From: Enoplolaimus lenunculus | Taxonomy: Eukaryota > Nematoda > Enoplea > Enoplida > Thoracostomopsidae | NCBI GenBank assembly: GCA_030248215.1 | Contig: JASANG010002815.1 | Location: 17,183-81,182 of the forward strand | DNA: 64,000 bases | Direction: 5' to 3' | Part shown: one piece after another, positions 1 to 64,000 of the stretch | How positions within the stretch are numbered: the stretch's first letter is position 1 | How the letters are laid out: each line of letters starts with the position of its first letter | Program-made: the position numbers and the translations under genes | The notes under the pieces: model-generated | What the model saw: only the letters and a program-made list of their open reading frames with translations | Database searches by the model: none | Told to the model about the DNA's origin: nothing

Positions 1-954
1 GTCCCTTATAACACTGGACACCTGTAGTTTATTAAGAAATGATACAAATTAAGCAAGTTATGTTTTGCCAAGTTCCCCGGTACCGCTGACACCTCCCGCC
101 ACCGGCACCTGAGAAAACATTTTGCAAAATACAGAATTTGCCGTAGCCGCCTTCTTTCTTGAAGCCGGCAACACCTATGAAAAGAACCAAACAAAGAACA
201 TGAAAACAACACTGGTAGGCATCAGTATGTTGATGTGCCATACTGGCATGTGACGATACAAGATGCAAACTGAATGCCTGAATTGTCGAATCGACAGCGG
301 ATTTTATACCCTGTCGTTTGGCTAACGTCAATTTGCATGAGAAGCTTATTTGCATAAGCTTCTTGAAATTTTCCTAAATTTCGTTGAAATAGTAAAAACC
401 GGCCAGAAAGCGTAAGCCGAATATTTTCAAAACGAAAGTTGCAAAAACAACAAAGACAGCAACAACAATAATAACAACAACTTAACACAACCAGCCCCGA
501 AAACTAGGAACCGGGCACGCCCATGTTTCGAATTCTAGGGGCGGATTGTAAAAAACTGTTGAGTTCGGGTAAGTGTAGATTAACGCAAGGTAGTTGACTA
601 CAGGTTGGATGCGCTGAGGCAGGCTGCTCACGCTCAAAAGTTATTACTTCCTTTTTTACCCGCTGAGTTATACGCTACGGATCGCCTGACCCCGTGCCAC
701 TTGCTAGCGCCCACGGGGTAGACGTCCACACCGCGTCTTAAAAAATAATAAATGCCAGCGGTTTCCACCCTGCGCAGAAACGCTCCTCGGTAACCGGGTA
801 AATTTAGCAACGTACTCTAACTTCAAGAGCGCGCACCCGGGAATATCCCTACATCCCCTTTTCTTTTAGCTTGATGTCCCCATCAAGAGGTTGCGAGACA
901 ACCTATAACAAATGCCCAGGGGAGCATCGAGGGAGATACCAGGGTGCGCGTCAA
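1..954 (-). repeat. Left arm of a large inverted repeat, LTR-like
   Basis: This arm is the near-identical reverse complement of 1286-2240; it begins at or before base 1, so its outer end may lie outside the window. Read on the minus strand it has a TATA-like TATAAAAT at 302-309 and an AATAAA-type signal near its outer end, the layout expected of an LTR (promoter, then polyadenylation signal). No coding sequence was recognised in it. The alternative is one arm of a foldback or DIRS-like element. Confidence 0.75.
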
Positions 955-1285
955 ATCGGAGCAACAACTAGCAATTATTCCACCCGTTCTGTACATCAAT
1001 TGGCGTATCCGGCGAATTCGTGCTAAAGGCGGCGCCAAAACGGCAACAAGCAGTCATGACGCCATCCGCGGCATTTCAACAGTAACAAATTGTCTCACTC
1101 ATCATTTTGATCTCCTTGAAACTACGTTGATCTTTCGAAGTAATGACTCAAATGACATGGAAGTTATTTATATTTTTTATTTTACACCTATATGCTATTT
1201 TGTTAACCAACCAGCCCTAAATATTGTTGTCATACACTGCCACAGTTTCACTAAAAATGTGGGTTGCTCGCGCTGTTAAGTCAAG
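955..1285. repeat. Loop between the inverted LTR-like arms
   Basis: About 330 bp separate the two arms. The left part (952-1032) is an 81-bp stretch identical to 3241-3321, outside the inverted repeat. The remainder shows no recognisable gene. Confidence 0.7.
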
Positions 1286-2240
1286 TGACGCGCACCCTGG
1301 TATCTCCCTCGATGCTCCCCTGGGCATTTGTTATAGGTTGTCTCGCAACCTCTTGATGGGGACACCAAGCCTAAAGAAAAGGGGGATGTAGGGATATTCC
1401 CGGGTGCTCGCTCTTGAAGTTAGAGTACGATGCTAAATTTACCCGGTTACCGCGGAGCGTTTCTGCGCAGGGTGGAAACCGCTGGCATTTATTATTTTTT
1501 AAGACGCGGTGTGGACGTCTACCCCGTGGGCGCTAGCAAGTGGACGGGGTCAAGCGATCCCTAGCGTGTAACTCAGCGGGTAAAAAAGAAAGTAATAACT
1601 TTTGAGCGTGAGCAGCCTGCCTCAGCGCATCCAACCTGTAGTCAACTACCTTGCGTTAATCTGCACTTACCCGAACTCAACAGTTTTTTTACAATCCACC
1701 CCTAGAATTCGAAACATGAACGTGCATGGTTCCTGGTTTTCGGGGCTGGTTGTGTTAAGTTGTTATTATTGTTGTTGCTGTCTTTGTTGTTTTTGCAACT
1801 TTCGTTTTGAAAATATTCGGCCTACGCTTTCTTACCGGTTTTTACTATTTCAACGAATTTTAGGAAAATTTCAAGAAGCTTATGCAAATAAGCTTCTCAT
1901 TATGCAAATTGACGTTAGCCAAACGACAGGGTATAAAAGCCGCTGTCGATTCGACAATTCAGGCATTCAGTTTGCATCTTGTATCGTCACATGCCAGTAT
2001 GGCACATCAACATACTGATACCTACCAGTGTTGTTTTCATGTTCTTTGTTTGGTTCTTTTCATAGGTGTAGCCGGCTTCTAGAAAGAAGGCGGCTACGGC
2101 AAATTCTGTATTTTGCAAAATGTTTTCTCAGATACCGGTGGCGGGAGGTGTCAGCGGTACCGGGGAACTTGGCAAAACCATAACGTGCTTAATTTGTATC
2201 ATTTCTTAATAAACTACAGGTGTCCAGTGTTATAAGGGAC
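1286..2240 (+). repeat. Right arm of the inverted repeat, LTR-like
   Basis: It is the reverse-complement partner of 1-954 at very high identity by eye, which implies a recent origin. It begins with TG and contains TATAAAAG at 1932-1939 and AATAAA at 2208-2213, about 275 bp further on. These are LTR-like promoter and polyadenylation signals. A diverged copy in inverted orientation lies at 60940-61735. No gag or pol sequence is visible next to it. Confidence 0.7.
1932..1939 (+). promoter_or_regulatory. TATA box of the LTR-like arm
   Basis: TATAAAAG lies within the right arm. The counterpart in the left arm is at 302-309 on the minus strand, and a TATAAAT-like version is conserved in the diverged copy near 61184-61190 (minus strand). 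Conservation across the three copies supports a promoter role inside the repeat. Confidence 0.5.
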
Positions 2241-3240
2241 ACAAGCCAGTCAAATTCCAGGGGTGTTTGCAAAACTTCGTTGCAGGAATGATATTGCGAT
2301 TGCTGTTTTATCCGATTGGCTAGCCTTTGTTGTTGTTGCATCCCCACTGGACGGGGTCGTTTTGTTATCTCCGGCTCAGATTTGCGCGGTTCGCGACCGA
2401 GGAAGCCTGGGCCGGAATTTCTTATCGTTGTCCGAACTGGGGAAGGGTGTTTTCTTTTTCTTTTTCTTTTCCTTTTTCCGGTTGATTTTTGGGCCCTGAG
2501 TATTGAATGGTTAGCGCGTATAGCGAACAAAAATTTCTACAGCCATAAAATGGGCGGTGCGGGTCCCCGTTTTTCTTTTTCATTTTTGACCAAATCCTTT
2601 TTACCAAGAATCTGTTCTTCCCCGCACTCCGAATTTTGCCTGCCCACCGGATGGTTAGTCTCACCACGGTGAACAGAAGTCTTAACCAGGGGCAGGAATG
2701 CGCGAGGATAAGAGTCTCCTGGCCCCGAAAAGTTTTTTGTACTAGTACCTGTATGATTTACGAGCATCCGCCGGCTGTTTGCCGGCGAATAATTTTTATC
2801 GAATTGATTTCCTCGTGACGTTCTATGGAAGTCCGGTAGTGATAGATGTTTATGTTGAGAGACAATTACGCTGCGAGCCTGGGATTTATATTCCCATCCC
2901 GAACACCGACGAGCGGAGTAGCATAACTAGACACGGTAGCCGGCCTCGATCAAACCATAATGGGTACCCGCCAAGGATGGGTGGCAAGGACTTTCGATCC
3001 AGGGTAACCTACCTTATATGGGGGCTACTCCGTGGAATCCCAGACTCGCGGTGCAACAGGAACAGAATGTTTACGTTCGCGAAAGAAAGAAGGTGGTAGT
3101 GCAGGACCCTGGAAAATTTCTTTCGCGCTATACAATTTTTTCTGTTTCAGTTTTTTCAAAAGGTTCAACTGTTCACCGAAATCGAGCAAGTGCGGTATTA
3201 AGGCCGACATTATGATGGCAGAGCGAAGTCGTACGAGCAA
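2241..3240. repeat. Sequence following the LTR-like arm; partly a dispersed repeat
   Basis: No supported gene. The segment 2260-2730 is repeated, inverted and diverged, at about 60390-60800, so it belongs to the same element as the LTR-like arm. It contains a pyrimidine tract of CTTTTT units at about 2450-2476. It also has a GC-rich hairpin at about 2690-2731 whose arms read GGGGC-AGGA and TCCTGGCCCC. Short open frames here come from the low-complexity tract. Confidence 0.55.
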
Positions 3241-3321
3241 CAAATCGGAGCAACAACTAGCAATTATTCCACCCGTTCTGTACATCAATTGGCGTATCCG
3301 GCGAATTCGTGCTAAAGGCGG
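3241..3321. repeat. 81-bp duplicate of the inverted-repeat loop
   Basis: Identical, base for base as far as I can compare, to 952-1032. It is the only part of the loop that recurs in the window. Confidence 0.85.
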
Positions 3322-3422
3322 TTTATCTTCTGTGGGGTTTAAGTTTCTTTTGCAGCAACAGCTTTAAAGGACAACCGTCGAGAAAACCAGGATAAGACAT
3401 CATGAGTATGCAGCCTATCTTA

Positions 3423-3797
3423 CTGTAGTAACCCGAATAAAAGGAGGTAATAAGAGGTTCCTCATTTTGAGTTCTAATCAATAGGAGTCCGTATCTCTAA
3501 TAAGTTTCCGTAAACGGATATAGTCCCTAAACGTTAGAGTCCATAAATGTCAATTATTTTAATTGTAGTGCATAAATGTCTCCAGGACCAAGTAAAGTTG
3601 AGTTAAAAACTTTGAAGCATACTTAAGTTTCGAAACAAGTATTAGCTTGCGTTTTCACTTAAGCAATACCGAAAATGTATCAGAAACAAAGAGCGGTGGA
3701 GGGCGGGTTAAAAATAAACAACAGCCCGTACTCTCATAACAAGGTTGGTACCCTCGTTAGAGGCCAAATAAATATCAGTCCCCTCTTATTCAGCGTA
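3423..3797 (+). mobile_element. MITE of a Tc1/mariner-like family, copy 1
   Basis: The left end resembles CTGTAGTAACCCGAATAA, preceded by TA. Near the right end the reverse complement reads GAATAAGAGGGG. The interior matches, in inverted orientation, 61954-62392, including conserved runs about TATTTATTTGGCC and GACTCCTATTGATTAG. It matches 58090-58400 directly. There is no coding capacity, so it would be non-autonomous. The superfamily assignment is an inference from the ends. Confidence 0.5.
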
Positions 3798-5867
3798 CCT
3801 AAAGTACACCGGTTTTTAGTAAATTTATTCTATACAACATGAGTTAAAAATATTTAGACTGAACGCGAATAAGACCAAGTTGACATACCAAGGATTTCAG
3901 TTACTTTAAACTGATATTTTAATCCCACACGAAACAGTAATTAAAAACTACAATGTAACACAACAAATTTAGATATTCAATTCGGTCAACACTCTGGAGA
4001 ACAATTTCTTGATTTGGTGTGTTACATACGGAGGTTCCACCGAGATCCAATTTTTTAACTGGTGAACAAGTCCCAGTTGTTGATTTTATTTGAGTGTTTA
4101 ACCTATTCCGATGGAAAGTGCAAGTGAATTTCTAAAATCTGACCTGATTCACGTCAACTGCAACTCATGCACCACCCAGGTTATACTTCGCTCGCCAATG
4201 TCACAAAATTTCCACGTTATTATTAGAAAGTAGCTATCGGGGAAATTCGGTAAGCTGCATCAAAACGTCCGGGACAGGGGGTATAAGGTATGCGCGTAGA
4301 GCGCTATAGGACTAGGTTTAGGAGAATAGTAGGGCCCAGCTAGGACTACTCAGTTTCACAAATGGGGTGCGGATTAATAGGTTTAGGAGAATAGTAGGAC
4401 CCAGCTAGGTCTACTCAGTTTCACAAACGGGGTGCGGGTTAATTTTTGGACCTAAATTTCCCTGTAGTTGGTGACAACACAAGTTTGTAAATTAATTTGG
4501 TCTGAAATTGTGGGGGTTCATACGTAGTTTGTGAAACTCACAAAAATTGCTTAGGAATCAAATTTAGCAACATTTTGCAAATCTAGCCATTTGGGTCGAG
4601 CTGTGTGATTGTCAACCGTGATGGGACGGCCAAAACTGCCTAGTGCTAAGCACTTAGGACATCAGATAAAAGAGCCAAGCCCCAGTCATGCAAGAAATTT
4701 TCCAATTTGCCCCGTGACTTAAGTGGTGCGTGTCAGGCCCTACCTATGGTAGTAGCATGAGTTTACTCGCCTAGTTGACAATTGAACTGCTAGACATGTG
4801 GCCCGCGTAAGCCTCGTAATTCGAAGAAAGACTACACAAAATTGTGTCATGAAACAGACGCGGTCGGAAACATACTTAGCCGGTGCCTAAATTTAAAATC
4901 TGTCTTAGGACTCCTCATACACTCCCCTAGGATCCGTGGTACGAATGTGTGGTATTTCACACCTCAAATAATCACTTCACTATCGAGCCCTAGCCACCCG
5001 GAGGTCAAAACCAGGCCTTGAGGTGCCCATGCAGATTATGCAGGCTAATGCCCGAGCGTAGAGCTACATGTTCACCCAATCTGACACCCTATCGGGCTCT
5101 ATAGTTCATAAATTCCGTGATTGCCGCAAAGCAAAATTTAACCCCGCATAAGGCCTGATTAGACAGCGGTAAGGTGGTAGTCCACGTTCAGGTTGCCCCA
5201 GGTATGCCGCTTACTTTGTAAAATTGCTTAGTGTAAATTCTGGAGCGCTATCCTTTCAGCAATTACTTAAACTACTTTTATTAGCTATCATTGCTATCAG
5301 CACCCAGCGCAAAACAACTCGAAACTTAACCCGTCGAATTTTGTCAGTTTGCATTCCAAATCTACTAAGGTATACCCCTGTTTAACTATGTATTGTTCTG
5401 CGTATCAAATATAATAAATCAAAACTTTAACCTTGTCCAATTCTGCACCTAGGGCGCTCGTTCTACGTTCCTGACTTAGAGCCATGGCTGAGCAAATTTT
5501 AGTTTTTTTTCAAGCACGAGATGGAGAGAGCTAGAACTTTTCCGAATGTTTAATGAATTCGTGAAATTAAACTAAAATAGTTTTGCTGTAAACTAGCCCT
5601 GGATTGAACCAGCTGGCACCACTCATTAAAACCTAAAGGCTTCGATCGATCCACCTTTTCTTTATAAGGGTCTCTGACCGTATGCTTTAAAATTCTTCAA
5701 GATCGCCTTTGGATCACCCGTGATACCAGCCATCCTTAGAACATCAACCAAATATCACGCTCATTCGGAAACCTGCACCTTGAAATTATTAAGAGAAACC
5801 CTAACGGGCGACCTGTTTGATAAACTCGGTTTATTCTCTATTGTCACGAGTGCGATTTATTGTCCTG
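3798..5867. other. Non-coding stretch with one short duplication
   Basis: No gene or RNA recognised. The only structure seen is a direct 65-bp duplication at 4314-4378 and 4379-4443, beginning AGGTTTAGGAGAATAGTAGG, with a handful of mismatches between units. Confidence 0.6.
4314..4443. repeat. Two-unit 65-bp tandem duplication
   Basis: Units 4314-4378 and 4379-4443 share the same sequence with about five substitutions. Confidence 0.85.
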
Positions 5868-5879
5868 CTAAGTGCGTAT

Positions 5880-6055
5880 TGTCAGGAGCTTAGGCGTAAG
5901 GCGATATCGGAATTTTGGGATTCTCAAACCCGATATCACGCCAAGTGGACAGTCATCCTTTGAACACGTAGGCTTATAAGGTAGATCCACGGCCAAGAAC
6001 ACCCGTGAGGGATACCACTCGGATTTGTCTGCAGAGGTACCCGTCGATCGCAACC
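5880..6055 (+). repeat. Dispersed repeat, copy 1
   Basis: The reverse complement is recognisably related to 27318-27490. Both have the core of GATATC-containing words around a GGGATTCTCAAACC/GGTTTGAGAGTC-like segment, followed by a segment with ACGGGTGTT (or its complement) and GTGGATC. No coding function is apparent, so it is an unclassified interspersed repeat. Confidence 0.6.
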
Positions 6056-6523
6056 GTATTTCGCGAAGTTTCTGACGTGCGAGTAAAATTTGGTTAACGA
6101 AACAAGTTCGCGTCGCTCGTAAACTTTCGTTACTCGAGCCACTGTAGGTTTTAACCGATTGTCACTCGGTAGAGTGACAAAAAGCTTTTCTAGTCAAATC
6201 CGTAGGCGAGATATCTTGGTGTACTCATGTCGATTTGTGTTTGTTATTTGGTGAGTGGTTACTTGTAGGAACGCTTAAGCTTAGGGTATTCACCTGAATT
6301 TTTATGCTTCAGTGAAGTTACACTTCTCGAAGTTCAGGCACATTTCGGCCTGGGTACTCTGGAGTGTCTGCTATTTTAGCGGATCATCGTGATTCCCCGT
6401 GTAGGTGACTTTTGGACGGACCTACCCCAGTCGTGGGCCTAACATATTGCCCCGTATTAGATCATTTCTCACTCACATAAGCAGAAAGTGTCGACGGTAG
6501 GCGGCGCCTTATAACTTTCTGAC
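6056..6523. other. Non-coding stretch
   Basis: Nothing recognised on either strand before the MITE that begins at 6527. Confidence 0.5.
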
Positions 6524-6526
6524 TTA

Positions 6527-7017
6527 TGGGTCATCCACGTTAAAATGCACGCACATTTGTAAAAAAATGTCCCTTCCTTTTGGGTGCCCACGCTGTCCTT
6601 ACCCACTCTCTTTATACACTGTCTGCGATGTCAATATGTCATTGTCTGAACATTTAGACAATGAATATGCTCTAGGCCTAAATATATACTTGTCCTGACA
6701 TCATCAGCGGGAACTGTTATTGTCCATAGTCCCTCAGAAGGGACTCCATTTTTTGCGTTGAATGATGAGTGTGAATATGTGCACAGCGTGTCTTTTTAGA
6801 TGTGTGCGCATGTGCTAACATAATGTCCTGACATCCTACAGACAACATGTATTTATCTAGAGTCCCTTCCGACAGAGTCTAGACAATTAATACTATGTTA
6901 GTACAGCCATGAAACTGTACCTTGCCTCCATCTAGTATGTGTACTTTTATGCTGTTCCTAATGGGGTGGGTGGAACATTTATTACATCGGCGCGTGCATT
7001 TTAACGTGGATGATCCA
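6527..7017. mobile_element. Harbinger-like MITE, family 1 (TGGGTCATCCACGT ends)
   Basis: The terminal inverted repeats read TGGGTCATCCACGTTAAAAT at the left. The complement at the right extends into GCGCGTGCATTTTAACGTGG. The element is flanked by TTA at 6524-6526 and TTA at 7018-7020. A 3-bp TWA/TNA TSD is the hallmark of PIF/Harbinger elements. The interior has many GTCTGACA and AGTCCCTT words and no transposase. Confidence 0.8.
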
Positions 7018-7881
7018 TTATGGGCGTATACTTTGTTGTCAATACACTATAGAAAGGACCGCTGTTTTGCCCTGTGTCTGACAAAGTCTGTCCGCTGGGA
7101 CTCCGTTTAGCAATATACAGAGTCTGTGCGAAGGAACATTTATTGTCAGACACTTTGTCTAATCAATGTCTACACTGTCTCTACTCCCTCCGAATCGACT
7201 ACCGCCATAACAGAATAATTATATATAAACAGTATTGTTTTGTATCGCCCTTTAAACAAGTTGGTGGAATATTTTTTACAGTAGCGTGGACAGTAAACGT
7301 GCATGAGCCAAAAATTTCAGGACCAAAATTTGCAAAATTTCGAAAAATTTTACGCCCTGCAGTTTCTAAATATTCGCCACACAGTTTGCACTGTATTTTC
7401 AAAAGTTGATGTTTTCTATACACTATTTTGCCCGGTCGCATTATTTTGTAGGTCATTTGTGTAGCTGGCTAAAATTTTGGTCGTTATTTTAAGAGAGCGT
7501 TTATAAATTAGCTAGGTATAAAAATGGTAAGACATTTTTTGACATTGGCGAGCGCAGTATTACCTGTATGGTGCATAAACTAGTTTTTGTAACTTATTAT
7601 AAATTATCCAGCTAGGCGTTGATACTCACGAGAAAGTCATGCACAATTAACGTTTCGTTTTTGCTTATATGTGTTTCACCAGTGCAAGAATGACAGGTTT
7701 TCGGAGATCAAAAATGGTTTAGACAGTATTCCAATTTTTTCAGACAGTTCAGGAATACCCGTAAGCGAGTCTTAGTTATCATATAATACCAGTAGCTGTA
7801 GAATTACAGAAACACCACCTTGTTTGTGAAGGAGCCTTAGTTATTATATTTCTTAAATGATGAACCCTTCTGCTGTTTGTC
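7018..7881. other. MITE-derived and non-coding sequence
   Basis: Sequence to about 7305 resembles the interior and one end of the 6527-7017 family (TTTACAGTAGCGTGGACAG near 7278). It is probably a degraded or nested copy without a clear left end. From 7306 to 7881 I recognise nothing. Confidence 0.45.
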
Positions 7882-9645
7882 CTAACCTTGTCATGTAATG
7901 GGTCATCCACGTTATACTGTCTACGCTACTGTAAAAAACTGTCCCCACTTACGAGCCCCTCACTTTGTAGTTGTAGTGTTACTAAATGACATGTCCAAAT
8001 GTCACCCATATCCTGTATAGACCTTCCGGACAACTCGCATACCCTCTAAACAGCCTATACTTTGTCACATTGCCGTCCATACCCATGCTACACTGTCGAT
8101 GCGTCATATGAAGGACAACTGTTTTGTCCCGAGTCTGTCAGAACAGACTCTGTTTAGTCACCTAAAGAGTCTGTTTCAAGGGACTCTGTTTTACAGAGTC
8201 TGTCTGAAGGGACTATTGTAGAGCTTAATATTGAGTATGCCGCAACCACGGGCGAAAGAAGGGTGCAACTACCGTTGGGCTTGGTGTGCGACGTTAAAGG
8301 GTTCCCACTCGCCCGTCCTCCCCTGGGGGACAACAGTGTAGGGTTCCGGAGCTATATATTTACACCCCAGCCGCCGCCCCCCCTCACCGGTCACGACAAA
8401 GTTTGTTTTCGACAGGGACACCGGGGTTTAACTTTCTGGTATACCAGAGTTATTATATTCTAACCTGCTCTGCTTGAATGGGGCGGGACGTTCTCTTACA
8501 AGTTATCTTTTACCGGCAAAAACCTTCCTGCCCCCTCTTTTAAAAATTTCTGGTTGCAGTTAATTTTTAAGAAAGTAAATTTTTAGAACACTGCAACGTT
8601 TTTAAAACAAGCCCTAGTTACGGGCTGTGGACTGTCAACAAGCTCTTTTTCGGACGTCCCGATGTCAGACACTGTGTCCAGACAGTGTCTAATTTGTCCT
8701 TAGTCCCTTCGAAGGGACTACTGCCAAAACAATCTAGCTAGGTACACCTTGTGTAAAGTCTTAACATCGTAAGAACAATGTCGTTTTGTCCAGCCCTTGA
8801 AACCAGGGGTGTGGACAATTTTTTACAGTAGCGTAGACAGTATTACGTGGATGACCCATAATATAGCGCAAAACTTGCTTTTCTTCCGGCTTTGTTTGTT
8901 TTTAAAGTACATTGTTCATTTAAACATCACATTGTTTTACCCAAACGAGAGCCGTTAAGTTCAGTCAATGAGTTGGTAAGCAAAACATAGTGTTACACAT
9001 TTACTATATGACGAATTTTGATGTTTCTTACAATTGTGTATCCTAAAGTTTTTAGTTTTCTAAGTTGATCAAATAATTAGTGGATACTTATGAATAAGAA
9101 TGTAGTAAATCTAACCTTGTCATGTAATATAGCGCAAAACTTGCTTTTCTTCCGGCTTTGTTTGTTTTTGAAGTACATTGTTCATATAAACATCACATAG
9201 TTTTATTCAAACGAGAGCCGTTAAATTCAGTCAATGAGTTGGTAAGCAAAACATAGTGTTACACATTTACTATATGACGAATTTTGATGTTTCTTACAAT
9301 TGTGTATCCTAAAGTTTTTAGTCTTCTAAGTTGATCAAATAATTAGTGGATACTTATGAATAAGAATGTAGTAAATCTAACCTTGTCATGTAATATAGCG
9401 CAAAACTTGCTTTTCTTCCGGCTTTGTTTGTTTTTGAAGTACATTGTTCATATAAACATCACATAGTTTTATTCAAACGAGAGCCGTTAAATTCAGTCAA
9501 TGAGTTGGTAAGCAAAACATAGTGTTACACATTTACTATATGACGAATTTTGATGTTTCTTACAATTGTGTATCCTAAAGTTTTTAGTTTTCTAAGTTGA
9601 TCAAATAATTAGTGAATACTTATGAATAAGAATGTAGTAAATCTA
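7882..9645. repeat. Three-unit 266-bp tandem array interrupted by a MITE
   Basis: Units begin at TAATATAGCGCAAAACTTGC at 8859, 9125 and 9391. The spacing is exactly 266 bp and identity is very high. The beginning of the first unit (CTAACCTTGTCATG, about 7882-7895) is cut off from the rest by the MITE at 7899-8858. No coding capacity. Confidence 0.9.
7899..8858. mobile_element. Harbinger-like MITE, family 1, long copy with proven TAA target site
   Basis: The ends are TGGGTCATCCACGTTATACT and its complement, flanked by TAA at 7896-7898 and at 8859-8861. It is inserted in the first unit of a 266-bp tandem array. The second unit (9115-9135) preserves the uninterrupted site with a single TAA, which directly shows a 3-bp duplication. 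At 960 bp it is about twice the usual length, probably because of nested sequence at about 8230-8640. It carries a perfect 20-bp palindrome at 8701-8720. Confidence 0.88.
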
Positions 9646-11096
9646 CTTTGGTGCTGAATTGAAATTTTTTTCTGTGATTTCAGTCGTAAATTCAGCAGAA
9701 CTATTTACCCATGAGGGGGCCGTACATGTTTCAACTCTATTTATTGTGCATTATTAATTATATTTATATATTTGCAGGTAATTGTTTTTGTTTTATGAAG
9801 GAACAGCAGCTAATATACAATTTTTAAAAAATGATGTGAAAAACAGATGTTGACGAACAATGACAACATAGTGAGGAATTTGTATGGCGTTTAAATTAAT
9901 TGTTCTGATTAGGGTTATCGGAAAAGTTCTGGTCTTGTAGCGACCGTAGATATACATCCTCGATTACAAGGGGTAAAAAGAGAAAAATAAATAAATTTTC
10001 GAAGTTAAAACAAAACAATTTTGGGTGTAATATTAACTTTAAAAACTACAAATGTTTCAGTAAAACTTTGAAAACATTTTATTTACTCATATCTGATGTT
10101 TAAGCCCGTAAAGGAGTCAACTGTTTTTACTTAATGTGCCTCTGTGTATGACGAGTAGCTAAAAGTTGTACCTTTGCAGATGATAATTTAGGCATTGTTA
10201 CTGAACAGTTGGTGAACAAGTTGGATAGCTATGTAAAAATTCTAACAGTAGTTACTACGAAAACTTTGATTTCCGTAAGGATGAATTCTGAACCTGTGGT
10301 TCTAACGCGATTCTGTGCCGGAACTGGCTTGTAGGCGTGTATTTCGTAAAACACATTTGTGCCTCTGACGTCCAGTTTTCCATTCATTCGTTAGTACTCA
10401 AAGAGTACACTGTCCCGCTGAATATCATATGTTATTCATGGAAATTTTGGAATATCATACGATATTTGCATAAGTGTCCCAAAGTATCATGTATATACCG
10501 ACTCTTTTTACACGTTCAACATTTGAGAGCGGTGGTTTGTAGGCTAATGTCATATGACATTCAAGTTTTGTCTGTTGACCCGATATGAGGAAAATTTTAA
10601 CGTTGACGTCGAATCAACATTGGACAAACCGTGTCCCGCCTGCCCCGATTATAACGTGAATCTGGCATGAGCAGCAATAGGGAGTATGTTGTTACGCTGC
10701 ATCTGGTATTGTTAGCATGTGCTCTGCTGACGGTTCTTTCTATCTGGTATGCAGCGTGTAGAGGGCTTTAATATGCAGCTTACAGCAGTGTATTAGATCG
10801 TAAGCGGGTTTAGTAAGTGCAGCTTGCAACCGGTTTGGCCTTGGATGGTCCTTTGTAGTTTAGTTTAGACTATGTGGCTCGCACCAGCTAAAACTTTGTA
10901 GCACTGTAGAGTACCCGTTTTAGAAATTTTTACTTCTTTTCTGGAAACTTCTGCCCCTTTTTTAGTTTGCCCACTTGTTATTGTTGTGTTATGTTTTAAC
11001 GCATTGTTTTGCTCTTATAATTTAAAATTAGTACCGGGAGATACCTTTACAACTTAGTTGTGGATTGTGATTTCATAAAATAAATTTATGGCTTCC
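9646..11096. other. Non-coding stretch with a degraded Harbinger-like family 2 copy
   Basis: Sequence 10400-10667 resembles the interior and right end of the element at 27530-28148 (ATATCATATGATAT-like words, GTTGACGTCGAATCAAC, then CTGCCCCGATTATAACGTG). The left end is not clear. Nothing else is recognised. Confidence 0.5.
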
Positions 11097-11099
11097 TTA

Positions 11100-11180
11100 T
11101 GCGGGGTTCATGTTACTATTTGTGTGCTTAGTACCTCTTTTGTCACACACCCGTAGCAGGAGGTAGAAACAACCTATATG
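11100..11180. mobile_element. Solo left end of Harbinger-like family 3
   Basis: TGCGGGGTTCATGTTACTAT, preceded by TTA at 11097-11099, followed by a diverged version of the terminus at 13703 (TTTTGTCACAC, CCCGTAGCAGG). No matching right end is seen nearby. Confidence 0.5.
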
Positions 11181-11965
11181 AATAGGTTGATAGTTACAGG
11201 TTGTGATTAGGGTAGCCAGGTTCTATTTCTACCCGGAATAAACTTTTAATTTTTAGTACAGCCGAGTGGCTTCGTTCGGAAAAATTTTAAACGATGGTAA
11301 TTTTGAGAATTGGAAGAACCTTGAAACAGCCCTTGGATGCCAAATCATAGTTTTTAAGAATTTTTTATGTAAATTTTTATCAAGAATTTTATTTTGAAAG
11401 TCTGGATTTTTGTCAAACTACAGTGTTTTAAGGGTTTTTTGGCAATTTTAAACATCAGTTTTGCTTTTAAATTAAAGTACTTTGGTCACAACAGCATACT
11501 TTAGATTTTTTGAGCTGTTTTGAAAGTTTGAATTGTAATCGAAAAACTACAATTTTACGTCAAAGCAGATTTTTATTATTAGTTATGTGTTGGTGTTTTA
11601 CACGGTCTACTGAACGACCTAGTACTCAATGAGTGAAGTTCAAGTGGGTTTTACCCTTCAAGGAAGACGTAATTTTTGTCTTCTGTAGCTTGTTTTGTGG
11701 TCCTGAAGATAGTTGTTAGTTTTTTGCGTGATCTGCGATATTTTTGGGACATAAGCAAATTTAAGCATTTGTTTCTACAATGGGCTTGAGTTTTAAGTTA
11801 TTTAGATTTATAGGTCGCACGATTCTTATTGTAAGAAGTATAGAGTTTGCGGCTGTGCTTTAGTAATTTGCGGACTTAAGAAATTGTTCTCCAGAGTGCT
11901 GACCGAATTGAATTGAATTGACTTAAGTTCGCAGTGTTACAACAACTAAATGTTTTAAGCTTTAC
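11181..11965. other. AT-rich non-coding stretch downstream of the last recognised host exon
   Basis: No exon, gene or RNA recognised. If the host gene ends nearby, its terminal exon is not visible to me here. Confidence 0.4.
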
Positions 11966-12139
11966 CTTTGCATGTAGGCAAATTTGGATTTAGCCGCCCG
12001 TCTTCTGTGCATGTCAATAGTTTTTCGCCAATTAAAACGTAGCCAACGTTACATGAAAATTTTACTATTTCACCAGATATAATATATCTCGATGTGTTGC
12101 GAACGCCATTGGTAAGATCAGGAACTATGCAGCCAGTCA
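11966..12139 (-). CDS. Sushi/CCP exon (Sushi-2), unit 1 of the modular extracellular gene
   Basis: This single exon encodes a Sushi (complement control protein) module of about 58 residues with the expected four cysteines. The first lies in GCIVPDLTNG, the second in FSCNVGY, the third in LLTCTEDG and the last in NLPTCK. Sushi modules are extracellular beta-sandwich binding domains. On the minus strand the acceptor reads TTGTGTTGCAG before the exon and the donor is AAAG|GTAAAG. Both boundaries are phase 1, so the exon is symmetric (174 bp). It is the most 3' exon I recognise in unit 1, downstream of modules A and B. The open frame runs into the intron and stops there, so that stop is not the protein end. 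Confidence 0.85.
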
Positions 12140-12599
12140 CTGCAACACAAGTTAACGTGCAAACAGCGATTTTCTATTAATAAGTAAACCTACAATTCAA
12201 GTGCTAACTAAGTGTGTCTCATTATTTTACCAAACAAACTACCCCAAATAAATTTAGTGCTCATAGTTAATGCATGTTACTTATACAGGCAACAACCATC
12301 ATATATTGATCATCCCATCTGATTGTTTTAACCACATAGATACTGTATTATTTGGTGGCCAAAGCCTATGCCAAAATCGGTACTTCAAGGTTTAACGGCG
12401 TTTCAAATAAAATTGCCGCCCAGGAAATATGTTTTGAACAACTTTCAGTGAAGCCACGGTTTTTGCAACACTGCTTAACTGGTTTAAGATGCATAGAAAG
12501 TGCCTGTCGAACATTACTAGCAAATTGCCTGTTTTCATAATCTTAAGCCAGTACAAATAAAACCACTCTACTGAAAATACAAAATGAAACATGCTTTAC

Positions 12600-12944
12600 T
12601 GCTGCGGGTTGAAACGCACTGACAAACAGGAATTGCAGCAGTTTTACTCGATGGCACCACAAAATTACAATCCGGTGGATAATTTCGCTCATATTCGACC
12701 ACTTTTCCGAAACCTTCGCATTGCGGACCAGTAAATTTTGCAAACTTTTGATATTCTTCCACGGCTAGCTGCACTGTGTTGTCGTTGAGGGCAATCCGGC
12801 AAGAACGTAAGAAATCATCTGGCGAAAACGTAGAATAGAACTCTTCATTTGACATTAAACATACGCCAGAGTTATGTTTATAACATGCCGTCGAACATGA
12901 TTCGCCAGCATTTCCCACGATCAAATCATATGACACCAAGCCAT
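12600..12944 (-). CDS. Cys-rich module B exon (MGAT5 C-terminal-like), unit 1
   Basis: The exon encodes an 8-cysteine domain of about 115 residues that opens with YDLIVGNAGESCSTAC (C-x3-C-x6-C). Single cysteines follow in SCRIAL, PQCEGF and PDCNF, and it ends with the paired VCQC. The Cys spacing and the closing C-x-C resemble the Cys-rich C-terminal module of MGAT5-type N-acetylglucosaminyltransferases. That is family knowledge recalled by pattern, not a search result. The acceptor is CTACAG and the donor AGCA|GTAAAG. Both are phase 1, so the exon (345 bp) can be skipped or duplicated without a frame change. It lies between module A and Sushi-2. Its function is unknown; a secreted or cell-surface protein is likely. 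Confidence 0.82.
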
Positions 12945-13321
12945 CTGTAGCTAAGTAAAACATATACAATAGAAAGATAGCGCAGCTGTCCATACACCAT
13001 AAATATTAATTAATACTTCATCGTGGTTCCAGTTGCATGTCAAGCAATTTTTTGCGCAATATCCAAATATCAGATATACAGAGTGACATTATTTTAGTAT
13101 GAATAATGTACTATAGAAAGCTGAAGTATTAACTGGCAACGTTTTAAGATTATTTGATTTTTGTAATATTAAACTGCTTGCTTATAATGTGGGTGAAAAC
13201 GTAAATTACAATACAAATATATGATCGTGTGAAAACAAAGACTGCTTGGAACTGAACGTCATAATCAGTTGCTAGAAATACTCCAAATTACAACCTTTTC
13301 ATAACTTATTAAGTAATCTAC

Positions 13322-13657
13322 CTGATGTCCATTTGCAACCACACACGCGCCTCGATGTCAAACGAAAGGGAACAGCAGTGCAGTTAAGATCATTTGCGTG
13401 TAAATGATACGAGTATATCCCGTTGAAAACATCGCAGTAAGGTACTCCATACGGCGGCCGAAACTCGTGCGCGTTCATATTTGGTCGTATAAAGGGCATC
13501 GGATAAAACGCATATTCGCAAGCTTCGCGAACTGTTTTGTTCTGTTGCGCTATTGTCATACCTTCGACGTAATTGTGAAAACTGCAAAACATGTCATGAG
13601 ACGAACAGACCTGGTTGCACGATTGTTCAAGTTTAGTTCCAGCAATTATAATTGTTT
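13322..13657 (-). CDS. Cys-rich module A exon (MGAT5 C-terminal-like), unit 1
   Basis: The exon encodes an 8-cysteine module of 112 residues paralogous to module B. It has IIIAGTKLEQSCNQVC (C-x3-C-x5-C), then cysteines in REACEYAF, PYCDVF and LNCTAV, and a closing SRRVCGC. The acceptor is TGACTTTTTAG and the donor TCAG|GTAGAT, both phase 1, giving a symmetric 336-bp exon. The length is identical to its counterparts at 39977-40312 and 48014-48349, which supports the boundaries. A transposon terminus begins only 46 bp upstream of the acceptor, at 13703. The Sushi-1 exon of this unit is about 22.6 kb upstream, at 36298-36468. Confidence 0.83.
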
Positions 13658-13859
13658 CTAAAAAGTCACTGTTTATAAACCTTTTTGCAGTGTGTAGTAT
13701 TATGCGGGGTTCACGTAACCAGTTGTGCGTTTGGTACCTATTTTGTCACCAACCCATAGCAGGTGATAAATACAATCCATGCGTTAAAGCTAGCTAGCTT
13801 TTACTTACCCATATGGGTATGTTGGAGCTGTAGCTATGGGTAGCTATCCGTTCTTTTGC

Positions 13860-15116
13860 TACCCGTATGGGTTCCTCATGTCTTTTCTATCAACCCATAT
13901 AGAAAGCAATTCATTAACTGTTTTTCTGCAACAATTTTTATGAAAACATTGAAAATAGAAATTTTAAGTATTTCCGTGTTGCTATGATTAAATTTTGAAA
14001 ATTATTGGAGTTAATATCGCGATACAAAATAAATGGCTTCGATAATGCAAAATTACGCGTTTTCACTTAGAATTCATGTTTTAGTATTGCTGTTCGTGTT
14101 ACTGCTAATAGCGTACGCCGTTGTCATAATTTTTTCATACTATGCTTTACGAAGTGACAAAACATTGCAGCTGCTATAAATATATACAGTGTGGATTTTC
14201 AACATTTTACATAGCTAGGGTACAATTTTACGAATGTATTATGAGGGTGGACAAAAATTGTGAGGCATTTTTATAGGGTGTAAACTTGGATTTCGATCAT
14301 GAGTTTTACACGGATAATGTCATACCCTAAAATAAATCGTAAATCGAGGCTTACTACGGAATGTCAACCACCAAATATATAAAAATATATTTATTGAATA
14401 TCAGACAATTTTTTCTCTGCTTGATTCCAAATAGCTGATATATGTATATCCGAGTGGAAGAGATATTTTTGTGTAAGTAAGTTGATTGGTATGTTTAAAT
14501 TTAATGTGTACAGGACTACTGCCAACCGCTAGTCAGGGGGGGGGGGAATTTCAGTGGCTACCCTTCTTTGCCATTTTTGTCCAGAAGTTTCCACCCACTT
14601 TTTTAGATTCTAACATGACTCGCCTCACAGGCTGCAAATCTTCAATAGAACATAACCACCGTTCCAAAATCCTAGCTGCGTTCTTAATATTAACTACTGT
14701 TTTCTCATGTTAACTGGCTGCTGAGAGTAAACCTTGAAATGACACCAGCAAGGTCGTTTACGTTTTTGGATTCTTGGGGGCATACCAGTAGCAAACAAGG
14801 CTGTAGTTGGGCAGGTGGAACCAAGCTAACACAGTCGCTACTATCCAGTGTTTGAAACGTATTATAGGCCTACTTACTTATTGTATATTTAAATGGTAGT
14901 TCTTACATTGACTTTGGTTGTCTTCAACTATATGTATATGTTCTGGAGCTGTATGTTTTCCATGAACATGTGAGCAGCTCGTTAAAATGTAAGCGTACAT
15001 AAACTTGACGTTACTGTTTCATGCAGCGGAGTTTCAAAAATGTATGGATTTTTAGGACCGACTATCTTCTGTCCAAAATTGACAAACCTCGATTATTCGC
15101 CTCCAGATAATTTCTG
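13860..15116. other. Non-coding stretch
   Basis: AT-rich, with a G10 run at about 14537-14546. No gene, RNA or element end recognised beyond the subterminal palindromes of the 13703 terminus. Confidence 0.45.
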
Positions 15117-15425
15117 AAAAATACCGGATCCGCAGGTCAACAAAACTTGCCGGAGCCGGAGGTGAGGTGAAATAAGGAATTCAAACTGTTTCGTTTTTAA
15201 TTTTAGCAAATTTCTGTAATGTGTTGTTAAATTGTTTGGTTTTATGCGTATTTTCTACGAAATGTCAGTATTTTTCTCAAAATGGTACCAAAAGTTTAAA
15301 CGAAACACACGAAAATATATTTTGCAAAACTATGCAAAATCTTACCGCCGAAGTTGCCGGAATCCCCGGCAAAAATTCTACTGACCCGGAGCTCGGTTTT
15401 ATGCCGAAGCCGGAGCTCCGGTAGT
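15117..15425. repeat. CCGGA-rich dispersed repeat, copy 1
   Basis: Related to 16481-16770. Both have AACTTGCCGGAGCCGG near the left and TTTTGCAAAA followed by GCCGGAA and CCGGCAAAAATTCTAC near the right. The ends are GC-rich with CCGGAG words. It is non-coding and unclassified. Confidence 0.6.
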
Positions 15426-15680
15426 TCCCTATTTATTTTCTAAAATGTAGAGTTTTAACGTTTTGCAGTTTTAAATTTGTTTTTATTGACAGGTAACGAT
15501 ATTCACGAACGGTTCGGCTCATAACAAAGTGGCGGAGCCAACGCAGTGTGTCAGCATGAATTCTTTGCCGGATTTGTTTGGGATTACTGAATTCAACTGC
15601 TCCTGATATGAGGCCATATCTGCCAGCTACTTCAGGCACTGATGACTGTGTATCGAATGTTAATCAAGATACAAAATGTT

Positions 15681-15727
15681 GACATATATATATATAATAT
15701 ATATGTATATATATGTATATATATACA
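15681..15727. repeat. AT microsatellite
   Basis: Nearly pure TA/AT dinucleotides with occasional GTATAT interruptions. Confidence 0.9.
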
Positions 15728-15789
15728 TTTAGTAAAACTGTAATGTGACACACACTCTAAGTTTAATATCATTTTGGTACAAGTTTTTA

Positions 15790-16232
15790 TGTGGGGTTGA
15801 CGTCATAACTGGGGCAGCCCGGAACACGTTTTGTCCATGTTGATTCGACGTCAGCCTAAATGTGATCTGAATAGCGGTTGCCGACAAATTGTGAACGTCT
15901 CATAACATTGGTTACAACGACCTGATCTCTAGTAATCATCCTAAACAAATAGCCAAATGTCACGTGATACCACGGGACATTTAACTACAAGACATTCAGG
16001 CTAGTTTACTACAACCTTGTAGACGTTTTCAAGCATGTCATACAATGTTAACGGACAACATTTCGACTATCATATAATATTGCAGTACGAACAGTGAATG
16101 TCACATCAGCATAGTAGACAATTCAATTTTTTTTAATCTGATAGTGGATCAACGTGCAGACAAAATATTACCCGCTGTCGTAATAGGGACAAAACGTGTT
16201 ACAGTCTGCCCCAGTTATAACATGAATCCGCA
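15790..16232. mobile_element. Harbinger-like MITE, family 2
   Basis: The ends are TGTGGGGTTGACGTCATAAC and a complement ending AACATGAATCCGCA, with the conserved CTGGGGCAGC and ACACGTTTTGTCC segments in the terminal repeats. It is flanked by TTA at 15787-15789 and 16233-16235. At 443 bp it has no coding capacity. It belongs to the same family as 27530-28148. Confidence 0.8.
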
Positions 16233-16480
16233 TTAGCATCAATCAATTTTTCCGTTATTTCAGTCCATTCTGTTTTCGAAAAAACCACCTCCTAATGTTT
16301 TGGATGACATTTTTCTGTCTATACTGTTTTGTGTATCGTTCGTTTACTGTGGTTATTATTACATACCAGGCTGCAACCGGAGGTAAAAAACCGGAGCGAA
16401 GGTCAACGAAACCTGCTGGAGCCGGTGAGACGAAATTAGGTAGTAAAAATGATGGTTATCTTCGACTTGGTGGTCCGTGT

Positions 16481-16770
16481 AAATATCAGGGGCGGAAGGT
16501 TATTCGAAGCGACGAAACTTGCCGGAGCCGGGTTCATTAGTTGATTTTAGCCAATATCTGCAATATGAGGTTAATTTGTTTTACGCTAACTTTGCGCAAA
16601 ATTTCGGAATTTTTCCTGAAAATTGTGACAAAAGTAAAACAGAAACGCGCTAAACAGATAAATTTTGCAAAATTTTACTACCGAAAGTGCCGGAACCTCC
16701 GGCAAAAATTCTACCTGAGCCGGAGACCGATTTTCTGCCGTAGCCGGAGGCAGACCTCCTGTTGTACCCT
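16481..16770. repeat. CCGGA-rich dispersed repeat, copy 2
   Basis: Homologous along most of its length to 15117-15425. A further fragment with the same CCGGAG words lies at about 16370-16440. The sequence CAGGGGCGGAAG near 16488 resembles a hAT-type terminus, also seen at 22413, but no 8-bp TSD is evident. Confidence 0.55.
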
Positions 16771-17006
16771 GTTACCGACCTCTACGTTTAATAAAGATTT
16801 TTGAAGCATTAAATGATGGAGCGTGTAGAGACCAAAATGCCCGAAACGAATATTAGTTGTGCATTGATCTGAAGAAAAAAAGAGAAGAAAATTTACTGGT
16901 AACTGGCACAAACATTAATAAAGCAAGGTATAAGAATTACCAAATAGGAAAAACACAATAACGTTTTTGTTGTGCACAATCACAAAACCAACTCAAAATT
17001 TGTGTT

Positions 17007-17932
17007 TCATACTTGAAAAAAAATCACAGCAAACATCGGAATCCTAACGGGTTTGTGTCTTGTATAACTACTGAAGATAACCAAAAATGTCTCTAACCGC
17101 ATTGTAGAACGTATTCTACAAAGGCATCTAAAAATATTTTTCTTCATAAAATTTATGGCCGGTATAAAAAGGCCTGAAAGTGTTTCAATTCGCGATTGCC
17201 AGATTGCATACTGCATATTTTGAACTATGAAATTGAACTGGGTTTGATCATTTTTACGCGGGAGATGCCTACCCAGAATTAAATCACTTAAACTAATGTG
17301 ATTGATTTTTGCAATTGTTTTCAACAAAGGAGACATGTCGTGATATAAGTCGTAAGCTCGTGAGCAATATATAAACACGTAGTATCTCTATTCCTGCCTT
17401 TCGGCACCAGGCACAACACTCTGGTTCCTCAGAGAAGCGGGCTAATCGATGATTTGTAAAAAAACCTTGATGTCTTAATGTAAAATGACAGTTTCTGACA
17501 GAACCTTCTACAAAACTAGCTTTCGCAAAAATCCAAGACTTCGTAATATATTCTTCTGAAACCCCTAAACTCAGGGACCAACTGTTAGTTTTTGGGTCGT
17601 AGTTCCTTTGAAAAGGTTTCTGTAACCCATAAAATACAAATTTCTTTTGGCATTATTTTTCCCAGATCAAACAATTTCCCAAAAATTAACGCAACCGCGC
17701 CATGTCTTTGAAAACCTGATTTTATTACCGCAGTTCTAATTTCCTTATATCATTGTGGAGTTTTGCAGCGTGCAAGCTGGCGAATGGTTAAGGATTGAAC
17801 ATTTTTGTAATGATGGTCGAAACTTCTTCTCCAGCTTAGGGCCTCCTTATGCGTAATTACATGTATGTAAAAAATTAAACGATTCACAAGGCAACGTATA
17901 CTTACGTTTGGAAAACCAATCCCACCTTTCAT
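17007..17932 (-). pseudogene. Frameshifted C-terminal part of LINE ORF2
   Basis: A frame change in a C-run at about 17932 separates the main ORF2 frame (ending YYFYPQ) from its continuation, which starts MKGGIGFPNVS, a motif typical of Tx1/L1 ORF2 just after the thumb. Further pieces follow. One contains KSWIFAKASFVEG and TLRHQGFFTNHRLARF ahead of a CAWC knuckle half. The last runs from about 17378 to 17007 with LSDLILGRHLP and AIWQSRIETL. Together they are the Cys-rich C-terminal domain split by at least two frameshifts. Function in an intact element: RNA binding and second-strand steps are presumed, not shown. Confidence 0.75.
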
Positions 17933-20568
17933 TGGGGGTAAAAATAATATTTCTCTTTTGATTTTGCGAGCCTGAGAAGGAAACCAACAAAGGCAGTGAC
18001 TTTTCGATAAGCCTGTGCTATAAGACTAGCAGGTGGAGTAATTAGCCTTGTCATATAGTTGAGCATGCATAAATAATACAAAGAAACAAAATGAATTCTG
18101 CCGAAAAACGAAATACCATAAGGGGGAATCATTCTAGAAATAGCCTGCAAATTTTCCTCACATTTCGTCCAGTTTGCTGAAAGATCAAAACCCTCTTTGT
18201 CAATCCAAAACCCATAAAGTTTTAAACGATTAACCACATAATTTTTATATTTAATTGGCACATTTCGTTCTGACGGACCCAGCAATAAAATTTTTGTTTT
18301 TGCAGTATTTAACCTACTACCTGAGGCGAGTTTATACTGATCAAACAACTCTATAATTGTATCCATTTCATTCCATGAAGTAACAAACAAACTTGTGTCA
18401 TCGGCGTACCTTGTTATTTTCGTATTAGTACCATGTAATGGAAAACCTCTTAGGAGATCTGTATGTCTGATAAAATTAGCCATTACTTCAGCGGTTATGA
18501 CATAGATGTACGGGGACAACGGACATCCTTGTCTAATCCCCCTGCTCAACATTATTCGTTGGGACAGAAAACCATTGACATTAACCACAGACCTTGCATA
18601 ACCAACTTTATAAATACAACTTGAAAACCCCAAAAAGTTAGGCCCAAAATTCATTTTTTCTAAAACTTTAAAAATAAAGGGCCACTCAACCATATCAAAG
18701 GCTGCTTGATGATCTGATAAAACAATCATTACTTGTTCATCATACTCATTCGAACAATCAATAACACATTTAACATGCATTATACTGTCAAAAATAGTTC
18801 GGCCAGGTATCGCACATGTCTGGTCTGGGTGAACTAACGTAGTCATGACTTTTTCAATTCTACGTGAAAGTATTTTAGCAAAAATTTTATAATCCAAATT
18901 TAGCATAGTTAACGGTCTCCAATTTTCCCTCAAGTCGCGTGCTCCAGATCCCTTATATAACAAAGAAATAACACCATCATAAGCACTAACATTCATTGTA
19001 TTATATGTTAAGAAAAGATTATACATGTCGCATAAAAATGGACTAATAAGCGAACAATACTTCCAATAAAATTCAATTGGAATTTCATCGCGGCCAGGAG
19101 TTTTATTTCCCTTGACCGAGCGTATAGCTAACTCAACTTCTGACACCGTTATGAAACTATCAAGAATTAACTTTTGGGTCTCACACAACGTGGGCAAACC
19201 TGGTGCGCTTAAAAACGAGTGCAGCAATCGGTGGTCTATTCCTTCCGATTGAAATATCGATGCGTACTGTTCTCTGATTTCAAGAAGTATTTCACCTGGG
19301 TCCTCTGAAATGTAACCATTCGATTTGCGAATAGCGTAAATATGTTTTTGTTCCCAATTTTTCCGTTGTTGTGATTTGATCGTTGCTATAGAAGAACGGT
19401 CGTTAACAAAATCATTATAATAAGTATTATGCTTACAGGAGGCTATATAGAAACTATCCATTAATTCTAATTCTAACAACAGTTGTTTTACATATTTTTT
19501 AATAATAATATCATGAGGGTTGGCACATTGTATAATCCGGGCATTCCGTATCCGGAGTTCAAGAGATCTTTTTTGAAGACGTTTAGATGTAGATTCACTT
19601 TTGCCTAACTGGCAGAAATATAATGTAATTTGTTTTTTAAAAATTTCCCATACATTAAAAGGTTCATCCGATTGCTTCAAGAAATTTTCAACAAGAGGTA
19701 TTACAAAATTGTTAACGCACTCATTCGACAGAAGGAGCGTGTTAAGCTTAAAGTAACCAGGACCTCTATTTGCTAGTAATATATCAAACTTCACACGTAC
19801 CAACTTGTGATCACACAAATTAACCGAACGGCATGAACTTCTTGCTTTTTGCACGCAATTAAGAGAGCAATATATTCTATCAATTCTCGATTGTACCAAA
19901 TGTGGTTCGGAAAAATAGGTAAACATATCCCGTTTGTAAGGAGAATTATAACGATATACATCATGTACACTTAAAAGGTCTTTTATCGATAAAAATTCAG
20001 CCAAGCCTACTTGCCTGTCTGCAGAAGCACGAGATCTGTCGAGCTCCACATTTTCAACGAAATTGAAATCACCAAGCATTACATTTATATCCATTTCATA
20101 CCACTTTTGTGAAAATAAAGTCTTTTTAACATTCGTATAAAAATCAATCCTGTTTCGTGAATTAGCCGGAGCATACAAATTTATAACAAAAATAGACGAA
20201 ATTTGTAGCTTAATATATACAGCAATGCATCGGCCGCTAATCAACTCACAGTTACGTAACGATATAACTTGAACTTTTCGGCTTATTAAAAAACTAACTC
20301 CTGATTTTGAAATGTCAATTTCGGCAAACGAGTGGTAAATCAGAAAATGGGAATTACAGATTCTGTCAAACATTTCAGCTTCATTAGGACAACGAAAATG
20401 TGTTTTCTGAAGAGCAACAACATCTAGGTCCTTGATTTTTTCCAGAACGCAAGAAATTTTGCGAAAGTTTGTCAGTCCACTACAATTGAAAGTCCCGAAA
20501 GTTAGAAATGTACAACTTGCAGCCATCAGAAAGACACTGAAAGTGTAAAGTTCGAGCAAGAGATTCAA
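17929..20568 (-). CDS. LINE ORF2: APE endonuclease plus reverse transcriptase
   Basis: Uninterrupted 879-codon frame. The endonuclease (residues about 16-260) shows TFNCSG (26-31), YAPANS, LGDFN (165-169), SRID (227-230) and CDHK (252-255). The usual metal-binding Glu of the LQET box is Lys here (LQKTH, K55), so nicking activity is probably lost. The reverse transcriptase shows KTPGRDEIP, WRPLTMLNLDYKI, a motif A aspartate in LSDHQAAFD, RQGCPLSP and the catalytic YADD (721-724), all intact. The start could be M1 or M15 (MAASCTF); the latter lies directly before the nuclease fold and matches related proteins better. The frame ends early in a C-run, and the true C-terminus continues in another frame (17007-17932). 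In a working element it would perform target-primed reverse transcription in the nucleus. Confidence 0.88.
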   Translation of the reverse strand: MNLLLELYTFSVFLMAASCTFLTFGTFNCSGLTNFRKISCVLEKIKDLDVVALQKTHFRCPNEAEMFDRICNSHFLIYHSFAEIDISKSGVSFLISRKVQVISLRNCELISGRCIAVYIKLQISSIFVINLYAPANSRNRIDFYTNVKKTLFSQKWYEMDINVMLGDFNFVENVELDRSRASADRQVGLAEFLSIKDLLSVHDVYRYNSPYKRDMFTYFSEPHLVQSRIDRIYCSLNCVQKARSSCRSVNLCDHKLVRVKFDILLANRGPGYFKLNTLLLSNECVNNFVIPLVENFLKQSDEPFNVWEIFKKQITLYFCQLGKSESTSKRLQKRSLELRIRNARIIQCANPHDIIIKKYVKQLLLELELMDSFYIASCKHNTYYNDFVNDRSSIATIKSQQRKNWEQKHIYAIRKSNGYISEDPGEILLEIREQYASIFQSEGIDHRLLHSFLSAPGLPTLCETQKLILDSFITVSEVELAIRSVKGNKTPGRDEIPIEFYWKYCSLISPFLCDMYNLFLTYNTMNVSAYDGVISLLYKGSGARDLRENWRPLTMLNLDYKIFAKILSRRIEKVMTTLVHPDQTCAIPGRTIFDSIMHVKCVIDCSNEYDEQVMIVLSDHQAAFDMVEWPFIFKVLEKMNFGPNFLGFSSCIYKVGYARSVVNVNGFLSQRIMLSRGIRQGCPLSPYIYVITAEVMANFIRHTDLLRGFPLHGTNTKITRYADDTSLFVTSWNEMDTIIELFDQYKLASGSRLNTAKTKILLLGPSERNVPIKYKNYVVNRLKLYGFWIDKEGFDLSANWTKCEENLQAISRMIPPYGISFFGRIHFVSLYYLCMLNYMTRLITPPASLIAQAYRKVTAFVGFLLRLAKSKEKYYFYPQ

Positions 20569-20588
20569 TCGAAATTATGTATAGCTTA

Positions 20589-22218
20589 CTATTTTCTCTT
20601 CATAGGAATATTTGTTGGACTTAGGTCAACCGCAGATGCGGATCGTTTAACAGCACGAAAATCTTTAATACTGCTTTTAAAAATATCATCAAATTCTTTT
20701 TTGAACGTCGGATCACACGCCAGCAAATGTTTGACGTAAGACAGCAAATCGCCGTTAAGGTTTAAACAGTCTTCAGGCCATTGCGTTGGGGTTGAAGCCC
20801 TTGGGTCATCATAATTCAATCCACAACCCATTATAGATCTGCCTGTGTTCGATTCTACGAAAGCACCTGATAAAGAAAAAATTTTTTTCGTAGATCTTCA
20901 TGCTGCCTGAATTTTTCATAATTTGCTACAATGATCAATTCCCCTATCACTTGTACATAAAAACTGGGGTTTCCATTCAACGTCACTTTTTTGTGTAACC
21001 GTTTTATTTTGACCGGGTCTGTTGTTGCACGAATTTCATCCGCTACATCTGAACAATTAGCCAGTTTCGCCTTCCACACACCAACAAATTGTTCCACGCA
21101 ACTATAATGTTCACCCCAAATTTTGAGGCTAGGAGTCACCTGGTAAAAATTCGACAAAAAATTATTGGTTGGGTGTTTAGAAAAAAGAAATTTAGCTTAA
21201 TATTATTGGAAGCCGTAAAGGGAAAAATTCCTTCCTGTTTCATCGCAAGAAACTTATTCCAATTCAAAAAAATAGACAAATTCATTCGCAACTCGCGGTA
21301 GAATGTTTTCCGCTACAGAACCTTCTGGTTCAGGTGATTTATCCACCACCTCATCAACCATTACTTTTACATATTGCGATATCTGTAAATACTGCTTATC
21401 GTTTTCATAATTTAGGCGAGTTCCACGCACTAGCTCTGATTTTTTCGCGATTAATGCAGGAAAATTGTCACAATTTTCTTTCGAGTGACCATATTTAGCG
21501 CAAATGCGACAATGAACAGGCATTTCCGGACACCACACGCGGATCCGCAGTGACCCATTTCTAAAATTACGATGTTGCCAAAACAAAACAGGGGGCGGAA
21601 CGAATTCACGCAAGCATTGTATTACATAACTACGACCTGGGTATCAATCGTTGTGCTTTTCCACTTTATAAACCGTCCCGGAAAAATGGGGCTTAACCCC
21701 TGTGATTTTAAAAATTCGCACACTTGAGCATCCGGTACCGCAAAAGGTATTCCGTACAGGTGTATCGTGATACGTTTATGCAAATCTGAGTAATCCATAG
21801 TCCGTGGGTGGTGTAGCGTAACGTTTTTTCCGCATACCGTTATTGTTTCATTCGAAGCAAGTTTAGCAATATCCGGTGAATGAAAAATTAGTTGAATAGA
21901 GTTGCGCAACCGAGATGCTTTATCAAGCACAAATTTATCATTAATGTCATTTAAAATTTGCGACATGTTGAAATGTTTTAAACCTAACTGATCCAAATTG
22001 TTAAGATACAGTGTTCTCTGACGATAATAATCTAAACCTTCCTTAAGTATTTCATCATCATCGCGTGCTACAGCTGTTTACGAGTCAAAATAATCATCGT
22101 CGGGGGATGTCGGAGAGCCGTTGACGGTAGCGAGATGTTGCCGTGACGGGGTAGTTCGACCGCCACCACCTGCGTCATTGACCAAGTCGTGTGAAGTTGA
22201 AGAAGCCAATGCATACAT
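20589..22218 (-). pseudogene. LINE ORF1: N-terminal region, CCHC zinc knuckle and NADAR domain, broken
   Basis: ATG at 22218 opens a frame starting MYALASSTSHDLVND. A TAA at 22078-22080 interrupts it, and the same frame then continues to about 21622 (HLYGIPFAVPDAQVCEFLK, perhaps an RRM-like fold). After a frame change near 21625 comes the zinc knuckle CRICAKYGHSKENC (C-x2-C-x4-H-x4-C). Stops near 21256 and another shift separate this from the NADAR part, which ends in a basic tail PMKRK at 20589. The full span is about 543 codons. Tx1/L1 ORF1 proteins bind the element RNA; the NADAR addition is discussed separately. ORF2 begins 20 bp downstream, as expected for a bicistronic LINE. Confidence 0.8.
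20720..21196 (-). pseudogene. NADAR (YbiA-like) domain inside LINE ORF1
   Basis: The first part reads FLFSKHPTNNFLSNFY, then GEHYSCVEQFVGVWKAK, TDPVKIKRLHKK and NYEKFRQHEDLRKKFF. A one-base frame change in a run of seven A and six T (about 20868-20880) leads into LSGAFVESNTGRSIMGCGL, DDPRASTPTQW and LNGDLLSYVKHLL. This is the full order of NADAR landmarks: SNF, the x-E-Q/H box, KA, AKF-QH-LR-like, and GxGL-DPRA-W-LG-like. The Glu of VEQ matches the essential Glu48 of E. coli YbiA. The Trp of the usual WG is Met here. NADAR proteins are N-glycosidases acting on ADP-ribose-type linkages, including guanine-linked ADP-ribose. The role in a LINE is unknown. Confidence 0.85.
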
Positions 22219-22412
22219 AATTAGATTCAGATTAAAAACATATTATTGATATTGATAATCTGAATGCAATTATCTTAGTTTTGTTTACTAAGTAGTGATA
22301 ACGCTAGTTGTTAAATAAGGGATTTTTGTTGAATTATTTGCAGGGTGTAAAACTGGTACTAAAATAACGAAAACAAATATTGAAGTGCATAAGTTTCGAC
22401 CAATGTAAATAA

Positions 22413-22546
22413 CAGGGGCGGAACAGTGTCATAAGCATATTCCTAAGCGTAAGAATGAGCATATTCCCAAGCCTAGCACAAGTAAAAATTTAGTCTAAAG
22501 CCTAAGCTAAGTCTATTCCAGTCCCACAGAAAAACTTTCCGCCCCT
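22413..22546. mobile_element. Short hAT-like foldback element
   Basis: CAGGGGCGGAA at the left and TTCCGCCCCTG at the right form perfect 11-bp terminal repeats. The interior is made of TAAGCC-like hexamers. CAGGG termini suggest hAT, but the flanks (GTAAATAA and ATCTATAC) do not match as an 8-bp TSD. Confidence 0.45.
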
Positions 22547-23814
22547 GATCTATACATGCGCCGAAGCTTCAAAATTGTTTTATCAAATAGCACAATATTT
22601 TATTTTGGCATAAAACGAAATATGATTTAGATAAAATGAATACAACACAAAACATTCCTAAGCGTTGAAAAAATGTTACGTTGCTTAAACCTAAATAAGA
22701 AATACAGTCTGAAATCTAAACCTACTCTTTTACAGTCCTTACAAAAAATAGAACTGCCCTAAAAGTAACACGGGCTGGGACTATAAACGGAATCGGCATG
22801 CCGATATGGGCGTGTTCGGTCTCGAGATTTCACTGTTTCGCTTTCCCTTTTTCTGAATCTCGGTAGTTTGCAAATCGAGACCAAAGAGGTGAAAAGCTAA
22901 AACAATTGCTATTAGTTGTGCTAGTTTTAGTTGAAGAAAAGACGTAGGAATCTTTTCCTCGTATTTTGGAGTAATGTATGTACGGGAACCACTTAAAATG
23001 GGGTACTTGTTTGCTTCCCACCACACTGACTGTTTAATAGAAAGCTCAAGTTCCTCCAAATTGATTATTTTATTACATTATGACATGGATGGCTCAGGCT
23101 TGGAGAAGTTGTATATAAAATTGCACAGCATAAGTAAAGTGAATAAGCTTTTTACGGAGTTCACACCAACTAAAACTAATGTTTTATTAATATTGGCACT
23201 GACGGTAATTTTCATATGTGCAACTGACAATTCTGAGCAGATAAAAATATTCAAACTTTTTGTCAGAAAAATCTTATTTTATTTTGGGTAACGGTAAAAA
23301 TTGACCGAGACTGAAACTATTATGAAACTTATTGTAAGCAAAGTATGCTGGAAACTTGCCCAAAATACGCATGTGGAGTATTTCAGCTTTAAGTATACAG
23401 ATATAATGTGGCTTTTGAACGACTCGATCAAATTAGCTACATCCTTCTGACCGCCTCTATAAACGTCAGTGTACACCGTCACTGAGCAATGGAATTAGTA
23501 AAATCAACTTCACACAACATAGGAAGCATTCTCCGAATTCTCTTTCTATCTTATGATAATTTTTCGTATCTTTTGGACGAACGCGTAAAATTAAGCCAAA
23601 AAATTTACAGCATATTCCTAAATACTAGGATGGGTGCAGAGCTCCATGCTACGCTTATGATAATGATTGCATTGTAATATGTGCATAACTACCAACGAAC
23701 CACCACAAAAATTTTACCTACACATAAGGACAGGATTAATAAAAAAGGCTAAGAATGAGGTACATGACAAACAGTAATGTGGAACAGAAACCTTTGCCTT
23801 CAACCACATTAACG

Positions 23815-24042
23815 TTAGCGTGAATGCAATGTAAGCAAGAACGTTTTCTCCAGAAACTGTTTGAAGTGCACCGCGTTTGCAATTGAACTGTAGTCGGATA
23901 ATTTGCATCGGTACAAATCATCATTACGATCTTCATCATTATATTTCTTAGAACCGTTTTTCGTCCGAAGTTGTATCCCGACGTCTTCTGACGTTTTCCA
24001 ACCAGGGGTCGAATTGATTATTAAAGAGTACGTTCTGTACGG
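23815..24042 (-). CDS. Possible exon, unidentified
   Basis: A strong-looking acceptor (GCTTTGTTTTTACAG) precedes an open stretch. One frame runs about 76 codons to a stop, with STPGWKTSEDVGIQLR and a charged NDEDRNDD stretch. A second frame gives a short tail ending SDEKRF then stop. Neither has a family I recognise, and both could be chance in AT-rich DNA. Confidence 0.18.
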   Translation of the reverse strand, partial: PYRTYSLIINSTPGWKTSEDVGIQLRTKNGSKKYNDEDRNDDLYRCKLSDYSSIANAVHFKQFLEKTFLLTLHSR

Positions 24043-26899
24043 CTGTAAAAACAAAGCATGCGTTAATCCGACAAAAGTGAAATTTTATCAACATAGAATC
24101 TCAATTTAAAATCTAGTACGTAATCCACAATTGAGAAATTTGAGTATTTTTGAAAGACAGCTTTGTTTCTGAACATAATGACTTGAGAGCTTAACTTTAA
24201 AATGTGTCGTTTATCAGATATTTGCGCCTTAGTGCCCCTAGCGCGTTTAGTGCGGTAAACCAGTAATAGAAATCCGAAAAAAGCTCTTGCAGTTTTCTGT
24301 GTTTAATGTGATTCAGCCAGCACATAATCTATAAACCCGTTATACGCCTATCAGCTGACAAAATATAATACTTTGGCGCTTCATGCATTTGCTAGGGTGA
24401 TCTGACTAAATAAATTTCAAAAAATTCAAGCTTGTAACACCGCATTTTGCCAGTTTCTAACTTAAACAAACAAGTGTTCAGGAAACGGTACGTACTATTA
24501 TTACCGTGACAAGCCATACTGTTATATTAACACTTATAATGCGAACCAGGATTTGGCACCGAAAAACGGTGTTCGGGTTTTTTTCCACTTTTTTCCAAGG
24601 GGGGGGGGGTGGAAAAAACGGAAAAACTTTGTATTACATTCTCAGCAAATTTCTCGCCAAACAGCAACAAAATATCGTAGAAACTGTGAGAACTCGTTTT
24701 TTCGAACGCTCCCGTCATCGCGAAGGCTGATTTACTGGGGAGGAATAAGTGGGCGAATCCAGGAAAATCTAAAATTGGGACAGTGCGAGATATAGACTGT
24801 AGCTATACTCGCAAGCGAAACGAGCCAGAAGCCAAACGCTATTTTAGTGTTAAACTTTTAAATACAAAATCTTGGTTCCTCCCATTGGATCCGCCAGTGG
24901 GAGAAACACGGGGATACAAAAAAAAATGGTTTCCTAATCAAACCGGAATTCCAATTGTATCCCTGCTACTATTCACTTCTTCAATCTTAAAGTGATTGCT
25001 GTATCTATTTGAGATTTTCTGTTGTTTCTCTTTGATGCAATAATTATTGCAGATGTATGCCGCGTTCAGTTCGGAAACCAACATCTCGTTAATTCAATTT
25101 TTCATATATCAATAAAACTTCAAACCCAGTTTGAAGAGTTTTGCCGGACTCGAACTCAACCCCCGCAAATTTGTGGTCACCTTTAGCTGGCGCATGTAGC
25201 TTTTTTGTATGCAAATGGCAGCTCTGCAGTGCGTGCAATATGCTTATCATCATGTGTTATCAAAGGTTGATAAAACAGTCATTTGATTCTCCCAATACCA
25301 TTTTTTCAAAGAAAACGATCCATCAACGTTTTTGCGCTTGCGGGAGCATTAGTACACGATTTCCAATTTCCGGAATAAAAGGGAAAACCGTTTTTCGGTC
25401 GATTCAATTTTTTCAGAAAAACCAACCCTGATACGAAGACAAATAATCTCATGAAAGCTTATCAGCAGAATATAAAAAGTAAAACTTTTAAATCACCAAT
25501 AACAAAAACACTACTAAATTTCAAGAACCTTACGCGGGTACTTGTCCTTTAAATTTTGGACGTCAACAACATTGTGACAAGAACCCTACACCTACCCATA
25601 AACCTCCGTTTCTTCCATACTATACACAGTCACTTGCTCAACTCCTCCGAGGCACCCAAATTTCCCAACACAGTTTAAGCCCAACGCTTACCTTGATGAT
25701 GTTTGTTTGTTTGTCGTTGAGCCTCTAACAGCTCGCCTCGTTCCTCAGATGGTAAACGTCGCACACCTTCTGGTTGAACTTGAACTGCAATGAAACTTTT
25801 CGTGAACTACACCCATTAGAGGCAGCGCTGTCAGACGGCATCTAAAGCACCATCCTCTGATGTGGTCGAGTTGTGTTTGCCACTACACGTCACCCTTGAC
25901 GTCGACGATGAGACATTGAGTGTAGCAAAATTCGCTGACAATTCGAGACTAAATGAACGTGCGCTTGGGTTTCGTTCAGACATGGATCAAGACGGTCTGA
26001 TATCTAAAACGTACAAAGTTCACCGAAACGTTACGCTAATGCAACACGCACAATATCTTACGTACACCAGGTGACGTTTTGGAACACGACGCTGATGCGT
26101 AAATTCTCTCCCGTCACAACAGTTACAATGTGCGCCTGATATGCTGGAGCCTAAAATTCACTCTCACAGTACACGTCAATGCAAAGTCAAAATATCAGGT
26201 AAACACTATGCAACTTTATTTGGGTATGTATTAATCTGAATGACACGTTTTTGGCTTCTGCGTCCATTATCCCTTCAAAGTTTCCTATGCAGGCATGTAC
26301 AAATGCGCGTTCTATTCAGCGCATAGATAGGTCGATAATTATTGATGTACTTTAAAAATGGTATATAATGTCCAGATGCTGTCGTATTTCGTCTCATTTG
26401 CTTTTGATACCAACTTCTGTTATCTAACACTGAAACAGCGATCTTTATTAGCACTCTGCCAACCCTACAACTTGCAACAAAGAAGGATAAAAGCTTTGTT
26501 TCTAAACCAAAAAGTATCACTACCTTGTATCCTGCTGATAATCGGCGGGATACTTGACAGTAAACACGATATATCTGCTGTCAACCAACAACTTTGAAAC
26601 CGATTTAGTACGCTTATACGCCTTTATTACAATCTGTGTTAATTTAGCCTTAAAATTATAAAAACCGACAGGTAACGAGTTTCTCATTAACTACGCTCGT
26701 TGTGAATTTTTCAAACACAAAACAATAAACAGCTGTGTTCAACTCGACAAATTGAGCACAATTTTATTTTTTAGGCCAATAAAGCACCTACCCGCATTCT
26801 GAACCCACCGTATAGTTCTTTAAAAACAACAAATAGTAGCTACCCAAACCAACAAAATCTTACCTGAAATCAAAATTTAAAAAAATTACTGTAGACACT

Positions 26900-27122
26900 A
26901 CAAAAATTTAACCCATATAGGTATCACAAAGACAAAATCGTTATTCATGTGGGTCGCATTCGAAATTTTGCAGCTATCCATATGTGTAGCTCGAACAATA
27001 ACACCGCTAGCTATGTATTACAAATACCTACCCATATGGGTATCATGAAAATATTTGTCACCAAGTATGGATAAGGTGACAAAATAGGTACCAAATGCAC
27101 AACTGGTAACGTGAACCCCGCA
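26900..27122. mobile_element. Right terminus of Harbinger-like family 3
   Basis: Inverted counterpart of the terminus at 13703, with repeated ACCCATATGGGT-type palindromes, GGTGACAAAATAGGTACC and the outermost GTAACGTGAACCCCGCA. It is followed by TTA at 27123-27125. Confidence 0.7.
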
Positions 27123-27317
27123 TTATACTAGTGCACATAAATACATGATATCTATAGCTATCATACTGTACTAGCAGCTTCTACTAAAGACTCAACGCAC
27201 GCTTGAAATAGCTGTTAATAGATACGTCCTACGAAACTGAATTATAGTGAGTTGGTTTATACAGAAATTTTTAGTTTAATGTGCAAGATTTAAACGATGT
27301 CCTACGTTATATTGTGA

Positions 27318-27490
27318 CGGGTACGATCAACGAGTATCCCTGCTGACGAATCCGAGATGATACTCTCACGGGTGTTCGAGACCGTGGATCTGCCAAAATA
27401 AGCTACTTGCCTAGAGGATGACGGTTCTCCGGCGTGATATCAGGGTTTGAGAGTCACAAAATCCCGATATCGTCGTACGCCTAAGCCTTC
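27318..27490 (-). repeat. Dispersed repeat, copy 2
   Basis: Inverted relative of 5880-6055, at roughly 70 percent identity by eye, sharing the CGTGATATC, GGTTTGAGA and CACGGGTGTTC words in the same relative order. Confidence 0.6.
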
Positions 27491-27529
27491 CTATGATCTA
27501 ATCCTCTGCGAACGCCCACAAGCGTGTAA

Positions 27530-28148
27530 TGTGGGGTTCACGTTATGACTGGGGCAGCATGGAACACGTTTTGTTTCCTATGACTATAGCTGGTAACATT
27601 TTGTCTGGCCGTTTATCCGCTATCAGATTAAAAATATTTGAATTGTCTGCTATCCTGATGTGACATCTACTGTTTGTACTGCAATATCATATGATATTCC
27701 CAATATTATCTGCTAGTATCACATGACTAACTTGATTGTCCTGTAGAATGTCATATGATACTAAAATTTGAAATTTGAATTAATTGTGCTTAGGAATATA
27801 TTTTGAGAAAAATTCAGCGAGAAAGAAAAACGTATGCTGTATTATTTGACTTTTAATGTCTTATTAGCGCACACAAATTCCACTGTCCTGCATAATATCA
27901 CATGATATTTAGTAGAATTTTGGAATATCATATGATATTCGCATAAAAATGTCTTGCAGTATCATGCGACAAATGTTTATTTGTATGAAATGATCGCTTG
28001 AGATCAGTGATTCGTAAGTCAATGTCACGGGACATTCACACATTTTGTCTACATAACCTCTATTCGAATCAGAAAATTTTATGTTGACGTCGAATCAACT
28101 TGGACAAAACGTGTTCCAAGCTGCCCCAGTTATAACGTGAACTCCGCA
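27530..28148. mobile_element. Harbinger-like MITE, family 2, full copy
   Basis: The ends TGTGGGGTTCACGTTATGAC and a complement ending TATAACGTGAACTCCGCA are long inverted repeats that include CTGGGGCAGC and ACACGTTTTGT. TAA flanks at 27527-27529 and 28149-28151 give a 3-bp TSD. The interior is rich in near-palindromic ATATCATATGATAT words. No transposase (619 bp). Confidence 0.82.
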
Positions 28149-28151
28149 TAA

Positions 28152-30470
28152 ATAGGCCGCACCGGCAACAATTAGTTTTCCTCCGTGGATTTCCCTAAAA
28201 CTGTGTGCTCCCAACTTTTTTTCAACTTAGACTTGATGACACTTGGTCATGGGTATAGCTTAGTCTTCTTTTTCCTAGGAGTGGTTGGTCCTGAAAAATT
28301 GTATTTCATTTGGTCATGGACAGTTTAACAGAAAGGCGGATCGATACTAGCTTTTGAGGTTTTATTTAGGTTTTCTTGACACTGATTCGAACCAGGGCGA
28401 TTTGCTCATCTTTTTGAGACTCTAGTAATTATAGAATTTTCATATTCATTCAAAAGCTCGAGTGTCTTTTAACTCTAAGTTTATCTTAATTTTAGCCGTG
28501 GCTCCTAGGCCAAGAATTTGCTGAGCGTTCTGGGTTCAGGACTGAACTAGGATTAAAGTTTTGGTTTATTATTGTTTCAAACATTTTATACATGCATAAA
28601 ATACTGGCTCAAAATACCTTAGTCCTAAGATCTGACTCAAGAGATCAATCGTGTAATTGATTTAATTAGTTCAATTAGCTTGAAAATAGCTTATAGTAAT
28701 TGCTAAAAAGCATATGGTAAGTGATTCATGAAATTACGTTGTGCTTCTGGTTACCTAACACTAGGTCAACTACCTTACAGCTATTTACCGCAGCTTAAGG
28801 TTGTGAATTTCTACTTGAGATATGCTCTATGTCTCGTGATGGTGAGCTTGATTGGTCCATATGCGACCTTAAGGCAGGCGCGGTTTAACTCCGATTTAAG
28901 CTCAATGGTTCGCTTTGGCCTGGGCTCAGGATTCCCACTCATTGCATGGGCATTCCAGACAAGCTCACCATCATTACCTTAATGGATCCCTAAAACTGCA
29001 CGATTACCGTAAGGCCCTGTAAAGGTGTGGTGGAGAAAGGTACCACGAACATCCCGCTATGTGCATATTCAAAATTAAAGAAGCTTGAGAGGTTCTCTGT
29101 TTAGATATAGTCCTTAACCTTGTGTCTATTTCCGAGGGCACTGCACGTTCCTTAGACTCAAGCGTGATTTTTCACAGGCTGTACATTCAGCAGTTTGACT
29201 GTCAGCCGGACGAGCCCTATCAATTGTTTAGTTCATTGGGGCCTGCCTAGAATCGCCTCAAATCACGGAGAACACTGAAATTTTCTGGGCGGCAGGGCCT
29301 TAGCTCTTTTGTCTGACATTTCCTAAATGCTTAGCATTAGGCTGTATTGGCTTCCCTGCCATGCTGACAATCAACCCTATTAATGTCAAGGTTACTTCTG
29401 TATGTGCCTATTTTCCTTGCATTCATTGCCCAAATGGCACCTTTGTGCAGATTTTCTGAATTAAATTCTTCCCTAAATTTGTAGGAAAATCTTGCACCTG
29501 CGTTGTCGCCAACGACAGGCAAAATTTTAGCACAAAAGTTTACCCACACACCCTTTGTGAAGCCAGAAAATTCTAACTGGGCCCCTCTTATTTTGTAAGT
29601 TTTTACCCCAGCGCACAATGCACATACCCCCTTGATTCAGTGCTCCGAAACTCTCGTGCACACCAAGTAGCCTCTGTGTGCAAAGAGATCGGTTTGCTGT
29701 CGCTGCTCGAGCTCGCGACTAAAAACCGAAATTTTCAAAGTGAACTGAGTGTTCACCTGTGCAGCGGTCTTATATACTGCGCTGGGTCTCAATTTCAATC
29801 AATCAGCGCCCCCCGAAAACAGACACCATAATTCCCTCTCATTGGTCGAAAATCCTGCGATTGGCTAGATAGTGTAATGCAGAATTTCCAGAGAGTTGCG
29901 AGGGGGCTAATCAGGGTTACCTCAACTCAGGGTCTGGGCACGAGACTGCGACACGTTGCAAGGACAGGAACGGTTATAGCAAAATTTACTCTCGCATTCC
30001 CTCTTTAAAACATAACAACCACGTGTAGCTTTCAACAATTTGTACGGATATGTATGGACATAGAACTCCAAAATTCAGGTTCCCTTACGCGTAAATTGCC
30101 TGGTCTAATCAAAATTCTAGTGTAATTCACCCTTGAAAATCTTAGCTATTGCAATAAACTAGCTTATACACATTTTCCCCCAGTAAATATTGCATTGTAC
30201 GAGTTAAATTTTAACCCCAAAGTTGATACTAAGTCCTAAATGGCGTAAACCTATGGGGTAGTGGTTTTGCTCAGCGGAACTTGTTAAATAGTCATCTGCA
30301 AAAGATTCCACGGGGTGGTTCTCTTGACTAGCCTGACCAGTCAAGTTGGAGGATAACGATCTTGTACTCAGGAACCCAGAAAAGCAGTGGTCTCACTTAT
30401 TAGGCTTGCCCCCATTGGGTATAGGCGTGCGGAATTTCAAAACTTGATAAACCATAGTTTCCCAAAAATA
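28152..30470. other. Non-coding intronic stretch
   Basis: No exon, RNA gene or element end recognised; isolated short open frames only. Confidence 0.45.
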
Positions 30471-32300
30471 CGTTAGCAGACCCTACTCGGTGTGATCTTA
30501 CTAACTGGAGCAATAAACCAATTCGAATGACACCAGTTTTTTGTGTTATAGCCCAGAAATGTAAAAATCGCATCCCTGAAGCACCAAAATTTCCAAAACT
30601 TCAATTGATCATAATTTTTCAAATGTTCACTTGCGGACCACGTTAAGGGTGGTTTTCTGAACCAGGGCAACGAGAGAAATCAGACAGCATCACTCTTAAC
30701 GTTGGGTCCCGGAAAAGTGAAAATTGCATTTTTGGAGGTCCGCTCCGTAAAGCACGTACATGCGAATTTTCAGAATTTTCAACGGGCTATAGCTTTTGAG
30801 GCATTCGTTTGCCGACCCTGTTCGGTGTAGTTTTTTGCTCAACAGAGTGTGGGAAATCAAATGGTACCAAATTTAACGTCATACCCGAAATGTTAAAATA
30901 GCATTTTTCGGAGCCGTATCCGTAAAGCGTGTACACACAAAATTTCAAAATATTCAATTGACCATAACTTTTTTATTATGGGTCATCTACGTAATAATGC
31001 GTGCACCAATGTAAAAATTGTCCTAGTCTGCGGAGGGAACTACATTGCTCAGACTGACTACCTATATAGAATGTCATAAATAGGACCAGTGCCTCAAGAG
31101 GGCCTTACGACAAACTATACCGCCTTCTTGCAGCATATTATTGTCACAATAGCCTGCGCACACTAGTAATTTGTTCAGACACTGTAGGAAGGGACTATAT
31201 ACGCGCATGCAATATTTACCGCTAACTTTGTACATCTCACGCGTATGCTATTGCAAGGGCGCTGTTTTTTAACTCGTTATACATTGTGCGTAGCGTTGTC
31301 CTGACACCCATCCGACAGTGTCTGGAAAACATATATGGTCTCAGAACACCCGTGCAATGTCCACGCACCCCAACAGCAGAACTGTTTTCCGCATAGTTCC
31401 TAACCGGGTTACTGGACAATTCTTTACACTAGCGCACGCACTGTAACATGGATGAGTCATTACGGGTTTGCGGGCCATGTTTGGGGTGGTTTTCTTGCTC
31501 TACTTGTCAAACCGAATCGAATGATATCAATTTTAATCCTGTACCTTGAAAAAGTTAAAATCGCGTTTTTCGGACCGGATCCGCAAAATGTGTACATGTA
31601 AATTATCAAAATTTTCAAACGGTCATAACTTTTTACGTTTTGATTTGCGGACCCTGTTTAAGGTGGTTTTTTTACTCGAATCGAATGGTATCAATTTTTA
31701 CGGGGGATCGCGAAAAATGAAAGTCGCGTTTTTTCAGGGTCCAATCCGTAAAGTGTACACACGTAAAATTTCAATACCTTTGATCGGCCATAACTCCTTA
31801 AGTATTAATCTGCGGACAGGATTTGGGGTGGTTTTCTTAACCAGCTCGACGAGCTGAATCGAATGATACCAATTTTAACACCCAATCCCGGAAAAGTGAA
31901 AATCGCGTTTTCGGGCCGAGATCCGTAAAAGCGAGTACACGTTAAATCTCAAAAACTTCAAAAACCTGTAACTTCCTAACTATTGGCTACCGGCAAGAGT
32001 TCAGGGTGGTTTTCTTGATCGGCTCAGCGAGCTGAATCGAATGGTTTTAATTTTAACGTCTGAACTCGGAAAAGTGAAAACAGCATTTTTCTGACTTTGG
32101 CTTCCGGACGAGTGCACAAATTCTTAGAATCGTTCAAAAATCTATAACTTTTTACTGTCACTTTGCGGGTCATACTTGTGGCGATTTTCTTAGCCGTCGC
32201 GATGCAGGGGAACGCCCAACACCGGTCTCTGCGCTAAGTCCGCGAAAACTAAGATCGAATTCTCCTAAAAACCCTTATCCGCAGCCAATACTCACAGTCT
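30470..32300. repeat. Diverged satellite-like tandem array, about 177-bp units
   Basis: About eight units can be phased on the motif GCGGACCxTGTTxxGGGTGGTTTTCTT, at about 30476, 30634, 30812, 31470, 31647, 31813, 31990 and 32166. Allowing for the MITE insert, spacing is 158-178 bp. Each unit also carries CCGGAAAAGTGAAAATCGC followed by a T-run and TCCGTAAAG. Units are strongly diverged but colinear. Short open frames are incidental. Confidence 0.85.
30979..31459. mobile_element. Harbinger-like MITE, family 1, inside the satellite array
   Basis: The ends are TGGGTCATCTACGTAATAAT and a complement ending TAACATGGATGAGTCA. TTA flanks lie at 30976-30978 and 31460-31462. At 481 bp it interrupts one satellite unit, so it is younger than the array. 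Confidence 0.82.
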
Positions 32301-33525
32301 AGATTCGCCCTAATCTTTAACACCCAATTACCGTGCACCCCGGGAGCCTCAAAATTGTAATAATATTTCAATGTTAGCGTCCACAAAATTCCAAAATTTT
32401 CACACGGCCCTGATTATTAAAACGGCAACCGGGACGGCTTACTCAGCCAACCCAGCGTGCCGAGCCCAACGGCGCCCGGTCTGAACATGAAATTTGAAAG
32501 AACATCGGGCCGTTCTTCCCAAAACTCAGCAGTCCTATAAACAATAAACCACCACCCTACCCGACATCCTTCCAAGAAGTCCCAGTAAGCCTTTTCAATC
32601 ACAAGTTTTTAATACCACCCTCGCATGTCCTAAGCTTGAAAACGCAGCTACCTCCCAATTCTGAACCTACTATCCCCCTAGGCTGAGGCGAGGCGTTACT
32701 TAACTAAAAATTCAAAAATTTTGAAATTTCAAACTGCCGTTATAGACAGTCTTTTTCTTTGTCCCTTGCGGTGCACAACACACCCCACCCCTGTGATGAA
32801 TGCCATCCCTTCTTGTGCAAATAGCTCGCGGCTCCTTTTCCGAGCGCAGTTTCTGTTTTGAACTAGGCCGCTTGTATACTCTCATATAGTTGCATGGAAG
32901 TTTCAAGATATATGATCGGGACGTTACAGGCTGATGTTCTCATACCAGGGGACGCAAGTTCCCACCCGTTGGACTATTTTCCGTTGAGCCTATGATCGAA
33001 TTAAAATTTTGAGCTCATAGCGGTGCCGTACATAGCGCCCCTGGGGAAACATAAAGGGCCGAACTAAAAAGCCCACCCCCTCATGTATCTCAACTGCGAA
33101 GTTCCTGTACCAGTCCGCAATTTCCTGCACGTGTTATTGCACGCTTTTATGCAGTGCTTCCCTAACAGAGGGTGAAAGCCAACAGTTGGGCGTCAGTGTG
33201 AATATTTATGTAAACCAACGGTGCTCTAGGGTCATTCAAGACAATCTGGCGGATCCAGTGGCCACACCCTGACAATTCTGTCCGTGCGGCTCTGCACACC
33301 CCTTTCTCTACCCCGCAGAGCGTCAATGTACGGTGCCCATATTATCAGTACCCATACAGTGTGGTGCGAGTGCATATCTAGGCCACTACATGCAATCAAT
33401 TCTAGTCAGAATCCGGTGAGCATAGGGGCTGAACCCAACTTCTTCGGACAGAATTAAATCTAGATGAAACCAAGGCTCAGTTTGGCCTGCAACGTTCGGG
33501 CCGCAAAGTTGCTTCCATGTTCCAC
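32300..33525. other. Non-coding intronic stretch
   Basis: Nothing recognised; the GC content is somewhat higher than in flanking DNA. Confidence 0.4.
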
Positions 33526-35927
33526 TTAATAAACCAGAGCAGCGCTTCCTTCCTTGGCGTACACCCGGTTAGGGTAAGCCATCTTTTGGACGGGCTGACC
33601 AGCCCCGGCGTTGATGTCGTGCCATGTTCGTAGCTGCGTACCAGTTCCTACAGCGATCGCACTGCTTTCTGCGGTATTTGTATTGTCGGAGCGGCGATGA
33701 TAAAGCCGCTTGTTGCTAAGGTTCTGACGGGATGTTTGGGTTGGGTCGTCGTTGTTGTTGTTGTTGTCTTTCCTGTTGTTGTCGATCGTGTTGTTCCCGG
33801 CAATGCCTACTGTGTCTAGCAGCGTTTGATTTTGAAAATTCCCTTCCGCACGTTGGGCAGACGATACGATTTGGTATCGACGCAGTTGCTGTCGCATTAC
33901 ATGACTTTTCGTGGTTTTTAGATTCGCCTGTTGATTGAAGCTAGCACCGCACCGTCCGCTTTTGAAATTGAGCGTTGTCCACCCCCGCACGATGTTTTGC
34001 TCTACTATCTGGTGAATCGGTGAAACTTCCAATTCCGACCGTACGTCCCACATGTTCCTACGCTTCTGTTCCATTTGTCGCCAAGGAGGCATCGTTTTAT
34101 CGCTCCATACATACGGTAACACTTGTCAACCAATGATTGCATGCTTTTTAGTTCTGACATGTACCACGTTTTAACGTGACAGTCAAAAAGCATCGTGCTC
34201 TCGACACAAGCCTCAATCACCTTCGCTTGAGCGTTTTTTGGCAGGCGGCTGTTTTTCAGTCGTCGTTTCACCGCAAACCAACACCGCGAGCCACGTCAAA
34301 ATCTTTGTGACAAATATTCCTTGGCACCAAGCCAAACGCCCAGCAATCTAATCTTTTCACTGTCTGAAGAGCCAAACACTAAATGTTTCTCCTTTGCCTC
34401 ATTATTACGTTCTTCTCATGTTGTCATAGATTCCTTTATCGTCGTCACGCCATCTTCGATTTCCGCTTTAGTGCCCAATATTGTTGTGTCATCGGCAAAT
34501 AGTGAGTACGATATTCTCATAGTCTTTGTCTTTGAATCATGGCTATCCGGTTGGCGTTTTGGGGGCAAAGACGATCCCGTAATCCATCTCCACGGCATAC
34601 CTGCAACCCGACCGTTTCCACTTGCTTCCTCTGCGCGCTTTTGTTCACCTTGTCGCATTACCGCTTGATGAAACACGTTGAAAAGGATAAGAGAGGTTGG
34701 ACAACCTTCGCGCAATCAGCGACCAGGGAGCCACGCGTCGCTGACTTCAGCCCGGCCGCGCACTCTGTATTCCGTCGCTTCGTGCAAATCTTGCAGAACG
34801 AAAAAGGCCCGACCTTTCATGTCGTATCTTCGTAAAAGCACCCACAGTGCTGGCTTATTGACTAGAGGATATGCGTTTTGCAAGTCAAGAAGCCTAGCAT
34901 GCGATTCCTCGTCATCTTCCTCGTAGCCACTAGCCGCTGCAGTGACGCGCCGCCTTCTGTACAACTCCTCCTCTTGTATTCTGATGAAAACTTGCGTCGC
35001 GTCCGCAGTCGAACGGCCTCCCCTAAATCCTTGCTGACTTTCAACCAATAGACCCAAATCCTCTGCCCACACTCGCAAACGAGTGGCAAGAACCCTGGCT
35101 AGAATGCGGCTGACCATAGGAAGCAAGCATATACCACAATAATTGTTCATGTCGTTACGGCTACGTTTTTGAACAGAGGAACGACTAAACCCACTTTGAT
35201 GTTGGCTGGCCACCTATCTGCTCTGTTGCAAAACATAAATTGAACCATTGATACAACTCGCTGTTTCACTACGTCTGAAGCGTTCTTGATGTATATCATT
35301 CTCAGGCTGTCATGGCCCGGGGCCGACTCTTTCATTTTGTTCCATTCGCGCATCACCTCATTTTTATTCGGCACGGCATTTAGCTGTTCTGCCGCATCTC
35401 TCGCTCGCCGTTGTCGTCGCATGTCAGGAACGTTTTCCACCACCTTGACGATCTCGCTGGAAGGTAGTTCATAACGTTCTGCGGTGATTGCTTCGAAATG
35501 ACCCTTGAAGTCGTTTGCCGAGAAATGATCAACATCCATCGTTCTGCTGTTCTTGCTGCCCAGGCGACGTAGTATCTTGTACATCGATCCGGTGTCCCCC
35601 CCGTTCATAAGCCGCTTTGCATTCGTCAATGATTGATTCCCACCATTCGCATTCCCATTGCTTCAGTTGGTTTTTGTATAATCGTCGTGCTATCCGCAAA
35701 TTGTTTCTGGCCTCGTTCAGTTCGAAAACGTTTGGTTGCATTTGTTGTTGAAGTAGGTGTCGACGATCCAAACACTGTTGAACCGAAAGTTGCATTTGTT
35801 GGCACTCGGCGTCTCTTTCCATTAACCACGGAGCAGCTATAGTTTTTTCCGAAACGCCACAACCCACATATATAAAAGTAGCGATAATCAAGGCCAATAC
35901 ATATGCATACCTACACAAATACAGCAA
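33526..35927 (-). mobile_element. Second LINE, 5'-truncated and frameshifted
   Basis: Successive minus-strand frames form one decayed ORF2: a linker (35927-35529), the start of the RT domain (35629-35147), its middle (35213-34716), RT motifs B and C (34715-34416), and thumb plus C-terminal region (34271-33526). No endonuclease is seen, so the copy is truncated near 35930. It is unlike the Tx1-like LINE at 17-22 kb and closer in motif style to CR1/Jockey/RTE-type elements; the clade is not resolved. Confidence 0.75.
34416..35629 (-). pseudogene. Reverse-transcriptase core of the second LINE
   Basis: Visible motifs are WNKMKESAPGHDSLRM (entry to the RT fold), NNYCGICLLPMVSRILARV, ESQQGFRGGRSTADA and a motif A region with LLDLQNAYPLV. 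They continue with REGCPTSLILFNVFHQAVM (motif B) and LFADDTTIL (motif C, catalytic Asp pair retained). These occur in three frames joined by at least two shifts near 35150 and 34716, so no full enzyme can be made. Base composition is richer in GC than the neighbourhood. It lies in the long host intron, same strand as the host exons. Confidence 0.8.
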
Positions 35928-35929
35928 TA

Positions 35930-36297
35930 CTAAGGCAGTATCAATGGTAGATCCCAGTACAACCTAGAAATCGTTTCCTGAGGGCACGTAGCGTCTGATG
36001 TAATTGCTCTCTATTAAAAGCTCAACTTAAATCGTGCTAAGCATTTAAAGATGTGTTTAGGGAAAAACAGTGTCCCTGACAATATGTCATACCCAAGTGT
36101 TTCAGGTGGCGCGCTTTATGAATTCGTTATAAACCGTTTTAGTGCTAAGAAAATGAACAACAATATTTATCATATTGTGGACGATCACACAGAACTTCTG
36201 GCCGGCCGCAAGCTTATACCGTATGATCTATTTACTATAAGAAATATGTATTTCCGTTAGCTGTTTAACGAACATAGACGTATTAAAGTGTATTTAC
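35930..36297. other. Non-coding stretch
   Basis: No recognised feature between the truncated LINE and the Sushi exon. Confidence 0.4.
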
Positions 36298-36468
36298 TGA
36301 AGCAAAATGGTATTCTCTGAGTGAAAGTTCCATCTGCTTGACAAGTTGTTTTGTTACTACCAACCAAAACGTATCCCGGAAGGCAAGCAAAATCAACCGT
36401 TTTACCGGAAAAAATGTTAATTGGAGTGTCAGGATAACCATGAGCAATTCCAGAAACAACACATCCAC
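36298..36468 (-). CDS. Sushi/CCP exon (Sushi-1) of unit 1
   Basis: The exon encodes a 57-residue Sushi module: GCVVSGIAHGYPDT, FACLPGYVLVG, NKTTCQADG and RIPFC supply the four cysteines and the usual Gly/Tyr core. It is clearly similar to the Sushi-1 exons at 42854-43024 and 50344-50514 (for example LPGYxLVGxNKTTC). The acceptor is TTCATTTACAG and the donor TTCA|GTAAAT, both phase 1; the length (171 bp) is identical to its paralogues. The longest open frame over this stretch is a different one, so length-based gene finding would miss this exon. By order and similarity it is the first exon of unit 1; the next exon in the unit is about 22.6 kb downstream at 13657. Confidence 0.82.
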
Positions 36469-37310
36469 CTGTAAATGAAGATATAAAAATGTTTTATTAT
36501 TATTATTACAAGCCATTGAGTTGTCTGCTAACCATTTAAATGGAAAACTAGACGAAGCACATGACAGCAGTTTCAATATATACATCTTTCAATTTACAAC
36601 TTTAACACTCTGTCATGTCTAAAAAACTTCTTTTGGTATCTTTAGTTGAAGCTGCCTGGTTCATGAAGTTAGATGTACAGTTAACAATTACAGGCTTTGT
36701 GTTTATTAAACCTGCCATGTATGTTTTCAATGGTATGGTCATGTACAGAAAAGGCCCGTCCCAAGAACCAAAGATATTACCCACAAAATTAGCATTTTGG
36801 AAAATTGGAATGTTACCCGGGAAATTGGCATTTTAGAAATCTGGATATTACCCGGAAAACTAAAATTTTCGGAAATTCAAAGACACTACCCTGGATGTGG
36901 GAATTTTGTGAAGCTGGAATTTTACCGGGAAATTGGGATTTTGGGTGCAATCTTTTTCGTTCGGGATTTTGGGAAATTGGGATATTCTCTAAAAATACGG
37001 GTTGTGGGAAATTCGAAATTCGAAGTTTACCGGTAAATTGCGGATTTAGGAGGACTTTTTTGCTCAAGATTTTCTGCAATTGTAATATTACCCATAAATG
37101 GGAATATTGGGAAATTGGGATATTATTCGACAAGTTTGGTATTTGGGAAGGATCAGATTCTTCCTGGAATTTGCATTGCCCGAGAAATTGGCGTTTGGCC
37201 CGAAAACTGTTATTTTAGAAGAATCGGAATCTACCTGGAACTTGCGATTTTTGGCGCCTGAATTTGCGGTTTTTGGCGCAACATTTTTCGCTCGGATTCT
37301 TCAAAAATTA

Positions 37311-37743
37311 TGGGTCATCCACGCAATAGTGCGTATTATGAGGAAATTTTCAGAGTCCAACGACAACGCACACATCCTGTTTACAGGGTCTCCAATGTCG
37401 CTACACACACAGAACACAGTGCATATTGTCCTTACTCTGTAACGAGACAGTGTTCGAAGGAACTATTGTTGTACATTTGTTTTAGCAGAAGTTATGCACA
37501 AAAAATTAAATTTTTTCGTAGAAACGACGCTGTAGCCAGAGTCTGCGTTTTGTGAGTAGTCCCTACCGAGGGACTCTGTTTTGTCGCTACTCCCTTGGAA
37601 CACTGTCAGGACAAATTTGACCCTCTAAGAACAAGGCGTGCGGGGTCATCAACCCGTCGTTATAGCATCGATTTTGACACTGGTCCTAGGGGGCGGGTGG
37701 ACAATTTTTACAACTATGCGCGCATTATTACGTGGATGATCCA
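37311..37743. mobile_element. Harbinger-like MITE, family 1, inside the GAAATTGG array
   Basis: The ends are TGGGTCATCCACGCAATAGT and a complement ending ATTACGTGGATGATCCA. TTA flanks lie at 37308-37310 and 37744-37746. 433 bp; interior with AGTCCCTACCGAGGGACT-like near palindromes. Confidence 0.82.
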
Positions 37744-38169
37744 TTAGGATTTTAAAAAAAGTAGAATATTACCAGGGAAACCGGGACATTGTGGAATTGG
37801 GTTATTACCCGGAAAATTTTGATTTTGGGAGTTCGGATACTATCCGTGAATTTGGACTTTTTTCAAAATAAAATTTTGGATTGAGGTTTCCGTCAAAAAA
37901 TTAGGTTACCTTTTTGAAACAAAATTCTGGAAACGTCCTGGTAAGAATGCACTCTTAATGAATATCACAATTATGACTGAGCTGGTTGAAAATTTGTTAG
38001 ATAGCCAACAACAATGTTTAATACAATTTCAACATATGTGTAATTGCCTAGTGTAAGCATGGGAGAGACAATTCTATGAAAACAAAAAGCAACTTCCTGT
38101 AATAAAATGTTCCATCCTCATACTAGGTTTCAGTGGAGTTGCCGCCAGGCTAGACCTTTGTCTAAAGCT

Positions 38170-38290
38170 TAGTCTCAAACTTAAGCCTAAGCCTGAGTGT
38201 AAACCTAAACTTATAAATAGCCTAAGCTTAAGACTGAGAGTAAGCCTAAGCCGGACCCCGAATCTAAGCCTTAGCGCAAGCCGATTCTGA
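38170..38290. repeat. Degenerate TTAGGC-type hexamer cluster
   Basis: Repeated TAAGCC and AAACCT words (complement TTAGGC). Comparable clusters lie at 22430-22520, 46210-46325, 52780-52850, 59430-59480, 59715-59815 and 62938-63022. Confidence 0.7.
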
Positions 38291-38751
38291 TTTTCCCAAG
38301 ATTTTTAGATTTCACAAGGAAAATTAAGATACTACCTGTGATATTGTTATTTGGAGAAATTGGCATATTACTCGGGATATTGCTCTTGGTAAATTAGGAT
38401 TTTGGAAAATTGGAATACTTTCTGGGAAATTGGGATTGAAACCTGGATATTGCCCGAGAAATTGGCGTTCTATCCGAAAATTGCGATTTTGGATGAAACT
38501 TTTTTCGCTCGGCATTTTGGGAAATTAATATTTTGAGAAAGTACAAAATTAACCACAAAATTATGATTTTGAAAAATTCGGATATTATTCGTGAAATTGG
38601 AACTTTGGCTAAATAAACTTTTGGGAACTCATCATTTAACGTTGCTCCATATGTTTAAAATGACATATTGAGTTTTTCCGTTAAAAAAATTAGGTTACAC
38701 TTTCGAAACAAAATCCATAAAGCACAACAGTATGTTAATCTAATCATTCAC

Positions 38752-38925
38752 CTTCACATGTTGGTGTACTACTATCTAACCGACCGTTGTCCAAGCACGT
38801 CAATATTTGGTCACCAATTAAGGTGTACCCGGCAACACATAAAAATTCAACCGCTTCACCAGCCAAAATATAATCGGAAGTATTGTGAAATCCATTGATA
38901 ATTGCAGGAACTTTGCAGAACTTTA
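38752..38925 (-). CDS. Sushi/CCP exon (Sushi-2), unit 2
   Basis: A 58-residue Sushi module with four cysteines in KFCKVPAII, EFLCVAGYTLIG, ILTCLDNG and TPTCEG. The acceptor is GCATGTTTTAG and the donor GAAG|GTGAAT, phase 1 on both sides; 174 bp, the same length as the unit 1 and unit 3 counterparts. The protein sequence is identical to that of 46791-46964, with one silent difference that I see. Confidence 0.86.
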
Positions 38926-39002
38926 CTAAAACATGCATCGAGAAACTAAAGTGTTTTTATAAAAACAAGCACAAAATGTAACGTAGCTAACATACACCCT
39001 AA

Positions 39003-39954
39003 TGGATCATTCGCGATATAATGTCTGCGTAGATGTAAAAAATGTTCCGTCTCTTCAATTTGACTGGGCCATAAACAGCACTGTAAACTTAAAATTTGGT
39101 TAGCGAAAAAACAGTGCTTCATCAGTATACATAGCCCTAGTCCTTTTGAGATACTGATGGTTACGGCTTCTAGACAAGAATGTTCAAAATTTAACAACAC
39201 AAACTAGTTTTACCATTGCTTGATGAAGCACATTGACAGATAGGTCTTCTTTGAGGCATGCCTGCGAAAGAAAAATTACAGTTCGGCATATAATTTCGTT
39301 GAAATTCGACTACTACACCAAATTGGTCACATTGCGGCCCAGTAAATTTTGAAAAAATTCTATATCCATGTACAGCCAGCTGCGCAGTATCACTCTTGAG
39401 GGCTGTCCTGCAGGAACGCAAGAAGTCGATTGGAGTAAAAGTAGAGTAGAATTCTTCTATTTGCATAGAACAAACACCAGACTTATTATTATGACATGCA
39501 GTAGAACACGCTTCACCAGCATTTCCCACAATCAAATCATATGTCACCAATTCACCTTTAAATAAGAAAAGTTTACAGGTTAAGCGGTCATTTGAGGCAA
39601 TGAAACGTATTATTTAATTTTATTTATTATATGGCTGTGTGAGCTTGTTCGACTAAATTATCACTTTGCTCGTGGTTATTTCAATTCTATTAATTGTCCC
39701 GACACTGTCCGAAGGGAGTCGGAACAAAAGGTAAAAAAATTAAGCAAAATAAATACTTGTATATATGTGTTTGTGTTGTTGTTATGTATGTTTCCGATGC
39801 TATATGAACATAGTGTAATATGTCTTTACGTCCTCGTTAGGGATTACAGGACTTTATAGTGGTGTCGTAAATGAGTGTGTTAAAACGACGTCGGGCCTTA
39901 CTCAGAGACAGACATTTTTTGCAGTAGCGCGTGCAGTATAACGTCGACGTTCCA
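39003..39954. mobile_element. Harbinger-like family 1 ends bracketing host exon B, unit 2
   Basis: The left end TGGATCATTCGCGATATAAT continues like the 7899 copy (GTCTGCGTAGATGTAAAAAA). The right end is the complement form ending GTATAACGTCGACGTTCCA. Flanks are TAA at 39000-39002 and 39955-39957. The 952-bp span contains the complete module B exon (39214-39555). Either one element carries the exon or two decayed copies flank it. The same layout recurs in copy 2 at about 47042-47991. Confidence 0.55.
39214..39555 (-). CDS. Cys-rich module B exon (MGAT5 C-terminal-like), unit 2
   Basis: A 114-residue, 8-cysteine module: GNAGEACSTAC (C-x3-C), SGVC, RSCRTAL, PQCDQF, PNCNFSF and the closing ICQC. 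It is about 60 percent identical by eye to the unit 1 module. The acceptor is TTTAAAG and the donor AATG|GTAAAA, both phase 1; 342 bp, symmetric. It differs from the unit 3 copy by one residue that I can see (NNK versus NNN). The whole exon lies between transposon-type ends at 39003 and 39954. It belongs to an extracellular modular protein of unknown function. Confidence 0.85.
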
Positions 39955-39976
39955 TAACATTCATAATACAATTTAC

Positions 39977-40312
39977 CTGATTTCCATTTGCATCCACATA
40001 CACGTCGCGATGTTAAATCAAGCGGTACCGCAGAACAGCTAAGATCGTTTGTATGTAACTGGTACGCGTACATCCGGTTATGAACGTTACAAAATGCGAT
40101 CTCGTGCGGTGGTCGAAACTCGTAAGCATTCATATCCGGTGGAAAAAAGGTCATCGGTGAAAATGCATTATCGCATGCATTACGAATTGTTTCATTCTGC
40201 TGCTCTATTGTCATACCTTCCATGTAAGTGTGAAAATTGCAAAACATACCGCGATATGAACAGACCTCGTTGCATGTTGATTGGGAAACTTTTCCAGCAA
40301 TAATCTTGGTCT
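39977..40312 (-). CDS. Cys-rich module A exon (MGAT5 C-terminal-like), unit 2
   Basis: A 112-residue, 8-cysteine module: KIIAGKVSQSTCNEVC, GMFCNF, RNACDNAF, IAFCNVH, LSCSAV and SRRVCGC. The acceptor is CCATTTTAG and the donor TCAG|GTAAAT, phase 1 on both sides; 336 bp, equal to its paralogues. Reading past the donor gives a longer open frame, but that extension enters the MITE end at 39954 and is not conserved in unit 1, so I end the exon at the donor. The Sushi-1 exon is 2.5 kb upstream. Confidence 0.85.
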
Positions 40313-40399
40313 CTAAAATGGCACAGTCGGCAAGTCAGGATTGCTGGTAAAACGTAAAACCGCTACAGGTGAATCATGGTTTGATAATTTGTTACTATT

Positions 40400-40640
40400 A
40401 CCGTATTGGGTAACATTTTGTCTGCTTAAACCACATCTGATATTCCAAAAGTCGTGGTTGTCTACGACTATCGTCATGGCTATGTAACTTTTTGTTCATC
40501 AATATCATATGATATTCCACATATTATCTGCAATGCAAATGCTGCATGACATGTTTCCAGTTCTCTGCACACCTGAAGTCTCATAACGAAATTGTCCTGT
40601 TGAATGTCATATGATACTAAAATTTGAAATTTGATTTTGG
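40400..40640. repeat. Fragment of Harbinger-like family 2
   Basis: ATATCATATGATATTCCACATATTATCTGC-type sequence and GTCCTGTTGAATGTCATATGATAC match the interior of 27530-28148. No termini are visible. The fragment is repeated in copy 2 at about 48440-48680. Confidence 0.6.
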
Positions 40641-41130
40641 TGTTTTCATGAGAAAAGAATCATCGCCAGCAGCGCTGTTTATGTTAGCTTTAATATAATT
40701 ATTAACAATAGCAGTTCCAGACTCTAAAAATCATTCCAACTCTCCAGATCCCCGCCAGTGTAACACTTTGCACCGGAATTTAATCCAAGACAATAATGAT
40801 GCTGCTGCAGCTTTTTCGCTCGCATGGTTTGCTTCAATGTTTCAGTCTGTTATGACTGTAAAATTCTAAGATATGGTTTTCGAACATATATTTTCGCAAA
40901 TTGACTTCTCGTAAGACATTTCGAGTTGAGATTGAACACACTTGATAAAAAAATCAGAAATTATTCAGTTTTGATAAGTCTGTTCAAAAATTTAGGGCAG
41001 TTTGCATAATTTGAACTGTCGAAGTCTGACTTCATTCACCAGAACATTGAAGACAAACAGCTTTTTTGTCCGGAGAACTGAAACCAAAAAGCTTCAGTTG
41101 CCAGTACACTGAAACAGCTTCAGTAACCAA

Positions 41131-41488
41131 CAGAGTGTAACCGGAATTCCAGTTTACCGGAACCGAAACTTGAAAAAATTACCGGAAACGGAACCGGAAG
41201 ATGAAAACTTCATGTCACCTAAAATTCATTTTGATTCTCTTTTCTGCAATATTATTGGTGAAATAACCCTTGTTGGAGAGAGGTATTCACTTTTTCTTTA
41301 GATTTTCATAATGCACAGGAACACAATCTGCCTTCGATGGTTTTTTCGACGATTGTCAAGGTTTATATACTATACAAATAAAATCTGTTTAATTTTTATC
41401 GTCATTTTTAATAAATAATTTCCACCCACCATAATTTAATACCAAAAAGGTCAAAAAATGCCGGAACCAGAATTCCGGTTGCACCCTG
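41131..41488. mobile_element. hAT-like MITE 1, in copy 1
   Basis: The ends are CAGAGTGTAACCGGAATTCC and a complement ending AATTCCGGTTGCACCCTG. The 8-bp flanks are GTAACCAA (41123-41130) and GTAGCCAA (41489-41496), a 7-of-8 match. CAGxG ends and an 8-bp TSD are hAT features. 358 bp, non-coding. It is also present in copy 2 (49169-49526), so it is older than the duplication. Confidence 0.75.
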
Positions 41489-41589
41489 GTAGCCAAGACA
41501 ATGAAGATCTGTACACAATAACATTCCGTATATATTCGAGATGTTGAAGCTTTTTGGCTGGACTACCCTTCAAAAGTTACATGGTGAAC

Positions 41590-41780
41590 ACATGTTATTG
41601 TAGAAGTTGCGTTAACCCTTTCTCACATGAATATTTTTTATTTCCCATGAGACATACTTTTATGCTAGAATTCGAACTCCAGTAACTGCAGTGGATGGCG
41701 TATACCATCACCACTCAGCAATAGGAGCTTGACGCTCGAGCCCGACGGGGCTCTCCCGGCTTGTGGTGATTTAGTACTAT
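41590..41780 (-). repeat. tRNA-derived SINE-like repeat
   Basis: Read on the minus strand, an A-box-like TTGCTGAGTGGT is followed about 40 bp later by a B-box-like GAGTTCGAATTC. A body segment then contains TTCATGTGAGAAAGGGTTAACG. The same order recurs at 56985-57105 on the plus strand. The copy is duplicated at about 49630-49820. Confidence 0.6.
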
Positions 41781-42357
41781 GTATACGTGTTGCAATTGTT
41801 AAACACGGTGCGATATATTACTTAACGTTTATACACTGCATTGAGTTACCTATAGGCAACTGAATGTGAGAAGGGGTTAAAACACCAGTTGGTAACTCAG
41901 AAATAACCAAATATGACTAATTCGTTTTCCGAGTTGATTATGTAACTCATCGAAATTTACCGTGTACACAGATGTGTTTGTGAAGTGCGTCGCTATAAAT
42001 CATTTAGCAAAATAAATTGTTCGAACGAACATAGTAAATACAGCGCATGTGAATGAAAAATTTTTGATTCAGAAAGTGCAAACCAAAGTACAAGGCCGTG
42101 GCAGCGACCCCCATACCCCCATTTGAAGGACCCCACCCTAATAGAGCCCCCACCCTAACCGGTTGAAACAAAACCCGTCGAAGATTTTAAATGCCTCTGG
42201 CTTCTCGCTCGCTTAGCTCTCGAGTTTGCGGGCTCGACCCTGAAGTATGGGGGAGTCTCCACTACTGTCTATTCCGGCACTGACCAAAGATCAACTGAAC
42301 AGCTTTACACATAAAATAAACTTTCAGCAAAAGCGTCACCGATTATTGAGTAGTTAA

Positions 42358-42777
42358 CAGGGTTCAACCGGAATTCCTGTTCCGGCCGGGATTCTTGCAA
42401 CACTTCGATTCCTGTTCCGGCTCCTGTTCCTGCATTCAACCATGCAGGAACCAGAATTTTTACGGTATTGTGCCAATAATTAAATATTGGGAACGTTGTC
42501 TTTGAGAAATTTTTTTTATGTCAAAATTAATGTTTTTGTACCCAGTTCAATTCTATTGCTAAATTATTCCTGATGTGTTTTCGTTAAGCTTAATGATTAA
42601 ATAGCTGAAAATTCCCTTAAGCCACCTTTTGGCAAGGTTTCTGAAAAGCCCGACAGTAATTCGGTGATGAAAATTATTTCAAATTTCGGTTCCTATTCCT
42701 GTTCCGGTTACTGCATAAAAATTCAATTCCTGTTCTTGTTCCTGTTGCGGCAGAATTTAGTTCCTTTTGGAAACCTG
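42358..42777. mobile_element. hAT-like MITE 2, complete, in copy 1
   Basis: The left end is CAGGGTTCAACCGGAATTCC and the right end the complement form ending TTTTGGAAACCTG. A perfect 8-bp TSD GTAGTTAA lies at 42350-42357 and 42778-42785. 420 bp, rich in CCGGAA and TTCCTG words, no coding. In copy 2 only the right half and its TSD survive (about 50068-50278). Confidence 0.88.
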
Positions 42778-42853
42778 GTAGTTAATGATACAAAGTATTA
42801 GCAGACAGCACAATTTCAAACGTTTACAAAATAAATGCCGTTAGTTGGTTTAC

Positions 42854-43024
42854 TAAAACAAATTGGCATTCGTTGAGTAAAGGATCCATTTTCTCGACAA
42901 GTTGTTTTGTTACTACCAACCAAGAAGTATCCAGGAAGACAAGAAAATTCAATGCTTTCGCCGGCAGGCACGTGAATTGTAGTATTCGGGAAACCGAAAG
43001 CAACAGGATAAACGATACAATCAG
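42854..43024 (-). CDS. Sushi/CCP exon (Sushi-1), unit 2
   Basis: A 57-residue Sushi module with cysteines in DCIVYP, EFSCLPGYFLVG, NKTTCREN and RMPIC. The acceptor is CTATTTCTAG and the donor TTTA|GTAAAC, both phase 1; 171 bp. Reading further upstream gives a short hydrophobic-looking start (MYANFLFLA). It lies before the acceptor and is intronic, so I do not treat it as a signal peptide. It is the first exon of unit 2; Sushi-2 of unit 3 is the next exon upstream (46791). Confidence 0.85.
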
Positions 43025-43059
43025 CTAGAAATAGAAAGTTCGCATACAATACTGAATGG

Positions 43060-43142
43060 GTTTCTAAGCCGTTACTTAAGTGTTACTTTGCACTTAAGTA
43101 TTAGACAAGCAATACTTAAACAATTGGTGTTTCTGAAAGCGT
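43060..43142. repeat. Short foldback repeat with TACTTAAGT words
   Basis: GGGTTTCTAAGCCGTTACTTAAG at one side and CAATACTTAAACAATTGGTGTTTCTGAAAG at the other resemble the ends of the 56357-56710 family. It is also present in copy 2 near 50550-50630. Confidence 0.5.
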
Positions 43143-44145
43143 ACTTTTTGTTAATTAATACTTATGTATATAACTGAATTTTTTTAACGTGGGGTAGATT
43201 AATTTTTCTGGATAATAATCGTCGGTCCAGTTAAGATTGCAGACCCGAAGTACTTCTCAGATGTAAAATAAAATCATACGTACGTTCTTGTCGAACTGGC
43301 AAGAAACTAGTATTTTTGTTTTTACCATAAAAAGCTAAGTATTTATCACCTACTCTAGAAATTTATGTCTCTCACGCGCTGTAACGTGGGCGCTTTGCTC
43401 ACACAACATCCCACAGTAGTTAGCTGATCAGATTACGAACTGTTTGTATTGCTGTATAGCGAAAATTTGAAGTTCCAGCCAAAACTTTAATTATCAAGTC
43501 AAAATTAAATTTCTCCGCCATATTCGCATACCGTTCGCCAATTTTGGATATGTCGCTACGCTGTTATTGAATACGTAAAGTTTCCGCAAATTTGTACTTC
43601 GTTTTATTCGGCTAAAATTTCTTTTTGTAAACACTATGAACATTTACACTCGCATTATAGCGTATGAGATGCATTGGGTCTACCTTTATGTCTATAATGC
43701 TTTGTAACACAGCTAACTTAAAAAATGTAATTCGATCGGCAGTCCGGGGAACGACTTTCTAAGTTCGTGGTTACCAAAACAAACACAAATCTCTAATTCT
43801 TACAATAAAAATTGCCCGATACGCCCAATAAATCGAATCAAGTCAAAATTCTCACGCCCAAAATTGAATATGTACGCAATTCAGAAAATTCGGCGTAGCA
43901 CGGATTGTGCTAACTAAAAATCAATACCTACTACTAACACCCTAAAATAAAATAAGAAATCTAAAATTACGGTTTCTTTACAGAAATAACAAAGGACACC
44001 AAGGTAGTACAGCACGCAACCCCGCTATCCCAACTCTATTTACAGGCACTTAACTAAAGGGTTGTACTTGCGCTGGTTATGATTAATTCTACAGTCGGTC
44101 AATTTACCCAAAGATAAAAATTAAACAATTGCAACCACGTTGTCA

Positions 44146-44645
44146 TGGGTAATCCGCATTAAAACGCAAGCGCTACTGTAAAAAAATTGTCCTACTCTTT
44201 TTTATCCCTACGTTGTTCTCAGAAACTCAGTTGTTGCAGTACTCAAAACGTCCAATGGTCGTTTTGAAACTATTACGACAATTAACATGCCGTATGCACA
44301 GCAATGAATACGTCCGTATGCCCTGGATAGCAACTTGTTTTGTCGTGAGTCCCTTAGAATGAACTACAAACAATGTATTACAACAGTTGCTGCGCGCTAT
44401 TATGTATGCATATATTGAAAATGTTTAATTTACCTGCTGTTAAATTACGTCTCGATTGTCCTGAAGTCCTGGAAACACATGTTTCGTCCTGACACCCTTC
44501 GTAGGGAGTAAGGACATTTACCACTACTAACTACACTACTGGAGATATCTCAAACCAAACCAGAATGTGGTTTTATATGCACTTCCAAACGCGGTGGTTG
44601 GAAAACTTTTTACACTAGCGCGTGCGTTTTAACGTAGATGACCCA
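44146..44645. mobile_element. Harbinger-like MITE, family 1, with TCA flanks
   Basis: The ends are TGGGTAATCCGCATTAAAAC and a complement ending TTTTAACGTAGATGACCCA. TCA flanks lie at 44143-44145 and 44646-44648, so the target is TNA rather than strictly TWA. 500 bp. Confidence 0.8.
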
Positions 44646-45060
44646 TCACTAGTTTGGATCAGCACAACAAAATAAATAACTCACACATTGAGTAGTGAAT
44701 TGTAAAAACGTATGGCACCTTTACAGGATAGAATCTCGGCGGCTCTCGATTAATCTGCAGGTTTCGGAAATTTAGCCGGACAGCCTAACTTCAAAACAAT
44801 TTCAGGATTCGCTACTAATAGCGCACGGAAAATTAAATTCCTTGGACTTAATATGTACCAAATTATTAACCGAAAAGATCCGTGCACGAAGCACCTACGC
44901 AGCCTATCGTGTTTCACAAGTTCAATTAATACACCAATTCAATGTACGCAAAATTACCCCAAAATTCACAGAACTAATTCCGGCTCTCTGTCATTAATCC
45001 ACTTAAATTTCTAAAATAGCCGATAAATAACAGATAACTCAAACTCACCCGACGGCATGC

Positions 45061-45303
45061 ACACTAAAACTTTTCCGTAAACAGACAGCACTCCACTATG
45101 AACCTGCGCTCTCTACTGCTAGGTTCCAGCCACTTTTATATTCGCGAAGCTAAAGGGTAGCTTGAACTTTATTAAACTATACACACTAAAAAACTTGCTT
45201 AAACAGACAGCACTCCACTATAAATCTGCGCTCTCTACTGCTAGGTTCCATCACTTTTATATTCGCGAAGCTAAAGGGCAGCTTTAACTTCATTAAATTA
45301 TCG
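45061..45303. repeat. Two-unit 122-bp tandem duplication
   Basis: Units at 45061-45181 and 45183-45303 share ACAGACAGCACTCCACTAT, CTGCGCTCTCTACTGCTAGG and TTTATATTCGCGAAGC with few changes. No coding function seen. Confidence 0.85.
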
Positions 45304-46790
45304 AAATTCACAAAAATTGTTCAAAAATCCAAGGAATTCTTTTAATTTGGAAAAGTGATGATTTTTTAATCATTTCTAGACGAAAATTTACTCAAAATTA
45401 GAGGAAAACTTTTCACTTAAAACTTCAGTTTTTAGAATAAAGTTTGAACTTAAAATCTTACAGAAATTCCTGGAATTAATTGTTTTGTCCTAAAGATTTA
45501 GATTTCAAAACAAGTTTGATATTTTGACCCCTAAATATTTTGGTGCTTTTTTGGTGCTTTGTCTCCATACTCTAAATTCTCGGAAAATCCAATGTTTTGG
45601 CTTCACCAGAGACTTTTGAGGGTCCTTCAATTCTGAGAATTCCCGTTTTCAAAATTTTGTCAAAAGGGAATACTTGATTGTACTACAAATTAAAAATTTA
45701 TTCCACATAAAAATTAAGTGTGTACAATATTAATTTGTATCAGGGACAATTCATAAAAAAAAATTTAATTTGAAATGTAATAATTAAGAGCACTTTTTCC
45801 AAACTACCCGCTTGACACAATTGCAAAAAATTTATACTGAATACAATTTGTTATACTATACTGTACAGCTTTATAGCACGCAAAATTTTAAAATGTAATC
45901 ATTTTCAATGAGCAGAAATCGTCCTTCAGCCTAAACAACCTAAATTAATGATTCAAACCAAAAACGGGGTTACAGCGCTCGCTATTATGCTGAACGCGAG
46001 TATACAATCTTACCCAATAATTAAAATGTCTATTTTGTAATTACTGCGCCTCTTATTCAACATACAGCATCTCAGTCACGTATTGCCTAGTGTAAGCATG
46101 GGAGAGACAATTCTATGAAAACAAAAACCAACTTCCTGTAATAAAATGTTCCATCCTCATACTAGGTTTCAGTGGAGTTGCCGCCAGGCTAAACCTTTGT
46201 CTAAAGCTTAGTCTCAAACTTAAGCCTAAGCCTGAGTGTAAACCTAAACTTATAAATAGCCTAAGCTTAAGACTGAGAGTAAGCCTAAGCCGGACCCCGA
46301 ATCTAAGCCTTAGCGCAAGCCGATTCTGATTTTCCCAAGATTTTTAGATTTCACAAGGAAAATTAAGATACTACCTGTGATATTGTTATTTGGAGAAATT
46401 GGCATAGTACTCGGGATATTGCTCTTGGTAAATTAGGATTTTGGGAAATTGGAATACTTTCTGGGAAATTGGGATTGAAACCTGGATATTGCCCGAGAAA
46501 TTGGCGTTCTATCCGAAAATTGCGATTTTGGATGAAACTTTTTTCGCTCGGCATTTTGGGAAATTAATATTTTGAGAAAGTACAAAATAAACCACAAAAT
46601 TATAATTTTGAAAAATTCGGATATTATTCGTGAAATTGGAACTTTGGCTAAATAAACTTTTGGGAACTCATCATTTAACGTTGCTCCATATGTTTAAAAT
46701 GACATATTGAGTTTTTCAGTTAAAAAAATTAGGTTACACTTTCGAAACAAAATCCATAAAGCACAACAGTATGTTAATCTAGTCATTCAC

Positions 46791-46964
46791 CTTCACATGT
46801 TGGTGTACTACTATCTAACCGACCGTTGTCCAAGCACGTCAATATTTGGTCACCAATTAAGGTGTACCCGGCAACACATAAAAATTCAACAGCTTCACCA
46901 GCCAAAATATAATCGGAAGTATTGTGAAATCCATTGATAATTGCAGGAACTTTGCAGAACTTTA
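46791..46964 (-). CDS. Sushi/CCP exon (Sushi-2), unit 3
   Basis: The protein is identical to that of 38752-38925 (58 residues, four Sushi cysteines in KFCKVP, FLCVAGY, LTCLDNG and TPTCEG). The acceptor GCATGTTTTAG and donor GAAG|GTGAAT are retained, phase 1-1. It is the last exon of unit 3; the next exon in transcription order is Sushi-1 of unit 2 at 43024. Confidence 0.86.
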
Positions 46965-47252
46965 CTAAAACATGCATCGAGAAACTAAAGTGTTTTTATA
47001 AAAACAAGCACAAAATGTAACGTAGCTAACATACACCCTAATGGATCATTCACGATATAATGTCTGCGTAGATGTAAAAAATGTGCCGCCTCTTCAATTT
47101 AACTGGGCCACAAACAGCACTGTAAACTTAAAATTTGGTTAGCGAAAAAACAGTGCTTCATAAGTATACATAGCCCTAGTCCTTTTGAGATACTGATGGT
47201 TACGGCTTCTAGACAAGAATGTTCAAAATTTAACAACACAAACTAGTTTTAC

Positions 47253-47594
47253 CATTGCTTGATGAAGCACATTGACAGATAGGTCTTCTTTGAGGCATGC
47301 CTGCGAAAGAAAAATTACAGTTCGGCATATAATTTCGTTGAAATTCGACTACTACACCAAATTGGTCACATTGCGGCCCAGTAAATTTTGAAAAAATTCT
47401 ATATCCATGTACAGCCAGCTGCGCAGTATCACTCTTGAGGGCTGTCCTGCAGGAACGCAAGAAGTCGATTGGAGTAAAAGTAGAGTAGAATTCTTCTATT
47501 TGCATAGAACAAACACCAGAGTTATTATTATGACATGCAGTAGAACACGCTTCACCAGCATTTCCCACAATCAAATCATATGTCACCAATTTAC
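47253..47594 (-). CDS. Cys-rich module B exon, unit 3
   Basis: A near-identical copy of 39214-39555 with the eight cysteines and both phase-1 splice sites (TTTAAAG acceptor, AATG|GTAAAA donor). The acceptor-proximal codons differ slightly (GT AAA TTG rather than GT GAA TTG), giving Lys for Glu at the module start. Asn replaces Lys in the NNxSGVC loop. It lies between the same transposon-type ends as in unit 2. Confidence 0.85.
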
Positions 47595-48013
47595 CTTTAA
47601 ATAAGAAAAGTTTACAGGTTAAGCGGTCATTTGAGACAATGAAACGTATTATTTAATTTTATTTATTATATGGCTGTGTGAGCTTGTTCGACTAAATTAT
47701 CACTTTGCTCGTGGTTATTTCAATTCTATTAATTGTCCCGACACTGTCCGAAGGGAGTCGGAACAAAAGGTAAAGATTAAGCAAAATAAATACTTGTATA
47801 TATGTGTTTGTGTTGTTGTTATGTATGTTTCCGATGCTCTATGAACATAGTGTAATATGTCTTTACGTCCTCGTTAGGAATTACAGGACTTTATAGTGGT
47901 GTCGTAAATGAGTGTGTTAAAACGACGTCGGGCCTTACTCAGAGACAGACATTTTTTGCAGTAGCGCGTGCAGTATAACGTGGACGTTCCATAACATTCA
48001 TAATACAATTTAC

Positions 48014-48349
48014 CTGATTTCCATTTGCATCCACATACACGTCGCGATGTTAAATCAAGCGGTACCGCAGAACAGCTAAGATCGTTTGTATGTAACTGGT
48101 ACGCGTACATCCGGTTATGAACGTTACAAAATGCGATCTCCTGCGGTGGTCGAAACTCGTAAGCATTCATATCCGGTGGAAAAAAGGTCATGGGTGAAAA
48201 TGCATTATCGCATGCATTACGAATTGTTTCATTCTGCTGCTCTATTGTCATACCTTCCATGTAAGTGTGAAAATTGCAAAACATACCGCGATATGAACAG
48301 ACCTCGTTGCATGTTGATTGAGAAACTTTTCCAGCAATAATCTTGGTCT
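48014..48349 (-). CDS. Cys-rich module A exon, unit 3
   Basis: A copy of 39977-40312 with all eight cysteines and both phase-1 splice sites intact; 112 residues. Visible differences are one amino-acid change (PPQEIAF for PPHEIAF) and two silent changes. The intact frame and splice sites in both copies suggest both are still coding. Confidence 0.85.
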
Positions 48350-49168
48350 CTAAAATGGCACAGTCGGCAAGTCAGGATTGCTGGTAAAACGTAAAACCGC
48401 TACAGGTGAATCATGGTTTGATAATTTGTTACTATTACCGTATTGGGTAACATTTTGTCTGCTTAAATCACATCTCATATTCCAAAAGTCGTGGTTGTCT
48501 ACGACTATCGTCATGGCTATGTAACTTTTTGTTCATCAATATCATATGATATTCCACATATTATCTGCAATGCAAATGCTGCATGACATGTCTCCAGTTC
48601 TCTGCACACCTGAAGTCTCATAACGAAATTGTCCTGTTGAATGTCATATGATACTAAAATTTGAAATTTGATTTTGGTGTTTTCATGAGAAAAGAATCAT
48701 CGCCAGCAGCGCTGTTTATGTTAGCTTTAATATAATTATTAACAATAGCAGTTCCAGACTCTAAAAATCATTCCAACTCTCCAGATCCCCGCCAGTGTAA
48801 CACTTTGCACCGGAATTTAATCCAAGAAAATAATGATGCTGCTGCAGCTTTTTCGCTCGCATGGTTTGCTTCAATGATCCAGTCTGTTATGACTGTAAAA
48901 TTCTAAGATATGGTTTTCGAACATATATTTTCGCAAATTGACTGCTCGTAAGACATTTCGAGTTGAGATTGAACACACTTGATAAAAAAAATCAGAAATT
49001 ATTCAGTTTTGATAAGTCTGTTCAAAAATTTAGGGCAGTTTGCACAATTTGAACTGTCGAAGTCTGACTTCATTCACCAGAACATTGAAGACAAACAGCT
49101 TTTTTGTCCGGAGAACTGAAACCAAAAAGCTTCAGTTGCCAGTACACTGAAACAGCTTCAGTAACCAA

Positions 49169-49526
49169 CAGAGTGTAACCGGAATTCCAGTTTACCGGAA
49201 CCGAAACTTGAAAAAATTACCGGAAACGGAACCGGAAGATGAAAACTTCATGTCACTTAAAATTCATTTTGATTCTCTTTTCTGCAATATTATTGGTGAA
49301 ATAACCCTTGTTGGAGAGAGGTATTCACTTTTTCTTTAGATTTTCATAATGCACAGGAACACAATCTGCCTTCGATGGTTTTTTCGACGATTGTCAAGGT
49401 TTATATACTATACAAATAAAATCTGTTTAATTTTTATCGTCATTTTTAATAAATAATTTCCACCCACCATAATTTAATACCAAAAAGGTCAAAAAATGCC
49501 GGAACCAGAATTCCGGATGCACCCTG
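49169..49526. mobile_element. hAT-like MITE 1, in copy 2
   Basis: Duplicate of 41131-41488 with flanks GTAACCAA (49161-49168) and GTAGCCAA (49527-49534). Confidence 0.75.
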
Positions 49527-50067
49527 GTAGCCAAGACACTGAACATCTGTACACAATAGCATTCCGTATATATTCGAGATGTTGAAGCTTTTTGGCTTGA
49601 CTACCCTTCAAAAGTTACATGGTGAACACATGTTATTGTAGAAGTTGCATTAACCCTTTCTCACATGAATATTTTTTATTTCCCATGAGACATACTTTTA
49701 TGCTAGAATTCGAACTCCAGTAACTGCAGTGGATGGCGTATACCATCACCACTCAGCAATAGGAGCTTGACGCTCGAGCCCGACGGGGCTCTCCCGGCTT
49801 GTGGTGATTTAGTACTATGTATACGTGTTGCAATTGTTAAACACGGTGCGATATATTACTTAACGTTTATACACTGCGTTGAGTTACCTATAGGCAACTG
49901 AATGTGAGAAGGGGTTAAAACACCAGGTAGTAACTCAGAAATAACCAAATATGACTAATTCGTTTTCCGAGTTGATTATGTAACTCATCGAAATTTACCG
50001 TGTACACAGATGTGTTTGTGAAGTGCGTCGCTATAAATCATTTAGCAAAATAAATTGTTCGAACGAA

Positions 50068-50278
50068 TTATTCCTGATGTGTTTTCGTTAAGCTTAATGA
50101 TTAAATAGCTGAAAATTCCCTTAAGCCACCTTTTGGCAAGGTTTCTGAAAAGCCCAACAGTAATTCGGTGATGAAAATTATTTCAAATTTCGGTTCCTAT
50201 TCCTGTTCCGGTTACTGCATAAAAATTCAATTCCTGTTCTTGTTCCTGTTGCGGCAGAATTTAGTTCCTTTTGGAAAC
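50068..50278. mobile_element. Truncated hAT-like MITE 2, in copy 2
   Basis: Only the right half of the element at 42358-42777 remains, including the CCTG end and the right TSD GTAGTTAA. The left half and 328 bp of flank are deleted. Two bases (AA) are shared at the junction. Confidence 0.85.
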
Positions 50279-50343
50279 CTGGTAGTTAATGATACAAAGT
50301 ATTAGCAGACAGCACAATTTCAAAATGCCGTTAGTTGGTTTAC

Positions 50344-50514
50344 TAAAACAAATTGCCATTCGTTGAGTAAAGGATCCATTTTCTCGACAAGTTGTTTTGT
50401 TATTACCAACCAAGAAGTATCCAGGAAGACAAGAAAATTCAATGCTTTCGCCGGCAGGCACGTGAATTGTAGTATTCGGGAAACCGAAAGCAACAGGATA
50501 AACGATACAATCAG
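50344..50514 (-). CDS. Sushi/CCP exon (Sushi-1), unit 3
   Basis: A 57-residue Sushi module with cysteines in DCIVYP, EFSCLPGYFLVG, NKTTCREN and RMAIC. Compared with 42854-43024 it has two amino-acid changes (Pro to Ala before the last Cys, Ser to Asn in the NKTTC loop) and no silent change that I see. The splice sites (CTATTTCTAG acceptor, TTTA|GTAAAC donor) are intact. It is the most 5' exon I recognise in the gene; no signal-peptide exon was found upstream. Confidence 0.84.
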
Positions 50515-51204
50515 CTAGAAATAGAAAGTTCGCATACAATACTGAATGGGTTTCTAAGCCGTTACTTAAGTGTTACTTTGCACTTAAGTATTAGACAAGC
50601 AATACTTAAACAATTGGTGTTTCTGAAAGCGTACTTTTTGTTAATTAATACTTATGTATATAACTGAATTTTTTTAACGTGGGGTAGATTAATTTTTCTG
50701 GATAATAATCGTCGGTCCAGTTAAGATTGCAGACCCGAAGTACTTCTCAGATGTAAAATAAAATCATACGTATGTTCTTGTCGAACTGGCAAGAAACTAG
50801 TATTTTTGTTTTTACCATAAAAAGCTAAGTATTTATCACCTACTCTAGAAATTTATGTCTCTCACGCGCTGTAACGTGGGCGCTTTGCTCACACAACATC
50901 CCACAGTAGTCAGCTGATCAGATTATGAACTGTTTGTATTGCTGTATAGCGAAAATTTGAAATTCCAGCCAAAACTTTAATTATCTAGTCAAAATTAAAT
51001 TTCTCCGCCATATTCGCATACCGTTCGCCAATTTTGGATATGTCGCTACGCTGTTATTGAATACGTAAAGTTTCCGCAAATTTGTACTTCGTTTTATTCG
51101 GCTAAAATTTCTTTTTGTAAACACTATGAACATTTACACTCGCATTATAGCGTATGAGATGCATTGGGTCTACCTTTATGTCTATAATGCTTTGTAACAC
51201 AGTT

Positions 51205-52095
51205 AAGCATAGGTTTTGGTTGAAAAACGGGAAAAGTGGAAAATTGTAATGCCTAGATTTTTACCTTGGGTTGGGAGGGAAAATCTGAAGCATAGGTTTT
51301 GGTTGGAAACCGGGAAAAGTGGAAAATTCTAATGCCTAAATTTTTACCCTGTGTTGGTAGGGAAAATCTGAAGCATATGTTTTGGTTGTAAAACGGGAAA
51401 AGTGGAAAATTGTAATGCCTAGATTTTAACCCCGGGTTGGTATGGAAAATCTGTAGTGTGAAAGTTTGTTTGGAAAACGGGAAAAGTGGAAATTTTAAAA
51501 GCTTACATTATTCCTGGGTTGGTAGGGAAAATTTGAAGCATAGGTTTTGGTTGGAAAACGCGAAAAGTGGAAAATTGAAATGCCTAGATATTTTCTTGGT
51601 TAGTAAGAAATATCTGAAGCATAGGTTTTGGTTGGAAAACGGGAAAGGTGGAAAATTCTAATGCCTAAATTTTTACCCTGGGTTGGTAGGGAAAATCTGA
51701 AGCATATAGTTTTTGGTTGGAAAACGCGAAAAGTGGAAAACTGAAATGCCTAGATATTTTCTAAGTAAAGAAGTATCTGAAGTAAAGGTTTTGGTTGGAA
51801 ACCGGGAAAAGTGGAAAGTTCTGCCTGAATTTTTACCCTGGGTTGGTAGGGAAAATCTGAAGCATAGGTTTTCGTTGGAAAACGGGAAAAGTGGAAAATT
51901 CAAGCGCAGGGCATATTTTTTGGTTGGAAAACGGGAAAAGTAGAAAATTCTAAGGCGAAGATTTTCCCTACCAACCCAGGAATAATCTAAGCTTTTAAAA
52001 TTTCCACTTTTCCAATTTTCCAAACAAACTTTACACTACAGATTTTCCCTGCCGAACCAAGGAATATACAGGCTTATGAATTTTCCACTTTTCCC
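51205..52095. repeat. 82-83-bp tandem array with an internal orientation switch
   Basis: Units begin AAGCATAGGTTTTGGTTGG at about 51205, 51288, 51371 and onward. Each contains AACGGGAAAAGTGGAAAATT and CCTGGGTTGGTAGGGAAAATCTG. From about 51958 to 52095 the same units run in inverted orientation. Open frames on both strands are by-products. Confidence 0.88.
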
Positions 52096-55000
52096 TAGCA
52101 CAACCTATGCCGGTTATTTTTCCTACCAACCGGTGGAAAATCAGGCCGTCATACAGGAGTGGCAGCGCTGCACTCCTGGTCATGTTTTCCACCCTGGAAA
52201 ACTGGAAGCCCCTGTTCTATACATGGGCCCTTACATGCACCACTAACGAAATTGGGTGGTTTCTATTAGCCAGAAAGTTATTTTTGTACAGCTAAAATTA
52301 GTAGTAACGAGTGACCACTATAATTTCGTCTAAAAGACGGATACTACCAGATATGTATAGCATCAATCTTTGGTGTACTGTAGAGTTATGCACATTCAAA
52401 GTGGCTCTCTTTATTAGTGCATTCAAAATATGGCACACGTACTGTAATCACTCTTGCTAATAAATGTACTAATAACTAATTCGCAGTGTCATTCTTGGTT
52501 TGATAGGAAAAAACCTCTTCACTAACTAATAATAGGTGCTGTTACACCTCTGGCATAACGAGCTGCGTAGAGTTACGGTGGTTTTTAATTGGTCGATTTT
52601 GTGTGAGAACAAGATATGGTTAAAATAACAAAAACGTTTGCCTTTCAAAATAGTGCATAATCGCATCGAAGTTTTTAAAAATATTTTTCATATTTACAAT
52701 TGCAGGTTGAGTGCCACACTTTTGATGCCAGAATACTGGAAGACAGGTTAACGGACCGATTTAGTCTGGGAAGCTCAGGCTTAGGCTTTTAGGCCTAAGT
52801 TTATAGTTTAGGTTTAGGTTTATGCTAAGTTTTGGGTTTAGGCTTCAAGGGATTAAATGTTTTGCTACCTTCAACAGGAATCGTAAATTCTGTTACGCTG
52901 AGTGCAACCACAATAATTAAAATAGCATTCATATTAATTTCGTAGAATAATTTACTGCTAAATATAATGCCATTAACTCGCATACGTAAATTATGTTCAA
53001 ACCGACAGTTTGAGGTAGGTTTTAGCTTTTGTGGCAGTTCAGAAAAATTGAATGCTATGATTTTATCAACTGCGACATAAGTATTAACATTTTAAAGAAA
53101 TACAACATGGGAAATCCATTCTTTTCAAATACTGATGGTTATAAGGTTTGGCTATTTTTTCGCCAAGAATTATTGAATTGCTGTCTCTTACCTTATTTCA
53201 CAATTTTATGCTTATGGTCACTGTTTCATTCTTGGATTTAGTTTTGAGTTTAGGCTTAGGCCTCATTATAGAAGTGTTAGTATTCAACGCAAAAAAGAAC
53301 AAGGATGCAACCGATATCCGTTTTCGTTTACGGTGAAAATTGGTGTCTGTTCCTGTTTTCGTTTCCGTTAAAGAAATAACAGAAATTCTGTCTGTTTTGT
53401 TCAAAATTAGTTATAAATCATAAATATATCTCAAAATTTTCAATTTCAGATATGCTGCAATTGCTTGAAACAAAATAAAAGTTATGAAATTCAACCAAAA
53501 GTTTAAAAATTTCAGTGCATCAACCATTTTTTTCTTTCAAAACTTTGAAAAACCGGTGAATATTTGCACGCGTCATTTGTGTTAGCATTAAAATCAAACA
53601 TTTTAAAATTTTATACTTCAAAATTAGTCTTCCGTTACGTTCTTTTTACTATCCGTTTACACCTTTTTGAAAATATTGTTAATCGACCAAACTCACTGAT
53701 GCTATTTATATCAATTCTATAAGGTACAATGAAGCAGTAAAATTTGTTAAAAGAAGTGAATTTTTGCTAAAAACGTTTACAATTTAACCAGTGTAAACTT
53801 TTTCTAAAATATTCCAAGTTTAAAACGCACCATAGACTAATCTGGGTAATTTGTGTTCAAATCTGTCTGTGAAGCTGATATTAATAATAAAGCGTAAAAT
53901 ATATAAATAAACAAATCAGCCAATACACACAGTGCATTATGAAGTTAATTAAAGGTGGACTTGTTCTAAATTAACAAATTTTTATTCAAATTTAAAAGCT
54001 AAATGAAACTTTCACAAAAGCTGACTAAAGACAGCCTACCTTTTGTTAAAAACTGCCCTTTTTATAGCATACAATTTTTATTTTTCAAGCTTGACTAATA
54101 GGCTCATTAAGTCTTTAATTTTCTAAAGTTTTAATTTTGCATTTAAAACTCATCAAATTTTAAAGTTTAAGATTATTTTTATGCTCGAACGAGCAATAAT
54201 TTATTCTTGAACTAACTTCTGTTTAAATATTATTCGTTTAGTTAACAAAAAATATAAGCTTCAATTTTAGGTTATTTTCTTACTAATGACATCATTACTT
54301 ACCCCATAATTATTACCATATTTCAAATTTTAAGGCCGAAACAAGTGCCTTCAAGGTGTATATACAATTTTTCTTTTATATTTGAAATTTACTGACGCTA
54401 GATTTGCAATTATTTTAAAAAATTTTCACAACTAAATTGTATTATCTGTCTTTATAAACGATGTTTTTCCAAAGTTTTACGAGCAAAAACAGTCAGAAGT
54501 AAATCCCAAAATAATTTTGCATATCACAACTGAAAATGTATGTCAATCTCGATCCATATTGTATTATAGGATAAACGCCAACGCACATGTGTTAAAAGAT
54601 TTTGTCTAAATTGCCATCCTAAAAAATTTTATGCCAGGGGCATGATTATGCTATCAAATTTTAGTGTTACGCATGAATTAACAGCTCAATTATTATTGTC
54701 TAGGTTTAAAGGTTTTTAACAACTAACTAAAAAAACTATTTTAACTGATTAATTACGTTTACATTTTCTTCGTACTTTTAGTAAAGTGGATGCTGTCACA
54801 AGCGAAATCTGTATATTTCTGAGTGCTTTACAAATTTAAACGATACTCTACAAATTTGCCCTAACGCATTGCACAAAGTTAAATAAGTTCTTTGATGCGG
54901 TCAAAAAATTATTTAAAGTAGTAGTATGCACAACCAAACGAAAAACGTATCTCGAAACAAAATATGCGATTTAAAACAAAAATTTAAAAACCTTCATGAG

Positions 55001-56356
55001 CCTATCAATCAGGTTTGGAAACTAAAAAGTTTTTGTTATAAAAGCAGCAGTTGTTAACAAAGTTTAGACAGTCTTTAGTCAGCTTTGGGTATGAAAGTTT
55101 CGCTTAGTTTCTTTTTTTAAAATAGTTTCCGTTTATTACAGGCCGCAGGTCGCTATACTATTTACAATCAGTGCGTCCAGTTGTCAAAGGTTTTACAGTT
55201 ATCTTGTTGATAGTTTCGATGTGTCGAATCAAGGTGTACCGAGATTGAATTGTAAGTCAGGGCGGGTACTAAGTTTAATAACTGATGTCAGAAACCTGTT
55301 TGCCTAATGGACGCTTCGCGACTTTTTCTTTGTTTAATTATTTTATAAGTATTCTCAAGTACTGCCATAATATAAAACAATACCGTTACTTTGTAATCGT
55401 AACAGTAAGCTAAGCCATATTTAAATATTACGGGTTGATCAACATCAACTTAATGATATAAAGGTATCTTTGGAATACTTGAAATTACAGGAGCAAGTAA
55501 ACTCTGTCTGAATTAATTCTTCAACGCAAAATGGCAGACTTAAGCTGTTTTATACTAAAACATGTTATTGTGGACAGAACTGCAACTTAATTTTGTACAA
55601 ATTTCGCTGAATTTTGCCCAAACTTCGTGACTGCCTGCTGGAAACATTGTGATACGCGTTCTACGTATCATTCGCAGCAGCAGAATCGCACTGCAAACCT
55701 ATTGGAGGTTGACATTAAACTCCAAGCTCTACGCTAATGTTACGACATGCTTTAGTATTGTTATGTGTTTTATGGCAGCATGCAACGCTTACGTTACAAT
55801 TTTTATTGAACGCTTAGGTCTATAAACTTTGAATACCATGGCCGGCTTAATAAACTAATAATTTACCATCTAAACTGCGTTGAATTTAAAATACATTTCA
55901 AATACATCAATAAAAAATAAAAGTATTTACAATTTTATAGGCTAATTTTGCGAAATTTAGATTTTAGCAAACCTAGGAACGTTTAAAACTGGCAACGAGT
56001 ATTGTATGTACTTCGCACAAGTTAGTTAGATCAAATAAAACTTTATACGCTGTCTCCACTATAAATTCATTTTTTGTATAAGCAACAAAAGCACGTTGTA
56101 AAATTTATTTGAGATTGAAGTAAACAATAAATTACGCATTATAATTTTGCCCACACGTTACCACTGATACTGTAAACATAAATTCCATAAATCCGACATA
56201 AGATGTTGGTTTATTATTATAGGCAGGCACATGGTATTCCAAGTTTATACACCTGAGCGTTCAATATTATAACGCAACCGTCTCACATTGCTGTAAAACG
56301 TATACCATAACTAAAGTATGTTTGACATTTAGAGCCGAGCTTGGAATTAATGGCTA
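52096..56356. other. AT-rich non-coding stretch
   Basis: A TTAGGC-type hexamer cluster lies at 52780-52850 and a smaller one near 53240. Otherwise there is only AT-rich sequence with frequent TTTAAAATTT words. No exon or element end recognised over about 4 kb, and no upstream exons of the host gene. Confidence 0.5.
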
Positions 56357-56710
56357 GGTTTCTAAAACCCTACTTACGTACGACTTAGTACTTAAGTTCG
56401 AGTTAAGTAATTACTTAACGATTTTGTCGCTTTAAGAGCGTACCTAAGTAAATACTTAAGTCACTGGTTAAATTTGATAGTTTACAAATTTGCCATTCAG
56501 AAATACTAACCTTGGTCAAATTGAAATTATAGACTATTGATACCTCCTCAATATAAAGCAAAACTATCACTTTCTTGTTTAGGACAATGGCTGCCATTTT
56601 TCATTTATTTGTTTTTGCTCGGAAATTTACGTATTTACTTAAGTCAGCGACTAAAGTAATTACGTAAGTAAAACTTAAATAAAATGCTTAAGTAAGACTT
56701 CAGAAATCCA
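56357..56710. mobile_element. Foldback/MITE with TACTTAAGT-rich ends
   Basis: The left end GGTTTCTAAAACCCTACTTA and the complement of the right end GGATTTCTGAAGTCTTACTT form imperfect inverted repeats. Both ends carry repeated ACTTAAGTA words. The interior is homologous to 62566-62795 (GATACCTCCT and CAAAACTATC segments). The superfamily is not determined. Confidence 0.55.
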
Positions 56711-56984
56711 GGCAATGTCATATTCCAACAGGTATGCAGTGCGATATTGCTGTTGAAAGTGAGTTGTAGAGTGTGCACCATGCTACAACCGTCATTCCAT
56801 CTGGGCATCATGCAGCGAAATTTGTGCAAAATTAAATTGCAGTTATATCACCAATAACGCGGGTTCGTATGAGCAACTAAATACAAATAGTATATATACG
56901 TGTAATACATACACTGCCAGCACAGTGTTTAAGATTCTACAAGTAAGACCACTGCAAAATCTCTTGAAGACGCGAGAGCTCCTT

Positions 56985-57105
56985 TTACCTGAGTGGTAAC
57001 GGCAAACGACTCTCGCTCTCGCTCGAGACTGAGGCTCGAGTCTAAACTTGAAATCAAATATTAAGATATAAAATGTTCATGTGAGAAAAGGTTAACGAAG
57101 TACAA
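56985..57105 (+). repeat. tRNA-derived SINE-like repeat, plus-strand copy
   Basis: ACCTGAGTGGTAACGG (A-box-like) is followed by GAGGCTCGAGTCT (B-box-like), and then GTTCATGTGAGAAAAGGTTAACG, shared with the copies at 41590-41780 and 49630-49820. Confidence 0.55.
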
Positions 57106-57110
57106 ATTGC

Positions 57111-58084
57111 ACAAAACAATTACATCAATACTGATTTGTCTAATAAAGGAAACAAAAGATAAACTTTTTCGGCCGGTTGTTGCCGGCTTACTAATTACTA
57201 GCAAAGCTTAAGACCAAATTTGTTATCAATTTTGGATGATTTGTTTGCAAAACAAATATTTAAGTGTTTTCTAAACTTTTGCTGAAGTACTTGCTAGAGT
57301 TACTGACGTAGGTAAATATTAACTTTTTGAACGAAAACTAAGAAACACAAATTATGGGTCAACGCCATAACAAGACAGCCATAATTTTCCTTTGCGCTAA
57401 AGAGGTTTCTGAAAGGAACCAAGGATAGTATGCCAGATACGCCAGAACTGTTGTTACATATTTCATTAAATTATGCGAGTGACTTAAGTATTCACTAAAC
57501 TTAATAAGTTCGCCTTCAGAAACAATAAATTGTTTAAATAATTACTAAGCAAACGCTAAGTAATGAAATTTTCATGCATGTAGTTATAGTAACAGTATCA
57601 CTTGACGCATAAAGCCATCTTGTTTAAAACATTGATATTTTTAAGTTTCCAATCTTTGCGAACTCGACGACAAGTGTTTTAATAACAATTATAAATATAA
57701 AATGTATGCATTGTTTAATTAGTGAAAACCATCGGAGCCACCTGCTTAATTTGATCTGTAATCCTATCAATTTTCTATTTTTCTCATTCAAAATATAGCA
57801 AAAACACAATTATTTTTTGTTTATTAACACAACACAAAGTCAATAAAGAAAAATATTTTAAAGCTTTTTAAATTCACCACCGCATTTTGAATTTGTGAAG
57901 GGAACATCTGGTCATCGCAGCGGCCATACTGTGAACCATGAACACTATATACAGTACCGCAGTACAACGCCATCTACACACATATATTTATAAATTGATT
58001 GTATTTCCACAACGGTCCCAGTATTACCTTAATTGATCTTAATTAAATGTTACTAACTAAATTACGACATTACCACATAATTGC
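57111..58084. other. AT-rich non-coding stretch
   Basis: A weak TACTTAAGT-type fragment lies near 57470-57550. Nothing else recognised. Confidence 0.45.
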
Positions 58085-58089
58085 TGGTA

Positions 58090-58400
58090 CTAGTAGTTTC
58101 CCAAATAAGAGTGCGTAAGCTGATATATTCCCTAAACCCTGATTAAAGTCCGTAAATGCCAATTGCCCCTAATTGCGCTGCATAAATAGCTCCAATCCCA
58201 AATAAAGTTATTTCGAAACATTAAATCACACTTAAAGATTTGAACGGACATTTCTAAGCAAATCCTTGCAATATTCCTAAAGCTTTTGATACAAGACAAA
58301 TAAAGGTTTAATTCAATACATAATTGCAGTACCGGATATATATCAGTAACGAAGGGTGACGGAGTTTAGGTTAAAAATAAATAACAGTCCGTATAAATTT
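58090..58400 (+). mobile_element. MITE of the Tc1/mariner-like family, copy 2
   Basis: In the same orientation as 3423-3797, it starts near CTAGTAGTTTCCCAAATAAGAG and shares the AAAGTCCGTAAATGCCAATT and GGTTAAAAATAAATAACAG segments. The right end is not recognised. Confidence 0.5.
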
Positions 58401-58929
58401 TGTGTGCGGCCAAATTCAGCTAAAGTTTCTGGCTTATGGCGTAGTGATTTTCATGAAAGTTTTGTAATACGCGAAATTAATTGAATCGCAAACCAGAGGA
58501 TACAGTAAATTAATACTGCTTAAGATCTATAATTTATGTTTAGGAAAGTTTTAGTAGTATTACTGCGAAGGCCGCGTATTATTCTCATGACAATTTTTGA
58601 CCCTACCCATGATGCTGACCTGGCTGCAGGATCGGATTATTGTAAACAAACACGAAGTCATAAGTGGGTACAAAGTTACCCCAATTGAGACAATTCGATT
58701 ATTCTATTTTAAGTATATTGGCAATTAGAAGCAACGAATCACTAAAACGATTTGTTTAAGCAGACAAATGTTTTTAAATCAACACGGCATATACCTGTAA
58801 TAAATATTGTATCAAGGAGAAACAGCAAAATCACAAATAGATATGGCAATTATTTCAAGATTAATGAAGCATATAGTAGCAACGATCTAAACTGGAATTC
58901 CGATTTACGGTATAATTCATTCCCCGTGT

Positions 58930-59065
58930 AATTGTTCCCTCCCAGAAAAAAATTAAACTAGTTTAATTCTTCCCCCGCTCACGGTAAAATTCTTCGCCCA
59001 GTTTAATTCTTCCCCCCCCCCCGAACAATAAACTAGTTTAATTTTCCCCGCTCGCGACATAATTC
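58930..59065. repeat. Short repeats of palindromic AAACTAGTTTAATT
   Basis: Three or four units of (AAACTAG)TTTAATTCTTCCCC with C-runs and GCTCxCG spacers. The AAACTAGTTT core is self-complementary. Confidence 0.75.
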
Positions 59066-59069
59066 ATCC

Positions 59070-60389
59070 CCTGTATTAAGAACAATAAATTAATGACTGC
59101 TGTTGCCAGCCTTAACTATACTTCGGCCATTTGTCCCTGGGAGAACTTTCCCACTGTGAGGGAGGTTGTAAAAGTGTCACACTTAACATGGGCCAAAACG
59201 TTTTATATCCTAACTTTATCTTCCTGCGATCCCTATCCATAATGATCTAAAAATTACCTTTGCTCAAAGGTATGTACGGAAAAAATTTTTTTTAACTTTT
59301 TCCTATGCACCAGAATCACTTTGTCGCGAAAAATTTGCCCGTGAGAACAGTGTTTTGGATAATACCACCTGTTGGAAGTTAGCATATTTGCACAGAGCAT
59401 CACTGGCAACTAGAAATTTTTGCCTTAAACACAAGCCTAAGAGATGGCTAAAGTTCTACTTAAGCCTAAGTATAAGACTGCGTCTGAGCCTTGGAGTGGC
59501 ACTATATTTCTTGACTGTTTAATGTCATTCGGCGTCGTCCAGCGTCGTCCGGTGACGTAATGCACCACTCCCCAAGGCGCGTGAATTGCTGCGTGACCCC
59601 GCATGACAAGCGGTAAACAATAACTGTTTGATGTGCGGCGGCGCACAACACGTTTGGCACAACCCTAACACTATTTTTCAGTCAATGGCATAACACGGAA
59701 AGTTACCTCTTCAAGCCTAGGCCTATTAAACCTGAGCTTTAGCGTGAGGTTTAGCATTTAACTTAAAACCTAAGCGCAAGCCTAAACCTTAAGCTAAGCA
59801 ACAATACTCTAAAGCTTAATCTTACTCTATTATAATGTCCCGAAACAGATCGTTCGTCCCTATAGGATTCCAAAAAGATTTAGGGGCCTTGCCCCTGTTT
59901 TCAAAAATTTACCTAAGAGGTTTTAACATGTTTTAGTTTGTAGTACAACAATCCCGGGTCTAATTTGATGGAACACATTCCATTTTGCAAAATTTTGGAT
60001 TCGCCCTGTCAAGTAGGCAACAAATTTTTACCACCAAGCTTGACTCTATTCCTAAACATAAGTTCGCGCCTAAAAATAGCGCCGAAAGCCCGTTTGGTTC
60101 GGGTCCTGTTTATTAGGTTGGGACCCTGCACCTAAGCATAAGCCACCTATCCTTGGCGATCCCAATCTTATGATTGTGCGATGGCAAAACTTGTAGAATC
60201 GGCTTAGCTACGCTGGCTTAGCCGTGTTCGGGATAGGATTTCCGCGCCCAGGTCTGAAGTGCACTTGCATTCCCAATCCTTATCCGTCATCACCGGACGC
60301 ATTTCTGGAGTTAAGAAATCAGTAAATTTTTAACCTACTAAAACCGGCCAGCCAAATACATGGCTGGACTGCAATAAAACAAAATTCGG
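59070..60389. other. Non-coding stretch
   Basis: It contains TTAGGC-type hexamer clusters at 59430-59480 and 59715-59815. No gene recognised. Confidence 0.45.
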
Positions 60390-61735
60390 AACTAGGAGAC
60401 TCATATCCTTGCGCATTCCTACCCCTGGTTAAAACTTGTGACCACAGTGGCGAGACTCCCTCGCCATCCGGTGGGCAGGCAAAATTCGGAGCGCGGGGAA
60501 AAATAAATTCTTGGTAAAAAGGATCTGGTCAAAAAGGAAAAAGAAAAACGGGACCCGCGCCGCCTATTTTTAAGGCTGTAGAAATTTTACTTACACAGAA
60601 CATTCGAAACTCCCTGGATCCAAAAATCAACCGGAAAAAGAAAAAGAAAAAGAAAAACACCCTTTCCCAGTCCGGACAATAACAACATATTCTAACTCGG
60701 ACTCGCTCGGTCGCGAATCGAGCCAGTCCGAGTCAGAGTCAACAAAAACATCCCCGTCCAGCGGGGATTGACGCGCCAAGAACGAACAAAACTGGTTAAT
60801 TAGGGTAAAAAACAATCTCAACGTTAAAGCTGCAGCAAACAATTTAGGAGCTCCCAAAAAAATATGAGGGTTTACCCATATAAACTCGACACCTATGTTT
60901 TATTATTTAAAAATAATGCAGATTGAACATGTTAAAACTTTTTCGGCTGATTCCCTGGTACCGCTGACACCTCCGGCCACCGGTACGCGAGAGAACATCT
61001 TGACAAATTCAAAATTTAGCGTAGCCGACTTCTGTGCTCGAAGCCGGCCACATCGGCGAGTGAAAACTGTAAAACAAAGACATGAAAACTACGCTTAGAA
61101 GGCATCCGCAAAATTTATGTGCAATACTGGCAACCTGAACACGAAAACAAACTGAATGCCTAAATTGTAGAATCGGCAGCGGCATTTATACCCTGCCGGA
61201 TGGCTAAACCAAATTTGCATAATTAGAAGCTTATTTGTATAAGCTTCCTAAAATTTTGTAAAATTAGCATAAATTTCTGAAAACCGGCCAGATAGTTATG
61301 GTCGAAATTTTTCGAATTCGGAGCGAAAGCAACAACAACAAAAATAAAAACAACGACAACAACAAGAGCAACAACATTGCAACTGGTAAACCAAAATAAA
61401 CAAGGAACCGGAGGGGGAAAGAAACAGTATGAAAGAACAATTAAGTTAGGGTAGCAAGAGGTTTACATGAGGTGGGTGTCTGTTCAGATGCTCTGCGCAG
61501 GCTGCTCACGCTCAGAATCTGAGATTTCCAGCTGCTGAAATAAATGCTCGAGGAGCGCCTGACCGCGTGCCACTTTCTAGCGCCCACGGGGTAGACGTCC
61601 GCACCGCGTCTCAAATGTAATAACTGCCAGCAGCTGTGACCCAAAGTGGAATCGCTCCGCGATAACCGGGCAAATTTTGCAGAATACCATAACCTCAAGA
61701 GCGCGTACCCAGAGGCATCCCTACACTGTTCTATT
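60390..61735 (-). repeat. Diverged inverted copy of the LTR-like element (1286-2730 type)
   Basis: 60390-60800 matches the complement of about 2260-2730, including the AAAAAG tract (complement of CTTTTT). 60940-61735 matches the left arm orientation (CCCTGGTACCGCTGACACCT, TTTATACCCTGCCGG, GCGCCCACGGGGTAGACGTC). A single arm is present, with no head-to-head partner, so the inverted pair at 1-2240 is a local event. Confidence 0.75.
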
Positions 61736-61953
61736 TACGCCACTACACAATGCCGACAGCATTGCATGGTTAGCGTTCTCATTTTATTTCAAATAACAGG
61801 TGAAAGTTAATTGAAAAATCTTTTATGAAATTGTTATTTTTTGGCAAAACAAAATGTATTTTCCGTTAATCCGCTTCGATCTGGTCGATATAAAATATAT
61901 GTTTGAAACGACGGCAATATCATTAAGTTTTATGTTTTATAGGCTCAACTATA

Positions 61954-62392
61954 CAGTAGTGTCACGAATAAGAGGAGGGACTGATATTTATTTGGCCTCT
62001 CCAGAGGGTACCCCTCTGTTATTCGCTGACGGACTGTTATTTATTTTCATCCTGTCCTTCGCCACCCTTCGTTACTGATTTATCCGGCATTGCAACTATC
62101 CGTTGAATTAAACGTTGTTTGTCTTGTGTCACTAACTTGAGCGATAATACAAGGTTATACTTAGGAATGTATATTCGAAATTTAAGTACGCTTTAAAGCT
62201 TCAAACTCAAATTATTCGGTCCTGGAGTCATTTATGCGCTACAATTAGAGATAATTAACATTTATGGACTCTAATTTAGGTTTAGGGACTCTATCCGCTT
62301 ACGGACTCTTATTAGAGATACGGACTCCTATTGATTAGGACTCAAAATGGGACCCCCTCTTATTACCCCCTCTCTTATTCGGGTCAATACAG
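61954..62392 (-). mobile_element. MITE of the Tc1/mariner-like family, copy 3
   Basis: The left end is CAGTAGTGTCACGAATAAGAG, preceded by TA; the right end complement is CTGTATTGACCCGAATAAGAG. The interior is the inverted equivalent of 3423-3797. 439 bp, non-coding. The right flank (CA) does not confirm a TA duplication. Confidence 0.6.
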
Positions 62393-62565
62393 CACACACT
62401 ATGCTATACAAATTATCATAAATATATATTCTCATTTGCAGCTATATTCTCAATTTTTTAAACGTACAAAATGTTGACTATTAACCGGATATGTATTTCC
62501 GAAACTTCACAACGGATAAGTAGTTTAGAATGGAATTTCAAGCTGTAGAACCGACATATCGACTT

Positions 62566-62795
62566 GATTTCTGAAACCCTACTTATGTACAACTTAGTAC
62601 TTAAGTATGTGCCGAGCAATTCCTTAACCATTTTGTCGTTTTTAAAAACGTAATTAAGTTCATTTTAAGTCTGTGACTAAATTTGATATATTACAGAGTA
62701 ACAATTCAGGTATATTAACCTTGGCTTAATTAAAATTGTAAACTCGTGATACCTCCTTTACACAAATCAAAACTATCGCTTTCTTGTTACGATAG
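62566..62795. repeat. Second copy of the TACTTAAGT-type element (partial)
   Basis: Homologous to 56357-56585 from TTTCTGAAACCCTACTTATG through GATACCTCCT to AAAACTATCGCTTTCTTG. The right half is missing. Confidence 0.6.
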
Positions 62796-63170
62796 TTCCC
62801 CACATCTGGTGTTTAACTGTTTTGCCAGACACGGGACAAGCAGTGATCCTATTTGCGTCACACAGTTACGCAATAGATTGATAATATTGTCCGATTTGTT
62901 TCACCATTTCGGTCCACGACAACTATGAGGGCCTGCTCTGTAAGCCTAAGTTTGAACCTATACCTAAAGTTAAACTACCGTCTAAGCGTAAACCTAAAAT
63001 CAGCATAATCGTAAGCATAAGTCTTTCAGTGTTGTTGATTCATGTGTTAGGGAGAAAAGTACTAAATGTAGGACGTCCAGCATCACGTGTGCGCGAACCC
63101 ATTGTGTTTTAGGTTCATGTTACTCTGAGGGGCGTCCCGTTTACCCACGGGACCGCAATATAACCGGAGT

Positions 63171-64000
63171 GAAAGGTTTTTCTTGGGTTGGTCGTACAGC
63201 TTCAAACCGTTTTCTGGCTTGGTCCGGACAGATTGGACAGCTTCGAGCCCATCTTTTTCCTAGGTTGGTCGTTACAGCCGGAACACCTTCGAACTTATGT
63301 TTTTGCTGGGTTGGTCGGGACAGCCGGGACAGCTTCAAACCTATATTTTTGCTGGGTTGACCGGGACAGCGGTCACAGCTTCGAGTCTATAATTTTGCTG
63401 GGTCTGTTGGGACAGCCGGGACAACATCAAGCCCATATTTTCCCTGGGTCGGTCGGGACAGCGGGGACAGCTTCGAGCCTATATTTCTGCTGGGTCGGTC
63501 GGGACATCCGGGACAGCTTCGAACCTATATTTTTGCTGGGTTGGTCGGGACAGCGGTCACAGCTTCGAGCTCATCTTTTTCCTGATTTGGTCGGGACAGC
63601 CGGTACATCTTCGAACCTATGTTTTTTCTGGGTCGGTCGGGACAGCCGGGACAGCTTCGAGCTCATAATTTTCTTGGGTCGGTCGGGACAGCGGGGACAG
63701 CTTCAAGCCTATATTTTTTGCTGGGTCGGTCGGGACAGCAGGGACAGCTTTGAACCTATATTATTGCTGGATTGGTCGGGACAGCGGTCACAGCTTCGAG
63801 CCTATATCTTTGCTGGGTCGGTCGGGACAGCCGGGCCATCTTCGAGCCAATATTTTTGCTGGGTCAATCGGGACAGCTTGGACGGTATACTTTGGCTGGG
63901 TCGGTTGGCACAGTCGGTACAGTTTTCGAACTAGGATTTGTGGGGCGGGCGGGACAACTTCGAACTTATGTTTTTGCTGGTTGGGTCAAAACAGCTGGGA
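63171..64000. repeat. 46-bp minisatellite, running off the window
   Basis: About 18 units of GCTGGGTTGGTCGGGACAGC followed by a CGGGACAGCTTCGAACCTAT-type half. For example, unit starts lie at 63305, 63351, 63397 and 63443, exactly 46 bp apart. Because 46 is not a multiple of three, the plus-strand open frame at 63188-63934 passes through all three frames and repeats every 46 residues. I treat this as a repeat, not as a gene. Confidence 0.9.

Follow-up and report, generated by a model that had tools for sequence, protein, structure and literature searches.

A NADAR domain in ORF1 of a LINE lineage from the nematode Enoplolaimus lenunculus

A broken LINE copy with a NADAR domain in ORF1

The window, a stretch of 64,000 nucleotides of Enoplolaimus lenunculus DNA, carries on its minus strand a LINE whose ORF1 includes a NADAR domain and is followed directly by ORF2. 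A preliminary description had placed such an ORF1 at 20589..22218, and these coordinates proved to be right. The features of the element are given below, with residue numbers that follow the P. nicotianae structure as described in the available text of PMC11543638 and that were mapped through alignments with the solved NADARs 8bau and 2b3w.

22218-20589, minus strand: ORF1 of the LINE, with its ATG at 22218 and a stop codon that ends at 20589; broken by stops and frameshifts
21622..22077, minus strand: N-terminal part of ORF1, a 151-aa ORF that resembles intact ORF1 N-termini by eye
21511-21470, minus strand: CCHC zinc knuckle of the form C-X2-C-X4-H-X4-C, CRICAKYGHSKENC, read from the sequence
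20855..21196, minus strand: N-terminal two thirds of NADAR (PF08719, 46.4 bits, E=6.7e-12)
21094-21092, minus strand: E43 equivalent, in the N-terminal two thirds
21073-21071, minus strand: K50 equivalent, in the N-terminal two thirds
20876..20888, minus strand: A/T tract at which the NADAR frame changes; the same tract is present in all six family A copies read
20589..20897, minus strand: NADAR C-terminal part (GCGL-DPRA-W), the C-terminal third of the domain, in a different frame
20855-20853, minus strand: E125 equivalent, in the C-terminal part
20831-20829, minus strand: W133 equivalent, Met in the window copy and Trp in the five other family A copies read
20574-17929, minus strand: ORF2, open over 881 aa and directly after ORF1, with an EEP endonuclease and a reverse transcriptase of the L1 type
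17007..17928, minus strand: remains of the C-terminal part of ORF2, decayed and spread over other frames (ORFs 17007-17387, 17293-17652 and 17750-18025), like the C-terminal end of family D ORF2 by eye

The PF08719 match of the window NADAR lies above the 35.1-bit cut-off and spans positions 2-111 of the 163 in the profile, which bears out the domain assignment that had been made from sequence landmarks. Against NCBIfam TIGR02464 the same NADAR reaches 44.1 bits, below the cut-off of 73.7, and the piece alone gives no significant PDB match. The C-terminal third alone has no Pfam match; in copy L042, the corresponding region matches the ORF1s of families B and C (families are defined below). 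Because this third lies in another frame, the window NADAR spans the whole domain but is not one open frame. The earlier claim of a full-length NADAR between the knuckle and ORF2 stands as to the presence of the whole domain, which the frameshift at 20876-20888 interrupts. The E43, K50 and E125 equivalents are all present, split over the two frames.

The remainder of ORF1 is recognizable mainly by comparison, as it is homologous to the ORF1s of 471-640 aa in copies L029, L031, L034, L035 and L036. Its N-terminal part appears RRM-like by eye, and the Pfam scan of window pieces assigns it no family above cut-off. The window CCHC piece likewise has no knuckle match in that scan, and the knuckles of the relatives L031 and L034 give weak matches of 14.8 and 18.5 bits, below cut-off. 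In ORF2, RVT_1 is matched with E=9e-30 and Exo_endo_phos with E=5.8e-4 (20.1 bits, below the cut-off of 24.5), while the ORFs of the region at 17007..17928 match no Pfam family above cut-off.

The window copy is dead, a pseudogene. ORF1 is interrupted by an in-frame stop at 22080-22078, its frame changes near 21640, two or more stops lie in frame between 21256 and 21197, and NADAR itself contains the frameshift; the endonuclease motif QET is altered to QKT. Elsewhere in the window, two near-identical pairs of cysteine-rich ORFs lie about 8 kb apart (39191-40334 and 47230-48371), with a diverged third pair at 12568-13745; the pairs at 12568 and 39191 have no Pfam match.

LINE families, selection and active-site residues

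The genome (296 Mb in 3185 contigs) gives 43 matches to the Wnt family, which is specific to animals, and these mark it as an animal genome. It was searched with pieces of the window, and the resulting counts are lower bounds. At least 69 matches were obtained for the NADAR piece (105 of 105 candidates scored), at least 54 for the CCHC-region piece (63 of 63) and at least 54 for the ORF2 piece (52 of 558). When NADAR matches were merged into 62 places, 31 were flanked on the same strand by both a CCHC match no more than 2 kb upstream and an ORF2 match no more than 3 kb downstream; in 48, at least one of the two was present. The sole neighbor in the wrong order belongs to a head-to-tail pair. 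The order CCHC-NADAR-ORF2 is not due to chance, since it recurs at dozens of loci.

A single LINE copy, such as that in the window, left room for the reading that a host NADAR gene had been inserted into one element. We searched with a query free of NADAR, the 300 N-terminal residues of one family E ORF1, and scored all 51 candidates. In all 42 matches a NADAR follows on the same strand at a distance of 100-1860 bases. By family, 27 were assigned to D, six to E, four to B and one to A, three lie in a tandem array on contig C53, and one, on C678, was left unassigned. Most matches beyond family E are weak, with E values of about 1e-7 to 1e-4, and the 42 are not independent, because 27 of them are copies of one family. 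Nonetheless, an isolated insertion of a host gene is ruled out by these matches and by the retention of NADAR in the ORF1 frame of families B, C, D and E, and we regard that reading as extremely improbable. Other family members keep the domain, the lack of which the preliminary description had named as a sign of an isolated insertion: the NADAR in ORF1 belongs to the LINE lineage and is not an accident.

Copies with ORF2 and no NADAR were also inspected. Sixteen ORF2 places lacked NADAR in the first merge, and three of these have it in another search. Five of the remaining 13 were read upstream, where four have no ORF1 and begin at or inside ORF2, and one has only the tail of ORF1. These five long ORF2 copies are ordinary 5' truncations, and no NADAR-less LINE relative was found among the five of 13 places read.

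On contig C53 (G000:C53:292347-300338, minus strand), five NADAR matches lie approximately 1.9-2.0 kb apart, three of them with an ORF1-like match upstream; no ORF2 match is among those listed there. This region is a tandem array of an ORF1-NADAR unit.

Five families were labelled by similarity:

Family A: the family of the window copy
Family B: L031, L032 and L043
Family C: L033 and L044
Family D: L029, L030 and others
Family E: L034, L035 and L036

The ORF1s of families C, D and E share 23-37% identity with that of family B. From stop to stop, ORF1s with an uncut 5' end measure 471-640 aa; the longest ORF2 has 1181 aa. RVT_1 is above cut-off in all five ORF2s scanned and Exo_endo_phos in three of the five, with the window copy (20.1 bits) and L036 (24.1 bits) falling below 24.5. 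A profile of six ORF2s finds human L1 ORF2p as its best match among solved structures (454 bits) and R2 at 92 bits. Because the profile is far closer to the L1 protein than to R2, the element is classified by sequence as an L1-group LINE, probably of the Tx1 clade, a putative placement taken from the literature. Site-specific insertion is typical of some Tx1 elements.

Family D is the largest seen, with 31 NADAR places assigned among the at least 69 genome matches, and 18 of these 31 lie in open frames of at least 538 aa with no stop in the match. Its copies L029 and L030 share 99.5% identity along 5219 bases. Two family D copies differ in their flanks, compared on the 5' side only. The sequence shared by L029 and L030 starts only some 11-14 bases before the ATG of ORF1; either the 5' UTR of this family is very short, or both copies were cut at the same place.

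The domain scores vary among families. PF08719 gives 72.6 bits for B, 52.2 for C, 93.3 for E1 and 103.3 for E3, all above the cut-off of 35.1, as is the window copy. Family D reaches only 27.4 bits, below cut-off; it was counted as a NADAR because most of its copies match that of the window with E=4.9e-16. With TIGR02464, which NCBIfam names riboflavin biosynthesis intermediates N-glycosidase, E1 (84.1) and E3 (104.2) exceed the cut-off of 73.7, and D (24.9), like the window copy, falls below. Family E NADARs match the solved NADARs 8bau and 2b3w by phmmer (1.1e-6 and 3.9e-8), whereas family B matches a solved NADAR with E=0.022 only.

Selection was assessed within B, C and D and within E. In comparisons among B, C and D, and likewise among the three members of E, synonymous changes have reached or almost reached saturation, and the nonsynonymous distance is 0.47-0.76. 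The E1 and E2 NADARs differ at 87 of 113 synonymous sites and at 140 of 397 nonsynonymous ones (p=1.7e-15 if sites are treated as independent). Within family B, L031 and L032 give a dN/dS of 0.12 (p=0.017) and L031 and L043 one of 0.37 (p=0.26), each from few changes, and the family C pair has no change. These substitution patterns indicate that NADAR evolves under purifying selection across families B, C and D and across the E members, in relatives with open frames of the kind for which such an analysis had been proposed.

Conversely, the NADAR of family A, the window's own family, looks to be under relaxed selection. Six copies of this family, a set without those on C1 and C130, were compared at the A/T tract, and the NADAR continues out of frame in all of them, by -1 in four and by +1 in two. 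Over codon positions 1, 2 and 3, variable sites after the break are distributed 9:2:4, and in the N-terminal part the window copy differs from the copy on C106 by no synonymous and five nonsynonymous changes. An A-AAA-AA[A/C] heptamer before the tract is kept in five of the six copies, and programmed -1 frameshifting was considered. Loss of NADAR while the family still moved is the simpler explanation, favored by the two copies in the +1 frame and by the missing excess of third-position changes.

The active site was examined in an alignment of 163 columns comprising six open-frame LINE NADARs (B, C, D and three E). Eighteen columns are invariant, and they include all three of the E43, K50 and E125 equivalents, for which the probability by chance is 0.0012; the W133 equivalent is invariant too. 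According to the available text of PMC11543638, E43 and E125 are equivalents of catalytic residues, and K50 likely corresponds to K95. The ligand contacts D130 and W89 have equivalents in all three family E rows. In B, D and C, D130 is replaced by K, P and R, respectively, and W89 by Y, and because of these replacements the pocket or substrate handling may be shifted in B, C and D.

NADARs in other mobile elements

A NADAR search of the whole genome yields at least 151 matches (150 of 335 candidates scored), and none of the best 20 places is a LINE. Eleven of these 20 are multicopy elements, as judged by ORF resemblance, in which a long ORF is followed by a NADAR ORF, and the other nine are multi-ORF elements. 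NADAR-carrying elements other than LINEs include the following:

L009, L010, L011, L012, L013, L019, L021 and L025-L028: SF1-helicase multicopy element, with an ORF of more than 1000 aa in most copies, then a separate NADAR ORF some 200 aa long
L014-L018, L020, L022-L024 and L048: Polinton-like elements, multi-ORF, carrying a NADAR ORF
L047:1-1905: Gypsy-like integrase, then a NADAR ORF
L046:166-2440: integrase piece below cut-off and PWWP domain, then a NADAR ORF
L045:1091-2632: NADAR ORF after an integrase part, in an element left unassigned

Of these, L045-L048 were read in addition to the best 20 places. The SF1-type helicase (AAA_11/AAA_12) was identified by Pfam in L009 and L021, the two copies scanned. 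Copies of this element that were compared are 92-99% alike over 4-5 kb, and L009 shares with L012 and L013 a common limit near L009:7020. When ORFs of the nine multi-ORF elements were scanned with Pfam, one case (L016) showed an integrase and a chromodomain, one (L018) an A32-like ATPase exactly at cut-off, and three no family, NADAR ORFs aside. We infer that these elements are Polinton-like, although the integrase and chromodomain of the L016 type alone would also fit a Gypsy-type element. In L048 the integrase adjoins a NADAR in which the E43, E125 and W133 equivalents are lost. The NADAR ORFs of L045 and L046 run into a region that looks SGNH-hydrolase-like by eye and has no Pfam match.

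A tree of 25 NADARs, including five of the 11 SF1-helicase loci and four of the 10 Polinton-like loci, was built with seven phage YbiA-like proteins as the outgroup. One of two near-identical Polinton-like rows was dropped, and family A is absent from the tree because its piece, N-terminal only, was dropped as well. The NADARs group by carrier, with support of 96/97 for the SF1-helicase element, 89/92 for the LTR-like elements with L045, 100/99 for LINE families B-D, 99/98 for LINE family E, 51/75 for the Polinton-like elements and 73/97 for the phage proteins. Deep branches are weak, as is the unity of all LINE NADARs (70/82), and eight of the 22 inner branches carry a star. With single queries, whose reach is limited to close relatives, no NADAR relatives were detected in bacterial and viral contigs. 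The grouping by carrier would fit separate, long-standing acquisitions by these classes of element, without proving their number.

The fusion of a LINE with NADAR is not the first of its kind, since NADARs in the ORF1s of oyster Tx1 LINEs are already mentioned in the available text of PMC12477816, and the reservation in the preliminary description that such fusions might have been described was well placed. The Crassostrea gigas Tx1 LINEs, whose ORF1s appear to hold NADAR-like domains, resemble the present element as LINEs with a YbiA-type NADAR in ORF1. The likeness is to their published description, and the available text gives no anatomy, selection or active-site analysis. The same text describes Ectocarpus Gypsy elements with a NADAR at the Pol N-terminus, which are likewise retrotransposons with an acquired NADAR; they are LTR elements, however, and the position of the domain differs, as the Gypsy-like L046 and L047 have it after the integrase. 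Beyond PMC12477816, we found no paper on NADAR in transposons by title or opening of the abstract among those listed from the open-licence literature, and in the same literature no report of NADAR in Polinton-like, Gypsy-like and SF1-helicase repeats of one genome that group by carrier. The part that may be new is the recruitment of NADAR across several classes of element.

Among other known NADARs, 8bau, which from its residue spacing appears to be the P. nicotianae protein, and E. coli YbiA (2b3w) are homologous domains whose catalytic E/K/E residues are kept in the LINE NADARs. They are free-standing proteins, however, and LINE families B-D are without the D130 and W89 equivalents. Mobile and viral genomes with NADAR, for which counter-defense has been proposed, are alike in their carriage of the domain, but a LINE is not a virus, and the words retrotransposon, transposon and retroelement are absent from the published account. 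In the DarT1-NADAR toxin-antitoxin system, as far as the available text of PMC11543638 describes it, NADAR removes ADP-ribose from guanine. That system differs in that no DarT was found in this genome (0 matches and 0 candidates) and in that the NADAR here is part of a retrotransposon ORF1.

Possible roles of the ORF1 NADAR

ORF1 proteins bind the RNA of their element, as is established for L1. We predict, with a probability of about one half, that the ORF1 NADAR is a cis-carried guanine de-ADP-ribosylase that guards the RNA or cDNA of the element. ORF1p would use its N-terminal region and knuckle to coat the RNA of the element, and this would bring NADAR next to the RNA or the nascent cDNA. 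There the domain would hydrolyze ADP-ribose adducts in N-glycosidic linkage, probably to guanine above all, that might otherwise block reverse transcription, translation or integration. NADAR might thereby act as an eraser, carried in cis, against the ADP-ribosylation of nucleic acids by the host or by a rival.

The biochemistry described for NADARs is compatible with such a role. They remove ADP-ribose from guanine in DNA (PMC11543638, in its available text), and the available text of PMC11833690 presents them as the only hydrolase family tested that reverses guanosine ADP-ribosylation of RNA and as inactive on phosphate-end modification. No or negligible activity on uracil adducts is described in the accessible part of PMC13036486. 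The preliminary description had suggested recruitment of an eraser against a host defense, a proposal to which the presence of NADAR in every ORF1 relative from the NADAR-free search and the retention of the named residues in B-E lend weight, and for which no DarT homologue was found as a source of the modification. Searches for PARP exons gave eight matches in the genome.

It is also possible, if rather unlikely, that the NADAR fold serves ORF1p as a module for structure or for binding, for example of ADP-ribosylated ligands or RNA, in which catalysis is dispensable. Loss of the D130 and W89 equivalents in B-D, the weak Pfam score of family D and the out-of-frame NADAR of the family A copies speak for such a module. 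The invariance of E43, K50, E125 and W133 in six LINE NADARs, from families of which C, D and E have ORF1s only 23-37% identical to that of B, argues otherwise. Alternatively, NADAR could be an N-glycosidase acting on small molecules, such as soluble ADP-ribose derivatives or riboflavin intermediates, that dampens NAD-derived immune signals or repairs metabolites. The NCBIfam name and the scores of E1 and E3 above the TIGR02464 cut-off (with D and the window below) are in keeping with this, as are the soluble targets proposed for phage NADARs in the available text of PMC9503650. Fusion to a zinc-knuckle ORF1 would instead favor a nucleic-acid substrate, and a metabolite enzyme acting in trans would give the encoding copy little advantage, so we consider a small-molecule role unlikely.

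The role of NADAR can be tested, as this genome also has relatives in which both ORF1 and ORF2 are open. Its occurrence in several classes of element leads to the hypothesis of a common guanine-ADP-ribosylating threat, which predicts a host or symbiont transferase. As a tentative extension that we hold to be somewhat improbable, guanine ADP-ribosylation might be the mark that the host lineage sets on foreign nucleic acid or on that of mobile elements. This would be why, in one animal genome, four unlike kinds of element have NADAR lineages of their own, namely the L1-group LINE lineage, the Gypsy-like LTR elements, the Polinton-like elements and the multicopy SF1-helicase element, and the LINE would be one sign of an animal defense, so far undescribed, that writes ADP-ribose on nucleic acid. 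If the proposed mechanism is true, retrotransposons would carry their own de-ADP-ribosylases, and nucleic-acid ADP-ribosylation would be indicated as a defense against mobile elements in animals.
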